Assembly (NCBI RefSeq): GCF_017939705.1
Contig: NZ_JAGKSQ010000005.1
Location: 248,001-312,000 of the forward strand
Reading direction: 5' to 3'
Source of the DNA: Halalkalibacter suaedae
GTDB lineage: Bacteria > Bacillota > Bacilli > Bacillales > Bacillaceae_D
DNA length: 64,000 nucleotides
Shown: positions 1 through 64,000 of the stretch, one piece after another
Layout: every line of letters begins with the position of its first letter
How positions within the stretch are numbered: the first letter of the stretch is position 1
Translations under genes and position numbers: made by a program
Notes under the pieces: generated by a model
Told to the model about the DNA's origin: nothing
Seen by the model: only the letters and a program-made list of their open reading frames with translations
The model's database searches: none

Positions 1-235
1 GCTTATCCTCATCTTTACCTAATTTAATTTTTCCGTATTTACTAAATATGAGAAAAAGCGCGAATATCAAAAAGAAACTAGCAACTAAATTATAAAACCA
101 GCCGAATGAATTTAAGAAGAAGGCTTGGGCTGTTCCCATGACTTCACCTAGTTGCTCTGGAAAAAAAGCTCCCCATAGCACAAAAGCTAACGCAACTATA
201 ATTGATATTTTATAGGTAATTGTAAAATTCTTCAT
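1..235 (-). CDS. BCCT-family betaine/choline/carnitine transporter, N-terminal part (cut by window edge)
   Basis: Reading leftwards from an ATG at 235, the first 78 codons are visible. They begin MKNFTITYKISIIVALAFVL, followed by a second hydrophobic segment and the segment SKYGKIKLGKDEDK. Two membrane helices followed by YGKIKLGKD is typical of the N-terminus of sodium-coupled BCCT carriers of compatible solutes (OpuD/BetL type). A GGAG-like ribosome site lies about 10 bases upstream. The remaining part of a protein of roughly 500 residues lies outside the window, so substrate residues cannot be judged. Import of glycine betaine is inferred from the family only. Confidence 0.75.
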   Translation of the reverse strand, partial: MKNFTITYKISIIVALAFVLWGAFFPEQLGEVMGTAQAFFLNSFGWFYNLVASFFLIFALFLIFSKYGKIKLGKDEDK

Positions 236-316
236 ACAAATATCTCATCTCCTCGAAGATTGTTCTTTCCTATAGTCTGTACATAATAGACATCATTATT
301 ACAAAACAAAAAAAGC

Positions 317-1420
317 TCAGCTTTCGCTTGAGCTTTCCTGATTATCTTTTTTCTCGTTTTCCATATAGATACTTCTCGAAGGAAAAGCAACTGAAACACC
401 TTCTTCTTCAAGAATGTTCATAATTTTAAAATTGATAGCCTCTTTTGTTTCGAACCAACTAACCCATGCTGTTGATTTTGTAAAAAAGTAAACAAATATA
501 TCTAAGCTAGAGTCATTAAATTCACTGAAACGGACCATAATTAACTCTTGATCAACATCTTCATTTGCTCTTAGCATCGCTTCAATTCTTCTTGCACAAG
601 TTTCAACCTTTTCCTGTGACGTACTATAGGTTAGACCTAAATTGAACGATATTTGCCTTTTATTCATTTGTGACCAATTTGTAATTGGTTCGTGTGCAAG
701 GGTTGAGTTTGGAACCGTAATGACAGAATCAGCAAATGTTCGAATTTGCGTGCTTCGAAATGTGATATCTTCTACGATTCCTTCTACTGTTGGTGTTTCA
801 ATCCAGTGACCCTTCTTGAAAGGTTTCTCAGTGATAATAATGATCCCACCAAAAAAATTACTAATCGTATCCTGGGCAGCTAGAGCGAATGCTAACCCAC
901 CAAGTCCAAGGCCGGCAATGAATCCGCTAATATCGTAACCCCATTCACTAATTACAACAACAACGATCAACACAATCACAGTTGCTCGAAGTATTTTCGT
1001 CAGAAACGGTACTAGCATACTGTCTTCATCATCATCAATTCGATTCGCTATTTTAACAAAAGCCATTGAATGATACGAGACATAATTATAAAGTCCCCAA
1101 CCTATTAACACTATAATAATCGAACGATACAAATGATCAACAAACTCAATCGCTGTAAAATGAAATGGCAAATATACTAGGGATAAATACGTCCCTAAAA
1201 CAACCCAAAATGTTCGCAATGGTCTTTCATAAGAGATTAACAAGTTTGAGAAAACAGCAGTAGGTGTCTTACTGACTAATGTAAGAATTAATTTATATAT
1301 GTACTTTGTAAAGATCTTACGAAAAATTAGAAAAACAACAAAAATCCCAAAAGCTATCCCTAAGTCTGCCCATTCTAAACGCTCTAGAGAACCAACAAAC
1401 GCTTCCCATCTATTCAACAT
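317..1420 (-). CDS. MscS-family small-conductance mechanosensitive channel
   Basis: The protein has about 367 residues and several N-terminal membrane helices. The pore-lining helix is rich in Gly and Ala (GFIAGLGLGGLAFALAAQD, followed by ISNFFGG), which is the hallmark of MscS TM3. A soluble beta domain follows (KKGHWIETPTVEGIVEDI) and the tail is charged. Such channels open when the membrane is stretched and release solutes after osmotic downshock. Three in-frame starts exist. The ATG at 1420 is best spaced from the AAAGGTGG ribosome site; GTG at 1429 and ATG at 1423 sit on or against it. It lies next to a putative osmolyte carrier, which fits an osmotic role. Confidence 0.88.
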   Translation of the reverse strand: MLNRWEAFVGSLERLEWADLGIAFGIFVVFLIFRKIFTKYIYKLILTLVSKTPTAVFSNLLISYERPLRTFWVVLGTYLSLVYLPFHFTAIEFVDHLYRSIIIVLIGWGLYNYVSYHSMAFVKIANRIDDDEDSMLVPFLTKILRATVIVLIVVVVISEWGYDISGFIAGLGLGGLAFALAAQDTISNFFGGIIIITEKPFKKGHWIETPTVEGIVEDITFRSTQIRTFADSVITVPNSTLAHEPITNWSQMNKRQISFNLGLTYSTSQEKVETCARRIEAMLRANEDVDQELIMVRFSEFNDSSLDIFVYFFTKSTAWVSWFETKEAINFKIMNILEEEGVSVAFPSRSIYMENEKKDNQESSSES

Positions 1421-1476
1421 CATCCCCACCTTTATTTACAATGAACATTTTATCATAGGAAAGATAGGATGAATAG

Positions 1477-1520
1477 AAAAAGACAGCTGAAAAGCAATCA
1501 CTTTTTTCAGCTGCCTTTTT
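1477..1520 (-). terminator. Intrinsic terminator after the YtxH-domain gene
   Basis: A GGCAGCTGAAAA/TTTTCAGCTGTC stem is followed on the minus strand by TTTTTC. It sits just past the stop of the gene ending at 1528. Confidence 0.75.
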
Positions 1521-1527
1521 TATAATT

Positions 1528-1851
1528 CTACTTCTGTGACTCTTCTGAAAATGGTTGATCTTTATCAACCACCTCTTGAATAAGTGTTCCAATTTCACTT
1601 TGTGCATGATCTAACGTTTTAGATTCCTTTGAACCTTTAATCACGTTTTCTAGTTCCTCTTCCCATTCCTCTCCAAATTCCAGAAGAGTTTGTGATATAG
1701 ATGGATATTTACTTTTAGCCATTCTCATGATCTCATTGCGGAGGGTTTCACCTTTTTCAGTTGTTAACATCATTACACCTGCTGCACCGACAAAGCCACC
1801 AATAACTGAACTTACTACTAAACCTCTACCCGTTGTCCCTTTACGTGCCAT
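1528..1851 (-). CDS. YtxH-domain small membrane/stress protein
   Basis: This is a 107-residue protein starting MARKGTTGRGLVVSSVIGG. It has one N-terminal glycine-rich hydrophobic segment (VIGGFVGAAGVMML), the motif TTEKGETLRNEI and an amphipathic acidic tail. That layout is typical of YtxH-domain proteins, several of which belong to general-stress regulons in Bacillus. The ATG at 1851 is preferred over the GTG at 1860 because the AGGTG ribosome site is 7-8 bases before the ATG. The exact function of the family is unknown, and no SigB promoter was recognised here. Confidence 0.7.
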   Translation of the reverse strand: MARKGTTGRGLVVSSVIGGFVGAAGVMMLTTEKGETLRNEIMRMAKSKYPSISQTLLEFGEEWEEELENVIKGSKESKTLDHAQSEIGTLIQEVVDKDQPFSEESQK

Positions 1852-1970
1852 GATATACACCTACTTTTTTAAATTATTATCTACATTATGTGGAAATTTT
1901 ATGTATGTTAATCTAAGTTTGTTTCATAGAATTAAGGATTAAAGAATCAATCTTTAACCCTCATTTATTC

Positions 1971-2303
1971 CTAATCATGGTGATGGCCTTTATGGTGTTC
2001 CTTGTCCCATGTTGGTAGGAATTTATTTTCTTCCAAGTGTTTGTAGTGCTTATCAAACATTGATATTATTTTTGTTCCTTCTTCATCAGTGAATACACCA
2101 AATTCAACATACTTTTCAATAACTTCCTTTTTATGCTTTAAAACAGTTTGATGTAGTTTTGCTAATTCCTTTTGCTGTTTTTCAGTTAATTCCATTTGTT
2201 CTACGTTTCTTGTCAAATCTTCTTCTGCTGATACCGATGTAACATTTGAGACGCCTAATGTTAAAAGCATTGCCATCGTAGCGGAAATCACTAATTTTTT
2301 CAT
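1971..2303 (-). CDS. Secreted DUF2680 (YckD-like) protein
   Basis: The protein has about 110 residues with a clear signal peptide (MKKLVISATMAML, then a hydrophobic stretch, probable cleavage after VSA). The mature part is a charged helical domain with LTEKQQKELAKLHQ and KKEVIEKYVEFGVFTDEEG, and the end is His-rich (EHHKGHHHD). The helical motif matches DUF2680/YckD proteins. The His-rich tail could bind metal, which is inference. A GTG 12 bases further upstream abuts the GGAGGA ribosome site and is less likely as start. Confidence 0.72.
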   Translation of the reverse strand: MKKLVISATMAMLLTLGVSNVTSVSAEEDLTRNVEQMELTEKQQKELAKLHQTVLKHKKEVIEKYVEFGVFTDEEGTKIISMFDKHYKHLEENKFLPTWDKEHHKGHHHD

Positions 2304-2382
2304 AAACTTACTCACTCCTCCATATATAGTTTAATTTAGCATGTGTATCATAATCGAATTTATACTAGTAAATCTCAAATTA

Positions 2383-2424
2383 GAAAAAGTGTCTAAATAA
2401 CCCAATAGGATTTTCTAGACACTT
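2383..2424 (-). terminator. Intrinsic terminator after the YozQ-like gene
   Basis: Minus-strand stem AAGTGTCTA/TAGACACTT followed by TTTTC, just past the stop at 2432. Confidence 0.75.
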
Positions 2425-2431
2425 AAATCAT

Positions 2432-2638
2432 TTACTTCTTAAACCTTTTCTCTTTCTCACTAATATCGTCAATTTCTCCATCAATCGTACCCTCTGTCAA
2501 CGTATCACTTACTTGTTCATGTGTGATTGCTAGCCCCTGATCAGTCTCATTTGAACTGTTGTATGCAGAAGGCTCATATGAATGGGTAGCAACTTCTTCA
2601 GATTGTCTTGTTTGATTTTTATTTTGTTTCAAATTCAT
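2432..2638 (-). CDS. YozQ-like DUF4025 small protein
   Basis: A 68-residue soluble polar protein starting MNLKQNKNQTRQ. It carries the conserved core GLAITHEQVSDTLTEGTIDG, which I recognise from Bacillus YozQ/DUF4025 proteins of unknown role. The ATG at 2638 follows a strong AAAGGAG. An ATG 15 bases upstream lies in the same frame but overlaps that ribosome site. It is monocistronic, with a terminator right after it. No catalytic residues or membrane segment are seen. Confidence 0.65.
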   Translation of the reverse strand: MNLKQNKNQTRQSEEVATHSYEPSAYNSSNETDQGLAITHEQVSDTLTEGTIDGEIDDISEKEKRFKK

Positions 2639-2713
2639 ACACTCTCCTTTCATACATATAGTATCTACACTTCTAAGTGTGATATGTAAGAGAAAGAAGC
2701 AGTCTAATCAGAA

Positions 2714-2851
2714 TTATGTAGTATGAGATTGCTCTGTCACTAGTTGGTTTTTCTGAATCATCCATTGAAGTAACATTTTTTCTTTTGATGTAGTCTTTCT
2801 TGTCAATTTCTTTTCAAGTGATCTTCTAAGGTTTGGATAAGTAGGTTTCAT
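2714..2851 (-). CDS. Small basic protein (45 aa), hypothetical
   Basis: A short open frame begins MKPTYPNLRRSLEKKLTRKT and ends NQLVTEQSHTT. The N-terminal half is strongly basic and probably helical. A GGGGGATG purine block about 10 bases upstream could act as ribosome site. I do not recognise the family. The 421-base gap between the YozQ-like gene and ku holds nothing else except the ku terminator. It may be spurious because of its size. Confidence 0.42.
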   Translation of the reverse strand: MKPTYPNLRRSLEKKLTRKTTSKEKMLLQWMIQKNQLVTEQSHTT

Positions 2852-3002
2852 ATTTGTTCATCCCCCTGTGTTGTAAACTAATCTACTAACCATTACCCAC
2901 TTCATCACAAGCTTAAACATCTTTTTTAAATTTTTTTATTTTTTATTTCATTTTTAGGAAACTGATGATACAACTAATTTCTCAACTACACAAAATCCTT
3001 AG

Positions 3003-3043
3003 AAAAACCGCTAAAAAAGGATGATTCTTACCTTTTTAGCGGC
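3003..3043 (-). terminator. Intrinsic terminator after ku
   Basis: Minus-strand stem GCCGCTAAAAAGG/CCTTTTTTAGCGG followed by TTTTTC, 33 bases past the ku stop. Confidence 0.8.
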
Positions 3044-3075
3044 TGCCCATTTAATATAAGTTCACTTTCAACCGT

Positions 3076-3930
3076 CTATGCATTCTTTCTTGCTGAGATA
3101 GCTGGTTTTGCAGTTGGTGCCTTTTTCTTCCGTGTTGCTGGTTTCTTTTTTGTTTTATCTAGTGATGCCTGCAGTGCTGACATAAGATCTGTCACATTTG
3201 AACCACTAGTAGCTGCAGGCTGTTTTTCTGTTACAGTAACAGTGCTCTCACCTGATTTTTTCTCTTCAATTAACTCCATCAATGCTGTACGATACTCATC
3301 AGAATACTTCTCCGGCTCAAATGTCGTAGTCAATTGATCAACTAACATTAAAGCTGTTTCTAATTCCTTTTTCACCACTTCTTGTTTAGCTGGTACATTA
3401 GGAACTTCTTGAACATTCCTTACCTCATCAGGAAAATGAATCGTCTCCATAACTAGGGTGTCCTTATACACACGAACAATTGCTAACTGTTCCTTTGAGC
3501 GTATAATAATCTTTGCAACACCAATTTTTCCAGACTCTTCTAATGCGGATCGTAACAAAGAATATGCTTTTCCCCCGCCATTATCTGGAGCAATGAAATA
3601 ACTTCTTTCAAAATAAATTGGATCAATTTCCTCTAATTTAACAAAGTCGATTATCTCAACAGCCTTGTCTTCATTTTCCTTTTTCAACTTTTCAAGTTCT
3701 TCTTCGTCAAGAATCACAAATTTATTTTTTGCATATTCATATGCTTTAACAATTTCTTCGTTTGTTACTTCTTTATCGCAACCCGGGCAAACCTTCTGAT
3801 AAGAAATGGGTGTGTGACATTCTTTATGAATTTGTCTTAATTTAATGTCTTTATTTTCAGTTGCAGCATGTAGCTTAATCGGGATATTGACTAGACCAAA
3901 GCTAATGCTTCCTTTCCAAACTGTATGCAT
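3076..3930 (-). CDS. ku: Ku-type DNA end-binding protein (non-homologous end joining)
   Basis: The 284-residue protein begins MHTVWKGSISFGLVNIPIKL, the canonical bacterial Ku start, and contains CHTPISYQKVCPGC, a Cys/His pattern common in the family. The tail is Lys/Ala-rich (KKPATRKKKAPTAKPA) and probably binds DNA. Ku forms a ring on double-strand ends and recruits LigD. The ATG at 3930 is chosen because AGGAGGTGG lies 9 bases before it. It is divergent from ligD with a gap of only 111 bases. A SigG-like promoter (separate entry) suggests forespore expression, as known for ykoV in B. subtilis. Confidence 0.95.
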   Translation of the reverse strand: MHTVWKGSISFGLVNIPIKLHAATENKDIKLRQIHKECHTPISYQKVCPGCDKEVTNEEIVKAYEYAKNKFVILDEEELEKLKKENEDKAVEIIDFVKLEEIDPIYFERSYFIAPDNGGGKAYSLLRSALEESGKIGVAKIIIRSKEQLAIVRVYKDTLVMETIHFPDEVRNVQEVPNVPAKQEVVKKELETALMLVDQLTTTFEPEKYSDEYRTALMELIEEKKSGESTVTVTEKQPAATSGSNVTDLMSALQASLDKTKKKPATRKKKAPTAKPAISARKNA

Positions 3931-3957
3931 GACACGAACCACCTCCTACTTTTTTCT

Positions 3958-3987
3958 TACTATGCTTGTTCTTAATCGAATTTATGT
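3958..3987 (-). promoter_or_regulatory. Candidate SigG (forespore) promoter of ku
   Basis: On the minus strand ACATA, 18 bases, then CATAGTA, compared with the SigG consensus gnATR-N18-cATnnTA. The -10 matches fully and the -35 misses only the first base. It ends 28 bases before the ku start. No equally good match was found for ligD. Confidence 0.5.
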
Positions 3988-4041
3988 ATTGGGAGGAGAA
4001 ACAAGCAAACCCTAAAAGAAAAATGATAGGAGGAGGATATA

Positions 4042-5874
4042 GTGAAACCAATGTTGCTATCACCAACTGAAACATTGCCTCCAAATAAAGGTTGGTTATT
4101 TGAAACCAAATATGATGGATTTCGTTGTTTGTTAAAATGGGAAGATAAAACGCCTAAGCTAATCAGCAGAACTGGCAATCAACTAAACGAACATTTTCCT
4201 GAGCTTATACAATTTTGTGAACAGTTATATGATGAGATTTGTTCGTTCTTGCCTATTACATTAGACGGCGAAATTGTCTACTTAATTAATAATGCTAAAA
4301 GTGTCTTCTCAGTTGTTCAAACACGAGGACGTATGAAAAACACCACCTCTATAAAACAACATGCTAGGAGACTCCCTGTTCATTATATTGGTTTTGATAT
4401 TTTAAGGAAAAATGGTGAAAGTTTAGAAGAACATACAGTTCTAAAACGTAAAGAAATATTAGAAGAGCTTTTTAAGACAATTAACTTACCAGTACAAGTC
4501 GATTACTTAAACCGATCCAGACTTCAAGCAATTGATTACTATAAAGAGAGTAGTCCACTATGGTCCAAGATCAAGAATTATAACGGAGAAGGAATTGTAG
4601 CAAAACGAGCAATAAGTAAATGGGAGAGTGGAGTTAGGAGTTCGAATTGGCTCAAAATAAAAAACTGGCGATACGTGACAGTTGTTTTAACAAAATACGA
4701 TAAAAATAATGGATATTTTCAGGGATCAATTTTACAAGATGACCAGTGGATTCCGATCGTCAATTTCAAACATGGATTAAATGAAGAAGAGGAGCGAATT
4801 CTATTTACCTTTTTTCAAAGCAATGGCACAAAGGTGTCAACAAATGAATGGCAGCTACCTCCATCAATTTGTGTCATGATTGCTTGTATCGATTTTGACG
4901 GTAAACACTTAAGAGAACCGATGTTTCATCAATTTCAATTAGATGCTGATCCATTTACCTGTACAACGAAGCAAATGCAAAGGCAGCTTCAGCCATTACC
5001 CGAATCGGTTGCATTCACACATCCTGATAAACCAATCTGGCCTTTAGAAAGGATCGATAAGGATGATTACTTACTTTATTTACAAAAGGCTTCAACTTCC
5101 TTATTACCTTTTCTAAGTGACCGTCTGCTAACCCTAATCCGTTTCCCACACGGAGCTGAAGGAGAGTCTTTTTACCAAAAGCATTGTCCTGATTATGCAC
5201 CAGACTTTGTTGTGACAAAACAAGTAGAAGACATTAATTATATTATTTGTAATGGCATGGAAACACTATTGTGGCTTGGAAATCAACTTGCACTAGAATT
5301 TCATATTCCATTTCAAACCATCCATACATCCTTTCCAACAGAAGTTGTTTTCGATCTAGATCCGCCTTCCGTATCAGAATTTTCTTTAGCCATAGAAGCA
5401 GCAATAAGAATGAAGGCCATCTTTGACGAATTTAATTTGACTTCCTTTGTGAAGACATCAGGAGGAAAAGGACTTCAGGTGTATATTCCTTTACCAGATG
5501 ATACATTTACGTATGCTGAAACTAGAATATTCACTCAATTTGTATGCACTTTTTTATGCGAGCAAGAACCTCAGTGGTTTACAACAGAACGCCTTAAAAA
5601 AAACAGACATAATAAACTCTATCTAGATTATATTCAACATGATGAAGGCAAAACAATCATTGCTCCATATTCAACTAGAGGTAGACCAGAGGGACTTGTA
5701 GCAACACCAGTACATTGGCACGAGGTAACTTCAGATCTCAAACCAAGTCATTTTACGATACCCGCTGTGATTGAGCGCTTCAAGGAGCCAGATCCCTTTC
5801 AAATGTTTCATGAATCTAAAACGAACCAGCCCTTTGAAAAAATATTAATACAGCTAAAAGACTTACAAGCATAG
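4042..5874 (+). CDS. ligD: LigD: ATP-dependent DNA ligase fused to a polymerase/primase domain
   Basis: The 610-residue protein has the ligase domain first. The KxDG active site is K23 in ETKYDGFRC, and LDGEIV and GIVAKR are further nucleotidyl-transfer motifs. An OB-like region follows, then from about residue 340 an archaeo-eukaryotic-primase-type polymerase domain with the metal-binding pair D438/D440 in VFDLDPP and KTSGGKGLQVY. This ligase-then-polymerase order and the length match Bacillus YkoU, not the mycobacterial order, and no nuclease domain is present. With Ku it repairs double-strand breaks, most usefully in spores. The start is a GTG after AGGAGGAGG. Confidence 0.95.
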   Translation: MKPMLLSPTETLPPNKGWLFETKYDGFRCLLKWEDKTPKLISRTGNQLNEHFPELIQFCEQLYDEICSFLPITLDGEIVYLINNAKSVFSVVQTRGRMKNTTSIKQHARRLPVHYIGFDILRKNGESLEEHTVLKRKEILEELFKTINLPVQVDYLNRSRLQAIDYYKESSPLWSKIKNYNGEGIVAKRAISKWESGVRSSNWLKIKNWRYVTVVLTKYDKNNGYFQGSILQDDQWIPIVNFKHGLNEEEERILFTFFQSNGTKVSTNEWQLPPSICVMIACIDFDGKHLREPMFHQFQLDADPFTCTTKQMQRQLQPLPESVAFTHPDKPIWPLERIDKDDYLLYLQKASTSLLPFLSDRLLTLIRFPHGAEGESFYQKHCPDYAPDFVVTKQVEDINYIICNGMETLLWLGNQLALEFHIPFQTIHTSFPTEVVFDLDPPSVSEFSLAIEAAIRMKAIFDEFNLTSFVKTSGGKGLQVYIPLPDDTFTYAETRIFTQFVCTFLCEQEPQWFTTERLKKNRHNKLYLDYIQHDEGKTIIAPYSTRGRPEGLVATPVHWHEVTSDLKPSHFTIPAVIERFKEPDPFQMFHESKTNQPFEKILIQLKDLQA

Positions 5875-5876
5875 AA

Positions 5877-5919
5877 GGGACGTTCCAAAAGGTATAATTT
5901 CACTTCTTGGAACGTCCCC
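5877..5919. terminator. Stem-loop between convergent ligD and the nitroreductase gene
   Basis: A near-perfect 12-bp stem GGGACGTTCCAA/TTGGAACGTCCC lies exactly between the two facing stop codons. No long T-run follows on either strand, so it may act as a bidirectional or 3'-end-protecting hairpin. Confidence 0.6.
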
Positions 5920-5924
5920 ATATG

Positions 5925-6602
5925 TTAATTAATCCATTTAACAAGCTGCTCCTTTGGTTTGCGGGTTTTTGGTCTTGGCTCCTTAGCACGGTAGCCAAAT
6001 GCCACCATGACAGAAATATCAAGATGCCCATCCTCTAAGAGCTCTTCTTCAGCGAGAATCTGATGCACAGCATCCATATCAAACCCTTCAACTGGACATG
6101 AGTCAATACCAATCTGTGCTGCCGCCGTCATCATATTCGCTAAGGCAATATACGTCTGTTTACTAGACCAATCAAATATCGCCCGTTCACTTTCTAGCAA
6201 GTGCAAGTCTGATTCTTGAAAATTCTTATAAATTCCAGGGATTTTCTCTGCAATTTCTTCTGGATACTTTTTAATTTCTCTAATGTGGTTGGCAATATAA
6301 TCAGAGTCATATTTCACATCTTTAATCGTTCTTGCTAATAAAATGACAAAATGACTTGCTGTGGGTAACTGCTTTTGAGCCCCCCAGGTTACGTCCTTTA
6401 GTTTTTCCCTCAATTCTTTATTTTGAACGACCACAAATTGCCAAGGTTCAATTCCAATCGAACTTGGCGATAGCCTAGCCGTCTCTAATATAAATTCAAA
6501 ATCATCATCACTGATTTTTTTTGAAGGATCAAATTCCTTCGTCGCATGGCGAAATTGAAAAGCTTCTAATATACGTTGTTTTTGTTGTTCTTTATCGTTC
6601 AC
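5925..6602 (-). CDS. NAD(P)H-dependent nitroreductase-family flavoprotein (YfkO/MhqN-like)
   Basis: The ~225-residue protein carries the FMN-binding pattern [15 protein letters not shown] near its start, [19 protein letters not shown], the segment [21 protein letters not shown] and the C-terminal [15 protein letters not shown]. These are standard for the nitroreductase family that reduces nitroaromatics and quinones with FMN. The GTG at 6602 is 8-9 bases after GAAAGG and is preferred over the ATG at 6611. It is convergent with ligD and monocistronic. The substrate cannot be told from sequence. Confidence 0.85.
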
Positions 6603-6710
6603 ATTTCTCATCCTTTCTAGAAAAACAAAGACCCCGATAGTGGAAAGTCGTTGAAAAGTAAATAACCGTGCCTTTTTCCAATGAGCTCCATATCAGCAGT
6701 CTCTCTATAT

Positions 6711-7004
6711 CTACCTTAATAACATATCAATTCTTGCTCGTGCCTGATCTAAAAAAGCTTCATAGGTACCAATCGGCATATGTAGATTCGCTGCAGCAAT
6801 CTCTGCTGTCGATTGTTCAAATGGATAGACACCCATCTCTTTCGCTTGTTCTATATTTCTATACTCTTCATAAACGGTTTGTAGAAAACGTGGTAGTGCT
6901 CTGACTGCATTTTGCTTCTCTAAATCATATATCGCTTTCTTTACAAGTATTTGAAAGGCGTCTTGATCCAAATTACTCCAATCCAGTGATTTATCAAAAA
7001 ACAT
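6711..7004 (-). CDS. Hypothetical 97-aa soluble protein
   Basis: The frame starts MFFDKSLDWSNLDQDAFQIL after GGAGAGGAG. It is mostly predicted helix, with a C-terminal part EAFLDQARARIDMLLR and no membrane segment or signal peptide. I do not recognise the family. The strong ribosome site and lack of overlap with other genes support a real gene. A small hairpin (7035-7065, GAAAGGTG arms) lies upstream and resembles the terminator-type repeat seen elsewhere. Confidence 0.65.
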   Translation of the reverse strand: MFFDKSLDWSNLDQDAFQILVKKAIYDLEKQNAVRALPRFLQTVYEEYRNIEQAKEMGVYPFEQSTAEIAAANLHMPIGTYEAFLDQARARIDMLLR

Positions 7005-7182
7005 TCCTAACACTCCTCTCCTTTTAATTACGAAGCCAAGGGAAAGGTGTAGTTTTCACCTTTCTTTAATGACTTTTAAGCAATGCAATGAGTACTCTCT
7101 GCTTGAAAAGAGTTCATAAGTGGCTTACAGTTACTCTCCTTATTATCATACAGAATCTCTTTATAACGGTCTAATCATCTGC

Positions 7183-7971
7183 TTAACCAATCACATGAAT
7201 CCATGGTCGATCCAGTACCCATGTAACCTCGAGCTTGATTTGAAAAGTCTGACTTAACAATGGTGCTTGTAACATATCTCTTTTTTCCCCCGCCGCAACA
7301 ACCTTCCCGCTGTTTAATAAAAGTACATTAGTAAAGGAAGGCACGATCTCTTCAACATGATGGGTAACGTATAAAATAGTTGGACCATTAGATTTCTTAG
7401 CAAACGCTTCAACCATTTTTAATAATTGCTCTTTCGCAAAAAGATCAAGTCCATTACATGGTTCATCTAGGATTAATATTTTTGGATTAGCCATCAGTGC
7501 CCTCGCTATTAAAACACGCCTTTTCTCACCTTGAGATAAATGGTAAAAATACTGATCTTTCAAATGATCCATTCCTAATTGCTGGAGTAGTTCGATTGCT
7601 TGTTCCGTATCTTCCTGCCCATACTTTTCATAAATCCCAATCGAGGCAAATTTCCCACTAATGACTACTTCAAGAGCAGAGTCGGTTCCATTTCCTATTT
7701 GGTGATCAAGTGATGAACTGACCCACCCGATCGACTTTCTCAACTCAGGTATATTTACCTTGCCAAACTGCTGACCAAGGACATGAACCCTGCCTTTTGA
7801 CGGCCATAGATAGCCTGTTATTATTCTTAGTAATGATGTTTTGCCAGAGCCATTCAAACCAAGAATAACCCAATGTTGATTTTCTTCAACTTGCCAATTG
7901 ATGTTATCTATGAGCAGACGATCTTGTTGTCTCCATTGAATATTTTCTAGCACTACTACTGGTTTAGTCAT
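7183..7971 (-). CDS. ylmA: YlmA-like ABC ATP-binding protein without a permease partner
   Basis: The 262-residue ATPase has Walker A GLNGSGKTS (about 38-46), signature LSQGEKRRVLIARAL, Walker B ILILDEPCNGLDLFA and switch His in YVTHHVEE. The LSQGE signature with NGLD is typical of the YlmA/ModF-like group. No transmembrane partner is next to it, and the nearest genes are unrelated. Its job (transport elsewhere, or a non-transport role) is unknown. Start ATG at 7971 follows AAGGGA. Confidence 0.82.
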   Translation of the reverse strand: MTKPVVVLENIQWRQQDRLLIDNINWQVEENQHWVILGLNGSGKTSLLRIITGYLWPSKGRVHVLGQQFGKVNIPELRKSIGWVSSSLDHQIGNGTDSALEVVISGKFASIGIYEKYGQEDTEQAIELLQQLGMDHLKDQYFYHLSQGEKRRVLIARALMANPKILILDEPCNGLDLFAKEQLLKMVEAFAKKSNGPTILYVTHHVEEIVPSFTNVLLLNSGKVVAAGEKRDMLQAPLLSQTFQIKLEVTWVLDRPWIHVIG

Positions 7972-8168
7972 GTTTTAATCCCTTCATTTGATTGGTCCGA
8001 ATCTATAATTAATTTGACATAAATGATTAGAATCCTGCCTTAATCAAATCGCCTTGACCTATTTAATTTGAACGTCAAGAAGGGCTACTCTCCTAAATTT
8101 GGACTAGTAACCCGAACTCCCACCATTGTTCACTACATTTGTAAGGATCCTCTTCAAATAGAAACGTA

Positions 8169-8504
8169 TTAACGGAGAAATCTCACATGCTCAATGAGGC
8201 CGTTTGCCACTCTATACACAGCAATGACATGACTTTTCTCATTACTCCCTCGTGAACCTACCACACTCTCTTCATCTAAGACATAGGAACCGACCACTGT
8301 CCTTGAAAGTAGGGTACAGTGCAAGTTAGGACTCGAGTTAAATAAATCTTTGTACCTTTCTCTCATTTGTTCCTTATTCTCCATTAAAATATTTCCTTCA
8401 CCATCTTCGACAAAGCAATCTTTTGAATAGCAGTCCATAAATGCTTCAATATCTCTGTTATTGTAAGCCTCTAATTGTTTCATTGCAGGTAACGTTATAT
8501 CCAT
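8169..8504 (-). CDS. SnoaL/NTF2-like small protein
   Basis: The 111-residue protein starts MDITLPAMKQLEAYNNRDIE after AAAGGAG. The patterns QLEAYNNRDIEAFMDCYSKD, then MENKEQMRERYKDLF and the C-terminal IAVYRVANGLIEHVRFLR are those of the NTF2/SnoaL cone fold (ketosteroid isomerase-like). It could be an enzyme or a ligand-binding stress protein. No cofactor motif is visible and no pathway partner is adjacent. Confidence 0.75.
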   Translation of the reverse strand: MDITLPAMKQLEAYNNRDIEAFMDCYSKDCFVEDGEGNILMENKEQMRERYKDLFNSSPNLHCTLLSRTVVGSYVLDEESVVGSRGSNEKSHVIAVYRVANGLIEHVRFLR

Positions 8505-8691
8505 TTTTTCTACTCCTTTTCTTGTAGCTAGGCCAAAAAGCCAGGCCACTCTTTATTTTTTACGACTTATTAATTTTGACCTACCTCAAGAAAACGACCT
8601 ATTTAATATTATAGACATTCCAACCCTAAAAAAAGTTTCATGTTTTAAAATAAGACTAAATTGGGTATGGATAATTGTAGGAGGTTATATA

Positions 8692-8862
8692 ATGAATATT
8701 TACTCTCAATTTTCTAGTTATATTGTATCCTCATTAAAATTGCAAAGGCAAATGGACATTCAAGAAACAGACCTTATATATATTACTAAAGAATTAAAAG
8801 AGTTAAAGGCTGACATTACTAAAGCTAAAGAACCAGGCTGGTTTGTTGTTTCACTGGATTAG
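8692..8862 (+). CDS. Small 56-aa protein with good ribosome site, hypothetical
   Basis: The open frame MNIYSQFSSYIVSSLKLQRQ continues into a charged helical stretch (ITKELKELKADITKAKE) and ends PGWFVVSLD. TAGGAGGTTATATA just before the ATG is a near-perfect ribosome site with normal spacing, the main reason to call it. The middle could form a short coiled coil. I do not recognise it. It is the only gene candidate in the 457-base gap before 8962. Confidence 0.6.
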   Translation: MNIYSQFSSYIVSSLKLQRQMDIQETDLIYITKELKELKADITKAKEPGWFVVSLD

Positions 8863-8961
8863 TCAAGCCGATGTAACTTTTGTTAAGATTTTAAAATATG
8901 CGGATGGATATTCCTCCAAAAGGAGAACCTCTTTGTATCAGAACATTTCGGAGGTTTTTCT

Positions 8962-9525
8962 ATGAGTTATAATGAATATTGGGATCAGATCCTTACAAAT
9001 ACAAACGAATTTCATAAGCTTATCACCTCTTATTGGAACGACTACTCCCATATGGGAACGTGGCAATTTTGGATTGTTGTCTCCCTGCTTGTTTTACCAC
9101 TAGTTTTACTATTCTTCACTTTAGATCGGAATAGATTATTTGAAATCTTATTCTTTGGGTATACAGTTCATATGCTTTGGACATATGCTAATATTCCCTT
9201 AGAAAGACAAGGATATTTTGTTCATACCTATTTTTTAACTCCTCTCTTGCCTTTTGCATTAAATATGACTGCTTCTGCTCTTCCGGTTGGCTATTTACTA
9301 ATATATCAATACTGTACAAATCAAAACAAAAACTTTTATCTGTATACTGGTATATTAAGTGCCGTATTTGCATTTGGCTTTGCAACTGTTGAAAAAGTAG
9401 TCGGGCTCGTCACATTCGCACATGGCATGAACCAACTTTACCTTTTCTTAATCGATATGATCATAGCTATCACAGCTTATTGGTTTACTAAGTTTTTACT
9501 TAAATGCAAAGAGGCTAGGACATAA
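8962..9525 (+). CDS. CBO0543-family integral membrane protein
   Basis: The 187-residue protein has about five hydrophobic helices, with HMGTWQFWIVVSLLVLPL, TLDRNRLFEILFFGYTVHML and NIPLERQGYFVHTY between them. This matches the CBO0543 family of small multi-helix proteins of unknown function in Bacilli. The ribosome site GGAGG could pair with AACCTC at 8926-8931 and be masked. The final codons (EART, stop) are supplied by the end of a repeat of family A (see 9511-9872), so the native C-terminus may have been altered. Confidence 0.75.
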   Translation: MSYNEYWDQILTNTNEFHKLITSYWNDYSHMGTWQFWIVVSLLVLPLVLLFFTLDRNRLFEILFFGYTVHMLWTYANIPLERQGYFVHTYFLTPLLPFALNMTASALPVGYLLIYQYCTNQNKNFYLYTGILSAVFAFGFATVEKVVGLVTFAHGMNQLYLFLIDMIIAITAYWFTKFLLKCKEART

Positions 9526-9872
9526 AATAAAGTGTCTGACTAAATCCTTTAATAGATGAAATATACGTAGACTCATACGGGATCTAAAAGAGGCCACTGA
9601 AAAAGGTGTGACCTTCACCTTTTTTAGTGGCCTTTAAGCAATGAGCGAAACCGTAGCATTGTCTTAAGCCTTTTTATGAGTCGGTTTCTGATAGCAGTCG
9701 TGCAACGAGTGGAGCTATTGCCGCTTCCTTGAAACTGCTACAAGGGACTTTTTCAGCGGCTTCCCGCGGAAAGCGAAGTATATTTCAGGAGGGTATCCTT
9801 ATCCGTCCCCTTTTGTTCGAGTTTTAAGTTAGTTCAAACACTTTTTTCCTTACCTCTTTAGCTCGTCCCAAC
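9511..9872. repeat. Family A repeat, copy 1 (interrupted, about 360 bp)
   Basis: The left end GAGGCTAGGACATAA then AAAGTGTCTGAC matches the ends of the better-preserved copies at 25787, 48949 and 50499. Inside are the arms GATGAAATATACGTAGACTC and CCGCGGAAAGCGAAGTATATTTCAGGA, then TTTTGTTCGAG and a degenerate right end CGTCCCA. A terminator-like hairpin (9587-9637) sits inside. The left end overlaps the 3' end of the preceding gene. Confidence 0.65.
9587..9637 (+). terminator. Intrinsic terminator-like hairpin of the GGCCACT family
   Basis: Stem AGGCCACTGAAAAAGGTG/CACCTTTTTTAGTGGCCT with a 7-base loop, downstream of the gene ending at 9525. Very similar stems occur at 11252 and 38507. Confidence 0.75.
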
Positions 9873-9919
9873 TGTGTTTCAGCTCCCCGTTATTAGCATC
9901 TCTCATACTACTCTGCTAT

Positions 9920-9948
9920 TTGACAGTCTTCAATGTTCCAATTACGAT
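9920..9948 (+). promoter_or_regulatory. SigA-type promoter of the threonine synthase gene
   Basis: TTGACA, 17 bases, TACGAT. A short inverted repeat TCAGTT/AACTGA (9978-9997) follows in the untranslated leader and could be an operator or small hairpin. No T-box-like leader was seen. Confidence 0.55.
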
Positions 9949-10017
9949 AAAAATAAATATAAGTGTCTATTCTAGAATCAGTTAATTCATAAACTGAATT
10001 GATAAGGGGAGAGATCA

Positions 10018-11238
10018 ATGACCTATAGCTATGTTACCGAATTATATTGTCCAAAATGCGGCAGTACCTATTCTACTGACGAACAAATCAATCTTTGCAC
10101 TTGTGGTTCTCCACTTCTAGTAAGCTATGATTATGACAGCATTAAAGCTAGCTTAACGAAAGAAGAATTAGCGAAACGCGAGCCCACTCTATGGCGTTAT
10201 CATGAATTATTACCGGTGAAAAACCCTGAGAATGTTATATCTTTTGGTGAAGGTATGACTCCATTAATTGAGATGAAGTCATTATCTGAGGAATACGGGA
10301 TTTCTCGTGTGTATATGAAGGATGAGGGACTCATTCCAACTGGTTCTTTTAAAGCAAGAGGTTCTGCTGTTGGTGTATCGAAGGCTAAAGAGTTACATAT
10401 TAAGGAAATCGCCATGCCTACAAATGGTAATGCGGGAGCTGCTTGGTCCCTTTACGCAGCAAAGGCCGGCATCAAAAGTCATATCGTTATGCCACTTGAT
10501 GCACCTCTAATCACAAGAAAAGAAGTAGAGATATCAGGAGCGAATTTATATTTGGTTGATGGAGTTATAAGTGATGCAGGAAAAATTGTTGCACGTTCAG
10601 TCAAAGAAAATGGTTGGTTCGATGTGTCAACCCTTAAAGAGCCTTATCGAATTGAAGGAAAAAAAACAATGGGCTTTGAGATTGCTGAACAATTTCAGTG
10701 GGAATTACCCGATGTTATTGTCTACCCCACTGGTGGCGGTGTTGGCTTGATCGGGATTTACAAGGCATTCAAGGAGTTAATGGATTTAGGCTGGGTCAAA
10801 AAAGATAAATTTCCACGCCTTGTTGCGACACAAGCTGCAGACTGTGCACCTATTGTCAAAGCATTTGAAGAGGGGAAAACTGAATCTGAGTTCTGGCATC
10901 ATTCTAAAACAGCAGCATTTGGTATAAACGTACCAAAAGCATTAGGAGATTTTCTCGTATTAGATGCAATCTACAAAACAAATGGCTGTGCTGTTGCGAT
11001 CGATGATGAGACTTTATTAGCAGAGCAAAAATTAATTGCCCAAAAAGAAGGAGCCTTTATCTGCCCTGAGGGTGCAGCAACATTTGCCACTGTTCGCATA
11101 TTGAGAGAAAAGAATTGGATTAAAGCAAACGAAACCGTGGTTTGTTTGAATACAGGCATGGGAATTAAATACCCGGAAACAGTTGAAGTTAATGCAACCT
11201 TTGTAGATAAGGAAACCACTATCTCATTAGCTAAATAA
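10018..11238 (+). CDS. thrC: Threonine synthase (PLP-dependent)
   Basis: The 406-residue protein makes threonine from O-phosphohomoserine. It starts with a zinc-ribbon-like pair CPKC (11-14) and CTC (27-29). The PLP lysine is K112 in TGSFKARG, and the phosphate-binding glycine loop is PTGGGVGLIG. EGMTPL and CPEGAATFA are family features. The zinc-ribbon N-terminus and length resemble the threonine-synthase branch found as an orphan outside the hom-thrB cluster. No other threonine gene is near, so a second paralogue elsewhere is possible. GGGGAGAG precedes the ATG. Confidence 0.88.
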   Translation: MTYSYVTELYCPKCGSTYSTDEQINLCTCGSPLLVSYDYDSIKASLTKEELAKREPTLWRYHELLPVKNPENVISFGEGMTPLIEMKSLSEEYGISRVYMKDEGLIPTGSFKARGSAVGVSKAKELHIKEIAMPTNGNAGAAWSLYAAKAGIKSHIVMPLDAPLITRKEVEISGANLYLVDGVISDAGKIVARSVKENGWFDVSTLKEPYRIEGKKTMGFEIAEQFQWELPDVIVYPTGGGVGLIGIYKAFKELMDLGWVKKDKFPRLVATQAADCAPIVKAFEEGKTESEFWHHSKTAAFGINVPKALGDFLVLDAIYKTNGCAVAIDDETLLAEQKLIAQKEGAFICPEGAATFATVRILREKNWIKANETVVCLNTGMGIKYPETVEVNATFVDKETTISLAK

Positions 11239-11251
11239 CTATAGAGCTTAA

Positions 11252-11298
11252 AGGCCACTAAAAAAGGTGAAAATCCCACCTTTTTCAGGGCCTCTTTT
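11252..11298 (+). terminator. Intrinsic terminator after thrC
   Basis: AGGCCACTAAAAAAGGTG/CACCTTTTTCAGGGCCT stem then CTTTT, 13 bases past the stop. Same stem family as at 9587 and 38507. Confidence 0.8.
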
Positions 11299-11303
11299 GT
11301 ATC

Positions 11304-11372
11304 ACGCAGGAGTCTACGTATATTTCATCCGCTACGTGTTTGCTTTTTTCGGTACTTCAGTTAGAGACTTTG
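11304..11372. repeat. Family A repeat, right-half fragment
   Basis: CGCAGGAGTCTACGTATATT then TCATCCGCTACG, a TTCGGTACTTCAGTTAGAGAC segment and an ACTTTGG end match the right half of the copy at 25787-26020. No left half is present; the thrC terminator stands in its place. Confidence 0.65.
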
Positions 11373-11451
11373 GTTTTTGCCAATCTCATTAAAATTCTTC
11401 AATAACGTATAAATCGGGTAAACATTTCATCCAAGATTATTTTTCTAATGA

Positions 11452-11781
11452 TTATGCTACTAATTTTTTACAAGCCTCTGCACATGCCATACAAGCCTCT
11501 GCACATTTTTGGCAATGCTCATGGTCATGTTTCTTGCATTCATTGCCACATTCAGTACAAATCTTTGCACAGACCTCTGCTAATTCTGAAATAAATGGAG
11601 TCCCTCTGCTTATAGCCTGTTCAAGGTATGCACAAATGTCAGCACACTCTCTGTCCAAGCGAATACATTTCGCCATCATCGCAATGTCATCTTCTTCTAA
11701 ACATGCATCATAACAATGATTACAAGCAATCATACACTCGTGTAATGCATCAAGTTGGCTTTGATATTGTTCATGAGACAT
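11452..11781 (-). CDS. Cys-rich four-helix-bundle copper-binding protein (DUF326, YhjQ/Csp-like)
   Basis: The 109-residue protein MSHEQYQSQLDALHECMIAC has Cys pairs spaced 3-4 residues apart along four helices (CMIACNHCYDAC, CIRLDRECADIC, CAKICTECGNEC, CQKCAEACMACAEAC). This is the copper-storage-protein pattern, in which the cysteines line the bundle and hold many Cu(I) ions. B. subtilis YhjQ is of this type. The ATG at 11781 is 8 bases after AAGGAG, and a GTG nine bases upstream overlaps that site. A role in copper buffering is inferred. Copper supply is of interest because of the multicopper oxidase at 52-56 kb. Confidence 0.88.
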   Translation of the reverse strand: MSHEQYQSQLDALHECMIACNHCYDACLEEDDIAMMAKCIRLDRECADICAYLEQAISRGTPFISELAEVCAKICTECGNECKKHDHEHCQKCAEACMACAEACKKLVA

Positions 11782-11927
11782 TTCATTCACTCCTTCATTT
11801 ATATATCTTTCATTTGTACTATAACCTCACAAATAATTTCTTAAACTTCAATTTAAATAATTTATCATATCTTGTTAGTTGTCATGTTCCATATTGTCAC
11901 TAATATAATTTATAAAGGGGTGAACAA

Positions 11928-12446
11928 ATGATTTTAAAATCAATTGATTTAAGCCTAATGTCAGAGCATTTAAATGTCCATAAAGGGATTCTTAACAAAC
12001 TTGACGCTTATTACTGCAATGTTCAAGACCAAACCTTAAAGAAACTGATCTATGATCAATATGTCATTATGTGGAACCACGTTGAAGTCATGCTTTCGTT
12101 AATGGATCCAAATCTTAACGAACAAGTGACTGCTGCTGCACTTAATAACTTAGAGCAGCTTGCTATACCGTGCAAACAGGTCACTTCTCCAATAGATCAG
12201 GCGACAATTGCCATTGATTTACGAGAAACCTCTAAAAGCATGGCCCAAAGCAATTTTAATTCAGCATTGCGTATGAAAACCAGCAATGTTAGAGAAATTC
12301 ATATTCAGATGGCTTTGCAGCAAACAATGTTTCATAAACAATATAGTCTTTATGTTGAACGGACAATCAATGAAGTAGTTCCAGAAAGTACATTACAGGG
12401 ACAGCTTGCTATCCTTCAATCTTTCAGAACAGATTTCAATATCTAA
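11928..12446 (+). CDS. Probable CotF-like (ferritin-like helical) spore coat protein
   Basis: The 172-residue all-helical protein has LSEH-type spacing of His, Tyr and Met (HLNVHKGILNKLDAYYCNV, YVIMWNHVEVMLSLMDP, then QTMFHKQYSLYVER). This resembles the ferritin-like helices of CotF-type coat proteins. It is divergent from the Cys-rich copper protein, with 146 bases between the start codons. A CATATCTTG element at about 11869 is one base off a SigK -10 box, too weak to annotate. Identity beyond helical coat-like is uncertain. Confidence 0.5.
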   Translation: MILKSIDLSLMSEHLNVHKGILNKLDAYYCNVQDQTLKKLIYDQYVIMWNHVEVMLSLMDPNLNEQVTAAALNNLEQLAIPCKQVTSPIDQATIAIDLRETSKSMAQSNFNSALRMKTSNVREIHIQMALQQTMFHKQYSLYVERTINEVVPESTLQGQLAILQSFRTDFNI

Positions 12447-12478
12447 TAATAATTTGTTGGCTATTTGTCGCACACGAA

Positions 12479-12525
12479 AGAGGCTAATGAAAAGGGCAAA
12501 TCTTCTTTTCATTAGCCTCTTATTT
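12479..12525. terminator. Bidirectional terminator between convergent genes
   Basis: Perfect 16-bp stem AGAGGCTAATGAAAAG/CTTTTCATTAGCCTCT followed by TATTTTATTTT on the plus strand, between the stop codons at 12446 and 12530. Confidence 0.8.
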
Positions 12526-12529
12526 TATT

Positions 12530-12763
12530 TTAGTCCGTTGATTTCGCTGCATTAGTTATTTCCTCTGGAACTAGAGATTTATCATTTTCTTCTTTTAGCG
12601 TAGACCAATTAGCAATAATGAGAATGAAGATTAATACCCCAAACCCAATAGAAAGTTGCCATTTATAGACATTCGCCCAATGAAATAAAATATCGAGCCG
12701 ACTATAAGCCCACAATGAAACTAAAAAAAGAGCAAACCAGATTATTTTTTTTAAATCAGACAT
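12530..12763 (-). CDS. Small two-helix membrane protein, hypothetical
   Basis: The 77-residue protein has two hydrophobic helices (KKIIWFALFLVSLWAY and LSIGFGVLIFILIIANW) and a polar acidic tail. GGGGAGG is 7 bases before the ATG. I do not recognise a family. It lies between the coat-like gene and araR, and shares no obvious function with either. Confidence 0.65.
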   Translation of the reverse strand: MSDLKKIIWFALFLVSLWAYSRLDILFHWANVYKWQLSIGFGVLIFILIIANWSTLKEENDKSLVPEEITNAAKSTD

Positions 12764-12835
12764 CTAATGTCCTCCCCTTGCTTGTTATTAATCTCATCAT
12801 ATGAGAGCAAGAGTGAAAACATGTCTATCTATCTT

Positions 12836-13954
12836 TTAGTTTGTTTCAGGAACACCTTGATGCTTTGTAGATTGCCTAATTATAAGTTCAGGCTCATAAG
12901 TAACAGAGTTCAAAACAATATCTTTCTTTTTATTCGCATGCTTTTCTTCAACTAATTCCACCATCATTTTAGCTGCATCTTCACCCATTTGATTCTGAGG
13001 GTGACGTATTGTAGTTAGCTTCACTTCAGAAACGACAGCCAAAAAAGAGTCATCAAATGATACCATTGATATATCATTCGGTACATGCAAGTTTTTCTCC
13101 CTCAATACATCTAGCAGCTTGATTGCCAGCTCATCGTTATAACAGACAATTCCTGTTGCAATGCTTTGTTCATTTGTGAGAAGTCTTTCTAGTTCTGCTA
13201 ATGGCTTCGTTTCTTTTTCTTCTGATTGGTACGTAACAATATAATTCGGGTCAATCGTAATTTGATTTGCTCGATGCGCTTTAATATAGCCCTTCATCCG
13301 TTTAACACCTTGAGCATCATCGGTTTTGAAGAAGCCAATGATCTTTTTATGCCCTTGCTTGATTAGATGCTCAGTCTGAAGAAAGCCACCTTTTTCATCA
13401 TCAACTACTAAGCACAATGGCTCCAATTCATCATAAAAGGCATTGATCATAATATAAGGGATATTCGTCCGTTCAAGATTTAAATAATAATTAATATTTG
13501 GATTAGAGTATGCACTTTTCGTAGGTTCAATAATGATTCCATCAACATGCTGTGACAGGATCGTTTCAAGAATGCGTTTTTCACTTTCAATATCGTTATT
13601 CGTACTGAAAATGCTCACTTGATATCCCTGATCACTTAAATAAGATTCGGCTCCCCGAATAATTGAAGGGAAAATATAATTAGAAATATAGGTAGTGATG
13701 ATCGCAATCGTCTTTGATTGTTTTTGTGGTGCGGCTTCCGTCTGGAGACGGTCTGAACAAAATGTACCTGCCCCTTGTTCACGATATAGCCAGCCCTCGT
13801 TGACTAGCTCTCCTATCGCCATACGAATGGTGTGCCGACTTACCCCATACTCCTTCATTAAACTATTCTCAGAGCTGATTTTTTCATTTGGGAGATAGGT
13901 CCCATTAAGGATTTTTGATTTTATTGCTTGTTTAACCATTTGGTATTTTGTCAT
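12836..13954 (-). CDS. araR: AraR: GntR/LacI hybrid arabinose repressor
   Basis: The ~372-residue protein starts MTKYQMVKQAIKSKILNGTY. The GntR winged HTH follows (SENSLMKEYGVSRHTIRMA, EGWLYREQGAGTF), then a LacI/periplasmic-binding-like sensor domain from about residue 80 (TIAIITTYISNYIFPSII, DGIIIEPTKSA, PNDISMVSFDDSFLA). This fusion is diagnostic of AraR, which leaves its operators when L-arabinose binds. An AraR-like operator lies before araD. A GTG 24 bases upstream (13978) also has a ribosome site; I prefer the ATG because it matches known AraR N-termini. Confidence 0.9.
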   Translation of the reverse strand: MTKYQMVKQAIKSKILNGTYLPNEKISSENSLMKEYGVSRHTIRMAIGELVNEGWLYREQGAGTFCSDRLQTEAAPQKQSKTIAIITTYISNYIFPSIIRGAESYLSDQGYQVSIFSTNNDIESEKRILETILSQHVDGIIIEPTKSAYSNPNINYYLNLERTNIPYIMINAFYDELEPLCLVVDDEKGGFLQTEHLIKQGHKKIIGFFKTDDAQGVKRMKGYIKAHRANQITIDPNYIVTYQSEEKETKPLAELERLLTNEQSIATGIVCYNDELAIKLLDVLREKNLHVPNDISMVSFDDSFLAVVSEVKLTTIRHPQNQMGEDAAKMMVELVEEKHANKKKDIVLNSVTYEPELIIRQSTKHQGVPETN

Positions 13955-14046
13955 AGTAAGACCTCTATTCTCATTCACTCTATTCCTCTATGTTATCATA
14001 TGGGTTAATCTATGAGCAAAAGCCCTTTATAACAACAATTAAAAGA

Positions 14047-14098
14047 AGCAAAAAAGGAAGACCACTGATCAGGGAAATATCCACCTTTTTCAGCGGCC
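14047..14098 (-). terminator. Intrinsic terminator after araD
   Basis: Minus-strand stem GGCCGCTGA/TCAGTGGTC (two G-T pairs) followed by TTCCTTTTTT, so araR probably has its own promoter. It looks like a decayed GGCCACTGA-family hairpin. Confidence 0.6.
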
Positions 14099-14200
14099 TA
14101 AGAAATAACTCGGTAAATCGCCTCTGGTTCGGTTGATCCTGTGGAAATTAGCAATCGCTAATACACACCTTCAATTAAGAATTTAACCTATCATTATCCT

Positions 14201-14890
14201 TTACTTTTGTCCATAATAGGCATTCGCCCCATGCTTTCTTAAAAAGTGACGATCAAGCAAATGCTGATCCATCGATTGGGCATTAGGCTGAAGGACTAAT
14301 GTGCGTGAAGCCATTTTTGCCACTTCCTCTAACACAACAGCATTATGAACCGCGTTATTCGGATCCTTCCCCCATGCGAATGGAGCATGTGCATGAACTA
14401 ATACACCGGGTATCGCATTAGGATTCATTTCTTGAAACGTCTCAGCGATAACATGACCTGTTTCAAGCTCGTACGCTCCTTTAATTTCTTGCTCAGTCAT
14501 TTGTCGTGTACATGGAATGTCACCATAGAAATAATCAGCATGAGTCGTACCGAATGCAGGGATTGCTTTTCCTGCTTGAGCCCAGCTTGTTGCCCACGGT
14601 GAATGAGTATGAACAATTCCTCCAATATCACTAAATGCTTTGTAGAGAGCAATGTGGGTAGGAGTATCAGATGATGGTTTTAAGGAACCTTCAACAACCT
14701 CACCTTCAAAATTCACTACAACCATATCGTCCCTAGAAAGCTGATCATACTCAACCCCACTTGGCTTAATAACAACAAGTTCCTTTTCTCGATCAATCCC
14801 ACTAACATTTCCCCAAGTAAAAGTAACTAACCCATATTTCGGGAGAGCCAGATTTGCCTCTAACACTTCTTGCTTTAACTGTTCTAACAT
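14201..14890 (-). CDS. araD: L-ribulose-5-phosphate 4-epimerase
   Basis: The 229-residue protein is the usual AraD length. It begins [20 protein letters not shown], then [17 protein letters not shown], the zinc-binding [12 protein letters not shown] and [10 protein letters not shown]. These are class II aldolase/epimerase motifs, with [13 protein letters not shown] typical of AraD. It converts L-ribulose-5-P to D-xylulose-5-P. araA and araB are not in this window. AAAGGAGG is 7 bases before the ATG. An AraR-type operator lies about 40 bases upstream. Confidence 0.93.
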
Positions 14891-14927
14891 ATGTAAACCT
14901 CCTTTTTCGTACATAATTTCATTATAT

Positions 14928-14943
14928 ACTTGTACGTACAATT
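14928..14943 (-). promoter_or_regulatory. AraR operator in the araD promoter
   Basis: ACTTGTACGTACAATT differs at two positions from the B. subtilis ara box ATTTGTACGTACAAAT and keeps the palindromic core TTGTACGTACAA. A TATAAT-like -10 element on the minus strand lies just downstream, so bound AraR would block the promoter. Confidence 0.8.
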
Positions 14944-15096
14944 ATTCACTACAATTTTGCAAAAAAATAATTTTTTTATAAAAAAAGCGTCATTTAAATC
15001 TAAATGAATTTACGTATAATGCTGACTAGTTAAAATATGTATGTTCTTGTACTTATTCCTTCTTTACTAGCATTGTTCTTTAAAAATAAATATGAC

Positions 15097-16104
15097 CTAT
15101 TCAATACTTAAATACTTAGCATATTCATACGATATTTTCTGATGGATCTGTGGTTGCTTCCAGGCTTCCTCTTCATGAGAAAACTCGCTGATCTTTTTTG
15201 AAGAAAATCCTCTAAAATGGGCTCTCACCCTAGTCAGGATGTCATTTTCCACCTCGTTAAAAATGAGTAGCTCTGGTATATTCTTTGATTCAATAATCAT
15301 TCGAACATACTCATCCAAACTTTCCTCAGTCATAGATATATATCCACATTCATTCAAGGATTCGAGTAATAGGTTAAATTTATTAGGCACTGGTCCATGA
15401 GGATACTTCACGTAAGAAAGACCTGTTATTGATACTGAAACGTGCTTGAAGTGAAGAAAGTCTGCATAAAATAATAACTTAAGCAATACAGTTTTATTTA
15501 TTCCTTCTTGTGCAAAGTATAGAATCATTTGGGTAATCTTCTCTAGTGAAAATTCTTTGAATCCTGTTTCAATTGTCTTTTCTGGCCGGAAATTTTTCTT
15601 GATCATTTCTAAATAATCTGGCCTCGACTGTTGTGATTGGACTTGTCTGAGATGAGATTGAATGATTACTTTCTCATCATTTGAAAAAGTCTCTTTGGAT
15701 TGTTCAACTAAATCAAATATTGTTTCTGGATGACTTTTTATTTTTTTGAATAGTAGTACATGTTCATTTGTAGGTATACTTTTTCCAGATTCATACTTAG
15801 TAATCATCCCTTCACTGCAACCAAGTAGCTTTGAAAATACTTCTATAGAGAGTCCTAATTGAACTCTAATTTGCTTAATTGCAGCAAAAGATAAATTGAT
15901 TCTCTCCATGTACAGCTCTGTTAAGCGTTTCATAGTCTGTTCATCAACATGCTCATCAGCTAATTCTGATCCACATTTTGAACAAATGGTAATATTTGCC
16001 GCTAATTGAAATGTTTCACCCTTAAAATGATATCTCTCTACTTTTTCATAAATTTTCTTCTCGACATCTTTCTGACAGTATTCACAATATAAATGCATTT
16101 CCAT
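15097..16104 (-). CDS. Antitoxin: MqsA-type zinc finger + HTH + Panacea (DUF4065/SocA-like) domain
   Basis: The ~335-residue protein has three parts. Residues 1-50 form a zinc finger with C7-x2-C10 and C41-x2-C44, as in MqsA/YgiT. Residues about 75-125 are a Xre/MqsA HTH (GLSIEVFSKLLGCSEGMITK, YESGKSIP). Residues about 185-290 are a Panacea/SocA-like domain (KTVLLKLLFYADFLHFKH, SITGLSYVKYPHGPVP). It overlaps the upstream MqsR-like toxin by 23 bases, which implies co-translation. Start chosen at the ATG 10 bases after AAGGAG. The finger or the Panacea domain should neutralise the toxin and the HTH should repress the pair; both are inferred. Confidence 0.85.
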   Translation of the reverse strand: MEMHLYCEYCQKDVEKKIYEKVERYHFKGETFQLAANITICSKCGSELADEHVDEQTMKRLTELYMERINLSFAAIKQIRVQLGLSIEVFSKLLGCSEGMITKYESGKSIPTNEHVLLFKKIKSHPETIFDLVEQSKETFSNDEKVIIQSHLRQVQSQQSRPDYLEMIKKNFRPEKTIETGFKEFSLEKITQMILYFAQEGINKTVLLKLLFYADFLHFKHVSVSITGLSYVKYPHGPVPNKFNLLLESLNECGYISMTEESLDEYVRMIIESKNIPELLIFNEVENDILTRVRAHFRGFSSKKISEFSHEEEAWKQPQIHQKISYEYAKYLSIE

Positions 16105-16477
16105 TATCTTTCGTCTCCTTGCCTGACATTTCTTGTAGCCAATCTTTGTGAAACGAAAGACAAACACATCCTCGTTCATCTATTTTCAGTTTGATGTATG
16201 TATTTACTTCATTGATTTCTGTTTTGAATGTCCATAGGTTAAAACCATTCTCTCCATTTCGATCTTGATCAGGTCCAGAGAAATAGTCAGCTGGCGTAAG
16301 ATCAAGAATGTAATTCCACACTTCAGCAGGAGTTGTAAGACCAATATCAAGCAATGCTTCTAGATAATTATAATAGGACTTACCAGGTGCATTATACTGT
16401 TTTCTCTTAATAAACCGCTTCTGGTCTAAGCTAATCATTTTTTTTACTTCTATGAGAAAAAGCCTAACGTCATCCAA
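16082..16477 (-). CDS. MqsR-like toxin
   Basis: The 131-residue protein resembles MqsR ribonuclease toxins of the RelE-like fold. It has an LIEVKKMISLDQ-type start, GLTTPAEVWNYILDLTPADY and a C-terminal TYIKLKIDERGCVCLSFHKD that parallels the YLKITVIHDVLIVSFKEK end of E. coli MqsR. Such toxins cut mRNA at short motifs. The start is a TTG after GGAGGAG, with an in-frame ATG 13 codons further on as alternative. It is longer than E. coli MqsR (98 aa), with an insertion near SGPDQDRNGENG. It comes first in the pair, the usual mqsRA order. Confidence 0.78.
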   Translation of the reverse strand: MDDVRLFLIEVKKMISLDQKRFIKRKQYNAPGKSYYNYLEALLDIGLTTPAEVWNYILDLTPADYFSGPDQDRNGENGFNLWTFKTEINEVNTYIKLKIDERGCVCLSFHKDWLQEMSGKETKDNGNAFIL

Positions 16478-16657
16478 TTGTCTCCTCCTGCATTTGTCCT
16501 AGTGTCTAAACAGCTCCCATTTTACCATTTATGGCACTACCTAGTTCCGACTTTTACCAAATTAAAATAATTAATTAAAAGAAGTAGATGAATTCTTTTA
16601 GACTGTAATTTAAGGAGTGTGGCTTTTTATAGAAACTTTAAATAGAATACGATACAC

Positions 16658-16689
16658 AAAAACACCTTTGAGAACTGTTTTCTCAAAGG
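16658..16689 (-). terminator. Intrinsic terminator of the rha-lut run
   Basis: Minus-strand stem CCTTTGAGAA/TTCTCAAAGG followed by TGTTTTTG, about 120 bases past lutC. Almost the same stem occurs at 33796-33832. Confidence 0.75.
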
Positions 16690-16744
16690 CTACATTTGTT
16701 TAATAGTTTTTATGCCGTGCGGTCGAAAACATTTTTGTATAAGT

Positions 16745-16795
16745 TTAGTCGAAACCTTGCCCCCCATCCCGTTAGCGGATTCGAAGCATCATCCT
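16745..16795 (-). repeat. Family B repeat, short fragment
   Basis: TGCCCCCCATCCCGTTAGCG followed by GATTCGAAGCA matches the core of the B copy at 39106-39400. The rest of the element is missing. The remainder of the 333-base gap 16478-16810 holds only the terminator at 16658. Confidence 0.6.
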
Positions 16796-16810
16796 TTCTA
16801 CTTACGTATC

Positions 16811-17530
16811 TCATTTATCTTCAACAATAATATAGTAGGCTTTAATTGGTCCGTGTACACCGACGACTAAATTCATTTCAATATCTGCACTATTACTAGG
16901 ACCTGAAATGAAATTAATACAAGGAGGGACACTTCCAGACTCCTGCTGCATTTGATGTATATAACTAGTTGCTTGAGTCATTCTTGGCACAATCGTACTC
17001 TTAGGAATAATTGCAATATAGTAAGTCGGAAGTAGGCTTACGGATCTTCCCTTCCCCTTATCACTAAATAAAACGACTGTGCCCGATTCAGCTAAGGTCA
17101 TATCCGAAAATGTGATTCCGATATCAGCCTTCTCAGCGAGAGTGATATTTTCTTCTTTAATTCCAGGATCCCAAATATGGACATCGATTCCTTCTTTAAT
17201 AGCCTGATCATAATAATCACTTAGACCGTACTCCTGAAAGCGAGGATCATCCCAGCTAACAATTGATTTAGCCTTTAAGGTAGTGACAATTGACGCTAAT
17301 ACGTCAACCAATGAATCTGTTGTCACCATTTCTACTTCAGTGTGAATATTGCTACATTGCTTGATTAATACCTCGACTAGCTGTTCTTGACTATAGCCCT
17401 TAAAAACATCATGTTGAGGTCGGTGCTTCCAGTTCGGTCGAATGACAGTTGAGGTTCGACGTTCTCGTCCTAAATTCTTCGCAATTTGATTTAAGAAGCG
17501 TTCTTTGTTTTGAATTGAGCCTATTGTCAT
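16811..17530 (-). CDS. lutC: LutC: lactate utilisation protein C
   Basis: The 239-residue protein shows the LUD domain pattern ADIGITFSDMTLAESGTVVL, then SLLPTYYIAIIPKSTIVPRM and a C-terminal CINFISGPSNSADIEMNLV, VGVHGP. LutABC oxidises L-lactate to pyruvate in a cytoplasmic iron-sulfur complex. Its ATG overlaps the lutB stop by one base (TAATG), so translation is coupled. It is the last gene of the rha-lut run and is followed by a terminator at 16658. Confidence 0.92.
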   Translation of the reverse strand: MTIGSIQNKERFLNQIAKNLGRERRTSTVIRPNWKHRPQHDVFKGYSQEQLVEVLIKQCSNIHTEVEMVTTDSLVDVLASIVTTLKAKSIVSWDDPRFQEYGLSDYYDQAIKEGIDVHIWDPGIKEENITLAEKADIGITFSDMTLAESGTVVLFSDKGKGRSVSLLPTYYIAIIPKSTIVPRMTQATSYIHQMQQESGSVPPCINFISGPSNSADIEMNLVVGVHGPIKAYYIIVEDK

Positions 17531-18951
17531 TACTTCTCTCCCTCCTTGCCACGTTTTTTAAACCATTGCCTAAAGCTCTCTTTGTTTGGTTCTGGAAAAT
17601 CTCTTATATCAGTCCATGGTTTAATCGGTCCTGGCCCCTTTGTGATTTTCCCGTCCTTAGCAAGTGGACCCATCATTGAAGGTGCAGCTTTTGATCCGAT
17701 ATTATAAAGTTTTGGGGAACTAGCAGCTAAAGAAAATCCTTTCATTGCAAGCTTTTCTCCGAATCCTGCTTTCCCTTGCTCTTCAACAATATTGCGGCGA
17801 TGTTTTACTAACAAATCATGCAATGGAATCTTTACCGGACAAGCTTCTGTACATGCCCCACATAGGCTAGATGCATAGGGTAATTCCTTGTAATCGTCAT
17901 AGCCTCCTAATAATGGAGAAAGAACTGCTCCAATAGGCCCTGGATAAATTGATCCATATGAATGTCCACCAACATGACGATAGATTGGACAAACGTTAAT
18001 ACAGGCTGCACAGCGAATGCATTGTAATACAGATTGAAACTCTGTTCCAAGTATATTTGAACGTCCATTATCAACAATCACAAGATGGAATTCATCCGGC
18101 CCATCAACATCTTCCGCTTGTTTTGGTCCAGTTAAACCAGTAATATAGCTTGTGAGCTTTTGCCCAACAGCACTTCGGCAAAGCATACTTACTAAAATGT
18201 CGAGTTCCTCCCATGTTGGAACAACCCGTTCCATCCCCATAACCGTAATTTGCGTTTTAGGAAGAGTTGTTGCAAGCCTTGCATTCCCTTCATTCGTAAC
18301 AAGTGAGATTGCACCAGATTCTGCAACTGCAAAATTACAGCCAGTTATTCCAATATCAGCCGTTAAAAATTCTTTTCTTAATTGTTCCCTTGCAAATAAA
18401 GCAAGTTCCTCCGGCTTTGAGGATTTCGTATAGCCTTTTTTCTCTATGAACGTATCACGAATTTGTTCTTTATTTTTGTGAAGAGCCGGTGCGACAATAT
18501 GAGAAGGTGGATCATGATCGTCAATTTGGAGGATATATTCACCTAAATCAGATTCAATCACTTCACAGCCGACTCCCTCAAGTGCTTCATTTAAGCTGAT
18601 TTCTTCTGTCACCATTGATTTTGATTTGATAATCTTCTTTGCGTTTTTTTGTTTTGCAATTGTTGAGATATACTCATTTGCTTCTTCAGCAGTTTGGGCA
18701 AAAAAGACATGACCACCTTTTTTAAGCACATTTTCAGAAAGTTGATCAAGGTAATAATCTAGGTTTTCTAGTGTATGTTGGCGGATTTCTTCAGAAAGTG
18801 TGCGCCAATCCTCCCAGTTACCTAATTCCTCCTGTGCATCTAGTTTTCTCCCTTTGAGCCTATCTTGAGCAGAGACCATTGCATTCCTCATGAAATCATT
18901 GTTCAAGCCTTTATCGACTCTCTCAAAAAATGCATCGTTACTAATTTTCAT
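17530..18951 (-). CDS. lutB: LutB: iron-sulfur subunit of lactate utilisation
   Basis: The ~473-residue protein begins [20 protein letters not shown]. The N-terminal LUD domain has [18 protein letters not shown] and [20 protein letters not shown]. Two ferredoxin-like 4Fe-4S motifs follow near the C-terminus: [12 protein letters not shown] and [13 protein letters not shown]. This matches Bacillus LutB end to end. The ATG at 18951 lies 14 bases from the AAAGGTGG ribosome site; a TTG two codons earlier is better spaced and may be the true start. It is 21 bases downstream of lutA. Confidence 0.95.
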
Positions 18952-18972
18952 TGACAAAGGAAACACCACCTT

Positions 18973-19692
18973 TTACTGTTTGCTGTTTAAGACCTGTGCG
19001 ATGTGCATCACTTTGATAGACTTGTTCTGACGCTCGATTCTCCCACCAATATTCATCAAACAACCACAGTCTGCTCCGATTAATACTTCTGCTTCTGTTT
19101 CTTCAATATGATCAATTTTTTCGTTCACCATTTGCTCAGAAATCGGAACCATTTTCACCGAAAATGTCCCTCCGAAGCCACAACAGGTTTCTTTATTTGG
19201 CAGACTAGTAAATTTAAGTCCTCTTACATTGCTTAGTAGTTTCATAGGGGCATCCTTTACACCTAAAAGTCGTGTCATGTGACAAGATGTGTGATACGTA
19301 ACCTTCTTATCGAAAAAGGCTCCCACATCTTCAATCTCTAACACATCTACCAAAAATTGTGTGAACTCATATGTTTTACTCGCTAACGATTCAGCTTTTG
19401 CTTTCCATTCACTATCGTTTTCAAATAAATGAACGTATTCATGAATCATTGCTCCACATGATCCTGAGGGAATGATGACATAGGCAGAATGTTCAAATGT
19501 CCTAATCATATGCTTCGCAACATCTTTTGTTTCTTTATGATAACCACTATTGTAAGCAGGTTGACCACAGCATGTTTGATTTTGTGGAAAATCCACGTCA
19601 CACCCAACTCGTTCAAGAATCTCAACGACATCTTGGCCAACACCTGGGTAGAATACATCTGCTAAACAAGTAATGAATAATGATACCTTCAT
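18973..19692 (-). CDS. lutA: LutA: CCG-domain subunit of lactate utilisation
   Basis: The 239-residue protein starts [20 protein letters not shown]. It has two cysteine-rich CCG modules, [15 protein letters not shown] and [15 protein letters not shown], each expected to hold a (hetero)disulfide-reductase-type cluster. This is LutA, partner of LutB and LutC. GGGGGA precedes the ATG at 19692. Only 36 bases separate it from rhaR upstream and no promoter or terminator is evident there, so lutABC should be read from the rha transcript. Confidence 0.94.
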
Positions 19693-19728
19693 TGCTATCC
19701 CCCATTTCAAATTGCTGTCATAATTAAG

Positions 19729-20490
19729 CTAAGGACGTATGATTTTGATTGATAAATCCTGAAATGGCCTTATTTGTTCATTGCTTGTTTTTGAATCTGT
19801 AATAATATGATCAATGGAATCAAGAGAAGCAATCCTAGAAAATGCTTGCATGCCAAACTTAGTATGATCAGCAAGTACGTAAATCTGATCGGAAATAGCA
19901 AACATTTTCTTTTTAACAAGTGCCTGCATTTCATTAGAATCACTTATGCCTCGCTCTGCATGAATACCATGGCAAGAGATAAATGCTTTATTTACATGAT
20001 AATACTCTAATGCATTAGTCGTTTGGGGACCGACAAAGGAAAGTGACTTTTGAAGCATTGCCCCACCAACAGCTATCACCTTTACCTTTTCGCGATTAGC
20101 TAATTCAACCGCTACCTTGATAGAATTGGTCAAGACTGTTAACGAAATATCAGGTAGGCTTTTAGCCATATACCAAGCTGTTGTACTTGCATCTAAGATA
20201 ATTCGATCATTAATTGAAACATATTTAATCGCTTCTGCGGCTACTTCCTTTTTTTCATTAACATTGGTAATCTCTCTTTCGAAATAGGGCGCTTCAGCTT
20301 CGTTATTATCCTTGATGCTTACTGCTCCACCATGACTCCGTTGAAGCTTTCCGTCCTTCTCAAGCTTCTCTAAATCACGTCTGATCGTTTCTTCAGTTAC
20401 TTTGAAAATCTGACTTAATTCAGAAACTCGAATGCTCCCTCGATCATTAACTGTATCTACAATTTTCTCATGTCTTTCTGCCACAAGCAT
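19729..20490 (-). CDS. rhaR: RhaR: DeoR-family regulator of rhamnose genes
   Basis: The 253-residue protein has the DeoR HTH at its start (VNDRGSIRVSELSQIFKVTE, ETIRRDLEKLEKDGKLQRSHGGA). A sugar-phosphate isomerase-like sensor follows (ILDASTTAWYMAKSL, VLADHTKFG). Its position among rha genes matches YulB/RhaR of B. subtilis, which responds to rhamnulose-1-phosphate. AGGTG precedes the ATG. TTTGTTTGTTTTT boxes occur about 60-75 bases upstream of its own start and in front of rhaEW, probable operators (separate entries). Confidence 0.88.
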   Translation of the reverse strand: MLVAERHEKIVDTVNDRGSIRVSELSQIFKVTEETIRRDLEKLEKDGKLQRSHGGAVSIKDNNEAEAPYFEREITNVNEKKEVAAEAIKYVSINDRIILDASTTAWYMAKSLPDISLTVLTNSIKVAVELANREKVKVIAVGGAMLQKSLSFVGPQTTNALEYYHVNKAFISCHGIHAERGISDSNEMQALVKKKMFAISDQIYVLADHTKFGMQAFSRIASLDSIDHIITDSKTSNEQIRPFQDLSIKIIRP

Positions 20491-20551
20491 TTCGTCACCT
20501 CATGTTATATGCTTATTCATAATTATCTCATCTTTAAATTAGTTGATTTAC

Positions 20552-20565
20552 TTTTGTTTGTTTTT
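20552..20565 (-). promoter_or_regulatory. Candidate RhaR operator before rhaR
   Basis: TTTTGTTTGTTTTT (plus strand) is nearly identical to the two boxes in the rhaEW promoter. Its place suggests that rhaR is autoregulated. Confidence 0.5.
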
Positions 20566-20617
20566 AAATCTTATCATTCCTTAACGAATAATTGAAGCTA
20601 GGACATCAGAACATGTA

Positions 20618-20660
20618 GCAAAATACAGTCAAGCTTCATGATTGTACTAAGCCTGACTGT
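20618..20660 (-). terminator. Imperfect intrinsic terminator between rhaA and rhaR
   Basis: Minus-strand arms ACAGTCAGGCTTA and AGCTTGACTGT followed by ATTTTG. Together with the box at 20552 it suggests partial termination and a second promoter for rhaR-lutABC. Confidence 0.55.
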
Positions 20661-20673
20661 ATCAAGTCTTCGT

Positions 20674-21927
20674 TTATTTTCTATTTAATAGCACTTCTTT
20701 TTCATATTGTTCTACATCGTTCAACCATTGCTCTTTTACAGGCACATTCATCTGCTCGCAATACTCGTTCCAAATTGCTCCAAATGGGTACGTTTTGAAT
20801 TCTTCTAAAAGTGCAAGCCTTCTTGTATAGTTTCCACTTTCTTGCAGTTCCCTCAGGTGATCATTCGGCATTAGCATCGCAAACAATAGTGCTTTGATCA
20901 TATTTCTAGTTCCGATTGTCCAGGCTGCCACACGGTTAATACTCCCGTCAAAGAAATCCAAACCAATCATCACCTTTTCTGTTGCACCATTACGAACAAT
21001 CTCCAAAGCTATTTCTTTTAATTCATCATCTAAAGTAACAACATGATCACTATCCCATCTGACAGGTCTAGAGACATGAAGAGCTAATTTTTCATTAAAC
21101 AAAAGCATTGCTGAAAGTTTATTTGAAACCATTTCGGTTGGATGGTAATGTCCTGTATCAAGTAAACACAGCTTGTTATTTTTTAAAGCATAGCTTAAGT
21201 AAAATTCATGTGAACCCACAACAAAGGACTCCGATCCAATACCGAATAGCTTACTTTCAACTGCATCAAGATTATAAGTTTCGTCAATAGTGACTGAGAA
21301 AATTTGATCAAGAGATTCCTTCAATCGTTTTCTCGGAGTAAGTCTGTCAGATGGTGTATCCTTATAACCATCTGGAATCCAAATATTCGTTAAGCAAGGA
21401 GTCCCTAATTCACGTCCGAAATATTCACCAATTTTCCTACTTGCAATACAGTGGTCAATCCAATATTGTCTAATGTTTGGATCAGGATGTGATAACGTTA
21501 AACCATCAGCTGCTTTCTCGTGTGAAAATAAAGTTGGATTAAAATCTAAGCCAAGATTGTGCTTTTTAGCCCATTCGACCCACTTTTCGAAATGCTTTGG
21601 CTCCAACTGATCCCTTTCTACCGCTTCTCCATCCGTTTCTGCATAAATAGCATGTAGATTAATACGATGCTTACCTGGGATTAGGCTAAGAGCTTTTTCT
21701 AGATCCTGTCTTAATTCCTCTGGAGACGTGGCCTTTCCTGGATAGTTCCCTGTGACATCAATACCACCAGAAAGTTCACTTTTGTTCACCTCAAAACCCG
21801 CTACATCATCGCCCTGCCAACAGTGAACAGAGATCGGAATATTCTTCAACTGGGCAAATGCAGCTTCTACATTAATTCCCCATTGCTCATATTCCTTCTT
21901 GGCTAATTCAAACTGATTGCTACTCAT
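20674..21927 (-). CDS. rhaA: L-rhamnose isomerase
   Basis: The 417-residue protein converts L-rhamnose to L-rhamnulose. It shows the RhaA patterns [69 protein letters not shown] and [20 protein letters not shown]. The metal and substrate His/Asp residues in these motifs are present and the length is normal. It lies 13 bases after rhaB with AGGAGAGG before the ATG, hence the same operon. Confidence 0.96.
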
Positions 21928-21940
21928 TTTGCCCCTCTCC

Positions 21941-23353
21941 TTACTTTTCGATTAATTGACTTACGTACTTTTTCACTTCGAATGATTGTTTAATAATCCC
22001 TCTTGCATGATGTATGTCTTTTAATTCATCAACGGCAATTAATTGACTAACTAGATTTCCAATAGCTGTCGCTTCAATTGGACCCGCAAACACTTCTTTA
22101 TTCGTTACATTTGCAAGAGACTGATTTAATAATTCATTTTGACAGCCACCGCCAATTACATTAATTCTATTGAACGATTTCTCAAAAATATCTTCAATTT
22201 CTTCTATTGCTTTTTTATAACTATTGGCTAGACTATCAAATACACATTTCGCAATTTGTCCGGGCCGTTCTGGAACTGGTTGATTCGTTTCCTGACAATA
22301 TTGTTGAATTTCGTTTATCATATTAACCGGCTTCAAAAACCTAGGATCATCTACATCTACAATCGAATGAAATTGTTCGTCCCTTGCTTGTTCAACGAAT
22401 TCCGAGAACGAATATTGATTATCGAAATTCCTTTTTACCTCCTGAATCATCCATAATCCCATAATGTTCTTTAAAAACCGGAATTGATAGTCCATACCAC
22501 CTTCATTAGTGAAATTGTAATCTAGTGCCTTTGTCACACAAATAGGGAAGTGATTTTCTACACCGATAAGGGACCATGTTCCTGAGCTTAAATAGATCGT
22601 ATCCGCTAATTCAGGTACTGCAAGAACAGCTGAACCTGTGTCATGTGTTGCAGGCAAGATAACGTCCATTTCAAATCCAATTTCCCTAACTAGTTCTTGT
22701 TTTATCGGAGCTAGTTTTGATTTGGGCATTTTGATTTCTTGAAACATTTCAAAATTTAACCCTAGTTTCTCAATAATTTCTTTATCCCATTTCTTAGTGA
22801 ATGCATTAATTAATTGGGTAGATGTAGCATTTGTATATTCATTTGCTTTCACACCTGTTAGCAAAAAGTGGAGATAGTCAGGGATCATCAAAAATGATTT
22901 TGCCCTTTTTAATATTTCTGGATCTCGTTTCTTCAAGGAATATAGCTGATAGATCGTATTAAATTTTTGAAATTGGATGCCAGTTTCTAAATACAAACGT
23001 TCTTTCATAATAATACTAGTGACCTCTTCCATCATTCCATCCGTGCGTGGATCGCGGTAAGCCACTGCATTTGTTAGAAGCTGATCATTTTCATCAAGCA
23101 AGACAAAATCTACTGCCCATGTATCGATTCCAATACTTACAGGATTGATCCCAAGTTGATGACATTTCTTAATCCCTTTAATGATTTCTGAAAATAGACT
23201 ATCAATATCCCAACAAAATTGTCCTTTTTTTTCAATCATCTTATTCTCGAATCGATGAACTTCTTGAATTTGTAATTGTTGATTTTCAACATGACCAAGT
23301 ATAAGTCTGCCACTTGATGCTCCAATATCTACGGATAGGCAGTATTTTAGCAT
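21941..23353 (-). CDS. rhaB: Rhamnulokinase
   Basis: The 470-residue FGGY-family sugar kinase starts with the phosphate loop [15 protein letters not shown]. It continues with [14 protein letters not shown], a [10 protein letters not shown] segment, the [10 protein letters not shown] loop and the C-terminal [18 protein letters not shown]. It makes L-rhamnulose-1-phosphate. AAGGAGG is 6 bases before the ATG. It lies between rhaEW (98 bases upstream, with a hairpin in the gap) and rhaA. Confidence 0.95.
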
Positions 23354-23396
23354 TTACTTCCTCCTTACGTAAGCGTTCTCATATAATGATAAAACA

Positions 23397-23434
23397 TTGA
23401 CCCCAAATTACTAGTGTAATAGTAACGGGGTCAA
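23397..23434 (-). other. Stem-loop between rhaEW and rhaB
   Basis: Perfect 8-bp arms TTGACCCC/GGGGTCAA around a 22-base loop, followed on the minus strand by TGTTTTAT. It may attenuate transcription or set a processing point so that rhaEW is more abundant than rhaB. Confidence 0.5.
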
Positions 23435-23450
23435 CGAAGGATTATACATA

Positions 23451-25520
23451 TTACCGAGTAAAAGCAGCCGGTACACCGCCGTCAACTGTAATCATACAAC
23501 CTGTTGTTTTTTCTGCTTTAGATGAAGAAAAGAATAAGATCGATTCAGCAATATCTTTTGGGTAGATATTGACTAATAAAGTAGTACGTTTTCTATAGTG
23601 TTCCTCCAATTGATCTGGATGAATTCCATATGCTGCTGCTCGTTCTTCACGCCAGCTCGAGCCCCAAATTGCCGAGCCTTGAAGAACAGCATCAGGCAGT
23701 ACTGAATTCACTCGTATGCCATACTCTCCACCTTCAGCGGCAATACATCTAGCCAAATGGGCTTCTAATGCTTTTACTGAACTATAGGCAGACGCATTTT
23801 TACCAGCATAGACAGAGTTTTTCGAACCTATAAATACCATGCTTCCACCAATGGCTTGCTCTTTCATTTGCTTAAAGGCCTCACGTGCTACTAAGAAATA
23901 TCCTGTCCCTAACACGTTCATGTTTAAGTTCCATTCTTTTAATGTCGTTTCTTCAATTGGACTTGAAGTAGCAAGACCGGCATTGTTAACGATGATATCC
24001 ACACCACCAAATGCTAGCGCTGCCTGTTCAAATGCGGATTGTACTTGCTCCTCACTCGTTACATCCATCTTTAAAGCAATTGCACGTCTTTCTCCATACA
24101 GATCATTTATTTCTTTGGCTACTTTTTCTGCACCTTCAAGATTTAAATCAGCGATAACCACATGTGCCCCTTCTTCAACAAATTGGCGGCATGTTTCACT
24201 CCCAATCCCACCTGCTCCTCCCGTAACAAAAGCAACCTTTCTAGAAAACTCTGCTTCTGCCGGGGCAAGTGATAGTTTATAAAGCTCAAGTGGCCAATAT
24301 TCAATATTATAAGATTCATTTTCATTTAGTGAAACAAAGTTACCTAGTGCGGTTGAACCTTTCATAACAGAGATCGCTCGATGATAAAGGGCACCGCTGA
24401 CAGTTGCCATAAGTATATTCTTTCCTGAGTTTACCATACCGATACCAGGTATTAGAATAACACGAGGTGCAGGTTCAAACATGACATCTCCCTCGTTCTT
24501 ATTTCTCTCAAAATAAGATCTATATTCTTCCTTGAAACGTGCAACACCTTCTTTAATTGCTTCAATTAATAGGTTGACATCTTTTGTCGCAGGATCCCAG
24601 TTAATATATAATGGTTTCATTTTCGTATGAACTAGATGATCTGGACACGCCGCACCAACTTGAGAAAGTTCCGGTGCATCGACACTATTGACAAACTCTA
24701 GTACATTACCAGCATTATCATAGGTTAAGAGCATCTTTTTCTCGTCACTAACAGCCCCACGAATAACAGGCATGACTTTTGCTAGTACATCTTTTTGCTC
24801 TTGTTCAGACAAGCTATCATATTTTTGACCACCAAATATAGCGGTTTCATTTAACTTCTTAGTTATATAAGCTTCTGCTTCATTAATCACGGATATCGTT
24901 TTGTCATAGCTTTCCTTTGCAGTCTCTCCCCAAACGACTAAGCCATGCTTCTCCATTAAAACTAAGTCAGCTTCTGGGTTGTTTCTAACTCCTTCTGCAA
25001 TCATCTTTGAGAGTGTGAATCCGGGTCGAACATAAGGTACCCAGACAAAACGGTTACCAAAAATCTCTTCAGCAATTGCTTTTCCGTTATCTGCACAGCA
25101 AATACTAATAATAGCATCAGGATGTGTATGATCAACATGTTTAAATGGAAGAAAGGCGTGTAGCAAAGTTTCGATTGAAGCACGTGGATGTTTACTATTA
25201 ATCATACAATGAGACAGGTATTCGACCATCTCTTCATCAGGCATTTCATCACGTTCGATTAACGGACGAATATCTTCTAGATTTAAACCAGTGAAATTCG
25301 CCGCCTTCATTGTCGCAAGATCAGATCCACTACCCTTAACCCACATAACCTCAATATCACGACCACGGAAGTCTTGTTCAATTGTCTTCATGGACGTATT
25401 TCCGCCACCCCAATTACAAACGGCACGATCTGATCCTATTAGATTAGAACGATATACTAGTTCACTAAGTCCAGCAGTTAACGTTTGTGCATTCTCTTCA
25501 TTCCATAAATTCTGTACCAT
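23451..25520 (-). CDS. rhaEW: RhaEW: bifunctional rhamnulose-1-phosphate aldolase / lactaldehyde dehydrogenase
   Basis: The 689-residue fusion (YuxG length) starts MVQNLWNEENAQTLTAG after GGAGGT. Residues up to about 420 form a class II aldolase (SDLATMKAANFTGL, DHTHPDAI metal His, LMEKHGLVVWG). The C-terminal quarter is a short-chain dehydrogenase with GGAGGIGSET cofactor loop, NNAG and the YSSVK catalytic pair. The aldolase gives DHAP and L-lactaldehyde, and the dehydrogenase domain oxidises lactaldehyde to L-lactate. It is the first gene of the rha-lut run, under TTTGTTTG boxes. The open frame extends further upstream but lacks a ribosome site. Confidence 0.94.
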   Translation of the reverse strand: MVQNLWNEENAQTLTAGLSELVYRSNLIGSDRAVCNWGGGNTSMKTIEQDFRGRDIEVMWVKGSGSDLATMKAANFTGLNLEDIRPLIERDEMPDEEMVEYLSHCMINSKHPRASIETLLHAFLPFKHVDHTHPDAIISICCADNGKAIAEEIFGNRFVWVPYVRPGFTLSKMIAEGVRNNPEADLVLMEKHGLVVWGETAKESYDKTISVINEAEAYITKKLNETAIFGGQKYDSLSEQEQKDVLAKVMPVIRGAVSDEKKMLLTYDNAGNVLEFVNSVDAPELSQVGAACPDHLVHTKMKPLYINWDPATKDVNLLIEAIKEGVARFKEEYRSYFERNKNEGDVMFEPAPRVILIPGIGMVNSGKNILMATVSGALYHRAISVMKGSTALGNFVSLNENESYNIEYWPLELYKLSLAPAEAEFSRKVAFVTGGAGGIGSETCRQFVEEGAHVVIADLNLEGAEKVAKEINDLYGERRAIALKMDVTSEEQVQSAFEQAALAFGGVDIIVNNAGLATSSPIEETTLKEWNLNMNVLGTGYFLVAREAFKQMKEQAIGGSMVFIGSKNSVYAGKNASAYSSVKALEAHLARCIAAEGGEYGIRVNSVLPDAVLQGSAIWGSSWREERAAAYGIHPDQLEEHYRKRTTLLVNIYPKDIAESILFFSSSKAEKTTGCMITVDGGVPAAFTR

Positions 25521-25569
25521 AGCTACCTCCAAATGAATGTTTATTTGCTTCTGAAACAAATATAACATC

Positions 25570-25612
25570 TTTGTTTGTTTTTGTATATATTTTTGTTTGT
25601 TTTTATATACAA
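25570..25612 (-). promoter_or_regulatory. rhaEW promoter overlapped by two direct-repeat candidate RhaR operators
   Basis: On the minus strand TTGTAT (25607-25612), 17 bases, TATATA (25584-25589). Two copies of TTTGTTTGTTTTT (plus strand, starting 25570 and 25592) lie 22 bases apart, two helical turns, and cover the promoter. This placement fits repression by the DeoR-type RhaR. Confidence 0.65.
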
Positions 25613-25706
25613 AAAAATAGCTTATTTTAATGTCATCATACAGCATTTATTGTTACTATTTTCACTAAAATTTTATTTTAATTACTACTTTCCTCTCTCT
25701 CGTATC

Positions 25707-25748
25707 TTTGTTTTCTGTTTTTTTGTTTGTTTAGCTTTGTTTACAAAC
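25707..25748. promoter_or_regulatory. Further TTTGTTT boxes upstream of the rhaEW promoter
   Basis: TTTGTTTTCTG (25707), TTTGTTTGTTTAGC (25722) and TTTGTTTACAAAC (25736) lie 14-15 bases apart, about 100-140 bases upstream of the promoter. They could be distal operators or simply T-rich sequence. Confidence 0.35.
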
Positions 25749-25786
25749 TGATAATAGTTGGCCAACAATAAGTTAATGCATAAAAA

Positions 25787-26020
25787 GAGGCTGTAACGAA
25801 AGTAATTTAACTAATAAAATCTGAACAATGGTGGGTGGCGGACATACACCGCTCCTGAAATATACTTCGCTTTCCGCGGGAAGCCGGTGAGCCTCCTCGG
25901 CTACGCCTGTGGGGTCTCACCTTTGGCTTTTGTAGCCCGCAGGAGTCTACGTATATTTCATCCGCTACACAATTGCTTTGTTCGATATTTCAGTTAGACA
26001 CTTTAGGTATGTCCCAGCCT
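25787..26020. repeat. Family A repeat, best-preserved copy (234 bp)
   Basis: Inverted ends GAGGCTG...CCCAGCCT enclose arms TCCTGAAATATACTTCGC and CTACGTATATTTCATCCGC. The GC-rich centre holds paired segments GGTGAGCCTCCTCGGC and GTGGGGTCTCACC. No coding capacity. The following 26021-26213 shows nothing recognisable. Confidence 0.8.
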
Positions 26021-26213
26021 ATATTCATATCCAAAACGCTTTTAAAAAGTGATTTGGGAGCACATGAAAATAATTGAGATACGGAAAATACCCTAAGTCA
26101 TATTGCTATTTTTTTAATGAAAGAGGTACTAAGAAAGATAGGAAAGGCTTTAACTACCTTGATATATGTAGGAACCCCTTTCGCTACGTCCCTTCATTTT
26201 AAATCCACCTTAA

Positions 26214-26510
26214 TTAGTCACCAATCGTCATGGCTGTTTCAACTGTTTTCTGATCTAACTTCAACTGCTTGGCCATATCGTGTGGATAATATAATTCATT
26301 ATCGATCATATAATCAGCCATTTTTTCATAAAAGTTGATTGCATCTTCTAACTGATGAATCAATGTTGTTCTCACTTCTTGGGTTGCTGTTTCCGTGATA
26401 GCTACTGCATAATTTTTCACTTCTGCCTTTGCTGCCATTAGTATATCTGTTGCAATGACTTGATCTGTTAATGGAGCCATTCCTGTTATTTTTTCAAGAA
26501 GCTGATTCAT
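26214..26510 (-). CDS. CotF-like spore coat protein (C-terminal-type half, second copy)
   Basis: The 98-residue helical protein contains LTDQVIATDILMAAKAEVKN, YAVAITETATQEVRTTL and YMIDNELYYPHDMAKQL. It is clearly paralogous to the product of 26744-27022 (HVIATDMLFESKAAVKDLAI, AITETTSPEIRTFF). Both match the ferritin-like CotF/YraD/YraF coat family. It is the last of four tightly spaced genes, each with its own strong ribosome site (AGGAGGG here). Confidence 0.85.
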   Translation of the reverse strand: MNQLLEKITGMAPLTDQVIATDILMAAKAEVKNYAVAITETATQEVRTTLIHQLEDAINFYEKMADYMIDNELYYPHDMAKQLKLDQKTVETAMTIGD

Positions 26511-26521
26511 TTTTAACCCTC

Positions 26522-26710
26522 CTAAGATAGATGACTACGTAAATCCTCCAGATGTCTCATATGCATCTCTGTATCCTGTTGCATTAACGTTTTTAATCTT
26601 TCATCAGTGACAAGTCCTTTCATAACGGACGCTTTTGTTAAGCATAGGCTTTTAAACATCATGAGCTCGTGTACTTCTAAACGTTCATGGACACCAAGTT
26701 CTTCTCTCAT
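26522..26710 (-). CDS. CotF-associated small coat protein (N-terminal-type half, second copy)
   Basis: The 62-residue protein MREELGVHERLEVHELMMFK is a helical hairpin similar to the 70-residue product of 27038-27250 (FGVHEIVDMRELLNFKVACL) and to YraE/YraG. In CotF proper the two halves belong to one protein; here they are separate genes. It is 11 bases upstream of the 98-residue partner. AGGAGGTGA lies before the ATG. Confidence 0.8.
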   Translation of the reverse strand: MREELGVHERLEVHELMMFKSLCLTKASVMKGLVTDERLKTLMQQDTEMHMRHLEDLRSHLS

Positions 26711-26743
26711 TCCTTCACCTCCTATTTGTAGTTATAGGTAGCT

Positions 26744-27022
26744 CTATTCATCTGAATCATGTAAAGCTTGATTGGCATACTTAATATCTTTTTGAAGCTG
26801 CTCGGGTACGTTATAAGCATCATAGATTCCTCGGTCCTGTAAGAAGCCATAAATCTGCTCATGTGCTTGGATCGAATTTAATAGCTCTTCACGAAAGAAC
26901 GTTCTAATTTCTGGAGAAGTTGTTTCGGTAATCGCAATTGCAAGATCTTTTACAGCTGCTTTCGATTCAAACAGCATATCTGTAGCAATCACATGATCAT
27001 TAAAGTTTAATTTATTTTCCAT
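26744..27022 (-). CDS. CotF-like spore coat protein (C-terminal-type half, first copy)
   Basis: The 92-residue helical protein MENKLNFNDHVIATDMLFES has AITETTSPEIRTFFREELLN and QIYGFLQDRGIYDAYNVPEQ. The GIYDAYN-type segment and HVIATD start are characteristic of YraF/CotF coat proteins. It pairs with the 70-residue gene 15 bases upstream. AAAGGAG precedes the start. Confidence 0.85.
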   Translation of the reverse strand: MENKLNFNDHVIATDMLFESKAAVKDLAIAITETTSPEIRTFFREELLNSIQAHEQIYGFLQDRGIYDAYNVPEQLQKDIKYANQALHDSDE

Positions 27023-27037
27023 CCTATCCTACTCCTT

Positions 27038-27250
27038 TTAGTTAATTTGGGTAGATGCTGACGTGAGGATATCTTTCATTCCGTTGAGCGTTAACTGCCC
27101 TTGCTTGACGCTCTGCTCCACTAACTTTTTTAGTTCAGGATTTTCTACCTTTTCTAATCTTTCCTTACTTTGACTTAGACAAGCCACCTTAAAGTTAAGC
27201 AACTCCCTCATATCTACAATTTCATGGACACCAAATTGGTTACTTTGCAT
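27038..27250 (-). CDS. CotF-associated small coat protein (N-terminal-type half, first copy)
   Basis: The 70-residue protein MQSNQFGVHEIVDMRELLNF is a two-helix protein of YraG/YraE type. It is first in a four-gene cluster of two tandem N-half/C-half pairs. AGGAGGTGATCC precedes the ATG, and a SigK-like -10 (CATAACGTA) lies about 39 bases upstream, in line with late mother-cell expression of coat genes. Confidence 0.8.
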   Translation of the reverse strand: MQSNQFGVHEIVDMRELLNFKVACLSQSKERLEKVENPELKKLVEQSVKQGQLTLNGMKDILTSASTQIN

Positions 27251-27288
27251 TGGATCACCTCCTATTTATAGGTTCTGTTAGAGGGAGA

Positions 27289-27297
27289 TACGTTATG
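27289..27297 (-). promoter_or_regulatory. Candidate SigK -10 element of the CotF-like cluster
   Basis: Minus strand GCATAACGTA fits the SigK -10 consensus gCATAnnnTA at a suitable distance from the start. No clear AC -35 element lies 16-17 bases upstream, so the call is tentative. Confidence 0.4.
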
Positions 27298-27323
27298 CGA
27301 AGAAAATGGTTTTAATCCTTTGA

Positions 27324-27371
27324 CAATAAAAGGCGACTAAAGAAGGTGAAAATTACCTTCTTTAGTCGCCT
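27324..27371 (-). terminator. Intrinsic terminator after the HAD phosphatase gene
   Basis: Perfect 17-bp stem AGGCGACTAAAGAAGGT/ACCTTCTTTAGTCGCCT followed on the minus strand by TTTTATTG. Related to the GGCCACT stem family. Confidence 0.8.
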
Positions 27372-27424
27372 AACATTAGTGGTTTATGTATAGCTGACCA
27401 ATGATTATGATGTTTATCATTCCT

Positions 27425-28216
27425 CTATTCAAGTAATCCTAGCGATTTTAAACCATTGTAAATTCCTGAATCAGTTACCGCGGTTGTCTTATGCTTGGCA
27501 TATGTAAATAAATCCGGATGAGCATTTCCCATTGCAAAACTCTCACCAACTAATTGAAGCATTTCTTTATCATTAATACCATCCCCAAAAGCAATTGCCT
27601 CTTCCTTGTTAAACTTTAATAAATCTAAAATAGTCTGAACTGCAAACCCTTTATTTACTTTCTCTTGAATGACATCAAAGGCGTGATCTCTAAATCCATC
27701 AATATTTACTGGGGACAAATGAATGCCACTATATTGTTCATATAAGTCAACATCATTCACTCCTAGGTTAATCACAGTGACACCGAGGATATCTGCAATA
27801 TACATGCTTTCATAATGAACATTATGCTTCAAATGAAAATGTTCAATAAATGTTTTCGTATTCGCTGAATCCATGCCTGTATAGACATTTTTACTGTTCG
27901 TATACATAATTAGCTCATGATCATTCTCTTCTGCTGTATCTATAAAAAATTGAATCATCTTGGAATCCATAGGTTCACTAAAAACATCCTGCCCCTGATG
28001 TATGGCATAGGCTCCGTTATATCCAATGAAAGATTGAATTCGTAGCTCTTCTCCAATATCCATAATTTCATGAAGAGGACGTCCTGTCGCAAGAAAAACC
28101 TCAATTCCTTTTTCTTTGACTTGTTTTATGGCTTCCTTTGTTGAATCTTGAATCGAATCATCAGGCAACAAAATGGTTCCGTCAATGTCTAAAAACAATA
28201 TCTTCTGTTTCATCAT
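27425..28216 (-). CDS. Cof-type HAD-IIB family phosphatase (YkrA-like)
   Basis: The 263-residue protein has motif I FLDIDGTIL (nucleophile and acid/base Asp), motif II VFLATGRP, the motif III lysine in the cap-to-core stretch and motif IV AFGDGINDKEM. The cap is type C2B. Such enzymes dephosphorylate sugar phosphates, FMN or PLP; the substrate is not predictable. YkrA of B. subtilis looks closest from memory. AAAGGAG precedes two adjacent ATG codons. It is 17 bases downstream of the small membrane-protein gene. Confidence 0.87.
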   Translation of the reverse strand: MMKQKILFLDIDGTILLPDDSIQDSTKEAIKQVKEKGIEVFLATGRPLHEIMDIGEELRIQSFIGYNGAYAIHQGQDVFSEPMDSKMIQFFIDTAEENDHELIMYTNSKNVYTGMDSANTKTFIEHFHLKHNVHYESMYIADILGVTVINLGVNDVDLYEQYSGIHLSPVNIDGFRDHAFDVIQEKVNKGFAVQTILDLLKFNKEEAIAFGDGINDKEMLQLVGESFAMGNAHPDLFTYAKHKTTAVTDSGIYNGLKSLGLLE

Positions 28217-28233
28217 TTCTCTCCTTTATTTGG

Positions 28234-28419
28234 TTATATCAATATCCATAGCAGCACAATGATCACAGCTAGGAAAGGAATCAAGCCAAGATACAAAACT
28301 AATTGGTTGTTTAAACTTTTTTTACTACTATATTTTGTATCCTCGGATTTTGTAAGAAATAAAGTTATCACAAGAGCCATAATACAAATAAGAGCTACAA
28401 AAACAAGGACGATATTCAT
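28234..28419 (-). CDS. Small two-helix membrane protein, hypothetical
   Basis: The 61-residue protein has an N-terminal hydrophobic helix (MNIVLVFVALICIMALVITL), a short basic polar loop (KSEDTKYSSKKSLN) and a C-terminal helix. AGGGAGG is 5 bases before the ATG, and it lies directly upstream of the HAD phosphatase gene. No family recognised. The 238 bases upstream hold nothing clear apart from the csbD terminator. Confidence 0.65.
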   Translation of the reverse strand: MNIVLVFVALICIMALVITLFLTKSEDTKYSSKKSLNNQLVLYLGLIPFLAVIIVLLWILI

Positions 28420-28574
28420 TGTGCCTCCCTACCCTATAACCTATTTATTTTTCTAGATTTTATATTATTATCTTTCTCGCCCGTACCTAAGTCAAATCAA
28501 CAGTTAAATGTTGACCAAATTTAATTCTAAACGTTCTCTGTTAATTCTTCTTATTGTAATAATGCCTTCCGCAA

Positions 28575-28616
28575 CTAAAAAGAGACTGACGAGAATCATT
28601 CCTCATCAGTCTCTTT
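28575..28616 (-). terminator. Intrinsic terminator after csbD
   Basis: Minus-strand stem AAAGAGACTGATGAG/CTCGTCAGTCTCTTT followed by TTAG, about 40 bases past the stop. Confidence 0.7.
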
Positions 28617-28657
28617 ATTCCTAAAAACATTCTTCATAGATAATAGTAATACATCAA

Positions 28658-28837
28658 TTAGTTATCCTTTGCTTTTCCAATCTCTTCTTGCACATTACCT
28701 TTTACTTTATCTTTCTTCCCTTCACGTTGCATTTTTTCGTTGTCTGTTGCGTTACCGAATTGATCTTTCACTTCACCCTTCGCTTTATTAACGCCACCTT
28801 TTACCTTATCTGATACACCATTATTGTTATTTGCCAT
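28658..28837 (-). CDS. csbD: CsbD-family general stress protein
   Basis: The 59-residue Lys/Gly-rich protein begins MANNNNGVSDKVKGGVNKAK. It carries GEVKDQFGNATDN and a second DKVKGNVQEEIGKAKDN, the tandem CsbD signature. It is hydrophilic and probably disordered or helical. CsbD is a SigB-dependent stress protein in B. subtilis with unknown biochemical role. AAGGAGGG is 7 bases before the ATG, and a SigB-like promoter is 30 bases upstream. Confidence 0.88.
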   Translation of the reverse strand: MANNNNGVSDKVKGGVNKAKGEVKDQFGNATDNEKMQREGKKDKVKGNVQEEIGKAKDN

Positions 28838-28868
28838 GATTAATCCCTCCTTAGTTAGTTAGTAGTCT

Positions 28869-28894
28869 ATAACCTTTTAATTTGGAACCTAAAC
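28869..28894 (-). promoter_or_regulatory. SigB-type promoter of csbD
   Basis: Minus strand GTTTAG, 14 bases, GGTTAT, against the SigB consensus GTTTAA-N12-15-GGGTAT (one mismatch in each box). Confidence 0.6.
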
Positions 28895-28979
28895 ATAGAT
28901 TACCTCTACTCAGTATTTTTGCCGTACGATCCCCCTATGGTATTATAAAATTACTAGATTTGAGAGAGCCGGTGAACAG

Positions 28980-29354
28980 ATGAGTATCCAAGTTTATTAT
29001 GAAGAAAGTGATGGTCAACTCCAGCCAAAGCTTGTTCTATTACCTAATTATGTACACTCGAACGAAACCGATAATGCGTTTGCCTACATGATAGAAGGAC
29101 CTTTCCAACGATTTCATCAAGAAGACTTTCATGATGATCTAAAAACTATTTCCCTTTCTCTTGGGGTCTTAAAGCTGAGCACGTTAAGTAACCTTATGTT
29201 TACAATTGACATTCAACAACTTCAATCAGATCTCGCTCATATGTCTCATGATCCGGACGCAGTTTATGAAGCGGATTATTTTATCGTCTTAGTTGATGAT
29301 TTACAGGAATTACTTGCTTTTGATGTTCTAGAAGAATTGAAGCACTTGAAGTAA
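28980..29354 (+). CDS. Hypothetical 124-aa acidic protein
   Basis: MSIQVYYEESDGQLQPKLVL starts a soluble acidic protein with IEGPFQRFHQEDFHDDL and a C-terminal YFIVLVDDLQELLAFDVLEE. It has no membrane segment, signal or recognisable motif. The ribosome site is weak (GGTGA about 6 bases upstream). It lies between divergent csbD and the rluF-like gene without overlap. I do not know the family. Confidence 0.55.
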   Translation: MSIQVYYEESDGQLQPKLVLLPNYVHSNETDNAFAYMIEGPFQRFHQEDFHDDLKTISLSLGVLKLSTLSNLMFTIDIQQLQSDLAHMSHDPDAVYEADYFIVLVDDLQELLAFDVLEELKHLK

Positions 29355-29480
29355 GTAGTACGTTAGATTTTGAAAGCTGCAATTAGCAAAGTCGTTCATA
29401 TTTTTTAGTGATTTCTTGAAAATAAACTGGTTGTTCGGTATTCTTAGGGGACAATTCATTTTTTAAGGGTGTGCGTAACA

Positions 29481-30188
29481 ATGAGGATTAACAAATACAT
29501 AAGTGAAGCAGGAAAATCGTCAAGAAGAGGTGCGGATAAATTAATAACTGAAGGAAGGGTCCTCATTAACGGAAAACGTGCGACGATCGGGGATCAGGTA
29601 AAGCCTGGTGATGATGTCGTCGTAAATGGTGAGCCCATTAGAGTAGCAAGAAACAATGTCTATATCGCTCTCAATAAGCCGATCGGCATCACTAGCACAA
29701 CCGAAAAGAAGGTCAAAGGAAATATTATTGATTTAGTTAATCACCCCTTACGTATTTTCAATATCGGGCGTCTAGATAAAGAATCAGATGGTTTAATTCT
29801 ATTAACCAATGATGGAGATATCGTTAATGAAATTTTGCGTGCTGAGAATAATCATGAGAAAGAGTATATTGTTTCCGTTGATAAACCAATTACCCCAGAC
29901 TTCTTAAAGAAGATGTCGGAAGGTGTGAAAATTTTAGATACGGTTACACTCCCATGTGAAGTCAAACAGCTTTCCAAATATGATTTTCAAATCATTTTAA
30001 CCCAGGGACTAAACCGTCAAATCCGTCGAATGTGCGAGGCACTCGGCTACAATGTCTTTAGGTTACAGCGTACTAGAATTATGAATATCCACTTAGGTAA
30101 CCTTCCTGTGGGTCAGTGGAGAGATTTATCAAAAAAAGAAAAAACACAATTGTTCAGAGATTTAAATTATGAACCAAGAGAATGGTAA
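29481..30188 (+). CDS. rluF: RluF/RluB-type 23S rRNA pseudouridine synthase
   Basis: The 235-residue protein starts with an S4 RNA-binding domain ([31 protein letters not shown]). The RsuA/RluF catalytic domain follows, with D99 in [20 protein letters not shown] and the late RNA-contact motif [15 protein letters not shown]. It isomerises uridine in 23S rRNA, probably near position 2604 if truly RluF. The ATG at 29481 follows GGTG by 9 bases; a GTG four codons earlier is less likely. Confidence 0.88.
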
Positions 30189-30199
30189 TAAGTAGTATG

Positions 30200-30240
30200 A
30201 AGAATCCCCCGAAACAGGAGCTACTTCGGGGGATTCTTTA
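30200..30240. terminator. Bidirectional terminator between convergent genes
   Basis: Perfect 14-bp stem AAGAATCCCCCGAA/TTCGGGGGATTCTT just after the rluF stop and overlapping the stop of the facing gene at 30238. Confidence 0.8.
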
Positions 30241-30501
30241 GCCATTTATAAATATACATTTGTTCTCTTCTCTAAGTCGATTTAAGGCAGCATCGATTTG
30301 ACCTGGTCCTTCTACCATGTATAAACAAATTGGAATGAGTGAGCTATACTCATTTTCACCATACACGACCTTAACATATTCTTCTGTTGATGTTACTGCC
30401 GTTTCCTCACAATAGTTCTCGATTTGTTCCCAAACCACATAATATGGTGGTTTAATTTCGTCCCTCAAATACTCTTTCATATTTATTAATGTCTTTACCA
30501 T
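30238..30501 (-). CDS. Hypothetical 87-aa protein
   Basis: The frame MVKTLINMKEYLRDEIKPPY has YVVWEQIENYCEETAVTSTE and a C-terminal GPGQIDAALNRLREENKCIF. It is soluble, with two cysteines. GGGAGTG precedes the ATG. An inverted repeat CGTTCGTT/AACGAACG (30515-30522 and 30570-30577) brackets the promoter region and could be an operator. No family recognised. Confidence 0.6.
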   Translation of the reverse strand: MVKTLINMKEYLRDEIKPPYYVVWEQIENYCEETAVTSTEEYVKVVYGENEYSSLIPICLYMVEGPGQIDAALNRLREENKCIFING

Positions 30502-30714
30502 GTCATTTCACTCCCGTTCGTTAATGTGGACGCCTTCAAATGAAGCTATTTAAGAAACGGATACCAATGAACGAACGGTAGCCGGGGGGATCTGTCTTCA
30601 TATAAAGATGCCTTTTCACCAAATGATTTTTTGGTTACTCTTATTCTAATATATGGACAGGTTCTAAAACTGTGACAATCATCACCTTTAAATTAAAATA
30701 AAATGTCTGGCATT

Positions 30715-30758
30715 CAAATTTAAAAGCCTACTATGAGTAGGTTTCGCATAGTAGGCTT
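30715..30758 (-). terminator. Intrinsic terminator after the DUF3006 gene
   Basis: Perfect stem AAGCCTACTATG/CATAGTAGGCTT followed on the minus strand by TTAAATTT. Confidence 0.65.
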
Positions 30759-30811
30759 GGCTTGTAATTGCGGAATTTAATCGTTCAGTGACGATGTTTA
30801 TATAAAATGAG

Positions 30812-31084
30812 CTATTTTCTTTTAAACTTGCTTCCAGTACTCTTTTTCTTAATTCTTTCTAGTTGGGCGTTCACTGTTTGTTTTTGCTCAGTTGTTTTGC
30901 CCTCATTCACCACTAAATGTGAAACTTGATTGTCCTCTAATTCAACTAAAAACCAGGTACCCACTTTGACATCGTTCGGTAATCGTTCAATTGGAATCAG
31001 ATACTCTTTTTTTAAATCCTCAACTAAAATAACACCATATCCTTCTTCTACACGATCAAGAACACCATTCACTTTTCTTTGCAT
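30812..31084 (-). CDS. DUF3006 family protein coupled to the MBL/HhH gene
   Basis: The 90-residue protein MQRKVNGVLDRVEEGYGVIL has VEDLKKEYLIPIERLPNDVK, GTWFLVELEDN and a basic tail ending TGSKFKRK. This matches DUF3006, a small beta-rich domain usually found beside ComEC-like metallo-beta-lactamase proteins. Its ATG overlaps the upstream stop (TAATG), so the two are translated together. The basic tail might contact nucleic acid, which is inference. Confidence 0.82.
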   Translation of the reverse strand: MQRKVNGVLDRVEEGYGVILVEDLKKEYLIPIERLPNDVKVGTWFLVELEDNQVSHLVVNEGKTTEQKQTVNAQLERIKKKSTGSKFKRK

Positions 31085-32355
31085 TATTTTACACACGCCT
31101 TTCCTTCTGAAATAATGTCTGATAATCGTCCTGCTGCAATCCCTTTGACTCTCGTCATTCCATCAACTGCCGAAAATGGACGTAATGTTACGATCTCCTC
31201 AGCACGTGCTGGTCCTATATGGACAATGGCTTGTAGTTCTTCAACGGATGCTGAATTAATATCAATACAGTTGCCAGAACCCTGGTCTAGCTCAGGCTGC
31301 TCTTCCATTTTCGGAGTCTCTGATTTTGAACTAGAAGAATCGGCCTTATGATCTCCCTCATAATTTGTTGAAACATCAAGATTCTTCCCATTAGACTTAA
31401 TAACAATCGTTCCATCTACATACGTTGAGAATAATTTGATTCCTGCACTTTTCACTCGGTTAATCACTTCATCATGTGGATGACCATATTGATTATCAAC
31501 ACCAGCAGAAACAATCGCTATCTTCGGACTGACAGCATTGAGAAATGCTTGGCTTGTCGATGTATTTGATCCATGATGTCCTAACTGCAACACATCTGCA
31601 TCAAGTGAAATACCTCTCATCAGCATCGCCTGCTCCGTCTCTTCCTCTGCGTCGCCAGTTAATACGAATGACGTCTCACCATAGGTGAATATTGCTGAAA
31701 TCGAACTCTCATGCAAATCACCTGTTAAATGCTCCGGATTGATGATCGTAATTTCTAGTGGACCTACATCAAACACTTCCCCAGCTCTAGGCTCGTGATA
31801 GTCTACCTCATTTGCTTCAATCGCTTCTAGAGTGGAAAGAAAGGTTTGAGAAGTGGTTGTTTCACCAGATAACCACACTTCACCAACATTAAAGTGATTG
31901 ATTATTTCATCAAACTGACCGATGTGATCTGCGTGTGGATGGGACCCTATTAATATATCAATTTCTTCAATTTGCTGGCTCTTTAAGTATTGCAGAACAT
32001 CACTTCTGTTCCAATTTCCAGCATCAAAAAGAATCGTATACTCTTCTTCTGCCACATTGTATTCGAATAATGTAGCATCCGCTTGTCCTACATCAATAAA
32101 GTGAACCTTCATTTCTTCTAATTGTTCAAGGTTAAACTCTTCATTCGCGGTTTCAGTATTTTGAACTGTTTCCTCGGTGTCCTCTTCTAGATCTCCTTCT
32201 ACATCAGAAACAGTATCAGAAGGAACTGAATCCTCGGTAAGATCTTCAGTGCTTTCCACTGGTTTCATATTTGGCTGGCCTTCAGACACACCGCATGCAA
32301 CCAAAATCAATACAATAAATAGGTTAAGAAACGAAATATGTAATTTATTTTTCAT
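31084..32355 (-). CDS. Lipoprotein with ComEC-like metallo-beta-lactamase domain and C-terminal ComEA-like HhH
   Basis: The 423-residue protein starts with a lipoprotein signal (lipobox LVAC, Cys21) and an acidic linker of about 60 residues. The MBL domain (about 82-330) carries metal-binding H139, H141, D143, H144 in SHPHADHIG and later TGDAEEE and LGHHGSNTS. The C-terminus (about 363-423) holds two helix-hairpin-helix motifs (CIDINSASVEELQAIVHIGP, GIAAGRLSDII) as in ComEA. This looks like an extracellular, membrane-anchored nuclease of competence type. DNA or nucleotide turnover outside the cell is inferred; ComEC's membrane channel is absent. Confidence 0.88.
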   Translation of the reverse strand: MKNKLHISFLNLFIVLILVACGVSEGQPNMKPVESTEDLTEDSVPSDTVSDVEGDLEEDTEETVQNTETANEEFNLEQLEEMKVHFIDVGQADATLFEYNVAEEEYTILFDAGNWNRSDVLQYLKSQQIEEIDILIGSHPHADHIGQFDEIINHFNVGEVWLSGETTTSQTFLSTLEAIEANEVDYHEPRAGEVFDVGPLEITIINPEHLTGDLHESSISAIFTYGETSFVLTGDAEEETEQAMLMRGISLDADVLQLGHHGSNTSTSQAFLNAVSPKIAIVSAGVDNQYGHPHDEVINRVKSAGIKLFSTYVDGTIVIKSNGKNLDVSTNYEGDHKADSSSSKSETPKMEEQPELDQGSGNCIDINSASVEELQAIVHIGPARAEEIVTLRPFSAVDGMTRVKGIAAGRLSDIISEGKACVK

Positions 32356-32482
32356 CGTGGTCCTCCCTCTAGATGTTCTCTCTATCTTAACATGGTTTTC
32401 TCCTCTCGAAAGGTAACATAATACTACCTTAATGTTTATTTTCCTAGCAATAAAGGAAAGTAACTAATAAGAGGTGAGGATT

Positions 32483-32692
32483 ATGACAAAAGAAAACGAA
32501 AGAAAAACTCGTAATAAAGACATGGACAATCCAGAGCAATACTCAACTGAAAAAGAGAGTTTATTCGATAAGTTTGATAGCGAACAAAATGTTGATCCAA
32601 TTCCGATGGAGGATCTAAAGTTAGAAAAACGTGAGGAAAAGCAAAAGCATAAAAGCAAAAGTAATTCATCAAGCGAAAAGAAATATAAGTAA
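32483..32692 (+). CDS. Small highly charged hypothetical protein
   Basis: The 69-residue protein MTKENERKTRNKDMDNPEQY is hydrophilic and probably disordered, rich in Lys, Glu and Ser, ending SNSSSEKKYK. AGAGGTGAGG is close before the ATG at 32483; a frame four codons longer exists. It is divergent from the MBL lipoprotein gene. A repeat of family A starts 15 bases after its stop. Confidence 0.6.
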   Translation: MTKENERKTRNKDMDNPEQYSTEKESLFDKFDSEQNVDPIPMEDLKLEKREEKQKHKSKSNSSSEKKYK

Positions 32693-32707
32693 GATGTAAG
32701 AGCAAAA

Positions 32708-33484
32708 GAGGTCTGGACAAAATTATCTAACTGATTAAAAACCCGAAAAAAGATAGTAAGTGTTTGAACACCGTTCTTGAAATATACAATTCTTTCTGCG
32801 GGAATCCTGTGGGCCTCCTCGAGCTTGACGTGGTTACTGAAAGAGTGCTCAATTTTCAGATATTAAAAAGTTGAATGTCATCAAACTTCAGCCTGTCGAC
32901 AAAGTCTCGTGAAGCGAGACGGCCGACAGGTTATTAGTATTTAAAGAAAGTGGCCGAAAAAAGTCGCTTCGAACACGCTACCGGGATGGGGGGCACGCTT
33001 TCCACAGGAGGGCATGGAACTAACTGGCTCTGCCAGTGCATTTCCATATTGCCCTTATTTCCTGCAGGAGTCGGCCCACCCATCCCGTCCGCTTTGTTGA
33101 AAGGACAGATGTAATTTCTCTTCTCTTAACAATGCTCAAAAGAATAATAAAATAATTAGATGAAAAGAAATAATTTGGTATAAGCCGTTTTTCATTATTG
33201 AATTGTAATCACAAAAAAGACTAATTCGAACCACTCTTTAGTCTTATAATTATTGTAGTGACAATGAAGGAGTGTGTCGCATGCTATTAAATCATAAACA
33301 AAATTAAGCCCACATAAAAAGGTCTAGGTTGTCCATAATTTCCCTTTAACTCCTATTTTCCACTCCAAACAACTCAAAAGTGACGTTTATCATTGGTTCC
33401 TCCACTCTGTTTTATGTAAATTTCATCCGCTAAATAAATGCTTGTTCGATTTACAGTCAGTTACTTTAGTTATGTTCAGGCCTC
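32708..33484. repeat. Family A repeat with a family B element inside
   Basis: The left end GAGGTCTGGACAAAATTATC and right end AGTTATGTTCAGGCCTC match the inverted ends of family A. A-type internal arms TTGAAATATAC (about 32790) and AAATTTCATCCGC (about 33420) flank the B copy at 32834-33130. The region 33131-33400 is AT-rich with no gene seen. The whole 850-base gap contains no transposase frame. Confidence 0.6.
32834..33130 (+). repeat. Family B repeat, copy 1
   Basis: The copy contains CTTCAGCCTGTCGACAAAG, a TCTCGTGAAGCGAGA hairpin, GCTACCGGGATGGGGGGCAC, a central imperfect palindrome, then CTGCAGGAGTCGGCCC and CATCCCGTCCGCTTTG. It aligns along its full length with the inverted copy at 39106-39400 and partly with 58901-59125. 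Confidence 0.8.
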
Positions 33485-33497
33485 TTTTTGCTGTAAA

Positions 33498-33530
33498 TAA
33501 AAAGGCATCAACTTAGAAAGTTGACACCTT
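33498..33530 (-). terminator. Intrinsic terminator after the SASP-like gene
   Basis: Minus-strand stem AAGGTGTCAACTT/AAGTTGATGCCTT (two wobble pairs) followed by TTTATTT. Confidence 0.7.
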
Positions 33531-33542
33531 AATGGTTAAGTA

Positions 33543-33710
33543 TTAATTGTTTTGATTATTATTATTATTGTTATTGCGGTTATTGCGGTTATTTAAGTTT
33601 TGAGCATCATTTTCATTTGCAAACTCAGTATTTGCATTGTCCACGTTTAGCTCATTGTTGTTAGTATTACGGTTAGCATTATTGTTGTTACGGTTTTTGT
33701 TATTAGCCAT
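33543..33710 (-). CDS. Gamma-type small acid-soluble spore protein-like (Asn-rich, 55 aa)
   Basis: MANNKNRNNNNANRNTNNNE leads into TEFANENDAQNLNNRNN. The EFA-x-E-x-DAQ pattern is the repeat signature of gamma-type SASP (SspE), which stores amino acids in the forespore; here there is one degenerate repeat and a very Asn-rich composition. AGGGAGGTGATAAC precedes the ATG and a SigG-like promoter lies upstream, both supporting a spore protein. It is shorter than typical SspE (about 80-100 aa). Confidence 0.7.
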   Translation of the reverse strand: MANNKNRNNNNANRNTNNNELNVDNANTEFANENDAQNLNNRNNRNNNNNNNQNN

Positions 33711-33729
33711 TGTTATCACCTCCCTAAGT

Positions 33730-33758
33730 TATCATCCCCTTCGTATTTCCTTTCATAC
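33730..33758 (-). promoter_or_regulatory. Candidate SigG promoter of the SASP-like gene
   Basis: Minus strand GTATG, 17 bases, GATGATA (consensus gnATR-N18-cATnnTA); one base short in spacing and one mismatch at -10. Confidence 0.5.
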
Positions 33759-33795
33759 ATGTCTAGAAAAATTTTACAAAAGCACTTGAACAAAG

Positions 33796-33832
33796 TAAAA
33801 ACACCTTTGAGAATGAATGATCTCAAAGGTGT
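33796..33832 (-). terminator. Intrinsic terminator after the YhcN/YlaJ-type gene
   Basis: Perfect stem ACACCTTTGAGA/TCTCAAAGGTGT followed on the minus strand by TTTTAC. Stem nearly identical to the one at 16658. Confidence 0.8.
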
Positions 33833-33844
33833 CCGGTTATTGAA

Positions 33845-34579
33845 TTAGCGTGAACGTTCAAACGGACGTTGTGCCGCCTGCCCTAAATCATTTAACATAT
33901 CTGAAAATGTTGCTCCAATTTCGTCAAAAGCCGTTCCTAGACGAAGATCATCATCCATCGTACGAATCTGATCGACAGCATCATTATCAGTTACTACATA
34001 CACTTCCTTATTATCAGCATCTTCATTAAGGCTGCGTTCGACCTCTGTTCTAACATTATCTATATCACCATCTGCTGTAATTCCGACAACCATATTGTCA
34101 TCATTGACGATCACTCTTGCTTCTTCAACACCATCGATTTCCTCAACCTGTTCAACAGTACGTTGTGCTGTTTCACCGTCGTAATCTTCATGATAATTAA
34201 CACGATCCTGTGTCGTTCCAGCTTGATTCATATTTCTTGAACCGTTATTAGCTGTACCTTGTCCAGTCATTCTATCATTTTGCCCAGTCATTCTGTCATG
34301 ACCGTTCGTATTTCCAGCATTACCAGTCATACCTGTTCCTTGACCAGCTGTACCATGATGAGACGTTCCGCGATCAGCAACTGACCCACCTAGAGAACCA
34401 TCTCCGTAACCGGCAGTTCCACCCGTTTCACCAGCTGTTCCCGTACCACCATTCATATATAAGGACTCAGTTCCTGGATAATTATTTGCACCCATATCTG
34501 TTGCTTCATTATCTCCACAACCGGCAAGACCACCTAAAAGCATTGTAGCTGCTGCGACTGACATTGCTATTTTTTTCAT
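33845..34579 (-). CDS. YhcN/YlaJ-family sporulation lipoprotein
   Basis: The ~244-residue lipoprotein (lipobox LAGC) has a long Gly/Thr/Asn/Met-rich linker (GGTGTAGETGGTAGYGDG, repeated DRMTGQ). The conserved C-terminal domain is YDGETAQRTVEQVEEIDGVE, EARVIVNDDNMVVGI, then KEVYVVTDNDAVDQI. This is the YhcN/YlaJ domain of spore inner-membrane lipoproteins linked to germination. The second ATG (34579) is better spaced from AAGGGGG than the first. A SigG-like promoter is upstream. Confidence 0.87.
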   Translation of the reverse strand: MKKIAMSVAAATMLLGGLAGCGDNEATDMGANNYPGTESLYMNGGTGTAGETGGTAGYGDGSLGGSVADRGTSHHGTAGQGTGMTGNAGNTNGHDRMTGQNDRMTGQGTANNGSRNMNQAGTTQDRVNYHEDYDGETAQRTVEQVEEIDGVEEARVIVNDDNMVVGITADGDIDNVRTEVERSLNEDADNKEVYVVTDNDAVDQIRTMDDDLRLGTAFDEIGATFSDMLNDLGQAAQRPFERSR

Positions 34580-34603
34580 TTTTTTCATTCCCCCTTCACC
34601 TCA

Positions 34604-34633
34604 TATGATGTCTTTACGGGGAATTGATTAAAC
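34604..34633 (-). promoter_or_regulatory. Candidate SigG promoter of the sporulation lipoprotein gene
   Basis: Minus strand GTTTA, 18 bases, CATCATA; -10 is a full match to cATnnTA, -35 has one mismatch to gnATR, spacing is exact. Confidence 0.55.
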
Positions 34634-34741
34634 GAGTGAATCTTTAGTGATTCATCCAATAATTGCAATCTCTTAACATTTGGGATAAGAGTATACAGGG
34701 GACACCTATACTAGGAAGAGAGAGAACTCAGAAATCCATTA

Positions 34742-35455
34742 TTATTTAGCATCATGAAAAATGATCCCTAACCCATAACGAACACCCGAAGTTAATGTAT
34801 TTACTCCATGACGAATCGTATTTTTGTAATAGCCCTTCTTCCCTGCAACAGGACGGTGGTTTGTCGGAAAGATTAATGCCTCACCTTGATTGAGAGTAAT
34901 AACATGCCCTCTGCTCTGAGCTCTTGGTCGTTGCTCGACAAGAATGGATTCACCACCTGAGTAATCCTGTTCACGTTGATTTAAAGCAAAAAGCACCTGG
35001 AAGGGGAAATAAACATCTCCGTACAAATCTTGATGCAGGCAATTGTAGCCACCTTGTTCGTATTTAAGTATTAACGGAGTTGGACGCACCTGCTCTTTTG
35101 CATGACACTGTTCTAGAAATTCATCTAACGTGTCTGGATAGATTGCCGATTTTTTTAAATACTCTAGCCAACGATTGGCAGCCTTTGCAAGTTCAGGATA
35201 AAAAGAAACACGCAATTCTTGAATAAGAGCTGGTAATGGTGCATTGTAATATTTATACTCACCCTCCCCAAAACGATATCTTGCCATATTTATTCGACTT
35301 CTAAAATTTGATTCAATATCATAGGTAGCAATTAATTCTTTGCACTGTTCTTCACTTAAAAGGACGGGTAGCTTTGCAAAACCGTCGTTGTCTAGAGTTT
35401 GATGAATCTCACTCCAGTTCAAATTACTGATTTCATTGTTAATAGGACTAATCAT
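34742..35455 (-). CDS. 2-oxoglutarate/Fe(II)-dependent oxygenase
   Basis: The 237-residue protein shows the double-stranded beta-helix iron triad H141-x-D143 in NCLHQDLYGDV and H216 in TIRHGV, with R226 as probable 2-oxoglutarate ligand in SGVRYGLG. The core GGESILVEQRPR and GEALIFPTNHRPV fit the prolyl-hydroxylase-like group. The substrate is unknown; AlkB-like or protein-hydroxylating roles are both possible. GGGGGGA lies 4 bases before the ATG. Confidence 0.85.
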   Translation of the reverse strand: MISPINNEISNLNWSEIHQTLDNDGFAKLPVLLSEEQCKELIATYDIESNFRSRINMARYRFGEGEYKYYNAPLPALIQELRVSFYPELAKAANRWLEYLKKSAIYPDTLDEFLEQCHAKEQVRPTPLILKYEQGGYNCLHQDLYGDVYFPFQVLFALNQREQDYSGGESILVEQRPRAQSRGHVITLNQGEALIFPTNHRPVAGKKGYYKNTIRHGVNTLTSGVRYGLGIIFHDAK

Positions 35456-35545
35456 CCGTTCCCCCCAACTATGCCTTAAGTTATTATCGCTTTATTAGTC
35501 TAACCAGGAGTACTTTTAAAAAGACACCAGTCTCCCTTTTTAAAA

Positions 35546-35581
35546 CAAAAAAAGTCTGCAATCCATCAATGGATACAGACG
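35546..35581 (-). terminator. Intrinsic terminator after the CBS-domain gene
   Basis: Minus-strand stem GTCTGTATCCAT/ATGGATTGCAGAC (one bulge) followed by TTTTTTTG. Confidence 0.75.
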
Positions 35582-35597
35582 TTTGTTGTATTCTTTT

Positions 35598-36023
35598 TTA
35601 ATTTTGTTCCTCTTTCTGCTTTAACAACATTTTTGTACAATATTCAATAATCTCTCGTCTACGAATAATACCAATGAAAATGTCTTGATCATCTACAACA
35701 GGCACAAAGTTCTGCACAATGGCTAATGATAGCAAATCATCAATTTCAGCATCAATATGTACATGTTTGTTAACCATTCTACGTTTAATATCCTTCAAGA
35801 GTACGTTTTCTGTATCTTCAAAGGAAAAATTTAAACTTTCTTTTAACTTCCAGAGAATATCTCCTTCTGTAATCGTTCCAACATATTTACCCGAATTATC
35901 TAGGATAGGCATGGCTGTATATCGATGATATTCCATCCGTTCAATAACTTGACGTAGCGTTGAATATTCATTCATATATATTACTTCGGCTTTTGGTAAT
36001 AGAAAAAAAGCTATTTTCATCAT
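35598..36023 (-). CDS. Stand-alone CBS-pair protein
   Basis: The 141-residue protein MMKIAFFLLPKAEVIYMNEY has two CBS motifs: TLRQVIERMEYHRYTAMPIL, DNSGKYVGTITEGDILW and later VPVVDDQDIFIGIIRRREII. Such pairs bind adenine nucleotides and signal energy or c-di-AMP state. No enzyme domain is attached. The PKAEVIYM start resembles a Bacillus CBS group distinct from YkuL/DarB, so I do not name a ligand. GGAGG precedes two adjacent ATGs. Confidence 0.85.
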   Translation of the reverse strand: MMKIAFFLLPKAEVIYMNEYSTLRQVIERMEYHRYTAMPILDNSGKYVGTITEGDILWKLKESLNFSFEDTENVLLKDIKRRMVNKHVHIDAEIDDLLSLAIVQNFVPVVDDQDIFIGIIRRREIIEYCTKMLLKQKEEQN

Positions 36024-36170
36024 TATTCCTCCTAACCTCTAACTATTTCGACACACTTCTTTTATTTTATTTCTTTTTGTCCTTAACTGAAAGAATTATT
36101 TTTTTAAGAAAGCATCTTCTATAGAATATTAGAATACCTTTCTATTTATGATTGGCCTTTGTGAATAGAC

Positions 36171-36221
36171 AAAAAAAAGACCTAAGAAAGTTACTCAAAT
36201 AGATTACCTTCTTGGTCTTTG
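36171..36221 (-). terminator. Intrinsic terminator after truA
   Basis: Minus-strand arms AAAGACCAAGAAGGTAA and TTACTTTCTTAGGTCTTT followed by TTTTTGTC. Confidence 0.75.
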
Positions 36222-36233
36222 TCCTATTTAATA

Positions 36234-36971
36234 TTAAAACTCAATCTTCTCTAAGTGTAACCCTCGTGCATCTGCCATCCCACCTGTTTGATTGCGTTCC
36301 TTTGATGAAATAATTGTAGGAATTTGCTCTGCTTCTTTTTGATTGAGTCCAACTTCAATAAGAGTACCTACCATTTTTCTTACCATATTGTAGAGGAAGC
36401 CATCTCCCTTTACTCGTATGAAAATAAAACCTTCTGATTCGTCAATGTTAATTGCATGTATCGTACGGATCATCGATTTTTTCTTGGATTTCGCATTTGA
36501 GTATGCGGTAAAATCATGCTCTCCTATAAAATAAGCTGCTGCCTTTCTCATTTGATTAATAGCAAGCTTATTTTCGACATGTATACTATATTTACGCATA
36601 AAAGGATGTGGATGTTCTTCATTCCAAATCTTATATAGATACGTCTTATCATTTGCATTGTAACGGGCATGAAAGCGATCATGTACAATCGTTACCTTCG
36701 TAATACTAATATCTTGCGGTAAATATTTAGTCAAATAGCTCTTGACCTCGGCTTCTGAAAACGATTCACTCATTTTAAAGTTAGCCACCTGATCAAATGC
36801 GTGAACACCAGCATCTGTTCGGCTACTTCCAATGATTTCAATCTTCCTTCCAACCATTTCGCTTAAAACATTTTCTATCTTCCCTTGTATTGTATTATCA
36901 TCATCACCAAGCCGTTGCCAGCCTTTGTATCGTCCACCATCATACTGAATATCAAGTCTGAAATTTTTCAT
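36234..36971 (-). CDS. truA: TruA-type tRNA pseudouridine synthase
   Basis: The 245-residue protein has the catalytic D53 in GSSRTDAGVHAFDQVANF, with the start FRLDIQYDGGRYKGWQR, the FHARYNANDKTYLYKIW segment and GDGFLYNMVRKMVGTLIEVG. TruA modifies U38-40 in tRNA anticodon arms. It is monocistronic and not next to the usual ribosomal-protein/ecf genes, so it is probably the second truA paralogue that many Bacillaceae carry. AAGGAG precedes the ATG. Confidence 0.92.
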   Translation of the reverse strand: MKNFRLDIQYDGGRYKGWQRLGDDDNTIQGKIENVLSEMVGRKIEIIGSSRTDAGVHAFDQVANFKMSESFSEAEVKSYLTKYLPQDISITKVTIVHDRFHARYNANDKTYLYKIWNEEHPHPFMRKYSIHVENKLAINQMRKAAAYFIGEHDFTAYSNAKSKKKSMIRTIHAINIDESEGFIFIRVKGDGFLYNMVRKMVGTLIEVGLNQKEAEQIPTIISSKERNQTGGMADARGLHLEKIEF

Positions 36972-37174
36972 TACCTGCTCCTTGTTGTTGCTTCTTTTCT
37001 TAGTTATAAAACCGGATACCTATATAAGTTTCCTGCATTCCATCATTCGGAACATACCATTTTTACCATGAACAGTCAAACACAGCTAGAACACACTACC
37101 AAATATGTTTAACCTTCTTCAAAAGGGGAAGACAACCACTGTATTCAAAAAACACGAAAGGGAGATGAGAAAGA

Positions 37175-37507
37175 ATGGCACATAATACGACTGATACGAA
37201 AATTGCTACTAAGGTTCAAGACCATCTTGCAGACATGTCATCGGACAAAGAAGAGGACATTCTATCAAATTTCCAACAGTTTAAAGAATACCTAGGAAAA
37301 AAGGTAGCGACAGCAGATAAATTAGGCATGAATGAAGAACAAATGGCTATAGCTGCTCAAAAAATTGGTGATTATTTAGCTGCACATGTTGAACCCAAAA
37401 ATCGCGAAGAGCATCTTTTATATGAGCTATGGAAAGTTGGAAACAAAGAGGAGAAGCATATGCTCGCACATATGCTTGTGAGACTTGTAAATAGCGAAAA
37501 CAAGTAA
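37175..37507 (+). CDS. DUF3243 family protein (YmfJ-like)
   Basis: The 110-residue helical protein contains ILSNFQQFKEYLGKKVATAD, KLGMNEEQMAIAAQKIGDYL, AAHVEPKNREEHLLYELWKV and HMLAHMLVRLVN. This matches DUF3243/YmfJ along its length, with an extra N-terminal 25 residues. Function unknown in the family. GGGAG lies before the ATG, followed by its own terminator. Confidence 0.87.
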   Translation: MAHNTTDTKIATKVQDHLADMSSDKEEDILSNFQQFKEYLGKKVATADKLGMNEEQMAIAAQKIGDYLAAHVEPKNREEHLLYELWKVGNKEEKHMLAHMLVRLVNSENK

Positions 37508-37520
37508 AGTATTTTTCAAT

Positions 37521-37557
37521 AAGGAATCTGCTCAACATTTGAGTAGATTCCTTTTCT
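37521..37557 (+). terminator. Intrinsic terminator after the DUF3243 gene
   Basis: Stem AAGGAATCTGCTCAA/TTGAGTAGATTCCTT followed by TTCTT. Confidence 0.8.
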
Positions 37558-37657
37558 TATAATCAAACAATGTGATTTCTAACTAACTTCTCGTAGTAAC
37601 AGATATTACCTCACGAATGCTTGTTTTACCCGTGCTATAATTTAATTGAGGTGATAT

Positions 37658-38482
37658 ATGATGTTTATTAGCCCAATGTTGTTATCACAAACAGACAATC
37701 CGTTTGATGATCACGACTACCTAGCCGAGCTCAAGCTAGATGGGATTCGCTTAATGTTATCAACTGTCGGAGGTTCAGTTAAGCTTTTCACGCGTTTTAA
37801 AACAGATGTGACTCATCGCTTCCCTGAGCTTCATTCTCTCCAACTCCCAAAGGGTATCATCCTCGATGGTGAAATCGTTCTTACTGATGATCAAGGAAAA
37901 CCTGATTATGAGGCTGTTCAAACTCGACTCCTTAACTCAAATGATAATCGAATGATCTCCTACTGTGCCTTCGATGTACTTTATTATAATGGTAAAAGTG
38001 TTGTTCAATTATCTCTGATTGAACGGAAGGCATTATTAAATGAACTTATCCCTGAAGACAGTCCACTTTTATCAAAGGTTTTATCTGTTGAAAATAGTGG
38101 CATTGCCTTATTTGAATTATGTCGTATTCATGATCTTGAAGGAATCGTGATGAAGCACAAAGACTCAAGGTACGAAATAAATAAACGCTCGCAAGCCTGG
38201 TTAAAGGTTTTAAATTATTCTTATGAGGATGTCTGGATTAAAGGCTACCGTAAAGACAAAAAAAGCCTACTAGTATCCTTTGAGAACGGAGACACTGCAG
38301 GGCTGTTGGAAAACGGGGTTACTTCGAAAATAATGAACGAGGTCTATCAAAACACCGCCCATCTAAAGAACCATCTAGATAGGGACGTTGTACTCTTTGA
38401 CGCCCCCCCACTTAAATGTCGAGTGAAATATACTAAATCCAGAAAAATGAGAGAACCACAATTCATTGAATTTGTTACGTAA
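37658..38482 (+). CDS. ligB: Second ATP-dependent DNA ligase (LigB/YoqV-like)
   Basis: The 274-residue minimal ligase has the KxDG motif K26 in AELKLDGIRL. It continues with ILDGEIVL, FDVLYYNGK, DLEGIVMKHKDSRY and the nucleotidyl-binding SQAWLKVLN. A C-terminal OB-fold ends REPQFIEFV. It lacks the polymerase part of LigD (4042-5874) and resembles the short ligase encoded by phage SPbeta (YoqV). GAGGTG is 4 bases before the ATG. No phage genes are nearby, so it may be a retained phage-type or spore repair ligase. Confidence 0.9.
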   Translation: MMFISPMLLSQTDNPFDDHDYLAELKLDGIRLMLSTVGGSVKLFTRFKTDVTHRFPELHSLQLPKGIILDGEIVLTDDQGKPDYEAVQTRLLNSNDNRMISYCAFDVLYYNGKSVVQLSLIERKALLNELIPEDSPLLSKVLSVENSGIALFELCRIHDLEGIVMKHKDSRYEINKRSQAWLKVLNYSYEDVWIKGYRKDKKSLLVSFENGDTAGLLENGVTSKIMNEVYQNTAHLKNHLDRDVVLFDAPPLKCRVKYTKSRKMREPQFIEFVT

Positions 38483-38506
38483 GGTACTAGATTATTAGAA
38501 ACTGTT

Positions 38507-38552
38507 GAAAGGCCACTGAAAATCACACCTTTTTCAGTGGCCTTTCTTTTTT
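38507..38552 (+). terminator. Intrinsic terminator after ligB
   Basis: Stem GAAAGGCCACTGAAAA/TTTTCAGTGGCCTTTC followed by TTTTTT. Same GGCCACTGA stem as at 9587 and 11252. Confidence 0.85.
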
Positions 38553-38589
38553 CACCTTATTATCCCATTTGCAATCTAGAGTCATTTGT

Positions 38590-38901
38590 TCACTCTTTTT
38601 CTTTTATCTTTTCATGAATACGTTCTAGCTCCTTCAATGATAGATCACCGAGTGACTTTTTAATTTCATCTTCAATTAGTTTCCGATTACTTTCACGGTA
38701 GTTTTCCCACCAGTCACGTAAACCTTCTGTATTTGTCAGTAGGTACTCTATATCTATTTCCTCGACCTCATCATCCGATAAATAAGTTAACACAGCCGCT
38801 AAAAGACGATTAAGATTTTCGATTTCCGTTTCAGCTACACCGTCCTCAATACTATGTACAGGTTCTTCCTGCTCCTCACTCGTTGCTTGCTTTCTTGGCA
38901 T
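38590..38901 (-). CDS. Conserved-looking 103-aa acidic protein, function unknown
   Basis: MPRKQATSEEQEEPVHSIED begins a disordered acidic N-terminus. A helical domain follows with NLNRLLAAVLTYLSDDEVEE, YLLTNTEGLRDWWENYRESN and GDLSLKELERIHEKIKEKE. The WWENYRESN block and Lys/Glu helix suggest a protein-protein interaction module. I cannot name the family. The ribosome site GGAGGCGGGCGG is strong. Confidence 0.65.
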   Translation of the reverse strand: MPRKQATSEEQEEPVHSIEDGVAETEIENLNRLLAAVLTYLSDDEVEEIDIEYLLTNTEGLRDWWENYRESNRKLIEDEIKKSLGDLSLKELERIHEKIKEKE

Positions 38902-38988
38902 AATAATCCGCCCGCCTCCGATCTATGATCTTGATTAATATAATATAGAGTATTGCCGATTTAGTTGTCTTACATTCTCTAAATAGAC

Positions 38989-39060
38989 AGAGATCGAGAC
39001 AAAAGTGTCTAAACTACTCAAACCCGAAAAAGAGATAGTTAGTGTGTTGACACAGCTCCA
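38989..39060. repeat. Family A-like left end next to a B element
   Basis: GAGATCGAGACAAAAGTGTC then ACCCGAAAAAGAGATAGTTA and GTGTGTTGACAC parallel the left end at 32708-32780 (ACCCGAAAAAAGATAGTAAG, GTGTTTGAACAC). The matching right end was not clear, so this is a partial copy. Confidence 0.5.
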
Positions 39061-39105
39061 AAAAAACACTTATGATTACTTCTTTTCATGCAGAAAGTTT
39101 TTCAC

Positions 39106-39400
39106 TGTTAAGAGAAGAGAAATTCTATCTCCCCTGTATCAAAGCGGACGGGATGGGCGGGCCGACTCCTGCAGGAGGAAAGGGCAGGTTGAAATCCACC
39201 GGCGTAGCCGGTTAGTTCAACGCCCTCCTGCGGAAAGCGTGCCCCCCATCCCGGTAGCGTGTTCGAAGCACTTTTCCGGCCACTTTCTTTAAATACCAAT
39301 AACCTGTCGTCCGTCTCGCTGCACGAGACTTGGTCGACAGGCTGAAGATTTGATAAAATCCAACCTTTCACTTCCTAAAAAATGAGCACTTTTTCAGTGG
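39106..39400 (-). repeat. Family B repeat, copy 2 (inverted)
   Basis: Read on the minus strand it aligns with 32834-33130: TGAAAAAGTGCTCA, CTTCAGCCTGTCGACCAAG, GCTACCGGGATGGGGGGCAC, ACCGGC-TAC-GCCGGT hairpin, CTCCTGCAGGAGTCGGCCCG, CATCCCGTCCGCTTTG and AATTTCTCTTCTCTTAACA. It contains spurious open frames on both strands that follow the palindromes and are not genes. Confidence 0.8.
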
Positions 39401-39461
39401 GCTACTTTGCACTTTTTAGTCTAAACTTTTCCTTTTGCATCTAAGTCTCATTGTCGAGTCG

Positions 39462-40658
39462 TTAATCAATTAAATGAAGAATGGCTTCAGCTAGTTGTTC
39501 AGCAGACATTGTCTTGTCTCCTCCACCTTGAGCAAACATCGCATTGCCTCCACCCTTTCCATTTATTAATGGTAGGATCGCCTTTACTAACTGATTCATA
39601 TCAAGATAGGACTCTTTGTCCTTTGAACAGACAACTTGTAAATTCTCACCAGTCTCATTTACAAATAGCACTACTGTATTATTCGTGTTTCCTGAAATGA
39701 TTCTAGCTAATTGCTGCAATTCAGAAATAGGACGGTTGTTGAATGTACTTCTAATTATTTGTTGACTATGTACACACTCCATTTTGTCTAAAAAATGCTC
39801 CGCTTCATACTCGAGTATTCTCACCTTTAATTGCTCCACTTGTTTCTCAAGGTCTTTAGAATGCTGTAAGATTCTATTTGCAGCTTCCTTCATTTGCGGT
39901 TGAGGGCTGTTTAAAAGCGGAGTCAACTCCTGAATCACCTTTTGCTTTTCGCCGAGCTGCTGGATTACCCTATTTCCACAAACAAAGTGTACACGTACCT
40001 GTTTCTTTTGCCTTTCCACTTGTAGGATTTTCAGCGAACCAATCTGACCTGTTGAGCTAGGATGTGTGCCGCCACAGCCATTATAATCAAACTCTTCAAT
40101 AATGACGATTCGAATGTTATCTTCAACAGATAATTGTTTTCGAAGCGGAAAGCTTGAAGCCTCATCCGCGGTCAACCATTTCGCGACAATTGGACGATTT
40201 TCTAAAATAACGGTATTAGCTAGCTTCTCTACCTCCTCAACCACTTCGTTTGTCAGATTGCTTACGTCAAGATCAATCGTACAGATGTCCGTTCCTAAAT
40301 GAAAGCTTGTCGTCTTTAAAGAAAAGACATCTTCAAAGGCAGCAGAGAGGATATGCTGTCCAGCATGCTGTTGCATATGATCAAAGCGTCGTTCCCAATT
40401 AATACTACCTACACATTCAAGATTTTCATCAATTGATTCTTGAAGATAGTGGCGAACTTCTCCATCTACTTCTACTACATCATAAACTTTCAATTCATTA
40501 AGAGTACCGGTGTCATGCGGTTGTCCACCACCAGTCGGATAGAAAGCTGTTTCCTCTAACACAACAAATCTCCGGCCATTTTCATCCTCAGTACATCTTT
40601 TTATTTTTGATGTAAAAGAACGGATGTATTGATCTTGATAGAATAATTTTTTTGACAT
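39462..40658 (-). CDS. AlaX-type alanyl-tRNA editing protein with DHHA1 domain
   Basis: The ~398-residue protein has an editing domain like that of AlaRS with zinc ligands H98/H102 in QQHAGQHIL and C195/H199 in NGCGGTHPS, plus AFYPTGGGQPHDTG at the start. A coiled segment (about 245-290) leads to a C-terminal DHHA1 domain with GKGGGNAMFAQGGGDKTMSA. It hydrolyses mischarged Ser- or Gly-tRNA(Ala) in trans. GTG/ATG choice: the ATG at 40658 is 8 bases after AAGGTGAG. Confidence 0.92.
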   Translation of the reverse strand: MSKKLFYQDQYIRSFTSKIKRCTEDENGRRFVVLEETAFYPTGGGQPHDTGTLNELKVYDVVEVDGEVRHYLQESIDENLECVGSINWERRFDHMQQHAGQHILSAAFEDVFSLKTTSFHLGTDICTIDLDVSNLTNEVVEEVEKLANTVILENRPIVAKWLTADEASSFPLRKQLSVEDNIRIVIIEEFDYNGCGGTHPSSTGQIGSLKILQVERQKKQVRVHFVCGNRVIQQLGEKQKVIQELTPLLNSPQPQMKEAANRILQHSKDLEKQVEQLKVRILEYEAEHFLDKMECVHSQQIIRSTFNNRPISELQQLARIISGNTNNTVVLFVNETGENLQVVCSKDKESYLDMNQLVKAILPLINGKGGGNAMFAQGGGDKTMSAEQLAEAILHLID

Positions 40659-40730
40659 GGTTTCCACTCACCTTCAACTAGAAAATATGTACTTCTTTAC
40701 TGCAGTTCAACTTGCAGCCAAGACAACACG

Positions 40731-41141
40731 TTATAATCGCTTTTCCATAATGATATAGCATTTTCCTCCTCTTTCAAAACGCATATTGGTCTCAAATAAA
40801 CCAAATTTCAAATAGAACTCTTTCTTATTCTCTCTAGCATTACACCAAATTCTTTTCACACCCTTTTTTTTTGCTTCATCCAGAACAAAGCTTAATAATT
40901 GACTTCCATAGTCTTTCCCTTGCTCCTCTATTAGTGTAGCAAACTTTCTAAATTGGGCTTCTTCGTTCTTAATAAAAAGCGAAAGGACAGAAAGAAGTGA
41001 TTCTTCTCTAAATAGCCCGTAATGAGCACCTTGATCATCATCAGCTAATTTACTATACTCTATGTCTTTTTCTGGCCACATCACCTTATGCCTTAAGTCC
41101 CACGCTTGTTCTTTGTCGATTCGAGATATCTTGGTTCTCAT
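40731..41141 (-). CDS. GNAT-family N-acetyltransferase
   Basis: The 136-residue protein has AHYGLFREESLLSVLSLFI, RKFATLIEEQGKDYGSQLL as the acetyl-CoA-binding A motif (Q-x2-G-x-G/S) and ENKKEFYLKFGLFETNMRFE as the B motif. The pattern AWDLRHKVMWPEKD is typical of small GNAT proteins that act on unknown amines. GAGGAGG precedes the ATG. It is 72 bases upstream of alaX on the same strand and possibly co-transcribed. Confidence 0.85.
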   Translation of the reverse strand: MRTKISRIDKEQAWDLRHKVMWPEKDIEYSKLADDDQGAHYGLFREESLLSVLSLFIKNEEAQFRKFATLIEEQGKDYGSQLLSFVLDEAKKKGVKRIWCNARENKKEFYLKFGLFETNMRFERGGKCYIIMEKRL

Positions 41142-41201
41142 GTCTTCCTCCTCTATTTGGCTCTGTATGAAATTATATGCTGTTATACTCTCTTAGACAA
41201 A

Positions 41202-41230
41202 GAAAAAACAAGGATCAATTCCGACCCTTG
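41202..41230 (-). terminator. Intrinsic terminator after glpQ
   Basis: Minus-strand stem CAAGGGTC/GATCCTTG (one wobble) followed by TTTTTTC. Confidence 0.7.
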
Positions 41231-41247
41231 CTTAATTTTCACTCTAT

Positions 41248-42138
41248 TTATCTTCTCTTAAAATCTTTAATAACTTCATTAAATAAATCTGGAAAATTAG
41301 TGAATACTCCATTGACACCCCATGTTAATGCAAGCTCCATTTGCTCTCTTGTGTTAATGGTATATGGATGAATTTGAAGTCCTTCAGCTCTCACTTGTTG
41401 AACATAGTCTTCATTAATTCTAGCAAAACTCGGACCTACTCCAATTGCATATTCTTTAATCTTCTCTAGCTCACCTACTGCATCAACTCCCAATTTAGGC
41501 TGATTTAGTAACTGAACCAGTGGAATATGATCATTCATTTCATGGATATGCTTTAGGCTATCAGGATAAAAGGATTGAATAATAACCTTGCTTGAACGTG
41601 CATTCGCTCCAGTTAGATTATATTCGTCAATTAATCTTAAGAGTTCTTCTTCCATACCTGGATACAGCACTGGTGATTTGGTTTCGATGTAATACCTCGT
41701 GCTTCTCCCGTATTCTTCAAAAATTTCTTCAAGAGTTGGAACCTGTAACCCAATATAATCCTCATTTGCCTTTTCTGGATAACGAGAGTTGAACCATGAG
41801 CCTGCATCTAACTGCTTAATCTCAGCAAGGGTCATATTCGACACTGCCCCCGCTCCATTCGTCGTCCGATTAACTGTTGTGTCATGCATGGCAATTAGAA
41901 CACCATCTTTGGTCATTTGTAAATCAACTTCAATATAATCGGCCTTCATTTCACGACCAAGCTCATACGCGACCATTGTATGTTCCGGTGCATGTCCAGA
42001 AGCACCACGATGTGCAACATTAATTAGTTTTTCATCTGGGACTGGTGTGTTATTTGCCGAAGCTGCCGGCAATGTAACTTGTGTTAATACTCCTACAGTA
42101 AACATAGTTAGAGCAACATGCTTCATCCATTTCTTCAT
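41248..42138 (-). CDS. glpQ: Secreted glycerophosphodiester phosphodiesterase
   Basis: The ~296-residue protein has a signal peptide ([20 protein letters not shown], cleavage near ASA). The GDPD core has [20 protein letters not shown] (catalytic His/Glu), [39 protein letters not shown] and [13 protein letters not shown]. It hydrolyses glycerophosphodiesters outside the cell and releases glycerol-3-phosphate, a way to scavenge phosphate. The start at 42138 follows GGAGAG. Possible Pho-box-like hexamers upstream were too irregular to claim. Confidence 0.9.
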
Positions 42139-42455
42139 TTGTTTTCCACTCTCCCATTTTGTTTTTACGTACAATATCAATGTAATAGAAGAGTATTAAG
42201 CCTGTTCTAGAGTTATGTTAAAAGTGGATCTATGGGATAAAATCAAACTTTCCACATAGAAATCTTTCTTGTAAGGGGTTATAAATACCCTAATTAATAG
42301 GATTGAACCCCATTCTACCAACCCGATTTAAATCACAAGAAGAGAAAGTCTCGTTTTAATATTAAACATTTATTAACTTATGATGAAATAAATTCAAATT
42401 ATGTAATCGAAAATTAATTTCCTTACAAGGGTAACCTTTTACTCTTAATAGGTAT
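42139..42455. other. Gene-free stretch, nothing clear
   Basis: About 320 AT-rich bases between glpQ and the pentapeptide-gene terminator. Only weak features are seen: a GGGGTT/GAACCCC pair about 23 bases apart (42278-42313) and a few PhoP-like hexamers near glpQ. Confidence 0.4.
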
Positions 42456-42504
42456 TCAAAAAAAGTGATTTCATCCATCATTTCAAACGGTGAAGTCACT
42501 TTTT
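42456..42504 (-). terminator. Intrinsic terminator after the pentapeptide-repeat gene
   Basis: Minus-strand stem AAAAAGTGACTTCACC/GGATGAAATCACTTTTT followed by TTGAA. Confidence 0.75.
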
Positions 42505-42543
42505 ACATAATTAATTGATTTTGTTCATAGAGTGTAATTAAAT

Positions 42544-43191
42544 TTACTGCTTAATCTTCAAACCTAGCATCGTTGCAAATCCAATTGCTTGTTCGGGGGA
42601 TATTTCAAATCCTGCTAAATTCCCTAATGCAACATTGATTCGATCAAATGAACATGTACTAATATCAATCCCTTTGTGAATCGTTTGAGTGAAATCGATA
42701 TCATCAATATTACATTGGTCAAATTCAACTTTGTGAAAGCTGCTATCTGAATAGTTCGCACTCTGTAATGACGATGCTTCAAACCTAACCTGTTTCAAAC
42801 GTGCTTCTACAAAATCGCTCATATTTACAACGCAGTTTTCAAATGTCACATTTCCAAGGTTCGCTTTTGAAAAATCAAATCCGGTAAGTTTACATTCCTT
42901 AAATGTGACTCTATGGATGAGCCCTTCACTGAAGCTCGCATTTGATAAATCACAGTTTTCAAAATGAACATCTGTCATATCTATTTTCCTGAGTGCTGTA
43001 TTAATGAATGTAACATTTTTAAAGACAACCTTAGAAAGAATAACTTGTTCAATTTCTTCATTATCTATTCTAGCTGCCTCAATTTGACCATTCGATAGAT
43101 ACCGATCTTCATCCTCATATATATCATAAAAATCAATTGATTGTAGGCCAACTGGAATTTTCGGACGTTCAATTTTCATTTTCTTAGTCAA
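42544..43191 (-). CDS. Pentapeptide-repeat protein
   Basis: The 215-residue protein has successive five-residue turns around Phe/Leu (VVFKNVTFINTALRKIDMTD, HFENCDLSNASFSEG, TFKECKLTGFDFSKANLG, NYSDSSFHKVEFDQCNID) that should form a right-handed quadrilateral beta-helix. Qnr/McbG proteins of this fold mimic DNA and protect gyrase, but the fold has other uses. The start is a TTG after GAGGTG. It is 35 bases from the ABC-2 permease gene upstream and may be co-transcribed with marR and the permease. Confidence 0.85.
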   Translation of the reverse strand: MTKKMKIERPKIPVGLQSIDFYDIYEDEDRYLSNGQIEAARIDNEEIEQVILSKVVFKNVTFINTALRKIDMTDVHFENCDLSNASFSEGLIHRVTFKECKLTGFDFSKANLGNVTFENCVVNMSDFVEARLKQVRFEASSLQSANYSDSSFHKVEFDQCNIDDIDFTQTIHKGIDISTCSFDRINVALGNLAGFEISPEQAIGFATMLGLKIKQ

Positions 43192-43225
43192 ACTAACACC
43201 TCATATAAGTTTTATTTGCAATTTT

Positions 43226-44302
43226 TTAATGTGCTGGCTGGTTTACTTGTCCCATCGTCGCAAGAGTTGATTTACTTTTTAATTGTATTGCAATAATCGT
43301 TATTCCAAAAGTAATCACGGTGATCAGTACCAAATTAACTGCTATGCTATTTACTGAAGAGCCTGCGTAGATGAGCTTTGTAAATCCTTGAACACCATTT
43401 GATGCTGGAAGAAACCCACCAAGATTCTGGTATAACGGTGCTAGCATTGATGTAGGAATGATGTTACCTGCCGTTAATAATTGCAGAGGAACCATTGCAA
43501 CATTAAATAAAGCACCTGCATTTCCGAATAAAGTAAAACTCATCTGAGTGAAACTAATACAAGAAAGAGTAACTAGTACATGAAAACCATACATTTCCCA
43601 GAACAGACTAGCAACATCATTAAAGAGAAATGAAAGGCCAATTGTAAATAGTGGCATAAGCAGTGCGATGGCGATTAGCAGTAACTGTTTACTCCAAAAG
43701 ATCTGCTTCACCGAATGATGTTTTTGCAGGATCATTGATACAAGGTTAAACTGGATTGCCATTGTCATTATAGCAATATACGTGATAAAACCAAGAATCA
43801 TAGGGAGCATTGATGTCGCAAAATTAGAAATTGAGTTTGTTTTGATTATTTCGGCGTTGACAGCGGACTGCTGACCAATTGTTCCAGCAAGTTCTTTTGC
43901 TGCATTTTCAACAATTGAAGTGGCTATTTGTGCATTTGCTTGATTAATATAAAAGGTAAGATTCGTTTCTTGATTCGAATTGATAGTCTGTGCAAACAGT
44001 TCTGGAATGACAACAACCATCGCATAGTCACCGGAATCAAGTAGTTCCTTTGCTTCATCAAAGGATGCTTCAACAGTCATATCAAACGGGGTATTCAATT
44101 GCATTTGTTCTTGAATAAACTCTCCTTGCTCCCCGTCTTCGTTTACAACTGCAATTTTCAACTGATCAAGCCTTTCTGTCGCTTGATCATATCCCGTCAT
44201 CCAGATGACCAGAAACAATAATGGTAAAATAAATGCAAAAATCAGACCCACTTTTGTTTGTGGAATTTTCATCATCTGTTTCAATGTTTTAAGTAAGTTC
44301 AA
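43226..44302 (-). CDS. ABC-2/YhgE-like (DUF3533) membrane permease
   Basis: The 358-residue protein has one N-terminal membrane helix (VGLIFAFILPLLFLVIWM) and an external domain of about 120 residues (LKIAVVNEDGEQGEFIQEQM, GDYAMVVVIPELFAQTIN). Five more helices lie in the C-terminal half, with the LLTAGNIIPTSMLAPLYQNL segment. This is the ABC-2-type/YhgE export permease layout; no ATPase is adjacent. It is preceded by a MarR-type gene with a shared operator, so it may export toxic hydrophobic compounds. Start is a TTG after GGAGAG. Confidence 0.82.
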   Translation of the reverse strand: MNLLKTLKQMMKIPQTKVGLIFAFILPLLFLVIWMTGYDQATERLDQLKIAVVNEDGEQGEFIQEQMQLNTPFDMTVEASFDEAKELLDSGDYAMVVVIPELFAQTINSNQETNLTFYINQANAQIATSIVENAAKELAGTIGQQSAVNAEIIKTNSISNFATSMLPMILGFITYIAIMTMAIQFNLVSMILQKHHSVKQIFWSKQLLLIAIALLMPLFTIGLSFLFNDVASLFWEMYGFHVLVTLSCISFTQMSFTLFGNAGALFNVAMVPLQLLTAGNIIPTSMLAPLYQNLGGFLPASNGVQGFTKLIYAGSSVNSIAVNLVLITVITFGITIIAIQLKSKSTLATMGQVNQPAH

Positions 44303-44343
44303 GTTACATTCTCTCCATCCATCTTTTCATTTCTATATTTAGT

Positions 44344-44353
44344 TGCACGTGCA
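44344..44353. promoter_or_regulatory. Candidate MarR operator before the permease gene
   Basis: TGCACGTGCA is a perfect 10-base palindrome within TTGCACGTGCATAT, 42 bases before the TTG start. A near-copy lies before marR (44836). Confidence 0.55.
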
Positions 44354-44372
44354 TATAAATACAAAAAAATTT

Positions 44373-44792
44373 TTATTTAATATTATTGTAAATTTTAAAT
44401 AAAGACTGGATAAAAGTGTTGGTCTCATCCTCGCCCATTCCTTGAAAAGCTTGGTCTTGAATTGTCATGACCTCAGGATACACTTGAGTAATTAACTCAC
44501 GTCCTTTTGGTGTAATAGATAATACTACAGCCCTTCGATCATTAGGATCTTCCTTTCGAACGACTAAATCCTTTTTTACTACTTTATCTAGGATTTTACC
44601 AACGGTCGTCTGATCCCTTTCCGTTTGTTCAGCAAGTTTCTTTTGTGAAAGACCATCCATTTTATTTAATTGGCTAATGATGGAGAATTGCTCAACTGTT
44701 AAATCATGCTTTGTTAAAAGACGTGTAACTGACCTTCTAAAAGCTAAATAGGTTCTTGCTAATTCCAGTCCTAACTCAATTTCTCGCTCCAT
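44373..44792 (-). CDS. MarR-family transcriptional regulator
   Basis: The 139-residue protein MEREIELGLELARTYLAFRR has the winged HTH LTVEQFSIISQLNKMDGLSQ, KKLAEQTERDQTTVGKILDK and the wing KEDPNDRRAVVLSITPKG. It is the usual MarR size and layout. It probably represses itself and the following permease through the two TGCAC(G/A)TGCA sites. AAAGGAG is 6 bases before the ATG at 44792. Confidence 0.9.
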   Translation of the reverse strand: MEREIELGLELARTYLAFRRSVTRLLTKHDLTVEQFSIISQLNKMDGLSQKKLAEQTERDQTTVGKILDKVVKKDLVVRKEDPNDRRAVVLSITPKGRELITQVYPEVMTIQDQAFQGMGEDETNTFIQSLFKIYNNIK

Positions 44793-44835
44793 TTTGTTCT
44801 CCTTTCTAACTCTAAATAGTTGCACTACCTATTAT

Positions 44836-44845
44836 TGCACATGCA
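44836..44845. promoter_or_regulatory. Candidate MarR operator before marR
   Basis: TGCACATGCA within TTGCACATGCATGT, one base off the perfect palindrome at 44344. A further half-site GTTGCACTACC lies about 15 bases downstream towards the gene. Confidence 0.55.
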
Positions 44846-44896
44846 TGTAATTTTACTGATTTGAGTAACTTTCGTCAATTCTTTTTTCAAAACGAA

Positions 44897-44938
44897 AATT
44901 AAACGCACACTTTTTTTCAAAGAGCATGCGTTTAATTG
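44897..44938 (-). terminator. Intrinsic terminator after the SNF2 helicase gene
   Basis: Minus-strand stem AATTAAACGCA/TGCGTTTAATT followed by TTCG, 45 bases past the stop. Confidence 0.7.
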
Positions 44939-44982
44939 CTTTCATTAGAATCATATAGTTTTTTTACAATTTCCTATTACTA

Positions 44983-47900
44983 CTATACTTTCAATATTTC
45001 ACGAATATCTGCTTCAGATAATGATGTAGTTACTTGCTCTTGTGCATCTATAATTTCTGCAACGAGATCCTTCTTTTTCTCCTGGAGTATATTCATTTTT
45101 TCTTCGATCGTTCCACGAGCAACTAGCTTAATCACATTCACCACGTTTTCTTGTCCCATTCTATGTGCTCGATCTGCAGCCTGCTCCTCAATTGCAGGAT
45201 TCCACCATAGATCATATAAGATCACCGTATCAGCCCCTGTTAAATTAAGCCCTGTTCCACCAGCCTTTAAGGAGATAAGAAACAAATCTCTCTCACCAGC
45301 ATTAAACCGATTGCAGAGCTCTACTCTTTCCTTCGAGGGGGTTTGTCCATCTAGGTAAAAATACTGCTGTCCTCTCAAGTGAATTTCCCTTCCAATTAAA
45401 TCAAGCATTTTAGTGAATTGTGAGAATATCAGTACTCTTCTTCCAGCAAGTCTTGATTCTTCTAGAATCGTTAGGAGCTGTTCGAATTTTGCAGAGCTTC
45501 CATTATAGCCATCAACGAACAGAGCAGGATGACAACAAATTTGGCGTAAACGCGTCAATCCAGCTAATATTTTTATTCGATTTTTGCGAAGAGTGTCCTT
45601 ATCTAAATGCTTTAACGTTTCATGTCGGAGCTTTGCCAAATAAGCTGCATAGAGCTTCTTTTGTTCTGGAAATAAATCTACTGATTCAAGTGACTCAATC
45701 TTTTCAGGTAACTCAGCAAGAACATCTTCTTTTACTCTTCGAAGTAAAAATGGACGAACCCTAGTGGCGATATCCTTCCTTGAGAGTTGACTGTATTCTT
45801 TTAATCCTTGAAATAACTGCGGGAAAACAACATAATAAATCGACCAAAGCTCTTCAATTGAATTTTCAACTGGTGTTCCTGTTAGGCCGAAATAATGATT
45901 TGCCTTTATCTTTTTTACAGCACGAGCTGTTTGTGTTACTGGATTCTTAAATGCTTGAGCCTCATCAAAAAATGCAGTATGAAATGTCCGTTTCTCATAT
46001 ATGCCACTATCACGCCGGAGCAAAGGATATGACGTGATGATAACATCTACATCCCCACTATCGTTTAATAATGCTTCTCTTTGAACTTGATTTCCATCAA
46101 TAACGATCGCTTGTATGTCAGGGGCGAATTTTGCAATCTCATTTAACCAGTTATAGGTTAAAGATGACGGACAGACAATAAGGACAGGTTGGTGCTTTTC
46201 TCGTATATTTGAGATCTCAGACAGAATAAACGTAATGCTTTGCAATGTTTTACCAAGTCCCATATCATCAGCTAGCACTCCACCAAAACCATAACTAGCA
46301 ATCATTTTCATCCATTGATATCCTTGTTTCTGATAGTCTCTTAAGATGTGTTCCAAACTAGCCGGAATCTCATAGCTCAAGTGTTCTCGATTAAAGACAG
46401 TATCGAGGAATTGCTGAAACGATTTCTCAGCCTTAAAAATGTCGCTATCCTCGATACTATCTATAAATCTCAGACTTTCAATAACAGGTATTGTTAATGT
46501 CCCCTCAAAATCTTCTTCCTGTGTAGGAACTGCATTTAGAAATCGTTGTATTTCTTTCATCTCGTTCGTTTCAAGAGATAGGAGAGCCCCGTTCCGAAGA
46601 CGATAATATTTCCTTTTTTCTTCTAATGCTTCTAAAATTTCTTTGATTTGTTTATCTGCAATTCCATCCATTTCAAATTTGAACTCAAGCCAGTTTGTTC
46701 GTTCTTTGACCTTTACTCTTATTTTAGGATGGGTATTCTTTTTTATAATGCGATTTCTTACCGCAGTGGTTGCGTAAATTTGTGTCATTTTCTGAAGCTC
46801 TGGCATTTTGTGATATAAAAAATCATATTCAAGTGCTTCATTTTGCATATAATAACCGCCATCTGTTTTTGAGAAACCGCTGCTTTCCATCAGCTCGAGA
46901 ATTTCATTTTCCAGGTCCAAATCCCTGATCAACATCGGTCCAGTTGGAATGTCACGATTCTCTAATGGTTGGATAATAACATGATCATATTGGAACTCTA
47001 ATCCCGCAAGTAATCTGTTTTTGAGACGATCCAAATACAATTTGGCGACAAGGGGTGTTTTTATAAGTTTCTGTGATAATGTATTGGCTAACTGAACCGT
47101 GCCAAGCTTTTTCAGACCAGGAACGATCTTCTCTAAGAAGAGTCCGATTTGTTGATTAGGAATAGAAATAATAGTCATACTAGGAGACGCTAGCATCTGC
47201 TTTAGTTCAAACAAACGTTGACAATTCTCATCTTCTAGCTGAAAGATCGTTCCTTCATAAATGACAGATCGATACATAGGCAAAACCACCATGCGATCAA
47301 ATCCTTTGATCATCAATTGATAGTTTCCACCTTCTCTCTCTTCAAATTTGAACTCCAAAGGCGGTGGACCCTCTTCTACACGTAACTTGCCACTATGCTC
47401 AAACACCGAGAATGGGGCTTCTGTAAGTATCGGTAAGAGTCTCTCCCAAGAGGAAGGTGGAATAAATAAAGTTTGCTTCGAAGCAATGAGACTTGCATTT
47501 AGAAAGGCCTTCTCATCATCAACAATCTCAATGAGTTGATGAATTACTCGATCTGTCTCAACTAAAAAGCAGTGGTTGTTTGGATCGTAGTTGCTATTAC
47601 TCGACACTGTCATAGCTCGACCCATTTTCACAGCTTGAAGAAAGCTTCTTAAAGATTGTATTCTTACACCATTAATTTCGATTTCTAATCCAATTACATA
47701 TTGACCCTTCCCATATAGAACGGGCTTACAAATAAATTTAACATTAAGAATATCTCTTTTTTCAAAGTAGCGTTGGTGTCCGCTCGTCCTTTTTCGGTTT
47801 TCTTGAAAAAGCATGATAAAGTTTTCTGTTAGCTCACGGTTATCTATTTGCGTAGCTTGTAATTCGTGTGTTGTAGGTAGATTCTTTCTTAGGTCACGAA

Positions 47901-48165
47901 GAGCGATTAGAACAGCAGCAACATGTTGACAGCCCTTTTCAAAATTAGCCAACTTCGGACAACTACATATTGACTGAATGTCGTCATTTTCCTCTTGAAT
48001 CGTTACATTGAAGTCATCATTTGTTCCTTTAACGATCGCTGAACAAAAATCATGTTGATGCTGATTGATTATTACTTTATTTGAGCGATAAAAAAAGTCC
48101 CCTTTTTTAAAGGCCACGATCCCACACATTTCTTTTATCATTTTATCTGTTACATTGATTCTCAT
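44983..48165 (-). CDS. SWIM-domain SNF2-family DNA translocase (YwqA-like)
   Basis: The ~1060-residue protein has an N-terminal SWIM zinc finger C67-x-C69...C79-x-H81 (CSCP...EKGCQH). A long middle region leads to the SNF2 motor: motif I LADDMGLGKTLQS (about 632-644), Ia CPSSLTYNW, II DEAQAFKN, III LTGTPVENS, V/VI SLKAGGTGLNLTGAD and ADRAHRMGQ. SNF2 motors move on double-stranded DNA. YwqA of B. subtilis (interaction with RNA polymerase or repair) is the likely relative. GGGGGTG precedes the ATG at 48165. Monocistronic. Confidence 0.92.
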   Translation of the reverse strand: MRINVTDKMIKEMCGIVAFKKGDFFYRSNKVIINQHQHDFCSAIVKGTNDDFNVTIQEENDDIQSICSCPKLANFEKGCQHVAAVLIALRDLRKNLPTTHELQATQIDNRELTENFIMLFQENRKRTSGHQRYFEKRDILNVKFICKPVLYGKGQYVIGLEIEINGVRIQSLRSFLQAVKMGRAMTVSSNSNYDPNNHCFLVETDRVIHQLIEIVDDEKAFLNASLIASKQTLFIPPSSWERLLPILTEAPFSVFEHSGKLRVEEGPPPLEFKFEEREGGNYQLMIKGFDRMVVLPMYRSVIYEGTIFQLEDENCQRLFELKQMLASPSMTIISIPNQQIGLFLEKIVPGLKKLGTVQLANTLSQKLIKTPLVAKLYLDRLKNRLLAGLEFQYDHVIIQPLENRDIPTGPMLIRDLDLENEILELMESSGFSKTDGGYYMQNEALEYDFLYHKMPELQKMTQIYATTAVRNRIIKKNTHPKIRVKVKERTNWLEFKFEMDGIADKQIKEILEALEEKRKYYRLRNGALLSLETNEMKEIQRFLNAVPTQEEDFEGTLTIPVIESLRFIDSIEDSDIFKAEKSFQQFLDTVFNREHLSYEIPASLEHILRDYQKQGYQWMKMIASYGFGGVLADDMGLGKTLQSITFILSEISNIREKHQPVLIVCPSSLTYNWLNEIAKFAPDIQAIVIDGNQVQREALLNDSGDVDVIITSYPLLRRDSGIYEKRTFHTAFFDEAQAFKNPVTQTARAVKKIKANHYFGLTGTPVENSIEELWSIYYVVFPQLFQGLKEYSQLSRKDIATRVRPFLLRRVKEDVLAELPEKIESLESVDLFPEQKKLYAAYLAKLRHETLKHLDKDTLRKNRIKILAGLTRLRQICCHPALFVDGYNGSSAKFEQLLTILEESRLAGRRVLIFSQFTKMLDLIGREIHLRGQQYFYLDGQTPSKERVELCNRFNAGERDLFLISLKAGGTGLNLTGADTVILYDLWWNPAIEEQAADRAHRMGQENVVNVIKLVARGTIEEKMNILQEKKKDLVAEIIDAQEQVTTSLSEADIREILKV

Positions 48166-48397
48166 TTCTTCACCCACCCCCTCTCGTTGTTAGCTTGTTA
48201 AACTTCTTATCTATGAATTGTTAAGAATTGATTTATCGATCATACAAATTCTAGTTTAAATTATAATAGCAACTTGCACAATTTGTTACTTTTGTGACCA
48301 CTGTATTCCTAACAATCAGTTATCTTCACAAACAAGAAAATAACGCTTCCAAGAAGCCAATTTAGATATTTATTGGTGTAATGTATGAAACTACTTG

Positions 48398-48422
48398 GTT
48401 ATTTTATTTAGATCTAGGGTAT
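48398..48422 (+). promoter_or_regulatory. Possible SigB-type promoter of the DUF305 gene
   Basis: GTTATT, 13 bases, GGGTAT; the -10 is a full SigB match, the -35 only half. Confidence 0.3.
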
Positions 48423-48458
48423 TTATTAGTAACCATATAAATAAAGGAGTGTCTTATT

Positions 48459-48911
48459 TTGAAACCATATCTTAAATTTGCTGGTATGATTGTAGTTTCT
48501 ACCATTGTCATGTTTATTTTTAAATATTTAAGTACGTATAATGTCGATCATATCTTTTTTAGTGAGACTAGAGCCTATATGGCTTTGTTAATGGGCGCGA
48601 CAATGACAATCATCATGCTAGGTTTTATGCTACATATGCTAAAGAACCGTAAAGTTAATATAGGGATTGCTGCAGTAAGTATCATTGTCTTTTCCCTCTC
48701 GCTGTTCATGTTACGCAGTCAAACGACGGTTGACGACAGTGATTACATGGAGGCTATGATCCCTCATCACTCTATCGCTATTTTAACAAGTGAACGTGCC
48801 GACATTTCAGATCCAAGAGTGCGTGATCTCGCTGATGGAATTATAGAGACCCAACGTAATGAAATTGCTAAAATGAAAAATTTAATAGAAGATCTCGAGG
48901 ATGAAGAATAG
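48459..48911 (+). CDS. DUF305-family membrane protein
   Basis: The 150-residue protein has three N-terminal helices (YLKFAGMIVVSTIVMFIF, YMALLMGATMTIIMLGFML, IGIAAVSIIVFSLSLFML). A ferritin-like DUF305 tail follows with YMEAMIPHHSIAILTSERAD, DPRVRDLADGIIETQRNEI and AKMKNLIED. The MIPHH motif and Met/His residues may bind copper or other metals. The start is TTG after AAAGGAG. A family A repeat begins 38 bases after its stop. Confidence 0.88.
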   Translation: MKPYLKFAGMIVVSTIVMFIFKYLSTYNVDHIFFSETRAYMALLMGATMTIIMLGFMLHMLKNRKVNIGIAAVSIIVFSLSLFMLRSQTTVDDSDYMEAMIPHHSIAILTSERADISDPRVRDLADGIIETQRNEIAKMKNLIEDLEDEE

Positions 48912-48948
48912 AGCTTCCTTTGAGACAATTTTTCTGAGATTGGAGCAA

Positions 48949-49116
48949 GAGGCTGGGACATAACTAAAGTGTTTAACTGAAATACCGAACAATGCGATAA
49001 TGTAGCGTATGAAATATACGAAGACTCAAAGCGAAGTATATTTTAAGAGCGGTTTACGTCCACCAACCACTATTGTTCGGATTTTCTATTAGTTAAATTA
49101 CCTTTGTCCTAGCCCT
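48949..49116. repeat. Family A repeat, copy of 168 bp
   Basis: GAGGCTGGGACATAACTAAA at the left and TTTGTCCTAGCCCTC at the right form the inverted ends. Inside are TATGAAATATACGAAGACTC and AAAGCGAAGTATATTTTAAG with the GC-rich centre of the 25787 copy deleted. Confidence 0.75.
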
Positions 49117-49175
49117 CTATCATGAGACGTAGCCCCAAACCTGGACATATGAATATAACAAAGGAGAACGCTACT

Positions 49176-49700
49176 ATGTTTGATTCTTTTCTTTTTGATA
49201 GTTCAAAGGATCTTTTATGGATTTTTCTAATGTCTTTGTTAATCTATCCTTCACTTGTTTTTATCTTAAGAGTATTTGGTAAAAGAACGCTAACTAATGT
49301 CAATATGTTTGACTTCATTATTACAGTTGCTTACGGTAATGTTCTATCGAGCATTATCATAACAAAAAGTATCTCTTATGCAGACGGGGTATTAGTGCTA
49401 TTCATGCTGACAGCACTTCAAATGATCCTTTCTAAGCTACAAGTGAAGTTTGCCTTTTTTGCAAACTTAATTAAGGCCAAGCCTGTTTTTCTTTATTATC
49501 AAGGTGAGTTCAATGAGGAGATCATTAAGCGTGAAAAGTTTAGAAAAGAGGATTTACGACAAGCATTACGAAAAAATGGTATGACTTCCTTTGAACAAGC
49601 TGAGGCATTAATTTTAGAAGGAGATGGCACAATCAGTGCAATGGAAAAAAGGGAAAATAGCAGCAATGATGCTCTAGTGGATGTGAGATGGAATAGATAA
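49176..49700 (+). CDS. DUF421-family membrane protein (YetF-like)
   Basis: The 174-residue protein MFDSFLFDSSKDLLWIFLMS has three helices. The conserved GKRTLTNVNMFDFIITVAYG and NVLSSIIITKSISY, then the cytoplasmic KPVFLYYQGEFNEEIIKREK, RKEDLRQALRKNG and ALILEGDGTISAMEK mark DUF421/YetF proteins. They sit in the cytoplasmic membrane, and some act in spores. AAAGGAG is 9 bases before the ATG at 49176; the frame continues upstream without a site. Confidence 0.88.
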   Translation: MFDSFLFDSSKDLLWIFLMSLLIYPSLVFILRVFGKRTLTNVNMFDFIITVAYGNVLSSIIITKSISYADGVLVLFMLTALQMILSKLQVKFAFFANLIKAKPVFLYYQGEFNEEIIKREKFRKEDLRQALRKNGMTSFEQAEALILEGDGTISAMEKRENSSNDALVDVRWNR

Positions 49701-49730
49701 CGATCATACATAGAGAAAAATATTTAAACA

Positions 49731-49766
49731 AATCGCATTCTCATTAATTGAGAATGCGATTTTTAG
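49731..49766 (+). terminator. Intrinsic terminator after the DUF421 gene
   Basis: Stem AATCGCATTCTCA/TGAGAATGCGATT followed by TTTAG. Confidence 0.8.
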
Positions 49767-49841
49767 TTATATAGCAGGAAGAAACCCATGAAAACTCTCC
49801 TATCACTGTTCACATTTTCTGGAATAATAGGTGGTTTCGTC

Positions 49842-49871
49842 CACTCAAACTCACTTGATCATCATAGGATA
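49842..49871 (+). promoter_or_regulatory. Candidate SigK promoter of the His-rich coat-like gene
   Basis: CACT, 17 bases, CATAGGATA, against the SigK consensus mACm-N16-17-CATAnnnTA; the -10 is a full match. It lies about 97 bases upstream of the start. Confidence 0.5.
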
Positions 49872-49967
49872 TTGTAACTACATTTTTAAGAAATATCAGA
49901 CTCCATTCGAGATTGACCAGACAAAATGAAATTGTTGTCTAACTAACAAAAAGGAGGTACGACAAGT

Positions 49968-50480
49968 ATGAGGAAACATAAATACTGTTCAAAGTGCGGA
50001 CATAAATTAAGCACTTATCACGACCACAAAAATCATCATCACCATAAAACTAACTGTCATTCAGATCACTATGATTATCATCGTGGTTATCACTGTAATC
50101 ATTCTCATCATCACGATTGTGATTGTCACTACCATCATCGACATTTATGTGATGATGATTTCCGTTTACGTTTAGGTGGACTTCATGGCGGATTAAACTT
50201 TAGACTCAGACAACTTATTGGTTGTGATGTTGAGATTGAATTAGAAAACAATGAGATTTTACATGGAAAAGTGTGTTATGTCGGATCAAATTTTGTTGAG
50301 TTGCAGGTAGAAGAACGTAGCACAGCATCAACCGATGATGAAGAACGAGAAAATGCAACCGATGAGGACGCAAAGGATACTCATTCAAATGATGAAAACT
50401 GTCACAACACGATCTTTTCAATAGATAAAATTGAAAACGTTAAGTACCCTTCAAAATGCCGACCTGATCACGATCATTGA
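49968..50480 (+). CDS. His-rich spore-coat-like protein with C-terminal Sm-like barrel
   Basis: The first ~65 residues are extraordinarily His/Cys/Asp-rich (YCSKCGHKLSTYHDHKNHHH, HSHHHDCDCHYHHRHLCDDD), with a zinc-finger-like CSKCGH. Then RLGGLHGGLNFRLRQLIGCD, VEIELENNEILHGKVCYVG, SNFVELQVEE and a final FSIDKIENVKY trace a small beta-barrel as in GerQ/CotZ-neighbouring coat proteins and MnxE/F. It probably binds metal on the spore surface. AAGGAGG precedes the ATG and a SigK-type promoter is upstream. It stands 1.6 kb from the mnx operon, convergent with it. Confidence 0.75.
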   Translation: MRKHKYCSKCGHKLSTYHDHKNHHHHKTNCHSDHYDYHRGYHCNHSHHHDCDCHYHHRHLCDDDFRLRLGGLHGGLNFRLRQLIGCDVEIELENNEILHGKVCYVGSNFVELQVEERSTASTDDEERENATDEDAKDTHSNDENCHNTIFSIDKIENVKYPSKCRPDHDH

Positions 50481-50498
50481 ATGCTTTAATTTTGAAAT

Positions 50499-50638
50499 GA
50501 GGCTGGGACAAAAGTGATTGAACTAATAGACACAATGATAGTTAGCGGACATAAACCGCTCCTGAAATATACTTCGCTACGTGATAGCTTTGTTCGGTGT
50601 TTCAGCTAAAAACTTTAGTTATGTCCCAGCCTCTTTTT
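50499..50638. repeat. Family A repeat, shortest full copy (about 135 bp)
   Basis: Perfect inverted ends GAGGCTGGGACA/TGTCCCAGCCTC followed by TTTTT. The middle keeps CTCCTGAAATATACTTCGC and TTTGTTCGGTGTTTCAG. It starts 19 bases past the stop at 50480 and could end transcription of that gene. Confidence 0.8.
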
Positions 50639-50692
50639 ACTAATTGTCATATCGAATGTTATTAAGTATGTAGCATGAAGGGAGTTTATTTA

Positions 50693-51241
50693 ATGAAACA
50701 TCTTGCTGATAGTCAGAAGCATCGCAGTAAGTTAAGAATGCTACTAAGATCATATTTAATCCTTACTCTTTTAAACGGCCCTCTCTTCAAAAAATGTAAT
50801 AAGGAGGAGCCAGAAGGAGATTTAAATAGCGAGATACTTGAAGGGCTAGTTAGACAACTAAATCGAACGATGCTTCCTATAGACAACCAACCTTTCGAAC
50901 CTGCCTCTTTGTTACCATCAAACTCAGACCAACAAAACAATTACTCTGTCAGCCATAAAAGCCATAAAGAAGTAAAAGAAGCTGAACCAAAAATAGAAAA
51001 ACGAATTAAGAATACCAATAAGGATATACTCGATGACCAGACAGAGGAGCCTCCTTCTAAGCAATGTGTTGAAGATCAATATAAGAACCGTGAAATAAAA
51101 GAAAGTGTAAACGAATCTCTACACCAAGTAGATGACAGTTCTGTCCATCATCAGATTGAGTACGACACCCAGAAAGACACTAGTACAATTAAACTCGTTC
51201 CTATTGACAAGATAAAAGCGATCACATTTAAAAGAAACTAA
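50693..51241 (+). CDS. Coat-associated hypothetical protein beside the mnx operon
   Basis: The 182-residue protein MKHLADSQKHRSKLRMLLRS has a basic N-terminus and a short hydrophobic stretch (YLILTLLNGPLFKKC). A long charged, probably disordered centre follows (EVKEAEPKIEKRIKNTNKDI), and the end DTSTIKLVPIDKIKAITFKR resembles the last strand of the Sm-like domain in the His-rich neighbour (FSIDKIENVKY). No family name can be given. AAGGGAG lies before the ATG. A bidirectional terminator separates it from the facing gene at 51320. Confidence 0.6.
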   Translation: MKHLADSQKHRSKLRMLLRSYLILTLLNGPLFKKCNKEEPEGDLNSEILEGLVRQLNRTMLPIDNQPFEPASLLPSNSDQQNNYSVSHKSHKEVKEAEPKIEKRIKNTNKDILDDQTEEPPSKQCVEDQYKNREIKESVNESLHQVDDSSVHHQIEYDTQKDTSTIKLVPIDKIKAITFKRN

Positions 51242-51285
51242 TAGTTCGCATCTGTAAGATTTGAAATCTAAGATTATCTTTAAAC

Positions 51286-51321
51286 AAAAAAACAGCCTTT
51301 CGTTTGGAAAGCTGTTTTTTT
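51286..51321. terminator. Bidirectional terminator between convergent coat/mnx genes
   Basis: AAAACAGC...GCTGTTTTTTT with an inner CTTTC/GGAAAG pairing and A/T-runs on both sides. It would end both the gene at 50693 and the mnx-side transcript ending at 51320. Confidence 0.8.
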
Positions 51322-52036
51322 ATCGTTTTTCTAATAAAACGATACTTTTAAGTGGAATGATTTTCATTTCTTCTTTGACTTTAACCACAATTGATTCCTT
51401 ATTAACATCTTTTAATAGGCCTTCAAAGAACTCATCGTCCAGATAAACCTTCACTCTTTTAGCCTCAAGAAGTAACAAATAGACGTGTAGTCCCATTCGA
51501 AAAAAAATTTGTAATAATTCTGGAGACGCTGAAACAACTTCACCGAAGTGGTATGTTAAATCACGTCTAAAACAGGGATCAATCGTGCGTAATTCAAGTA
51601 CGTGCTTTGGCTTCGCATAACGACCAACTATATTAATTTCACCTATGAACTGAAAAGGGACAATTCTATCTACCTTACTATTATGAAGAAGCACAAAGTC
51701 AAATCCTACAAGAAATACTCTTCCTTCTACCTTTTTTGGTGTTTCAAGATTAAGCATGATTTCAACTTCTAGTCCGATGACACCATCAAAAATCTGTTGA
51801 AACATTTGATTAGAAGGTATATCGTCTCCAAGACCAAGCATTAGCAATAAAGCATTGGCCTCATCAATTTTCTCCTCTATCTCCTCAAGCTCTTCTTCTG
51901 TTACACAACTTGTAGGTGAAGGAACCATTGGTGTAGGGTAGCGCTCAGGACAACAGCAATCAGGGATAAAGAATTCTAATGGATCTTTCTCTTCTACCTG
52001 TAATTTCTGAGTAGCTTTATGTTTATTGATTTCCAT
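51320..52036 (-). CDS. Tandem Sm-like-domain spore-coat-type protein directly downstream of mnxG
   Basis: The 238-residue protein has a Cys/Pro-rich N-terminal segment (FFIPDCCCPERYPTPMVPSP) and an acidic helix (EEELEEIEEKIDEANALLLM). Two barrel-like repeats follow: IGLEVEIMLN...VEGRVFLVGFDFVLLHN...VPFQFIGEINIVG, and AKRVKVYLDDEFFEGLLKDV...IIPLKSIVLLEK. It sits 69 bases after mnxG on the same strand with AAAGGTGGTGAGG before the ATG and a terminator behind it, so it may be the eighth gene of the mnx transcript. No name in the known mnx set. Confidence 0.65.
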   Translation of the reverse strand: MEINKHKATQKLQVEEKDPLEFFIPDCCCPERYPTPMVPSPTSCVTEEELEEIEEKIDEANALLLMLGLGDDIPSNQMFQQIFDGVIGLEVEIMLNLETPKKVEGRVFLVGFDFVLLHNSKVDRIVPFQFIGEINIVGRYAKPKHVLELRTIDPCFRRDLTYHFGEVVSASPELLQIFFRMGLHVYLLLLEAKRVKVYLDDEFFEGLLKDVNKESIVVKVKEEMKIIPLKSIVLLEKR

Positions 52037-52105
52037 ATCCTCACCACCTTTCGATCATTTTATGATGAGGATATTGGTTTCGATTGGGGTACAACCTATA
52101 ACTCT

Positions 52106-55100
52106 CTACTTTTTTAACGGCGGTAGATGCTTTTGAATATCTTTGTGCACCCTCATAATTCCCCACATTCCTTGTTCAATGTCCCACATGATGTTCCCAG
52201 AGCGATACATAAAATCACCAGTTTCGCGTTTGATCCCTCCTGCACCACCTAAAAGCTCCAAATCTCGCTTCGAACCAGCAACATTAAATCCGACAAATGA
52301 ATCAATTCGTGAATCAATATCCCTGACGTCAAATTTCCAATTATGCCCATGCAGATGGAATGTATGTGTTCGTCTTCTTTCTGCTGGAGTTACTAACCGA
52401 ATCGTAACCGGATCTCCAGCATAACTCTCAAAGATCAGTGTTGCAGGATCGCCGAATTCTTTTGAGCTAAACAATTCGTGCAGCACAGGGTGTTCCCTGT
52501 ATCGATTGATTAAGCGTTCAGATCGATAATTAAAGCCCCTGGATCCTTGATCATACGTGTCTACTTCTTCAACTCCTTCTTCATCTGAAGCTAATAACAC
52601 TCCATCAATTGGGTCAACAATAAATTGTTTATTTTCGTCTAAAAGTCTAACACCATCATGCATTATTAAAACAAACTCTCTAATATCAGGTAGATAAGGA
52701 TTTCTAATGATGACATTGGCCCCAGTACGAACAGGCTTCAATGTGTACGGATCAAGATATTCACTGAATCTATTCTCAGTTACAAAAGCACCAAAGGCCC
52801 CTTGTGATTTATGATTTCGAATGTCAGCCATATCCCACATCCCACAAGCTCCTACATTTGCATTAACAAACCAACGATAGGTTTTTGATTCTCCAGGCCC
52901 CACCGTCTGATCGCCGTTAAAACCTACTGTTTCTCCTGCTGATGTTTTCACATCGTAATCAACAAGTTGAGGATGCAGAGAGATTCGTAATGATGGTGGA
53001 TAAAAAGCCTGCTCCTTCACAGCGGGATATGGGTATATGCCATCTTGAAAAGGAAAGAGCTCCAACTTCAGGAAGCTAGTTAAAGTCACCTCAACAGTGT
53101 CACCTACATTCGCACGAATAATTAACGGTTCAGGATCTCTTTTCCCTTTCACAATATCATCCATATCCTCCATCAAGGAAAACATGATCCCATGTGGATC
53201 GTGATCTCCATAGCTGTTATAGGTAATAGGAACTTGGAACGCAACAATATCAAACGTTTTCAATTGTAAATGATCCCTATCACTTATACTTTCTAGTTTC
53301 GCCTCAGGAACTTTCTCACATGGTTCCGGAAGGATTTTCGTTCGCTTCTGCGGCTTAAATCGATCTTCTAACGGTATTAAATCAGGTACTCTCTGATCAT
53401 AAGCCCGAATCAGTCCCCATAAACCGTTCCAAAGATCTTCTTCTGTTTCAAAAGCCCATAAATAGTCACCAGATCTTGGTATATATGTTTCAAATGTAAA
53501 TGATTCAGAGATTCCGATATGCTGTTGGTTGGCTAGTTCTGAAGAAAGGTCGCCACGTTCCTTCAGCCATCTTAGACCGTGAAGATTGAAACTATGCGAT
53601 TCTTCCTGTGCCCCTTGAAGCAAGCGGATCCGAATAGGGTCCCCCTCATAAGCTCGAAGGATCGGCGTAATTGGATCTCCTTTCACATAAGAACTAAACG
53701 AATAAGCAGGATCGCATTCTTTTCCAAGTCGAAATTGCAATGGTTCATTTTTATAGTTGACCCCAAACAAACCTGGATCGTCCTGTGAACCTGGAAACTC
53801 TGGTGGATTTAGTGGCTTTTTGTTTCGATCAAAAAGCAATGCAAAATCATGGACAAATAATACCAGGTCACGATAATCGGGAATGAGAGGATTTTTTGTA
53901 GTAATTTGTGTTCCATGAAAGACCTCTTCCCCTGTTTTTGAGTCTAAAAATTTTGTGAATCTTGGTTGGATAACCCCTGAGCCAAAAACACCATGTTGCT
54001 GATCCGTCGCTGCAAATAAATGATCATGGAAAAACCATGCTTTTAACTCAACATCTGCAAAATATTCGTATTTAATCGTCTCTCCTGGTAACACGGAAGA
54101 ATCATAATTCCAACCGACGTTCGCTCCATCATTTACTAGAGTATCGAACTTCACAAAATGAATATGCATAGAGGCTTCATACGTTCTTGTAACTAGTTGG
54201 AACGCATCACCATCCAATATATGTGGCATTCGGTTGGTGAAGTTAATGCGAATACTTGTATTAGCTGTTGAATGAATAACCAAGGGTTCCGGTTCCTTTT
54301 TTCCTGCTAGGATATCGTCAACGTCTTCATCCAGTACATAAAACCTTGCCTTTGGATCATGCCAACCTTGCTTGTTATAAACGATTGGGAATTCGATTAG
54401 AGAAATATTAAATTCTATCATTGGACTATTTTGCGGTGTTGGATCTGAAAAGACAGCACCAGGACGGGGATTAGCTATTGCTGCATTGCGTTCGAGCTCT
54501 GTCAATCCTCTTCCATCCACAATTCCTAAAGGTGGCCTTGGCGCCTTAAAGCCAACCTTTCCTGGGATAAAGTTTGGAAACCCAGGTTTTTCTTTGGTTG
54601 GTTTAGGTGGAGCTGGCCGATCAGGCAGTGGTTGAAGTCGTTGAATAGGAACACCATTTGGATAACATTGACTACCATCCTGTAGCGTATTAAAAATCCG
54701 ATTCATCCCCCACATCCCTACCATAAAATGCGGATAAAGATGACAATGAATAATGGTATCTCCAAATGAACCTTGCAAACTTCCTAAGCCATATAGCGGT
54801 TCAATTGTATAATGAGTTTGTGGACTCACTGATTGCGAATCAATGATATTCGACTCTATATTCTGATGATCCGAAAACCATTGATGAACATGATAATGAA
54901 AAACATGCGTCTCTTTCATACCGGCGTGAACAAGTCGAATCCGTGCTGGGTCTCCTACATACCCTTTTAAAATCGGTGTTGCAGGATCGCCATATACCCA
55001 TGAGTCATGATGAACCTCCTCACCATCACAATCTGGACACACGACACCCTCGCTAATTAACTGCTGCCGCCTGTGCATTGGTTCATAACGATAATTAACT

Positions 55101-55747
55101 CCGTGGAAGGATTCTGTTTCTTGGTTGGTCATTGGATCAATCGGGTTATTGCCTGTAAGATCATCTATTTCCATTTCATCATGAAAGATCCAAGCGTATT
55201 CACGATGAGAAGGCAGCAAAGGATGATGAATATCAGCATCAATCCCACAGTTCATTGGTTTTCCTGTTACAGGATCGGTCCACCAAGAAAACCGTCTTTC
55301 AACAAAGAGAGCACCGAATAAACCATTTGAGTTCGATCCGTTTTCACTGCTTGAAGGATTCCCCAAGTCTGAGAAAAAACAGATCCCTTCTTTTACCGCA
55401 CGAATTTTATATAAAAGGCTCTTTCCTGGTGCAACGGTCGAATCCTCGTTGAAGCCTACATATGCACCATCGGATTGACAGACATTGTATTCAGCATCTT
55501 GAAAATGCATTCCCGCGTGAAAAGGAACTTTATTTTCAAAAAGGATTTCCACTTCATCACCTTCATTTGCCCGAATAACAAGGGGACGGACTAGCTCAAC
55601 AGGTGTAAAGGGATTCTTTCTCACAAGCTCTCTAACCTTATCTTCATTCTCCTTCAGTACGTACATATATCCATTTGGATTATGATCTCCAAATGTGTTG
55701 ACGACGATTCGAATTGGAATCGCGACAACATGATAGTATCGTCTCAT
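52106..55747 (-). CDS. mnxG: MnxG: giant multicopper manganese oxidase
   Basis: The ~1213-residue protein has several cupredoxin domains. The type 1/3 copper motif H334-C335-H336-x3-H340-x4-M345 (HCHLYPHFMVGM) lies in the first third, paired with H284/H286/H288 (HYHVH). Further His pairs are H77/H81, H528/H530, H574/H576 and H1131/H1133/H1135 (HLHGH). Length, copper-site placement and the mnxE/F genes upstream identify Bacillus MnxG, which oxidises Mn(II) to Mn(IV) oxide on the spore surface. The ATG at 55747 is chosen for AAAAGGGGG; a longer frame overlaps mnxF. No signal peptide is seen. Confidence 0.96.
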   Translation of the reverse strand: MRRYYHVVAIPIRIVVNTFGDHNPNGYMYVLKENEDKVRELVRKNPFTPVELVRPLVIRANEGDEVEILFENKVPFHAGMHFQDAEYNVCQSDGAYVGFNEDSTVAPGKSLLYKIRAVKEGICFFSDLGNPSSSENGSNSNGLFGALFVERRFSWWTDPVTGKPMNCGIDADIHHPLLPSHREYAWIFHDEMEIDDLTGNNPIDPMTNQETESFHGVNYRYEPMHRRQQLISEGVVCPDCDGEEVHHDSWVYGDPATPILKGYVGDPARIRLVHAGMKETHVFHYHVHQWFSDHQNIESNIIDSQSVSPQTHYTIEPLYGLGSLQGSFGDTIIHCHLYPHFMVGMWGMNRIFNTLQDGSQCYPNGVPIQRLQPLPDRPAPPKPTKEKPGFPNFIPGKVGFKAPRPPLGIVDGRGLTELERNAAIANPRPGAVFSDPTPQNSPMIEFNISLIEFPIVYNKQGWHDPKARFYVLDEDVDDILAGKKEPEPLVIHSTANTSIRINFTNRMPHILDGDAFQLVTRTYEASMHIHFVKFDTLVNDGANVGWNYDSSVLPGETIKYEYFADVELKAWFFHDHLFAATDQQHGVFGSGVIQPRFTKFLDSKTGEEVFHGTQITTKNPLIPDYRDLVLFVHDFALLFDRNKKPLNPPEFPGSQDDPGLFGVNYKNEPLQFRLGKECDPAYSFSSYVKGDPITPILRAYEGDPIRIRLLQGAQEESHSFNLHGLRWLKERGDLSSELANQQHIGISESFTFETYIPRSGDYLWAFETEEDLWNGLWGLIRAYDQRVPDLIPLEDRFKPQKRTKILPEPCEKVPEAKLESISDRDHLQLKTFDIVAFQVPITYNSYGDHDPHGIMFSLMEDMDDIVKGKRDPEPLIIRANVGDTVEVTLTSFLKLELFPFQDGIYPYPAVKEQAFYPPSLRISLHPQLVDYDVKTSAGETVGFNGDQTVGPGESKTYRWFVNANVGACGMWDMADIRNHKSQGAFGAFVTENRFSEYLDPYTLKPVRTGANVIIRNPYLPDIREFVLIMHDGVRLLDENKQFIVDPIDGVLLASDEEGVEEVDTYDQGSRGFNYRSERLINRYREHPVLHELFSSKEFGDPATLIFESYAGDPVTIRLVTPAERRRTHTFHLHGHNWKFDVRDIDSRIDSFVGFNVAGSKRDLELLGGAGGIKRETGDFMYRSGNIMWDIEQGMWGIMRVHKDIQKHLPPLKK

Positions 55748-55761
55748 GGAGTGTCCCCCTT

Positions 55762-56070
55762 TTAGCATTCTTTTAGATTGGGAATCTTAGGGCCATTTTC
55801 TTTCTCAATATAAAACACTTCAACATTGTGAATATGAACTGTCCACTCACTATCCTCTAATGCAGCTACTGAGGTTGTCTCAACATCTAATACTGCCATA
55901 TCCTCAACGACATCTTTTATTTTGCCGACGAACATAAACGGAAAAGAAGGTGTTAGGATAAAGACTCTCTTACCAATTCCTCTTCTAAAAGCAGCAATCA
56001 TTGCTTCATCATGAATCGCATTGACAGAAAAATCATCCATATTTACGAGTTGTTTATCAATAGGGTTCAA
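55762..56070 (-). CDS. mnxF: MnxF: small subunit of the Mn oxidase complex
   Basis: The 102-residue protein has an Sm-like pattern, FRRGIGKRVFILTPSFPFMF, VGKIKDVVEDMAVLDVE, then WTVHIHNVEVFYIE. In Bacillus sp. PL-12 MnxE and MnxF form a ring-like hexamer that binds copper and holds MnxG. The start is a TTG 6 bases after AGGAGGGG; an ATG is available ten codons later. Gaps to mnxE (12 bases) and mnxG (14 bases) show one operon. The HIH motif could bind copper. Confidence 0.88.
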   Translation of the reverse strand: MNPIDKQLVNMDDFSVNAIHDEAMIAAFRRGIGKRVFILTPSFPFMFVGKIKDVVEDMAVLDVETTSVAALEDSEWTVHIHNVEVFYIEKENGPKIPNLKEC

Positions 56071-56082
56071 ATAAATCCCCTC

Positions 56083-56382
56083 CTAAGTTAATGGAAATAC
56101 TTGATCACATGGAATGTCTGAAGAAAACGAAGATATTTTTTCGATTGGAATACTTAATGGTAGCGGAAACTCATAGAAAGGTGCATTGACCATTTTTATC
56201 GTAACAGGTGATAATGTCACATGACCTCTAGTCACTTCGGTTACTGTTCCACAGAAAATGGGCCGAAACACCTGACCTAATAAATCAAGCTGTGATGATT
56301 CTGTAACGATTAACACTTCTTCATCGATTAGCTTTTCAAGGTTGCGATATAAACGATCTTCAATTTGTTTATTTTTTTCCAT
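56083..56382 (-). CDS. mnxE: MnxE: small subunit of the Mn oxidase complex
   Basis: The 99-residue protein MEKNKQIEDRLYRNLEKLID is predicted mostly beta after an N-terminal helix: EEVLIVTESSQLDLLG, FCGTVTEVTRGHVTLSPVTI, PLSIPIEKISSFSS. That is the same turn order as MnxF and the coat-like neighbours. It has one Cys and few His. AGGGAGGT is 7 bases before the ATG. Position between mnxD and mnxF and size identify it as MnxE. Confidence 0.85.
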   Translation of the reverse strand: MEKNKQIEDRLYRNLEKLIDEEVLIVTESSQLDLLGQVFRPIFCGTVTEVTRGHVTLSPVTIKMVNAPFYEFPLPLSIPIEKISSFSSDIPCDQVFPLT

Positions 56383-56417
56383 TTGACGTACCTCCCTAAA
56401 ATAGTGAGTCAGGCATC

Positions 56418-57125
56418 TTACTTGTACATTCTTCTAAACATATCTGTAAACTTTCTAGCCAATTGAAACATTCTTATGGTAGAAACATAATGAATCTCAG
56501 TAAATTTTATATAGTGATGATCAGAGAAACTTCTAATATGAAGCAGATCTTTCTTGGCCTCTAAGATTTTCCCTATATGGTACGTATCGTTAACTCTGAC
56601 CTTTACCCATGTCCCGCTCCATGAGTGAAGATTTGTTCGGAGTGTCTCTTCAAAAAATTGCTGAATTAAGGTATCTTTTCTTGCTACGGTTTTTCCAAAT
56701 TGAGTAACCAATTTATTTTTTAGATCGTTATCATACAGAAAATGCTGATGTGAATTGGAGTAGGTCGGTGTACCATAGGGGATATTGGCTGAATCAATTG
56801 CTGTATAAGGAATCCAGATTCTATTTTGTAGATTGGTGAGCATGACAAAATCTCTTCCAATAGCAGTAACCTTCGCTTCAATTGGGACATCCTCTTCATT
56901 CTTCAGTATTACTACTACCTGCTGATTTCTTTTCATTTTAAAAAACATCTTTAATACAAGTGGCTTTCTTCTACTCTCATCATGTTTGGAAATATTAAAA
57001 AGGCTAGCTTGATTCATGTACTCTGTTAAAATTCTGGTCTCTTCGCTTGAAACAGCACTTGTTGGAGAGGAAAATGTTTTGGGAAGAGTTTTTTTTATAA
57101 TCGTTTGTTCATCTTTATGGGTCAT
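56418..57125 (-). CDS. mnxD: MnxD-like protein with two Sm-like modules
   Basis: The 235-residue protein is named by its place in the operon. Its middle has FKMKRNQQVVVILKNEEDVP, IEAKVTAIGRDFVMLTNLQN, RIWIPYTAIDSANIP. The C-terminal half has SGTWVKVRVNDTYHIGKILE, AKKDLLHIRSFSDHHYIKFT, EIHYVSTI. Both look like the small barrels of MnxE/F. The N-terminal 60 residues are polar. No enzyme motif is seen. AGGGGTGAG precedes the ATG; 35 bases to mnxE. Confidence 0.8.
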   Translation of the reverse strand: MTHKDEQTIIKKTLPKTFSSPTSAVSSEETRILTEYMNQASLFNISKHDESRRKPLVLKMFFKMKRNQQVVVILKNEEDVPIEAKVTAIGRDFVMLTNLQNRIWIPYTAIDSANIPYGTPTYSNSHQHFLYDNDLKNKLVTQFGKTVARKDTLIQQFFEETLRTNLHSWSGTWVKVRVNDTYHIGKILEAKKDLLHIRSFSDHHYIKFTEIHYVSTIRMFQLARKFTDMFRRMYK

Positions 57126-57230
57126 GATCTCACCCCTACCCTACCTAATTGAAAGACTGTTAATAACCTAACTTGACTTCCTCACTCGTAGTTCTTATAT
57201 CATATGGACTATAAGCTAGTAAGTCTTAAA

Positions 57231-57827
57231 CTAATTCTCATTTATAAGTAACTGAATATTACTCACAAGCTCTTCTAGGTTAACGGCTTTACTATTCGTT
57301 GCCATATCATGATGCGACCGAATCGTATTACTAGCATCAACCAAGTACATTGTTGTGCTATGAGTGATAAAACCATCGGAAGTTTTTTCGTTGAACATAC
57401 TAAATTGCTCGGTAATCTGTTTCGTTTGCTCTATAGAACCTCGTAAGAAAAACCAATTACTTGCGGCAACTCTAAAGTTTTCCTTATATTCAGTTATCTT
57501 TTCTACTGTGTCTACTTCAGGATCAAGTGTGATTAAAATGATCTGGTACTCAGAATCATCGAGCCCATCTTTTTTCAGCTTCTCTTGCAGGTTCTTTAAG
57601 TCCAAAATCGTTAGCGGGCACACATCGGGACATTTCGTATAAAAGAAAGTCACAAGCTTAATTTTGTCATTAGCCAGGTCGTAGTCACTTCCATCAAGTG
57701 CAGTAAAAATTGGTGCTTCAACTACTCTGAGCTTCGGTAATTCTACTGTCCGAGGCCAAAAGAAGAAGATAGCAAAAAATCCAGCAAGCATGCAGAAAGC
57801 AACAATGAACTTGAACCTAAAGTTCAT
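57231..57827 (-). CDS. mnxC: MnxC: SCO1/SenC-like copper chaperone
   Basis: The ~198-residue protein has one N-terminal membrane helix (FKFIVAFCMLAGFFAIFFFW). The SCO thioredoxin-like domain has the copper/redox pair C66-x3-C70 (KCPDVCPLT) and the conserved His in ITHSTTMYLVD; LVTFFYTKCPD and ITLDPEVDTVEK are standard SCO1 motifs. SCO proteins load copper or reduce target cysteines; here the target is probably MnxG. The ATG at 57827 follows AAAGGAG. Confidence 0.92.
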   Translation of the reverse strand: MNFRFKFIVAFCMLAGFFAIFFFWPRTVELPKLRVVEAPIFTALDGSDYDLANDKIKLVTFFYTKCPDVCPLTILDLKNLQEKLKKDGLDDSEYQIILITLDPEVDTVEKITEYKENFRVAASNWFFLRGSIEQTKQITEQFSMFNEKTSDGFITHSTTMYLVDASNTIRSHHDMATNSKAVNLEELVSNIQLLINEN

Positions 57828-57899
57828 AAACAAGCTCCTTTTTCATTATTCATTTAAATAGATTGCTTTCCGAGAAGAAGTGAATCTTCGTTGAACCTC

Positions 57900-58361
57900 C
57901 TAAACTTTTAGTGAGTATAAAATTAGACTAAGAGACATCGATAAAAGAAGAGTCGTAAACCCACTTAATTGGTATAGATTGAGGAGGATATCCGGCCCAG
58001 ACTCGAGCGGTATTTTGCAAAGGGCTGGATCCTTGAGAACTTCCCCCATCATTACACCCATAGAACTACCAACAGCCCCACTATATAGACCTGTAAGAAT
58101 AGAGTGGAATTTCACAAGTGAACCGAACAAGCATCCAATCATAATTCCGATAAACAAATTCAAGAAAAACAATGAGGTTAATTGTAAAGGAAGGGCAACT
58201 GTCACATGAAGACAAATGACCAATGTTGAAATCATCGTCGTAGTCATTGTTAGTGTCATTGCAAAACGATCATCATATAGCACTCTTTTCTTTCTTAAAA
58301 TGCGATAACACATAATAACACTTATAAGATTCCAAAGGCCCAAAATATAGATTAAAAGCAT
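57900..58361 (-). CDS. mnxB: MnxB-like polytopic membrane protein
   Basis: The 153-residue protein has four to five hydrophobic helices. The segment GIMIGCLFGSLVKFHSILTG closely parallels GIVIGGLFGALFDYQTFLTG in the next upstream gene, so the two are paralogues from an old duplication. Glycine-rich helices with a few Met/Cys/His suggest a small channel or ion carrier; that is inference. Named by operon position. AAAGGGG precedes the ATG; 11 bases separate it from mnxA. Confidence 0.78.
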   Translation of the reverse strand: MLLIYILGLWNLISVIMCYRILRKKRVLYDDRFAMTLTMTTTMISTLVICLHVTVALPLQLTSLFFLNLFIGIMIGCLFGSLVKFHSILTGLYSGAVGSSMGVMMGEVLKDPALCKIPLESGPDILLNLYQLSGFTTLLLSMSLSLILYSLKV

Positions 58362-58372
58362 ACTCCACCCCT

Positions 58373-58795
58373 TTAGGACCTGATGATGGATACAATAATA
58401 AGTGAAATCGCAGCACCTATTAATCCCTCTAGTGCTACAATAAAAAGAAATTGGTCAGTAAGAATGGAGCCTATCATAGGAGACATCAGACCTAGCATGA
58501 GCCCATTACTAAATCCTGTTAAAAATGTTTGATAATCAAACAAAGCCCCGAATAGTCCCCCTATCACTATCCCAATCAGCGTAGATATGATGGTGATCAC
58601 TGTAAAATGAAAAGGATATTGAAAAATTAATAATACTCCACTAATTAAGGCCATCATCCCTCCCGCAACAATCGCTATATTCATTCCTAACTGAAACCCT
58701 ATAAACTTTCGACAACGAAAAATATAAAAATACAAGGCTATGATTACAACAAAATTTATATATAAAAGATAAATCATGTTAATATCGCCCACCAT
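58373..58795 (-). CDS. mnxA: MnxA-like polytopic membrane protein
   Basis: The ~140-residue protein has four or five membrane helices (IYLLYINFVVIIALYFYIF, MNIAIVAGGMMALISGVLLI, TVITIISTLIGIVIGGLFG) and is paralogous to the next gene. First gene of the mnx operon by position. The start is uncertain: an ATG at 58795, GTG at 58792 and ATG at 58777 all have GGTG-type purines nearby, and the shortest fits best with the SigK-like element at 58808. Confidence 0.75.
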   Translation of the reverse strand: MVGDINMIYLLYINFVVIIALYFYIFRCRKFIGFQLGMNIAIVAGGMMALISGVLLIFQYPFHFTVITIISTLIGIVIGGLFGALFDYQTFLTGFSNGLMLGLMSPMIGSILTDQFLFIVALEGLIGAAISLIIVSIIRS

Positions 58796-58807
58796 ATCAC
58801 CTCAAAT

Positions 58808-58816
58808 TAAAATATG
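58808..58816 (-). promoter_or_regulatory. Candidate SigK -10 element of the mnx operon
   Basis: Minus strand CATATTTTA fits CATAnnnTA exactly. The nearest upstream AC sits about 19-20 bases away rather than 16-17, and a palindrome ATACAT/ATGTAT lies in between. A SigK-type site upstream of mnx is reported for Bacillus sp. SG-1. The start point would fall very near the first ribosome site. Confidence 0.4.
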
Positions 58817-58877
58817 ACCGATACATCTTGGCCTATGTATTTTTAAATTTCTTTATTTATAAAAGTTGATTTAATAC

Positions 58878-58903
58878 AAAAAAGCCCTTTATGTAAAGGA
58901 CTT
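58878..58903 (-). terminator. Intrinsic terminator of the GntR-gene transcript
   Basis: Minus-strand stem AAGTCCTTT/AAAGGGCTT followed by TTTTTG, next to the B repeat. Confidence 0.6.
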
Positions 58904-59125
58904 CAGCCTGTCGACAAAGTCTTTCAGTCGACAGTGTTTTTGATTAGTAGTCAGGAGGTGCTCTTCGACCTCGCTACCGGGATGGGGGGCACGCACCCGC
59001 CGGCGGGCGTTGAACTAACCGGCTACGCCGGTGGATTTCAACCTGTGCTTTCCTCCTGCAGGAGTCGGCCCGTCCACCCCGTCCGCTTTTTCTAGTGCAA
59101 GAAGGAAACTTGCTTCTCTTCAAAG
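58901..59125 (+). repeat. Family B repeat, copy 3
   Basis: CTTCAGCCTGTCGACAAAG, CGCTACCGGGATGGGGGGCA, AACCGGC-TAC-GCCGGT, TCCTCCTGCAGGAGTCGGCC and CCCGTCCGCTTTT match the copies at 32834 and 39106. The left hairpin is shortened. An open frame reading out of this element (from 59031) is not a gene. Confidence 0.78.
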
Positions 59126-59230
59126 TAGAGACAGAGGTTTGTTTTTTTCTATAATATTACTGATAAAAATGAATAGAAGAGAATTTGTTATTTTGTACAA
59201 TCACAACAAGAAACGGACCAACCATACTTT

Positions 59231-59878
59231 TCATATTCCAGAAGACATAATAATTCTTTCTCGGATTTTCCCGAAGGATTCTTTACATATTCGCTTAATA
59301 CTAGAATACTCTTCCTTTCTAATTGCTTCATAAATGTCTTGATTTAATTCGTTTGCTGAATAGTGCTTTTGGTTAGGTGTTAATCTATAATTAACCATCG
59401 CCATTAGGATAAACTTATCCTTTAACCCATCCATTATTTCTAGCATTGTATGATTGTTAACAGATGAAATCATACAGCACGTAAAGAGAATATGGTTGTG
59501 AATATATGAATAATAGTCACCGTTCTTTTCTGCCTCAAATTGTTGGTCTAAATACATTTTCAACTTATCAAGGTTAAATCTATTGCCTCTTGACACCACT
59601 TCATCAACAGAAAGTTCTTGAAAGAATGAAATCAATTGCAAAATATCTAATGTCTCTTTCAATGAAATTTCTTTCACCTGAATTCCCCGGTTTTTAATCG
59701 ATAAGACAAATCCCTCAGATTCCAGACGAGAGATTGCACCTCTAATAGGAGTGCGACTCATATTTAATTCTTTTGCTAATCCGTTTTCCGATAAAAACAG
59801 ACCTGGCATATAAGTTGCATTAATTAAATTTTCCCGGATTTTTGCATAGGCGATATCGACCAATGATTGCTGAGTCAT
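59231..59878 (-). CDS. GntR-family (FCD-type) regulator
   Basis: The 215-residue protein has the GntR HTH YAKIRENLINATYMPGLFLS, ENGLAKELNMSRTPIRGAIS, RLESEGFVLSIKNRGIQV. A helical FCD-like ligand domain of about 140 residues follows, with HNHILFTCCMISSVNNHTML and the C-terminal AIRKEEYSSIKRICKESFG. It is 150 bases beyond the phosphatase/phn genes on the same strand and separated by a terminator. A role in controlling the phosphonate-type transporter is likely from position only. Confidence 0.85.
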   Translation of the reverse strand: MTQQSLVDIAYAKIRENLINATYMPGLFLSENGLAKELNMSRTPIRGAISRLESEGFVLSIKNRGIQVKEISLKETLDILQLISFFQELSVDEVVSRGNRFNLDKLKMYLDQQFEAEKNGDYYSYIHNHILFTCCMISSVNNHTMLEIMDGLKDKFILMAMVNYRLTPNQKHYSANELNQDIYEAIRKEEYSSIKRICKESFGKIRERIIMSSGI

Positions 59879-59980
59879 AATTTAGTTTCCTCTCTCACGA
59901 ACATACAATAATTCTAATAAATACTACATTTTTCCACAAGACTATTTGAATTTTAAAAACGTCTACTAAGTTCAAGCAAA

Positions 59981-60010
59981 TAAAAAAAGAAGCGTTTCTC
60001 AACACTTCTT
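59981..60010 (-). terminator. Intrinsic terminator after the phn/phosphatase run
   Basis: Minus-strand AAGAAG/CTTCTT stem with TTTTTTT after it. The stem is short but well placed, about 19 bases past the stop. Confidence 0.6.
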
Positions 60011-60028
60011 AATGATACAGTATTTCTA

Positions 60029-60775
60029 TTATGATACAACAGTTTTCCCTAGACCCAAGAATCGTTTCTTTACGCCATCAATCACATTCTGTCCCACACC
60101 TTTTAATAGTAAATATTGATCGATACTCTCATAGGTATCCAAGATGTATTCGTAGGCCATTAAAATATAGTCTCGCTGTGAGAATAACAGCTCCTTTGGA
60201 ATATTTTCATACATTTTCTCGTATTGCTGAATTGACTCTAAATTCGTATAGGTTACCTCATAATTTGTGACAATATCTTTCTTTTCCACACCTGCTAATC
60301 CTAACAGCAACATAGCTAGTATACCAGTTCGATCCTTGCCCGCCTGACAATGAAAGACGATACAACCTTCTTCAGCTTGTTCAATTACATCAAAAATTCT
60401 CTTCACCGTATCGTTATTTTCTAATAATTGAATGTAAAAATCACCCATCGACATCTCAAAGAATGATTGCGTAATATCTGATACCCTTTCTGTAATGAAT
60501 GGAATGTTATAATAACTACAAAAACCTTCTTTAGAAAGTGGGTTTTGATGTGTTTCGATCTCATCTTCCCCTCTTAAGTCAATGACGGTTTTCACTCCAT
60601 ACTCTTCTAGAAAGTCTATGTCCTCGCTCGAAAGCTTACTCATATCGCTTGACCTTAAAAAAGTATGCCACAATGTTTGTTGCCCATATTCAGTACTATA
60701 GCCACCTAGCTCCCGACAATTTTCCAGGCTTTTGATTGGTAAGCGAACCCAATTTAATTTAGCATTCTTTTTCAT
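60029..60775 (-). CDS. Tyrosine-type phosphatase (PTP/DSP, Y_phosphatase3-like)
   Basis: The 248-residue protein has the Cys-based active site HCQAGKDRTG (C143, R149) and an upstream general-acid-like loop TVIDLRGEDE (66-72). The N-terminal NCRELGGYSTEYGQ is typical of bacterial Y_phosphatase3 enzymes (LipA/PtpB type) that dephosphorylate phosphotyrosine or phosphoinositides. It is the last gene of the phn-type operon, 17 bases after phnE. In this setting it may release phosphate from an imported organophosphate. Confidence 0.88.
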   Translation of the reverse strand: MKKNAKLNWVRLPIKSLENCRELGGYSTEYGQQTLWHTFLRSSDMSKLSSEDIDFLEEYGVKTVIDLRGEDEIETHQNPLSKEGFCSYYNIPFITERVSDITQSFFEMSMGDFYIQLLENNDTVKRIFDVIEQAEEGCIVFHCQAGKDRTGILAMLLLGLAGVEKKDIVTNYEVTYTNLESIQQYEKMYENIPKELLFSQRDYILMAYEYILDTYESIDQYLLLKGVGQNVIDGVKKRFLGLGKTVVS

Positions 60776-60792
60776 CTTCCTGTCCCCCTCTT

Positions 60793-61587
60793 CTAACTGC
60801 TCCCAAATTTTATATTGTTTTTAATCCGCGTCATCACCAGTTCTACACCAAACATGAGCAAACAAATCAAAATGACAATTGTTGTTGTTTGTGCATAGTT
60901 ATATGTATTAATTGCTTGCGTTAATAAAAGTCCAATTCCTCCAACACCAATGATTCCTAGACCGATTGATTCGGAAAGATTCATTTCAAAGCAAACCGTT
61001 ATCCATGCAACAAATGCTGTAATACAAAGCGGAATCAACCCGTGACAAATAATTTTGGACCGAGATGCTCCTGTTGACTTCATCGCCTCAATAATCTCAC
61101 TACCTGATTCTTCAATACTAGCTGTAAACGTTTTGACCAGATAGCCAACAGCAGAAATTAAAATCGCAACAAATCCCGAAACATTACCAAATCCAAGACT
61201 AGCAATTACCATTAATCCCCATACCAATGAAGGAATAGAGCGAATGATCGCAAAAATCCCTTTAATACTAATAGCTAAAAATGGATTTGGTGCAATATTT
61301 GATGCAGCCAAAAAGCTTAGAAACATAGCGATAAAAATGGCTACAACCAATGTCAGCAACGCTAATGATAGACTTGTAACAATATTCAAAAGAGCTTCAG
61401 GAACAATAGAAATATCAATAGCCATCATTCTCCCTAAGACTTCAGGAACATTACTTAAGCGTTCTTGAAACTTTTGAATGTCTAAATTTATTAATTTCAA
61501 GGCTGCAACAAATACAACTCCTAATATAAAGATAAGTAGAATTGTCTTGCTTACATTTCCCTTTGAAGTAATACGAATATGCTCCAT
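60793..61587 (-). CDS. phnE: Phosphonate-type ABC transporter permease (PhnE), second
   Basis: The 264-residue permease has about six helices and the EAA-like loop EIIEAMKSTGASRSKIICHG. Other phnE marks are IRSIPSLVWGLMVIASLGFG and LSESIGLGIIGVGGIGLLL. It is paralogous to the next upstream gene. Two different PhnE in one system are common in phosphonate and phosphite importers. 20 bases downstream of the first phnE. Confidence 0.92.
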   Translation of the reverse strand: MEHIRITSKGNVSKTILLIFILGVVFVAALKLINLDIQKFQERLSNVPEVLGRMMAIDISIVPEALLNIVTSLSLALLTLVVAIFIAMFLSFLAASNIAPNPFLAISIKGIFAIIRSIPSLVWGLMVIASLGFGNVSGFVAILISAVGYLVKTFTASIEESGSEIIEAMKSTGASRSKIICHGLIPLCITAFVAWITVCFEMNLSESIGLGIIGVGGIGLLLTQAINTYNYAQTTTIVILICLLMFGVELVMTRIKNNIKFGSS

Positions 61588-61607
61588 TTGACCATCCTCC
61601 CTCCTTA

Positions 61608-62405
61608 CTAGACGAAACGTTTACGAATTGAATTGGTTACTAATTCTGTCAATAAAATAATCATGACAACCACAGCAATAATTGTAATTGCTTCTCCGTA
61701 TTTGAATAAATTAATATTAGTATCAATTAAAACCCCTATTCCACCAGCCCCGACAAACCCTAATACGGCTGACGCTCTGACATTAATTTCAAAGGCAAAT
61801 AATGTCCAATTAATCCATGCTGGAACAAACTGTGGGATGACACCATGAAACAAGATTTGAAAATATGATGAACCATTCGCTCGTAATGCCTCTAGTTTAT
61901 CTTTAGAAATCTCATCAATTGATTCCGCATAGCTTTTACTTAGAAATCCAACTGTAACAAGAATCAATGCCAAAACCCCAACAATTCCACCAATCCCGAA
62001 AATATAAATCAATAGAGCCCCCCAAATAATAAAAGGAATGTTTCTTAAAATTGATACAAATCCACGAGTAATCACCCGTACTGTTTTAAATTTGTTGGTA
62101 TTTTCTGAGATTAGTACCCCAAAAATAAACGCAAGAACTGTAGAAATATAGGTGGAGATGACTGCATATCCAAGTGTATCAACTACTGCCGGAATATATC
62201 GTTGTATATTCTCAGCGTTAGGTGGAAGAAATTTTTCAAAGAAAAACATGATAAAGTTTGGTAATCCCATGAGCATGTCGATGAAGGAAATTTCTAAATA
62301 ATAGATCGAAAAGATCAACATAACCATAATGACTGTCACAATCACATAGGTTCTTTTGGAATCTCTTTGCTCGACTGGTATCTTATGAAGGCTTATGTTA
62401 CTCAT
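61608..62405 (-). CDS. phnE: Phosphonate-type ABC transporter permease (PhnE), first
   Basis: The 265-residue permease has LRNIPFIIWGALLIYIFGIG, the coupling loop DKLEALRANGSSYFQILFHG and INVRASAVLGFVGAGGIGVL. It overlaps phnC by 8 bases. It matches the PhnE family along its length. Confidence 0.92.
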   Translation of the reverse strand: MSNISLHKIPVEQRDSKRTYVIVTVIMVMLIFSIYYLEISFIDMLMGLPNFIMFFFEKFLPPNAENIQRYIPAVVDTLGYAVISTYISTVLAFIFGVLISENTNKFKTVRVITRGFVSILRNIPFIIWGALLIYIFGIGGIVGVLALILVTVGFLSKSYAESIDEISKDKLEALRANGSSYFQILFHGVIPQFVPAWINWTLFAFEINVRASAVLGFVGAGGIGVLIDTNINLFKYGEAITIIAVVVMIILLTELVTNSIRKRFV

Positions 62406-63249
62406 CGTTTTGCCCCACAGCCATTTTTTTGATCAGTCCTACCTGATTCTCCACCTCTGTACCAAACACATGCCCTCCCTCACCCTGAAGCTTCATTTGC
62501 GATTCTTTTCCTTCATATATATCTTTAATTAATTCATCTGTTAAATGAGATGGAGCTCCATCAAATACAACCTCACCTTGTTTGATCCCAATAATACGTG
62601 TAGCAAACTTCTTAGCGTAATCCACTTGGTGAAGATTCACTATACAAGTTAGCCGCTTTTCTTGAGAAATCGTATGGAGCTGCTGCATCACGATATTGGC
62701 TGAGAGAGGATCTAGTGAAGCAATCGGTTCATCCGCAAGCAACAATTTAGGCCTCTGTAAAATCGCACGACAAATCCCTACCCTTTGCATTTGGCCCCCT
62801 GAAAGTTCATCTGCTCGTTTATAAATTTGATCTTGAAGCCCCACTTTCCTAAGAAGTTCAACAGCTTCCTTCTTATCTTCATAGGGATAAAGTCCAAACA
62901 AACTCCTGTATAAAGGAATATTACTTAACTGGCCATGGAGCACATTTTTAATCACATTTGTTCTACCAATCAAGTTATAATGTTGAAAGATCATCCCAAT
63001 TTTAGATCTTTCTTTTCTTAATTTCCGACCAGTTAATTTCTCCAGAGGCTGTCCATCGAAAATAATTGCTCCTTCCGACGGGTCCACAATTCGATTGATG
63101 CAACGAATAAAGGTAGACTTCCCAGCACCAGATGGACCGATAACAACAATGAACTCACCTGGATAGAAATCTAACGAAATTCCTTTCAAAGCTCTTGTAT
63201 CTTTTCCATAAATTTTCCCTAAATTTCTTATTGATAATAGTGGCTTCAT
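62398..63249 (-). CDS. phnC: Phosphonate-type ABC transporter ATPase
   Basis: The 283-residue ATPase has Walker A GPSGAGKST (38-46), Q-loop MIFQHYNLIGRTNVIKNVLH, signature LSGGQMQRVGICRA, Walker B LLLADEPIASLD and a switch His in NLHQVDYA. The GRTNVIKNVLHG and RIVDPSEGAI segments are PhnC-specific. About 30 residues extend beyond the usual C-terminus. ATG is one base past the phnD stop. Confidence 0.94.
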   Translation of the reverse strand: MKPLLSIRNLGKIYGKDTRALKGISLDFYPGEFIVVIGPSGAGKSTFIRCINRIVDPSEGAIIFDGQPLEKLTGRKLRKERSKIGMIFQHYNLIGRTNVIKNVLHGQLSNIPLYRSLFGLYPYEDKKEAVELLRKVGLQDQIYKRADELSGGQMQRVGICRAILQRPKLLLADEPIASLDPLSANIVMQQLHTISQEKRLTCIVNLHQVDYAKKFATRIIGIKQGEVVFDGAPSHLTDELIKDIYEGKESQMKLQGEGGHVFGTEVENQVGLIKKMAVGQNDE

Positions 63250-63250
63250 T

Positions 63251-64000
63251 TTATTCTTCTTCCTCTAGAGCATTGATAGCTTCTAGCATCTCAATCGTAG
63301 GATCATAGTAGTCTGGTTCTGTCGCTACAAAACGAGCACTCGGATCATTATGAACCGCTTCAAAATATTCTTCATTTTCAAACGATAGAAACGCATCTCT
63401 TAAAGCTGTTTTAAAATCCTCAGGTAAATCCTCACGAATAATATAAGAGGCATCAGGAATATTCTGTGTCCGGCCAACAATTTTAAAATCGTCTTCTTTA
63501 AGACTTCCTGCTTCAACCATCATATCTAGCACACCAACAGCCACTGCCGCCGCATCAAAATCCCCCATCACTACACCCATTACACTGTTTGGCTGAGATT
63601 CAGAAAACGTAACATTTTCAAAAAAGTATCCTGATTGCTCAACTAAATCCGGGTCCAGATCGAACTCTTGGACCAAACTTCCCTTTGGATAAAGATAACC
63701 AGAAGAAGAAGCTGCATTTACAAATGCAAAGTTCTTTCCTTTTAAATCGTCCATGCTATTGATTTTTTCATTATCTCCTTTTGTAATAAATGCAGTGTAA
63801 TATTCATAGTCTGCAATTTGAGGAGTAACTAATAATTCAGCACCTGCAACTCGTTTTGCTTGATAATAGCTCATTGGACTAGCAAGCATAATATCTAAAT
63901 TCCCACTCGCTAATGCTTCAATTCCAACAGCATAGCTGCCACCTTCATATTCTTTTACTTCAACACCTAATTCTTTAGCAAGATGCTCTCGCAATTCAGT
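63251..64000 (-). CDS. phnD: Phosphonate-type ABC substrate-binding protein, C-terminal part (cut by window edge)
   Basis: The visible ~249 residues read through the right edge with no start codon inside the window. ALASGNLDIMLASPMSYYQA, INSMDDLKGKNFAFVNAASS, SGYLYPKG and NSVMGVVMGDFDAAAVA are PhnD/type 2 periplasmic-binding motifs. SSSGYLYPKG forms the phosphonate or phosphite contact loop. The lipoprotein signal lies outside. The ligand (phosphonate, phosphite or phosphate ester) is not decided by sequence. Confidence 0.93.
   Translation of the reverse strand, partial: TELREHLAKELGVEVKEYEGGSYAVGIEALASGNLDIMLASPMSYYQAKRVAGAELLVTPQIADYEYYTAFITKGDNEKINSMDDLKGKNFAFVNAASSSGYLYPKGSLVQEFDLDPDLVEQSGYFFENVTFSESQPNSVMGVVMGDFDAAAVAVGVLDMMVEAGSLKEDDFKIVGRTQNIPDASYIIREDLPEDFKTALRDAFLSFENEEYFEAVHNDPSARFVATEPDYYDPTIEMLEAINALEEEE

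Follow-up and report, generated by a model that had tools for sequence, protein, structure and literature searches.

For bacterial manganese biomineralisation, in which some spore-formers turn dissolved manganese into brown mineral, the Mnx complex serves as a model. The mnx system is commonly known as seven genes, mnxA to mnxG, with mnxG as the last, and the locus described here raises the question of whether the system extends beyond that gene and, if so, what the additional product may do. The window (the whole 64,000-nucleotide stretch of Halalkalibacter suaedae DNA that was analysed) contains a complete mnx operon, followed by an eighth gene, here termed mnxH, and by a linked ninth, mnxI. 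Bacillus sp. SG-1 resembles the window in having an eighth gene beyond mnxG and a linked ninth nearby, and both thus differ from a seven-gene system ending at mnxG. If MnxH is a functional part, studies of anchoring, of metal loading and of mineral export have omitted a component, those on SG-1 included. No publication naming MnxH or MnxI was found in the literature searched, which did not cover the founding mnx papers (including the 1996 original); the constructs described in PMC5622069 end at mnxG.

The operon and the genes beyond it

All genes from mnxA to mnxG are present as open reading frames on the reverse strand in the SG-1 order, as the preliminary description of this DNA had proposed; the SG-1 locus of the mnxABCDEFG system of Bacillus sp. 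SG-1 / PL-12 shares all seven genes, their order and their strand with the window. The first two, mnxA (58373-58795; its true start may be an ATG at about 58777, giving 134 aa) and mnxB (57900-58361), encode paralogous small membrane proteins of one A/B family, and mnxC (57231-57833) encodes the SCO1/SenC-like protein that had been predicted (Pfam PF02630, E 1e-24). They are followed by mnxD (56418-57125), encoding a predicted tandem Sm-like-barrel protein, and by genes for the two small oxidase subunits, mnxE (56083-56382) and mnxF (55762-56070; its start codon is TTG, with a good ribosome site before it). The 1213-aa product of mnxG (52106-55747; the mechanical reading frame begins 7 codons upstream of the assigned start) is a multicopper oxidase by Pfam, again as first described, with His-X-His motifs at residues 284, 334, 528, 574 and 1131, and at E 1e-100 this genome has no other mnxG match. 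The window's E, F and G proteins are homologous to the solved chains of the MnxG(E3F3) complex (PDB 9bxa): MnxE matches chain B (E 2e-33, 118 bits), MnxF chain E (E 3e-30, 107 bits) and MnxG chain A (2075 bits, residues 2-1212).

The eighth gene, mnxH, lies at 51320-52036 on the same strand, 69 nt from mnxG, and encodes 238 aa comprising a Cys-rich N-terminal tail, helices and two predicted Sm-like barrels; gene, length and spacing are those originally noted. Convergent with it is mnxI (49968-50480, forward strand), whose 170-aa product (family A3) has a His/Cys-rich N-terminus and, by profile match, one barrel-type domain (MnxI-MnxH match 96.6%, E 6e-10). The gene between them, at 50675-51241, was left out as a further mnx gene, its sole match among the loci searched being its own copy in the window.

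Transcription signals are consistent with mnxH closing the operon in the window. A strong promoter and terminator between mnxG and mnxH had been set beforehand as evidence against the eighth gene, and neither is recognisable in the 69-nt gap (52037-52105): motif scans of the reverse strand found no terminator-like, sigma-70-like or sigma-K-like site there, the sigma-70 scan being uninformative in this case (31 sites found vs 30.5 expected). The gap does contain a hairpin that spans the ribosome site and start of mnxH (fold of 52020-52110, -21.2 kcal/mol, z -2.7). A terminator had been placed after the eighth gene, and a hairpin was indeed located there on the reverse strand (51283-51324 as folded, within 51280-51330), at -17.3 kcal/mol with z -4.7, none of 200 shuffles being as good, and with T following; the terminator scan misses it, probably because A-T pairs lengthen its stem into the T run. 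We infer that mnxH in the window is most likely transcribed from an upstream mnx promoter, through the gap, to this terminator. An expected feature of the mnx operon of spore-forming Mn(II) oxidisers is a late-sporulation (sigma-K) promoter upstream of mnxA; in the window, the sigma-K scan placed CATATTTTA at 58816 but no -35 at a suitable distance from it, and found a better sigma-K-like site at 57206, in the gap between mnxC and mnxD.

The same signals were counted in other loci. A sigma-K-like site precedes the first A/B gene in 7 of 53 (0.7 in resampled sequence). The mnxH counts rest on 46 position-labelled rows, which exclude the window and include two (L059 and L065) that the tree described below groups with MnxD. 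Upstream of mnxH such a site occurs in 0 of 33 cases where the gene is adjacent to mnxG and in 8 of 13 where it is farther away (0.2 in resampled sequence), although these eight are not independent because seven are from Domibacillus and one from Oceanobacillus. Since a terminator-like hairpin (from a finder without shuffle control) separates mnxG from mnxH in 20 of the 46 loci, including 12 whose gap exceeds 400 nt, mnxH is not always in the operon; the idea that it always is was rejected, separated and divergent arrangements being found as well.

Association of mnxH with mnxG

The proposal that the eighth gene would co-occur with mnxG was examined in 397 genomes of the order, 52 with MnxG and 345 without, H and D being distinguished by profile score and position. 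A copy of mnxH was found near mnxG in 44 of the 52 MnxG genomes and in 0 of the 345 others (Fisher p 1e-50, kinship ignored), so that no mnxH genome lacking mnxG was found; the 44 include two in which H is split into two matches (G062 and G105) and one with an mnxG fragment (G160). Because only the best few candidates per genome were scored (6 for H/D, 2 for mnxG, 8 for mnxI and 7 phylum-wide), copy numbers are lower bounds, and an absence holds at that search depth. By comparison, mnxD is present in 49 of the 52 and mnxI in 40, the latter against 2 of the 345. In a second sample of 66 named loci (some from genomes with at least two mnxG copies, some on overlapping stretches), five without a full-length mnxG and five with short flanks were dropped, and the remaining 56 contain H in 51, D in 49, A/B in 47 and C in 34. 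In both samples mnxH accompanies mnxG about as faithfully as mnxD does.

Distances were measured for a single H in each genome, covering 44 of the 47 H-type places: all 44 genomes have it on the mnxG contig and no farther than 3,010 bp from mnxG, 28 of them within 150 bp. Of the remaining places, those in G351 and G073 have an mnxG at about 0.9 kb or less, and a second H copy in G244 is about 13 kb from the nearest one listed. In SG-1, mnxH starts 15 nt beyond the mnxG stop with a ribosome site before it, whereas in one clade, whose 10 rows the tree places with H, the gene is divergent and upstream of A/B in the same locus. The proximity persists across three different arrangements (the 55 reading frames of the "usual order" were selected by motif).

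The association has exceptions. The six MnxG genomes belonging to one genus (f39/g45) all lack MnxH, and so does Domibacillus tundrae, with D, E, F and G intact; we therefore reject the notion that MnxH is essential. Among the named loci, L052 and three additional mnxFG copies in Domibacillus are without it as well, and the extra mnxG copies of four genomes (G088, G134, G188 and G254) have no H match nearby. Beyond the order, H and I both occur at four loci where mnxE and mnxF are separate; three of these H-bearing loci (G549, G690 and Tissierella) have none of A-D nearby, and G759 has D and A/B. Four further outside mnxG loci without detected E/F are without H and I. In other parts of the phylum, H is absent from seven distant MnxG genomes, one of which has a fused E/F-like protein. 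The linkage shows mnxH to be a genuine component of the mnx system that is conserved in most cases. Conservation, position and co-occurrence together uphold the suggested place of the eighth gene in the mnx locus, a membership that we regard as almost certain.

Descent and predicted structure of MnxH

The eighth gene had been credited with two domains of the barrel type of MnxE and MnxF, but this is not borne out by sequence: profile probabilities are 11.6% for H-E and 0.6% for H-F (reversed controls 0.2%; E-F 86.9%), as against 99.9% for MnxH and MnxD (99.8% over 202 columns in a separate comparison). The close relative of MnxH is MnxD, which it matches within its own genome (26% identity, E 1e-8), and the two profiles share a central motif (LR, FG and an FF block) and match over most of their length. 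In a tree of 113 rows, H and D are split by a 100/100 branch, and the window's H groups with Halobacillus H (99/89) on the H side. This tree, which is unrooted apart from the midpoint and was flagged for the meeting of long branches, shows MnxH and MnxD to be products of an old duplication. MnxH evolves faster, with a mean column identity of 26% vs 48% for MnxD. The paralogue has the same predicted tandem barrels (its model, at pLDDT 81, contains two sets of five strands with helices) and its own modelled C-terminal helix, without the Cys-rich tail of MnxH. A fold shared by MnxH with MnxE/F is likewise unproven, since the solved E/F chains of 9bxa are absent among the 50 structure matches listed for H or D.

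MnxH is accordingly predicted to consist of two Sm/Hfq-like barrels behind a Cys-rich tail. Hfq is frequent among the structure matches listed for H, the best fit being that of M. jannaschii Hfq to a single barrel (0.9 A over 52 columns; E 0.008), and the spore-coat protein GerQ (8zra) is match 4 of H (E 0.009) and match 6 of D (E 0.03). Only a viral protein of unstated function, 2x4j, ranked first for both, passes E 0.001; the Hfq and GerQ matches are at about E 0.01 or more, the fold is common, and a Tudor domain and a 30S assembly-complex chain fit about as well as Hfq. MnxH also differs from Sm/Hfq and GerQ proteins in having two barrels per chain, and it has no significant sequence match to Sm/Hfq families in Pfam, NCBIfam or the PDB; Pfam and NCBIfam return nothing for it but sub-threshold RimP-like matches. 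The distant relatives of the H and D profiles are proteins with DUF2642/DUF6897 domains (18-41 bits), which we take to be CotB-like spore proteins. These occur in one genome with mnxG (G078) and in one without it (G149), and unlike MnxH they have another architecture and are sited away from the mnx locus. Together, the GerQ and CotB-like matches link MnxH weakly to the spore coat.

Possible roles of MnxH and MnxI

The most likely role of MnxH and MnxI is that of scaffold or metal-handling proteins serving MnxEFG at the spore surface. The combination of two predicted barrels with a flexible tail rich in Cys suggests a structural protein of that surface, and the exosporium is the reported location of MnxG in SG-1, going by a title cited in PMC5622069. 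MnxH, with MnxD and the His/Cys-rich MnxI, could form or crosslink a layer of barrels at the exosporium or the outer coat that would dock the MnxG(E3F3) oxidase and handle its copper or manganese, the tail cysteines forming disulphides or binding copper. We place a docking or scaffold role slightly below an even chance, and the explanation as a whole (membership of the mnx locus, read-through from mnxG and a structural role at the spore surface) as evenly balanced. A bolder version, in which the working spore machine is MnxEFG with MnxH and MnxI, fast-evolving barrel proteins (one Cys-tailed, the other His/Cys-rich) that mount the oxidase in the exosporium and handle metals or mineral, is a tentative proposal that we consider rather doubtful; if true, MnxH and MnxI would explain how a spore-mounted enzyme avoids being entombed by its own oxide.

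MnxH might instead be a stoichiometric subunit of the native spore oxidase, its barrels joining or replacing members of the E/F ring, and have been lost from view since the construct stopped at mnxG. The 15-nt spacing in SG-1 and the tracking of H with separate-E/F loci outside the order are in keeping with this, as is the fact that the construct in PMC5622069 was mnxDEFG. The complex made from that construct is nevertheless reported as MnxGE3F3; recombinant MnxGE3F3 is active and solved (9bxa) without H, and the same paper gives mnxEFG as the minimum gene set for activity, so that MnxH is dispensable for catalysis in vitro; with six genomes of one genus keeping E, F and G intact without H, and profile scores for H-E and H-F as low as those above, a subunit role is unlikely.

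A role as copper-loading or maturation factor for MnxG, acting with the SCO1-like MnxC and with the tail carrying Cu(I) to the oxidase during sporulation, also seems improbable. It draws on the SCO1-like gene within the locus, on the His/Cys-rich MnxI and on the tail, whose C-x4-CC-x14-C type of pattern is conserved and confined to H (no column of the 41-row MnxD alignment has at least 10 Cys). The positions are not strict, however: C29 is conserved in 42 of 47 H rows, but C28 is absent or gapped in 19 of the 47, C44 is Ser in nine, and the first tail Cys is replaced in the window's own MnxH. Moreover, mnxC is not nearby in 18 of the 51 H-bearing named loci, and according to PMC5622069 the recombinant Mnx complex, from which H is absent, binds copper.

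It is very improbable that MnxH regulates the operon as an RNA-binding protein of the Sm/Hfq kind: Hfq accounts for many of the structure matches listed, but 2x4j, GerQ, the Tudor domain and the 30S assembly-complex chain match about as well, so the barrel fold alone says little, and both the tandem, Cys-tailed architecture and the lack of a significant Sm/Hfq sequence match speak against it. We give almost no credence to the view that mnxH is an ordinary gene of the spore coat lying beside mnxG by chance or as a passive hitch-hiker, which would suit a gene that is not universal with mnxG and sometimes forms its own transcription unit, but not one that is found in none of the 345 MnxG-less genomes, stays close to mnxG in 44 of 44 despite three arrangements and is present where A-D are missing.

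Whatever the role of its product, mnxH may help to separate E/F-type mnxG loci from those distant homologues of mnxG that were observed without E/F. The NCBIfam MnxG model NF041487, of the Pseudomonas type, shares its name and the oxidase superfamily with the window's MnxG, yet represents a different family, the window protein scoring 304 bits against a cut-off of 3100.

The mnx operon of the window

The window holds eight consecutive genes on the reverse strand (58795 to 51320, -; from the ORF listing, Pfam and a structure model for mnxD), encoding in order two small membrane proteins (MnxA, MnxB), a SCO1-like protein (MnxC), a predicted tandem-barrel protein (MnxD), two small proteins (MnxE, MnxF), a 1213-residue multicopper oxidase (MnxG), and a 238-residue protein here called MnxH (51320-52036, -). 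The preliminary description had read the first seven as an mnx operon, and rightly so: because PDB entry 9bxa contains chains named MnxG, MnxF and MnxE that match the oxidase and the two small proteins, the series is, judged by sequence, a Bacillus-type mnx operon. The NCBIfam model named 'MnxG' (cut-off 3100 bits) describes a different family; the window protein scores 304 bits with it. As had also been described, the eighth gene lies close behind mnxG (gap of 69 nt) and is followed by a terminator hairpin (z -4.7), while sequence scans recognised in the gap neither a terminator-like nor a promoter-like site; a strong promoter and terminator there had been named as evidence against its membership. 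A hairpin over the ribosome site and start codon of mnxH (52037-52105, -; -21.2 kcal/mol, z -2.7) could throttle translation.

The mnx operon itself is already known. No eighth or ninth mnx gene is named among the literature searched, in which subscription papers were mostly out of reach and an earlier mention is possible; the name 'MnxH' led to four papers on batteries and networks. Two conserved components of a known system, MnxH and the product of a ninth linked gene, mnxI (49968-50480, +), have apparently gone unrecognised so far. The gene between them (50675-51241, +) has no relative among the loci searched.

The window genome has one mnxG match among the matches listed, and mnxG matches occur in just 3 of the 13 members of its genus. 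One of these members, G013, matches Halalkalibacter alkaliphilus (locus L069 equals L038, 100% over 3669 bp); the window MnxG shares 67% identity with the MnxG of G013 but 77% with MnxG from Halobacillus and others. This pattern may reflect horizontal transfer or differential loss.

Linkage of mnxH to mnxG

A scan of named genomes for mnxG yielded 66 loci. Among the 56 whose mnxG is full-length and whose flanks are complete, mnxF is present in 56, mnxE in 53, mnxH in 51, mnxI in 50, mnxD in 49, mnxA/B in 47, and mnxC in 34. In Bacillus sp. SG-1, mnxH starts 15 nt past the mnxG stop codon. Co-occurrence also showed in an order-level sample of 397 genomes: by the top few candidates scored per genome, MnxG occurs in 52 and MnxH in 44, every one of the latter also carrying MnxG, with a copy of mnxH at most 3,010 bp from mnxG in 44 of 44 and at most 150 bp in 28. 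By the same match list, MnxD is present in 49 of the 52.

Against the link, mnxH is absent from 5 of the 56 named loci, and among the matches listed none lies near the extra mnxG copies of four genomes (G088, G134, G188 and G254). Eight MnxG genomes lack MnxH: six belong to one genus and have the order D-E-F-G-C, Domibacillus tundrae has mnxA to mnxG, and the last has only mnxE, mnxF and a shortened mnxG. Two Domibacillus genomes (fetched loci L020, L021, L022, L028, L052, L060 and L061) carry several mnxG copies, three with mnxF alone alongside. Two loci (L128 and L120) look like decayed mnx loci: that of G229 (described below with mnxI) and that of G179, which keeps mnxA/B and an mnxD fragment in a genome that gave no MnxG match.

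A phylum-level sample of 373 genomes contains 11 with MnxG; strong MnxH matches came from 4 genomes, each of which is among these 11. Of eight loci fetched from this sample, three hold mnxE, mnxF, mnxG, mnxH and an mnxI-like gene, two of them (G549 and G690) with no mnxA-D within the stretch; four have mnxG with mnxE/F and mnxH undetected, one of these being cut by a contig end; and one, on a short contig, encodes a fused E/F-like protein and no MnxH. MnxH is present in Bacillus kwashiorkori, which has no MnxD match. Oxidases of the Mnx type use oxygen; Tissierella creatinophila, an anaerobe, nevertheless carries mnxE to mnxI (L050), in a genome without a MnxD match.

Kinship, fold and proposed role of MnxH

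MnxH is a paralogue of MnxD. A single-sequence query with MnxH found MnxD as its sole relative in its own genome (26% identity, E 1e-8), and the MnxH profile (47 sequences) aligns with the MnxD profile (41 sequences) over 202 columns at 99.8% probability. The likeness to MnxE/F that the preliminary description had claimed was not found by sequence-profile comparison. In an unrooted tree of 113 D/H proteins, for which the tree tool warned about long branches, one branch (100/100) divides the rows into 55 on the D side and 58 on the H side. Locus position and tree side disagree at three loci. In the two from Peribacillus deserti, the gene in the H position groups with the D proteins and another gene, which carries no label, with the H proteins; in the one from Neobacillus, D and H have changed places. 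A profile query found a third D/H-type paralogue in the window genome (contig C27, L117:3398-3985, -; 195 aa), closer to MnxD; it lies off the mnx locus and adjoins apparent sensor-kinase and ABC-transporter genes.

A barrel fold is predicted for MnxH: AlphaFold models of MnxH (pLDDT 82) and MnxD (pLDDT 81) each show two five-strand sets with helices ahead of them. The viral protein 2x4j was the sole structural match below E 0.001; weaker matches include Hfq (for MnxH, E 0.008 and 0.9 A over 52 columns) and GerQ, a protein of the spore coat, with E 0.009 for MnxH and 0.03 for MnxD. The N-terminal tail of MnxH has conserved cysteines: of 47 rows, 42 have C29, 33 have C44 and 28 have C28. A further cysteine, at position 155, is present in 35 of the 47; in the MnxD alignment (41 rows) no column has 10 or more.

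A title cited in the reference list of PMC5622069 places MnxG and the activity in the SG-1 exosporium, and the introduction of that paper gives mnxEFG as the minimum for activity. MnxH must therefore act beyond basic catalysis, in mounting, metal loading, or mineral release. We hypothesize that MnxH, with MnxD and MnxI, would build a scaffold on the spore surface, keeping MnxG(E3F3) in place and managing its metal.

Gene arrangement and the ninth gene

Three layouts of mnxH are found: directly after mnxG, some 400-1400 nt from it (often with mnxI between), and divergent upstream of mnxA/B. Sigma-K-like sites (pattern AC-N16-18-CATANNNTA, modelled on the consensus) precede none of the 33 adjacent copies, 8 of 13 separated ones and 3 of 10 divergent ones, where resampled sequence predicts 0.2-0.3. 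These counts fit read-through from mnxG for adjacent copies and a private late-sporulation promoter for the others. Against a strict operon, a hairpin with a T run stands in the mnxG-mnxH gap of 20 of 46 loci, 12 in gaps over 400 nt and 8 in shorter ones (for example in Paenisporosarcina).

MnxI (family of 41 aligned rows) is rich in His and Cys and has a single barrel-type domain, which profile comparison links to the first of the two MnxH barrels (96.6%, E 6e-10). It occurs in 42 of the 397 genomes: 40 of the 52 with MnxG and 2 of the 345 others. In one of these two, G229, fragments of mnxA/B and mnxC adjoin mnxI, and the locus is therefore probably a decayed mnx locus; in the other, G127, no mnx remains were found within 13 kb. 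In G549, mnxE, mnxF, mnxG, mnxH and mnxI form a single same-strand series. By motif order, the two halves of the MnxI domain are swapped, strand part ahead of helix part, in nine ORFs (all +: L026:5909-6346, L036:5693-6454, L037:5277-6269, L039:5641-6342, L044:5594-6145, L066:5902-6408, L073:871-1329, L074:106-720 and L103:866-1417), versus 55 in the usual order. This form looks like a natural circular permutation, and six of the nine belong to a ten-row clade with divergent mnxH.
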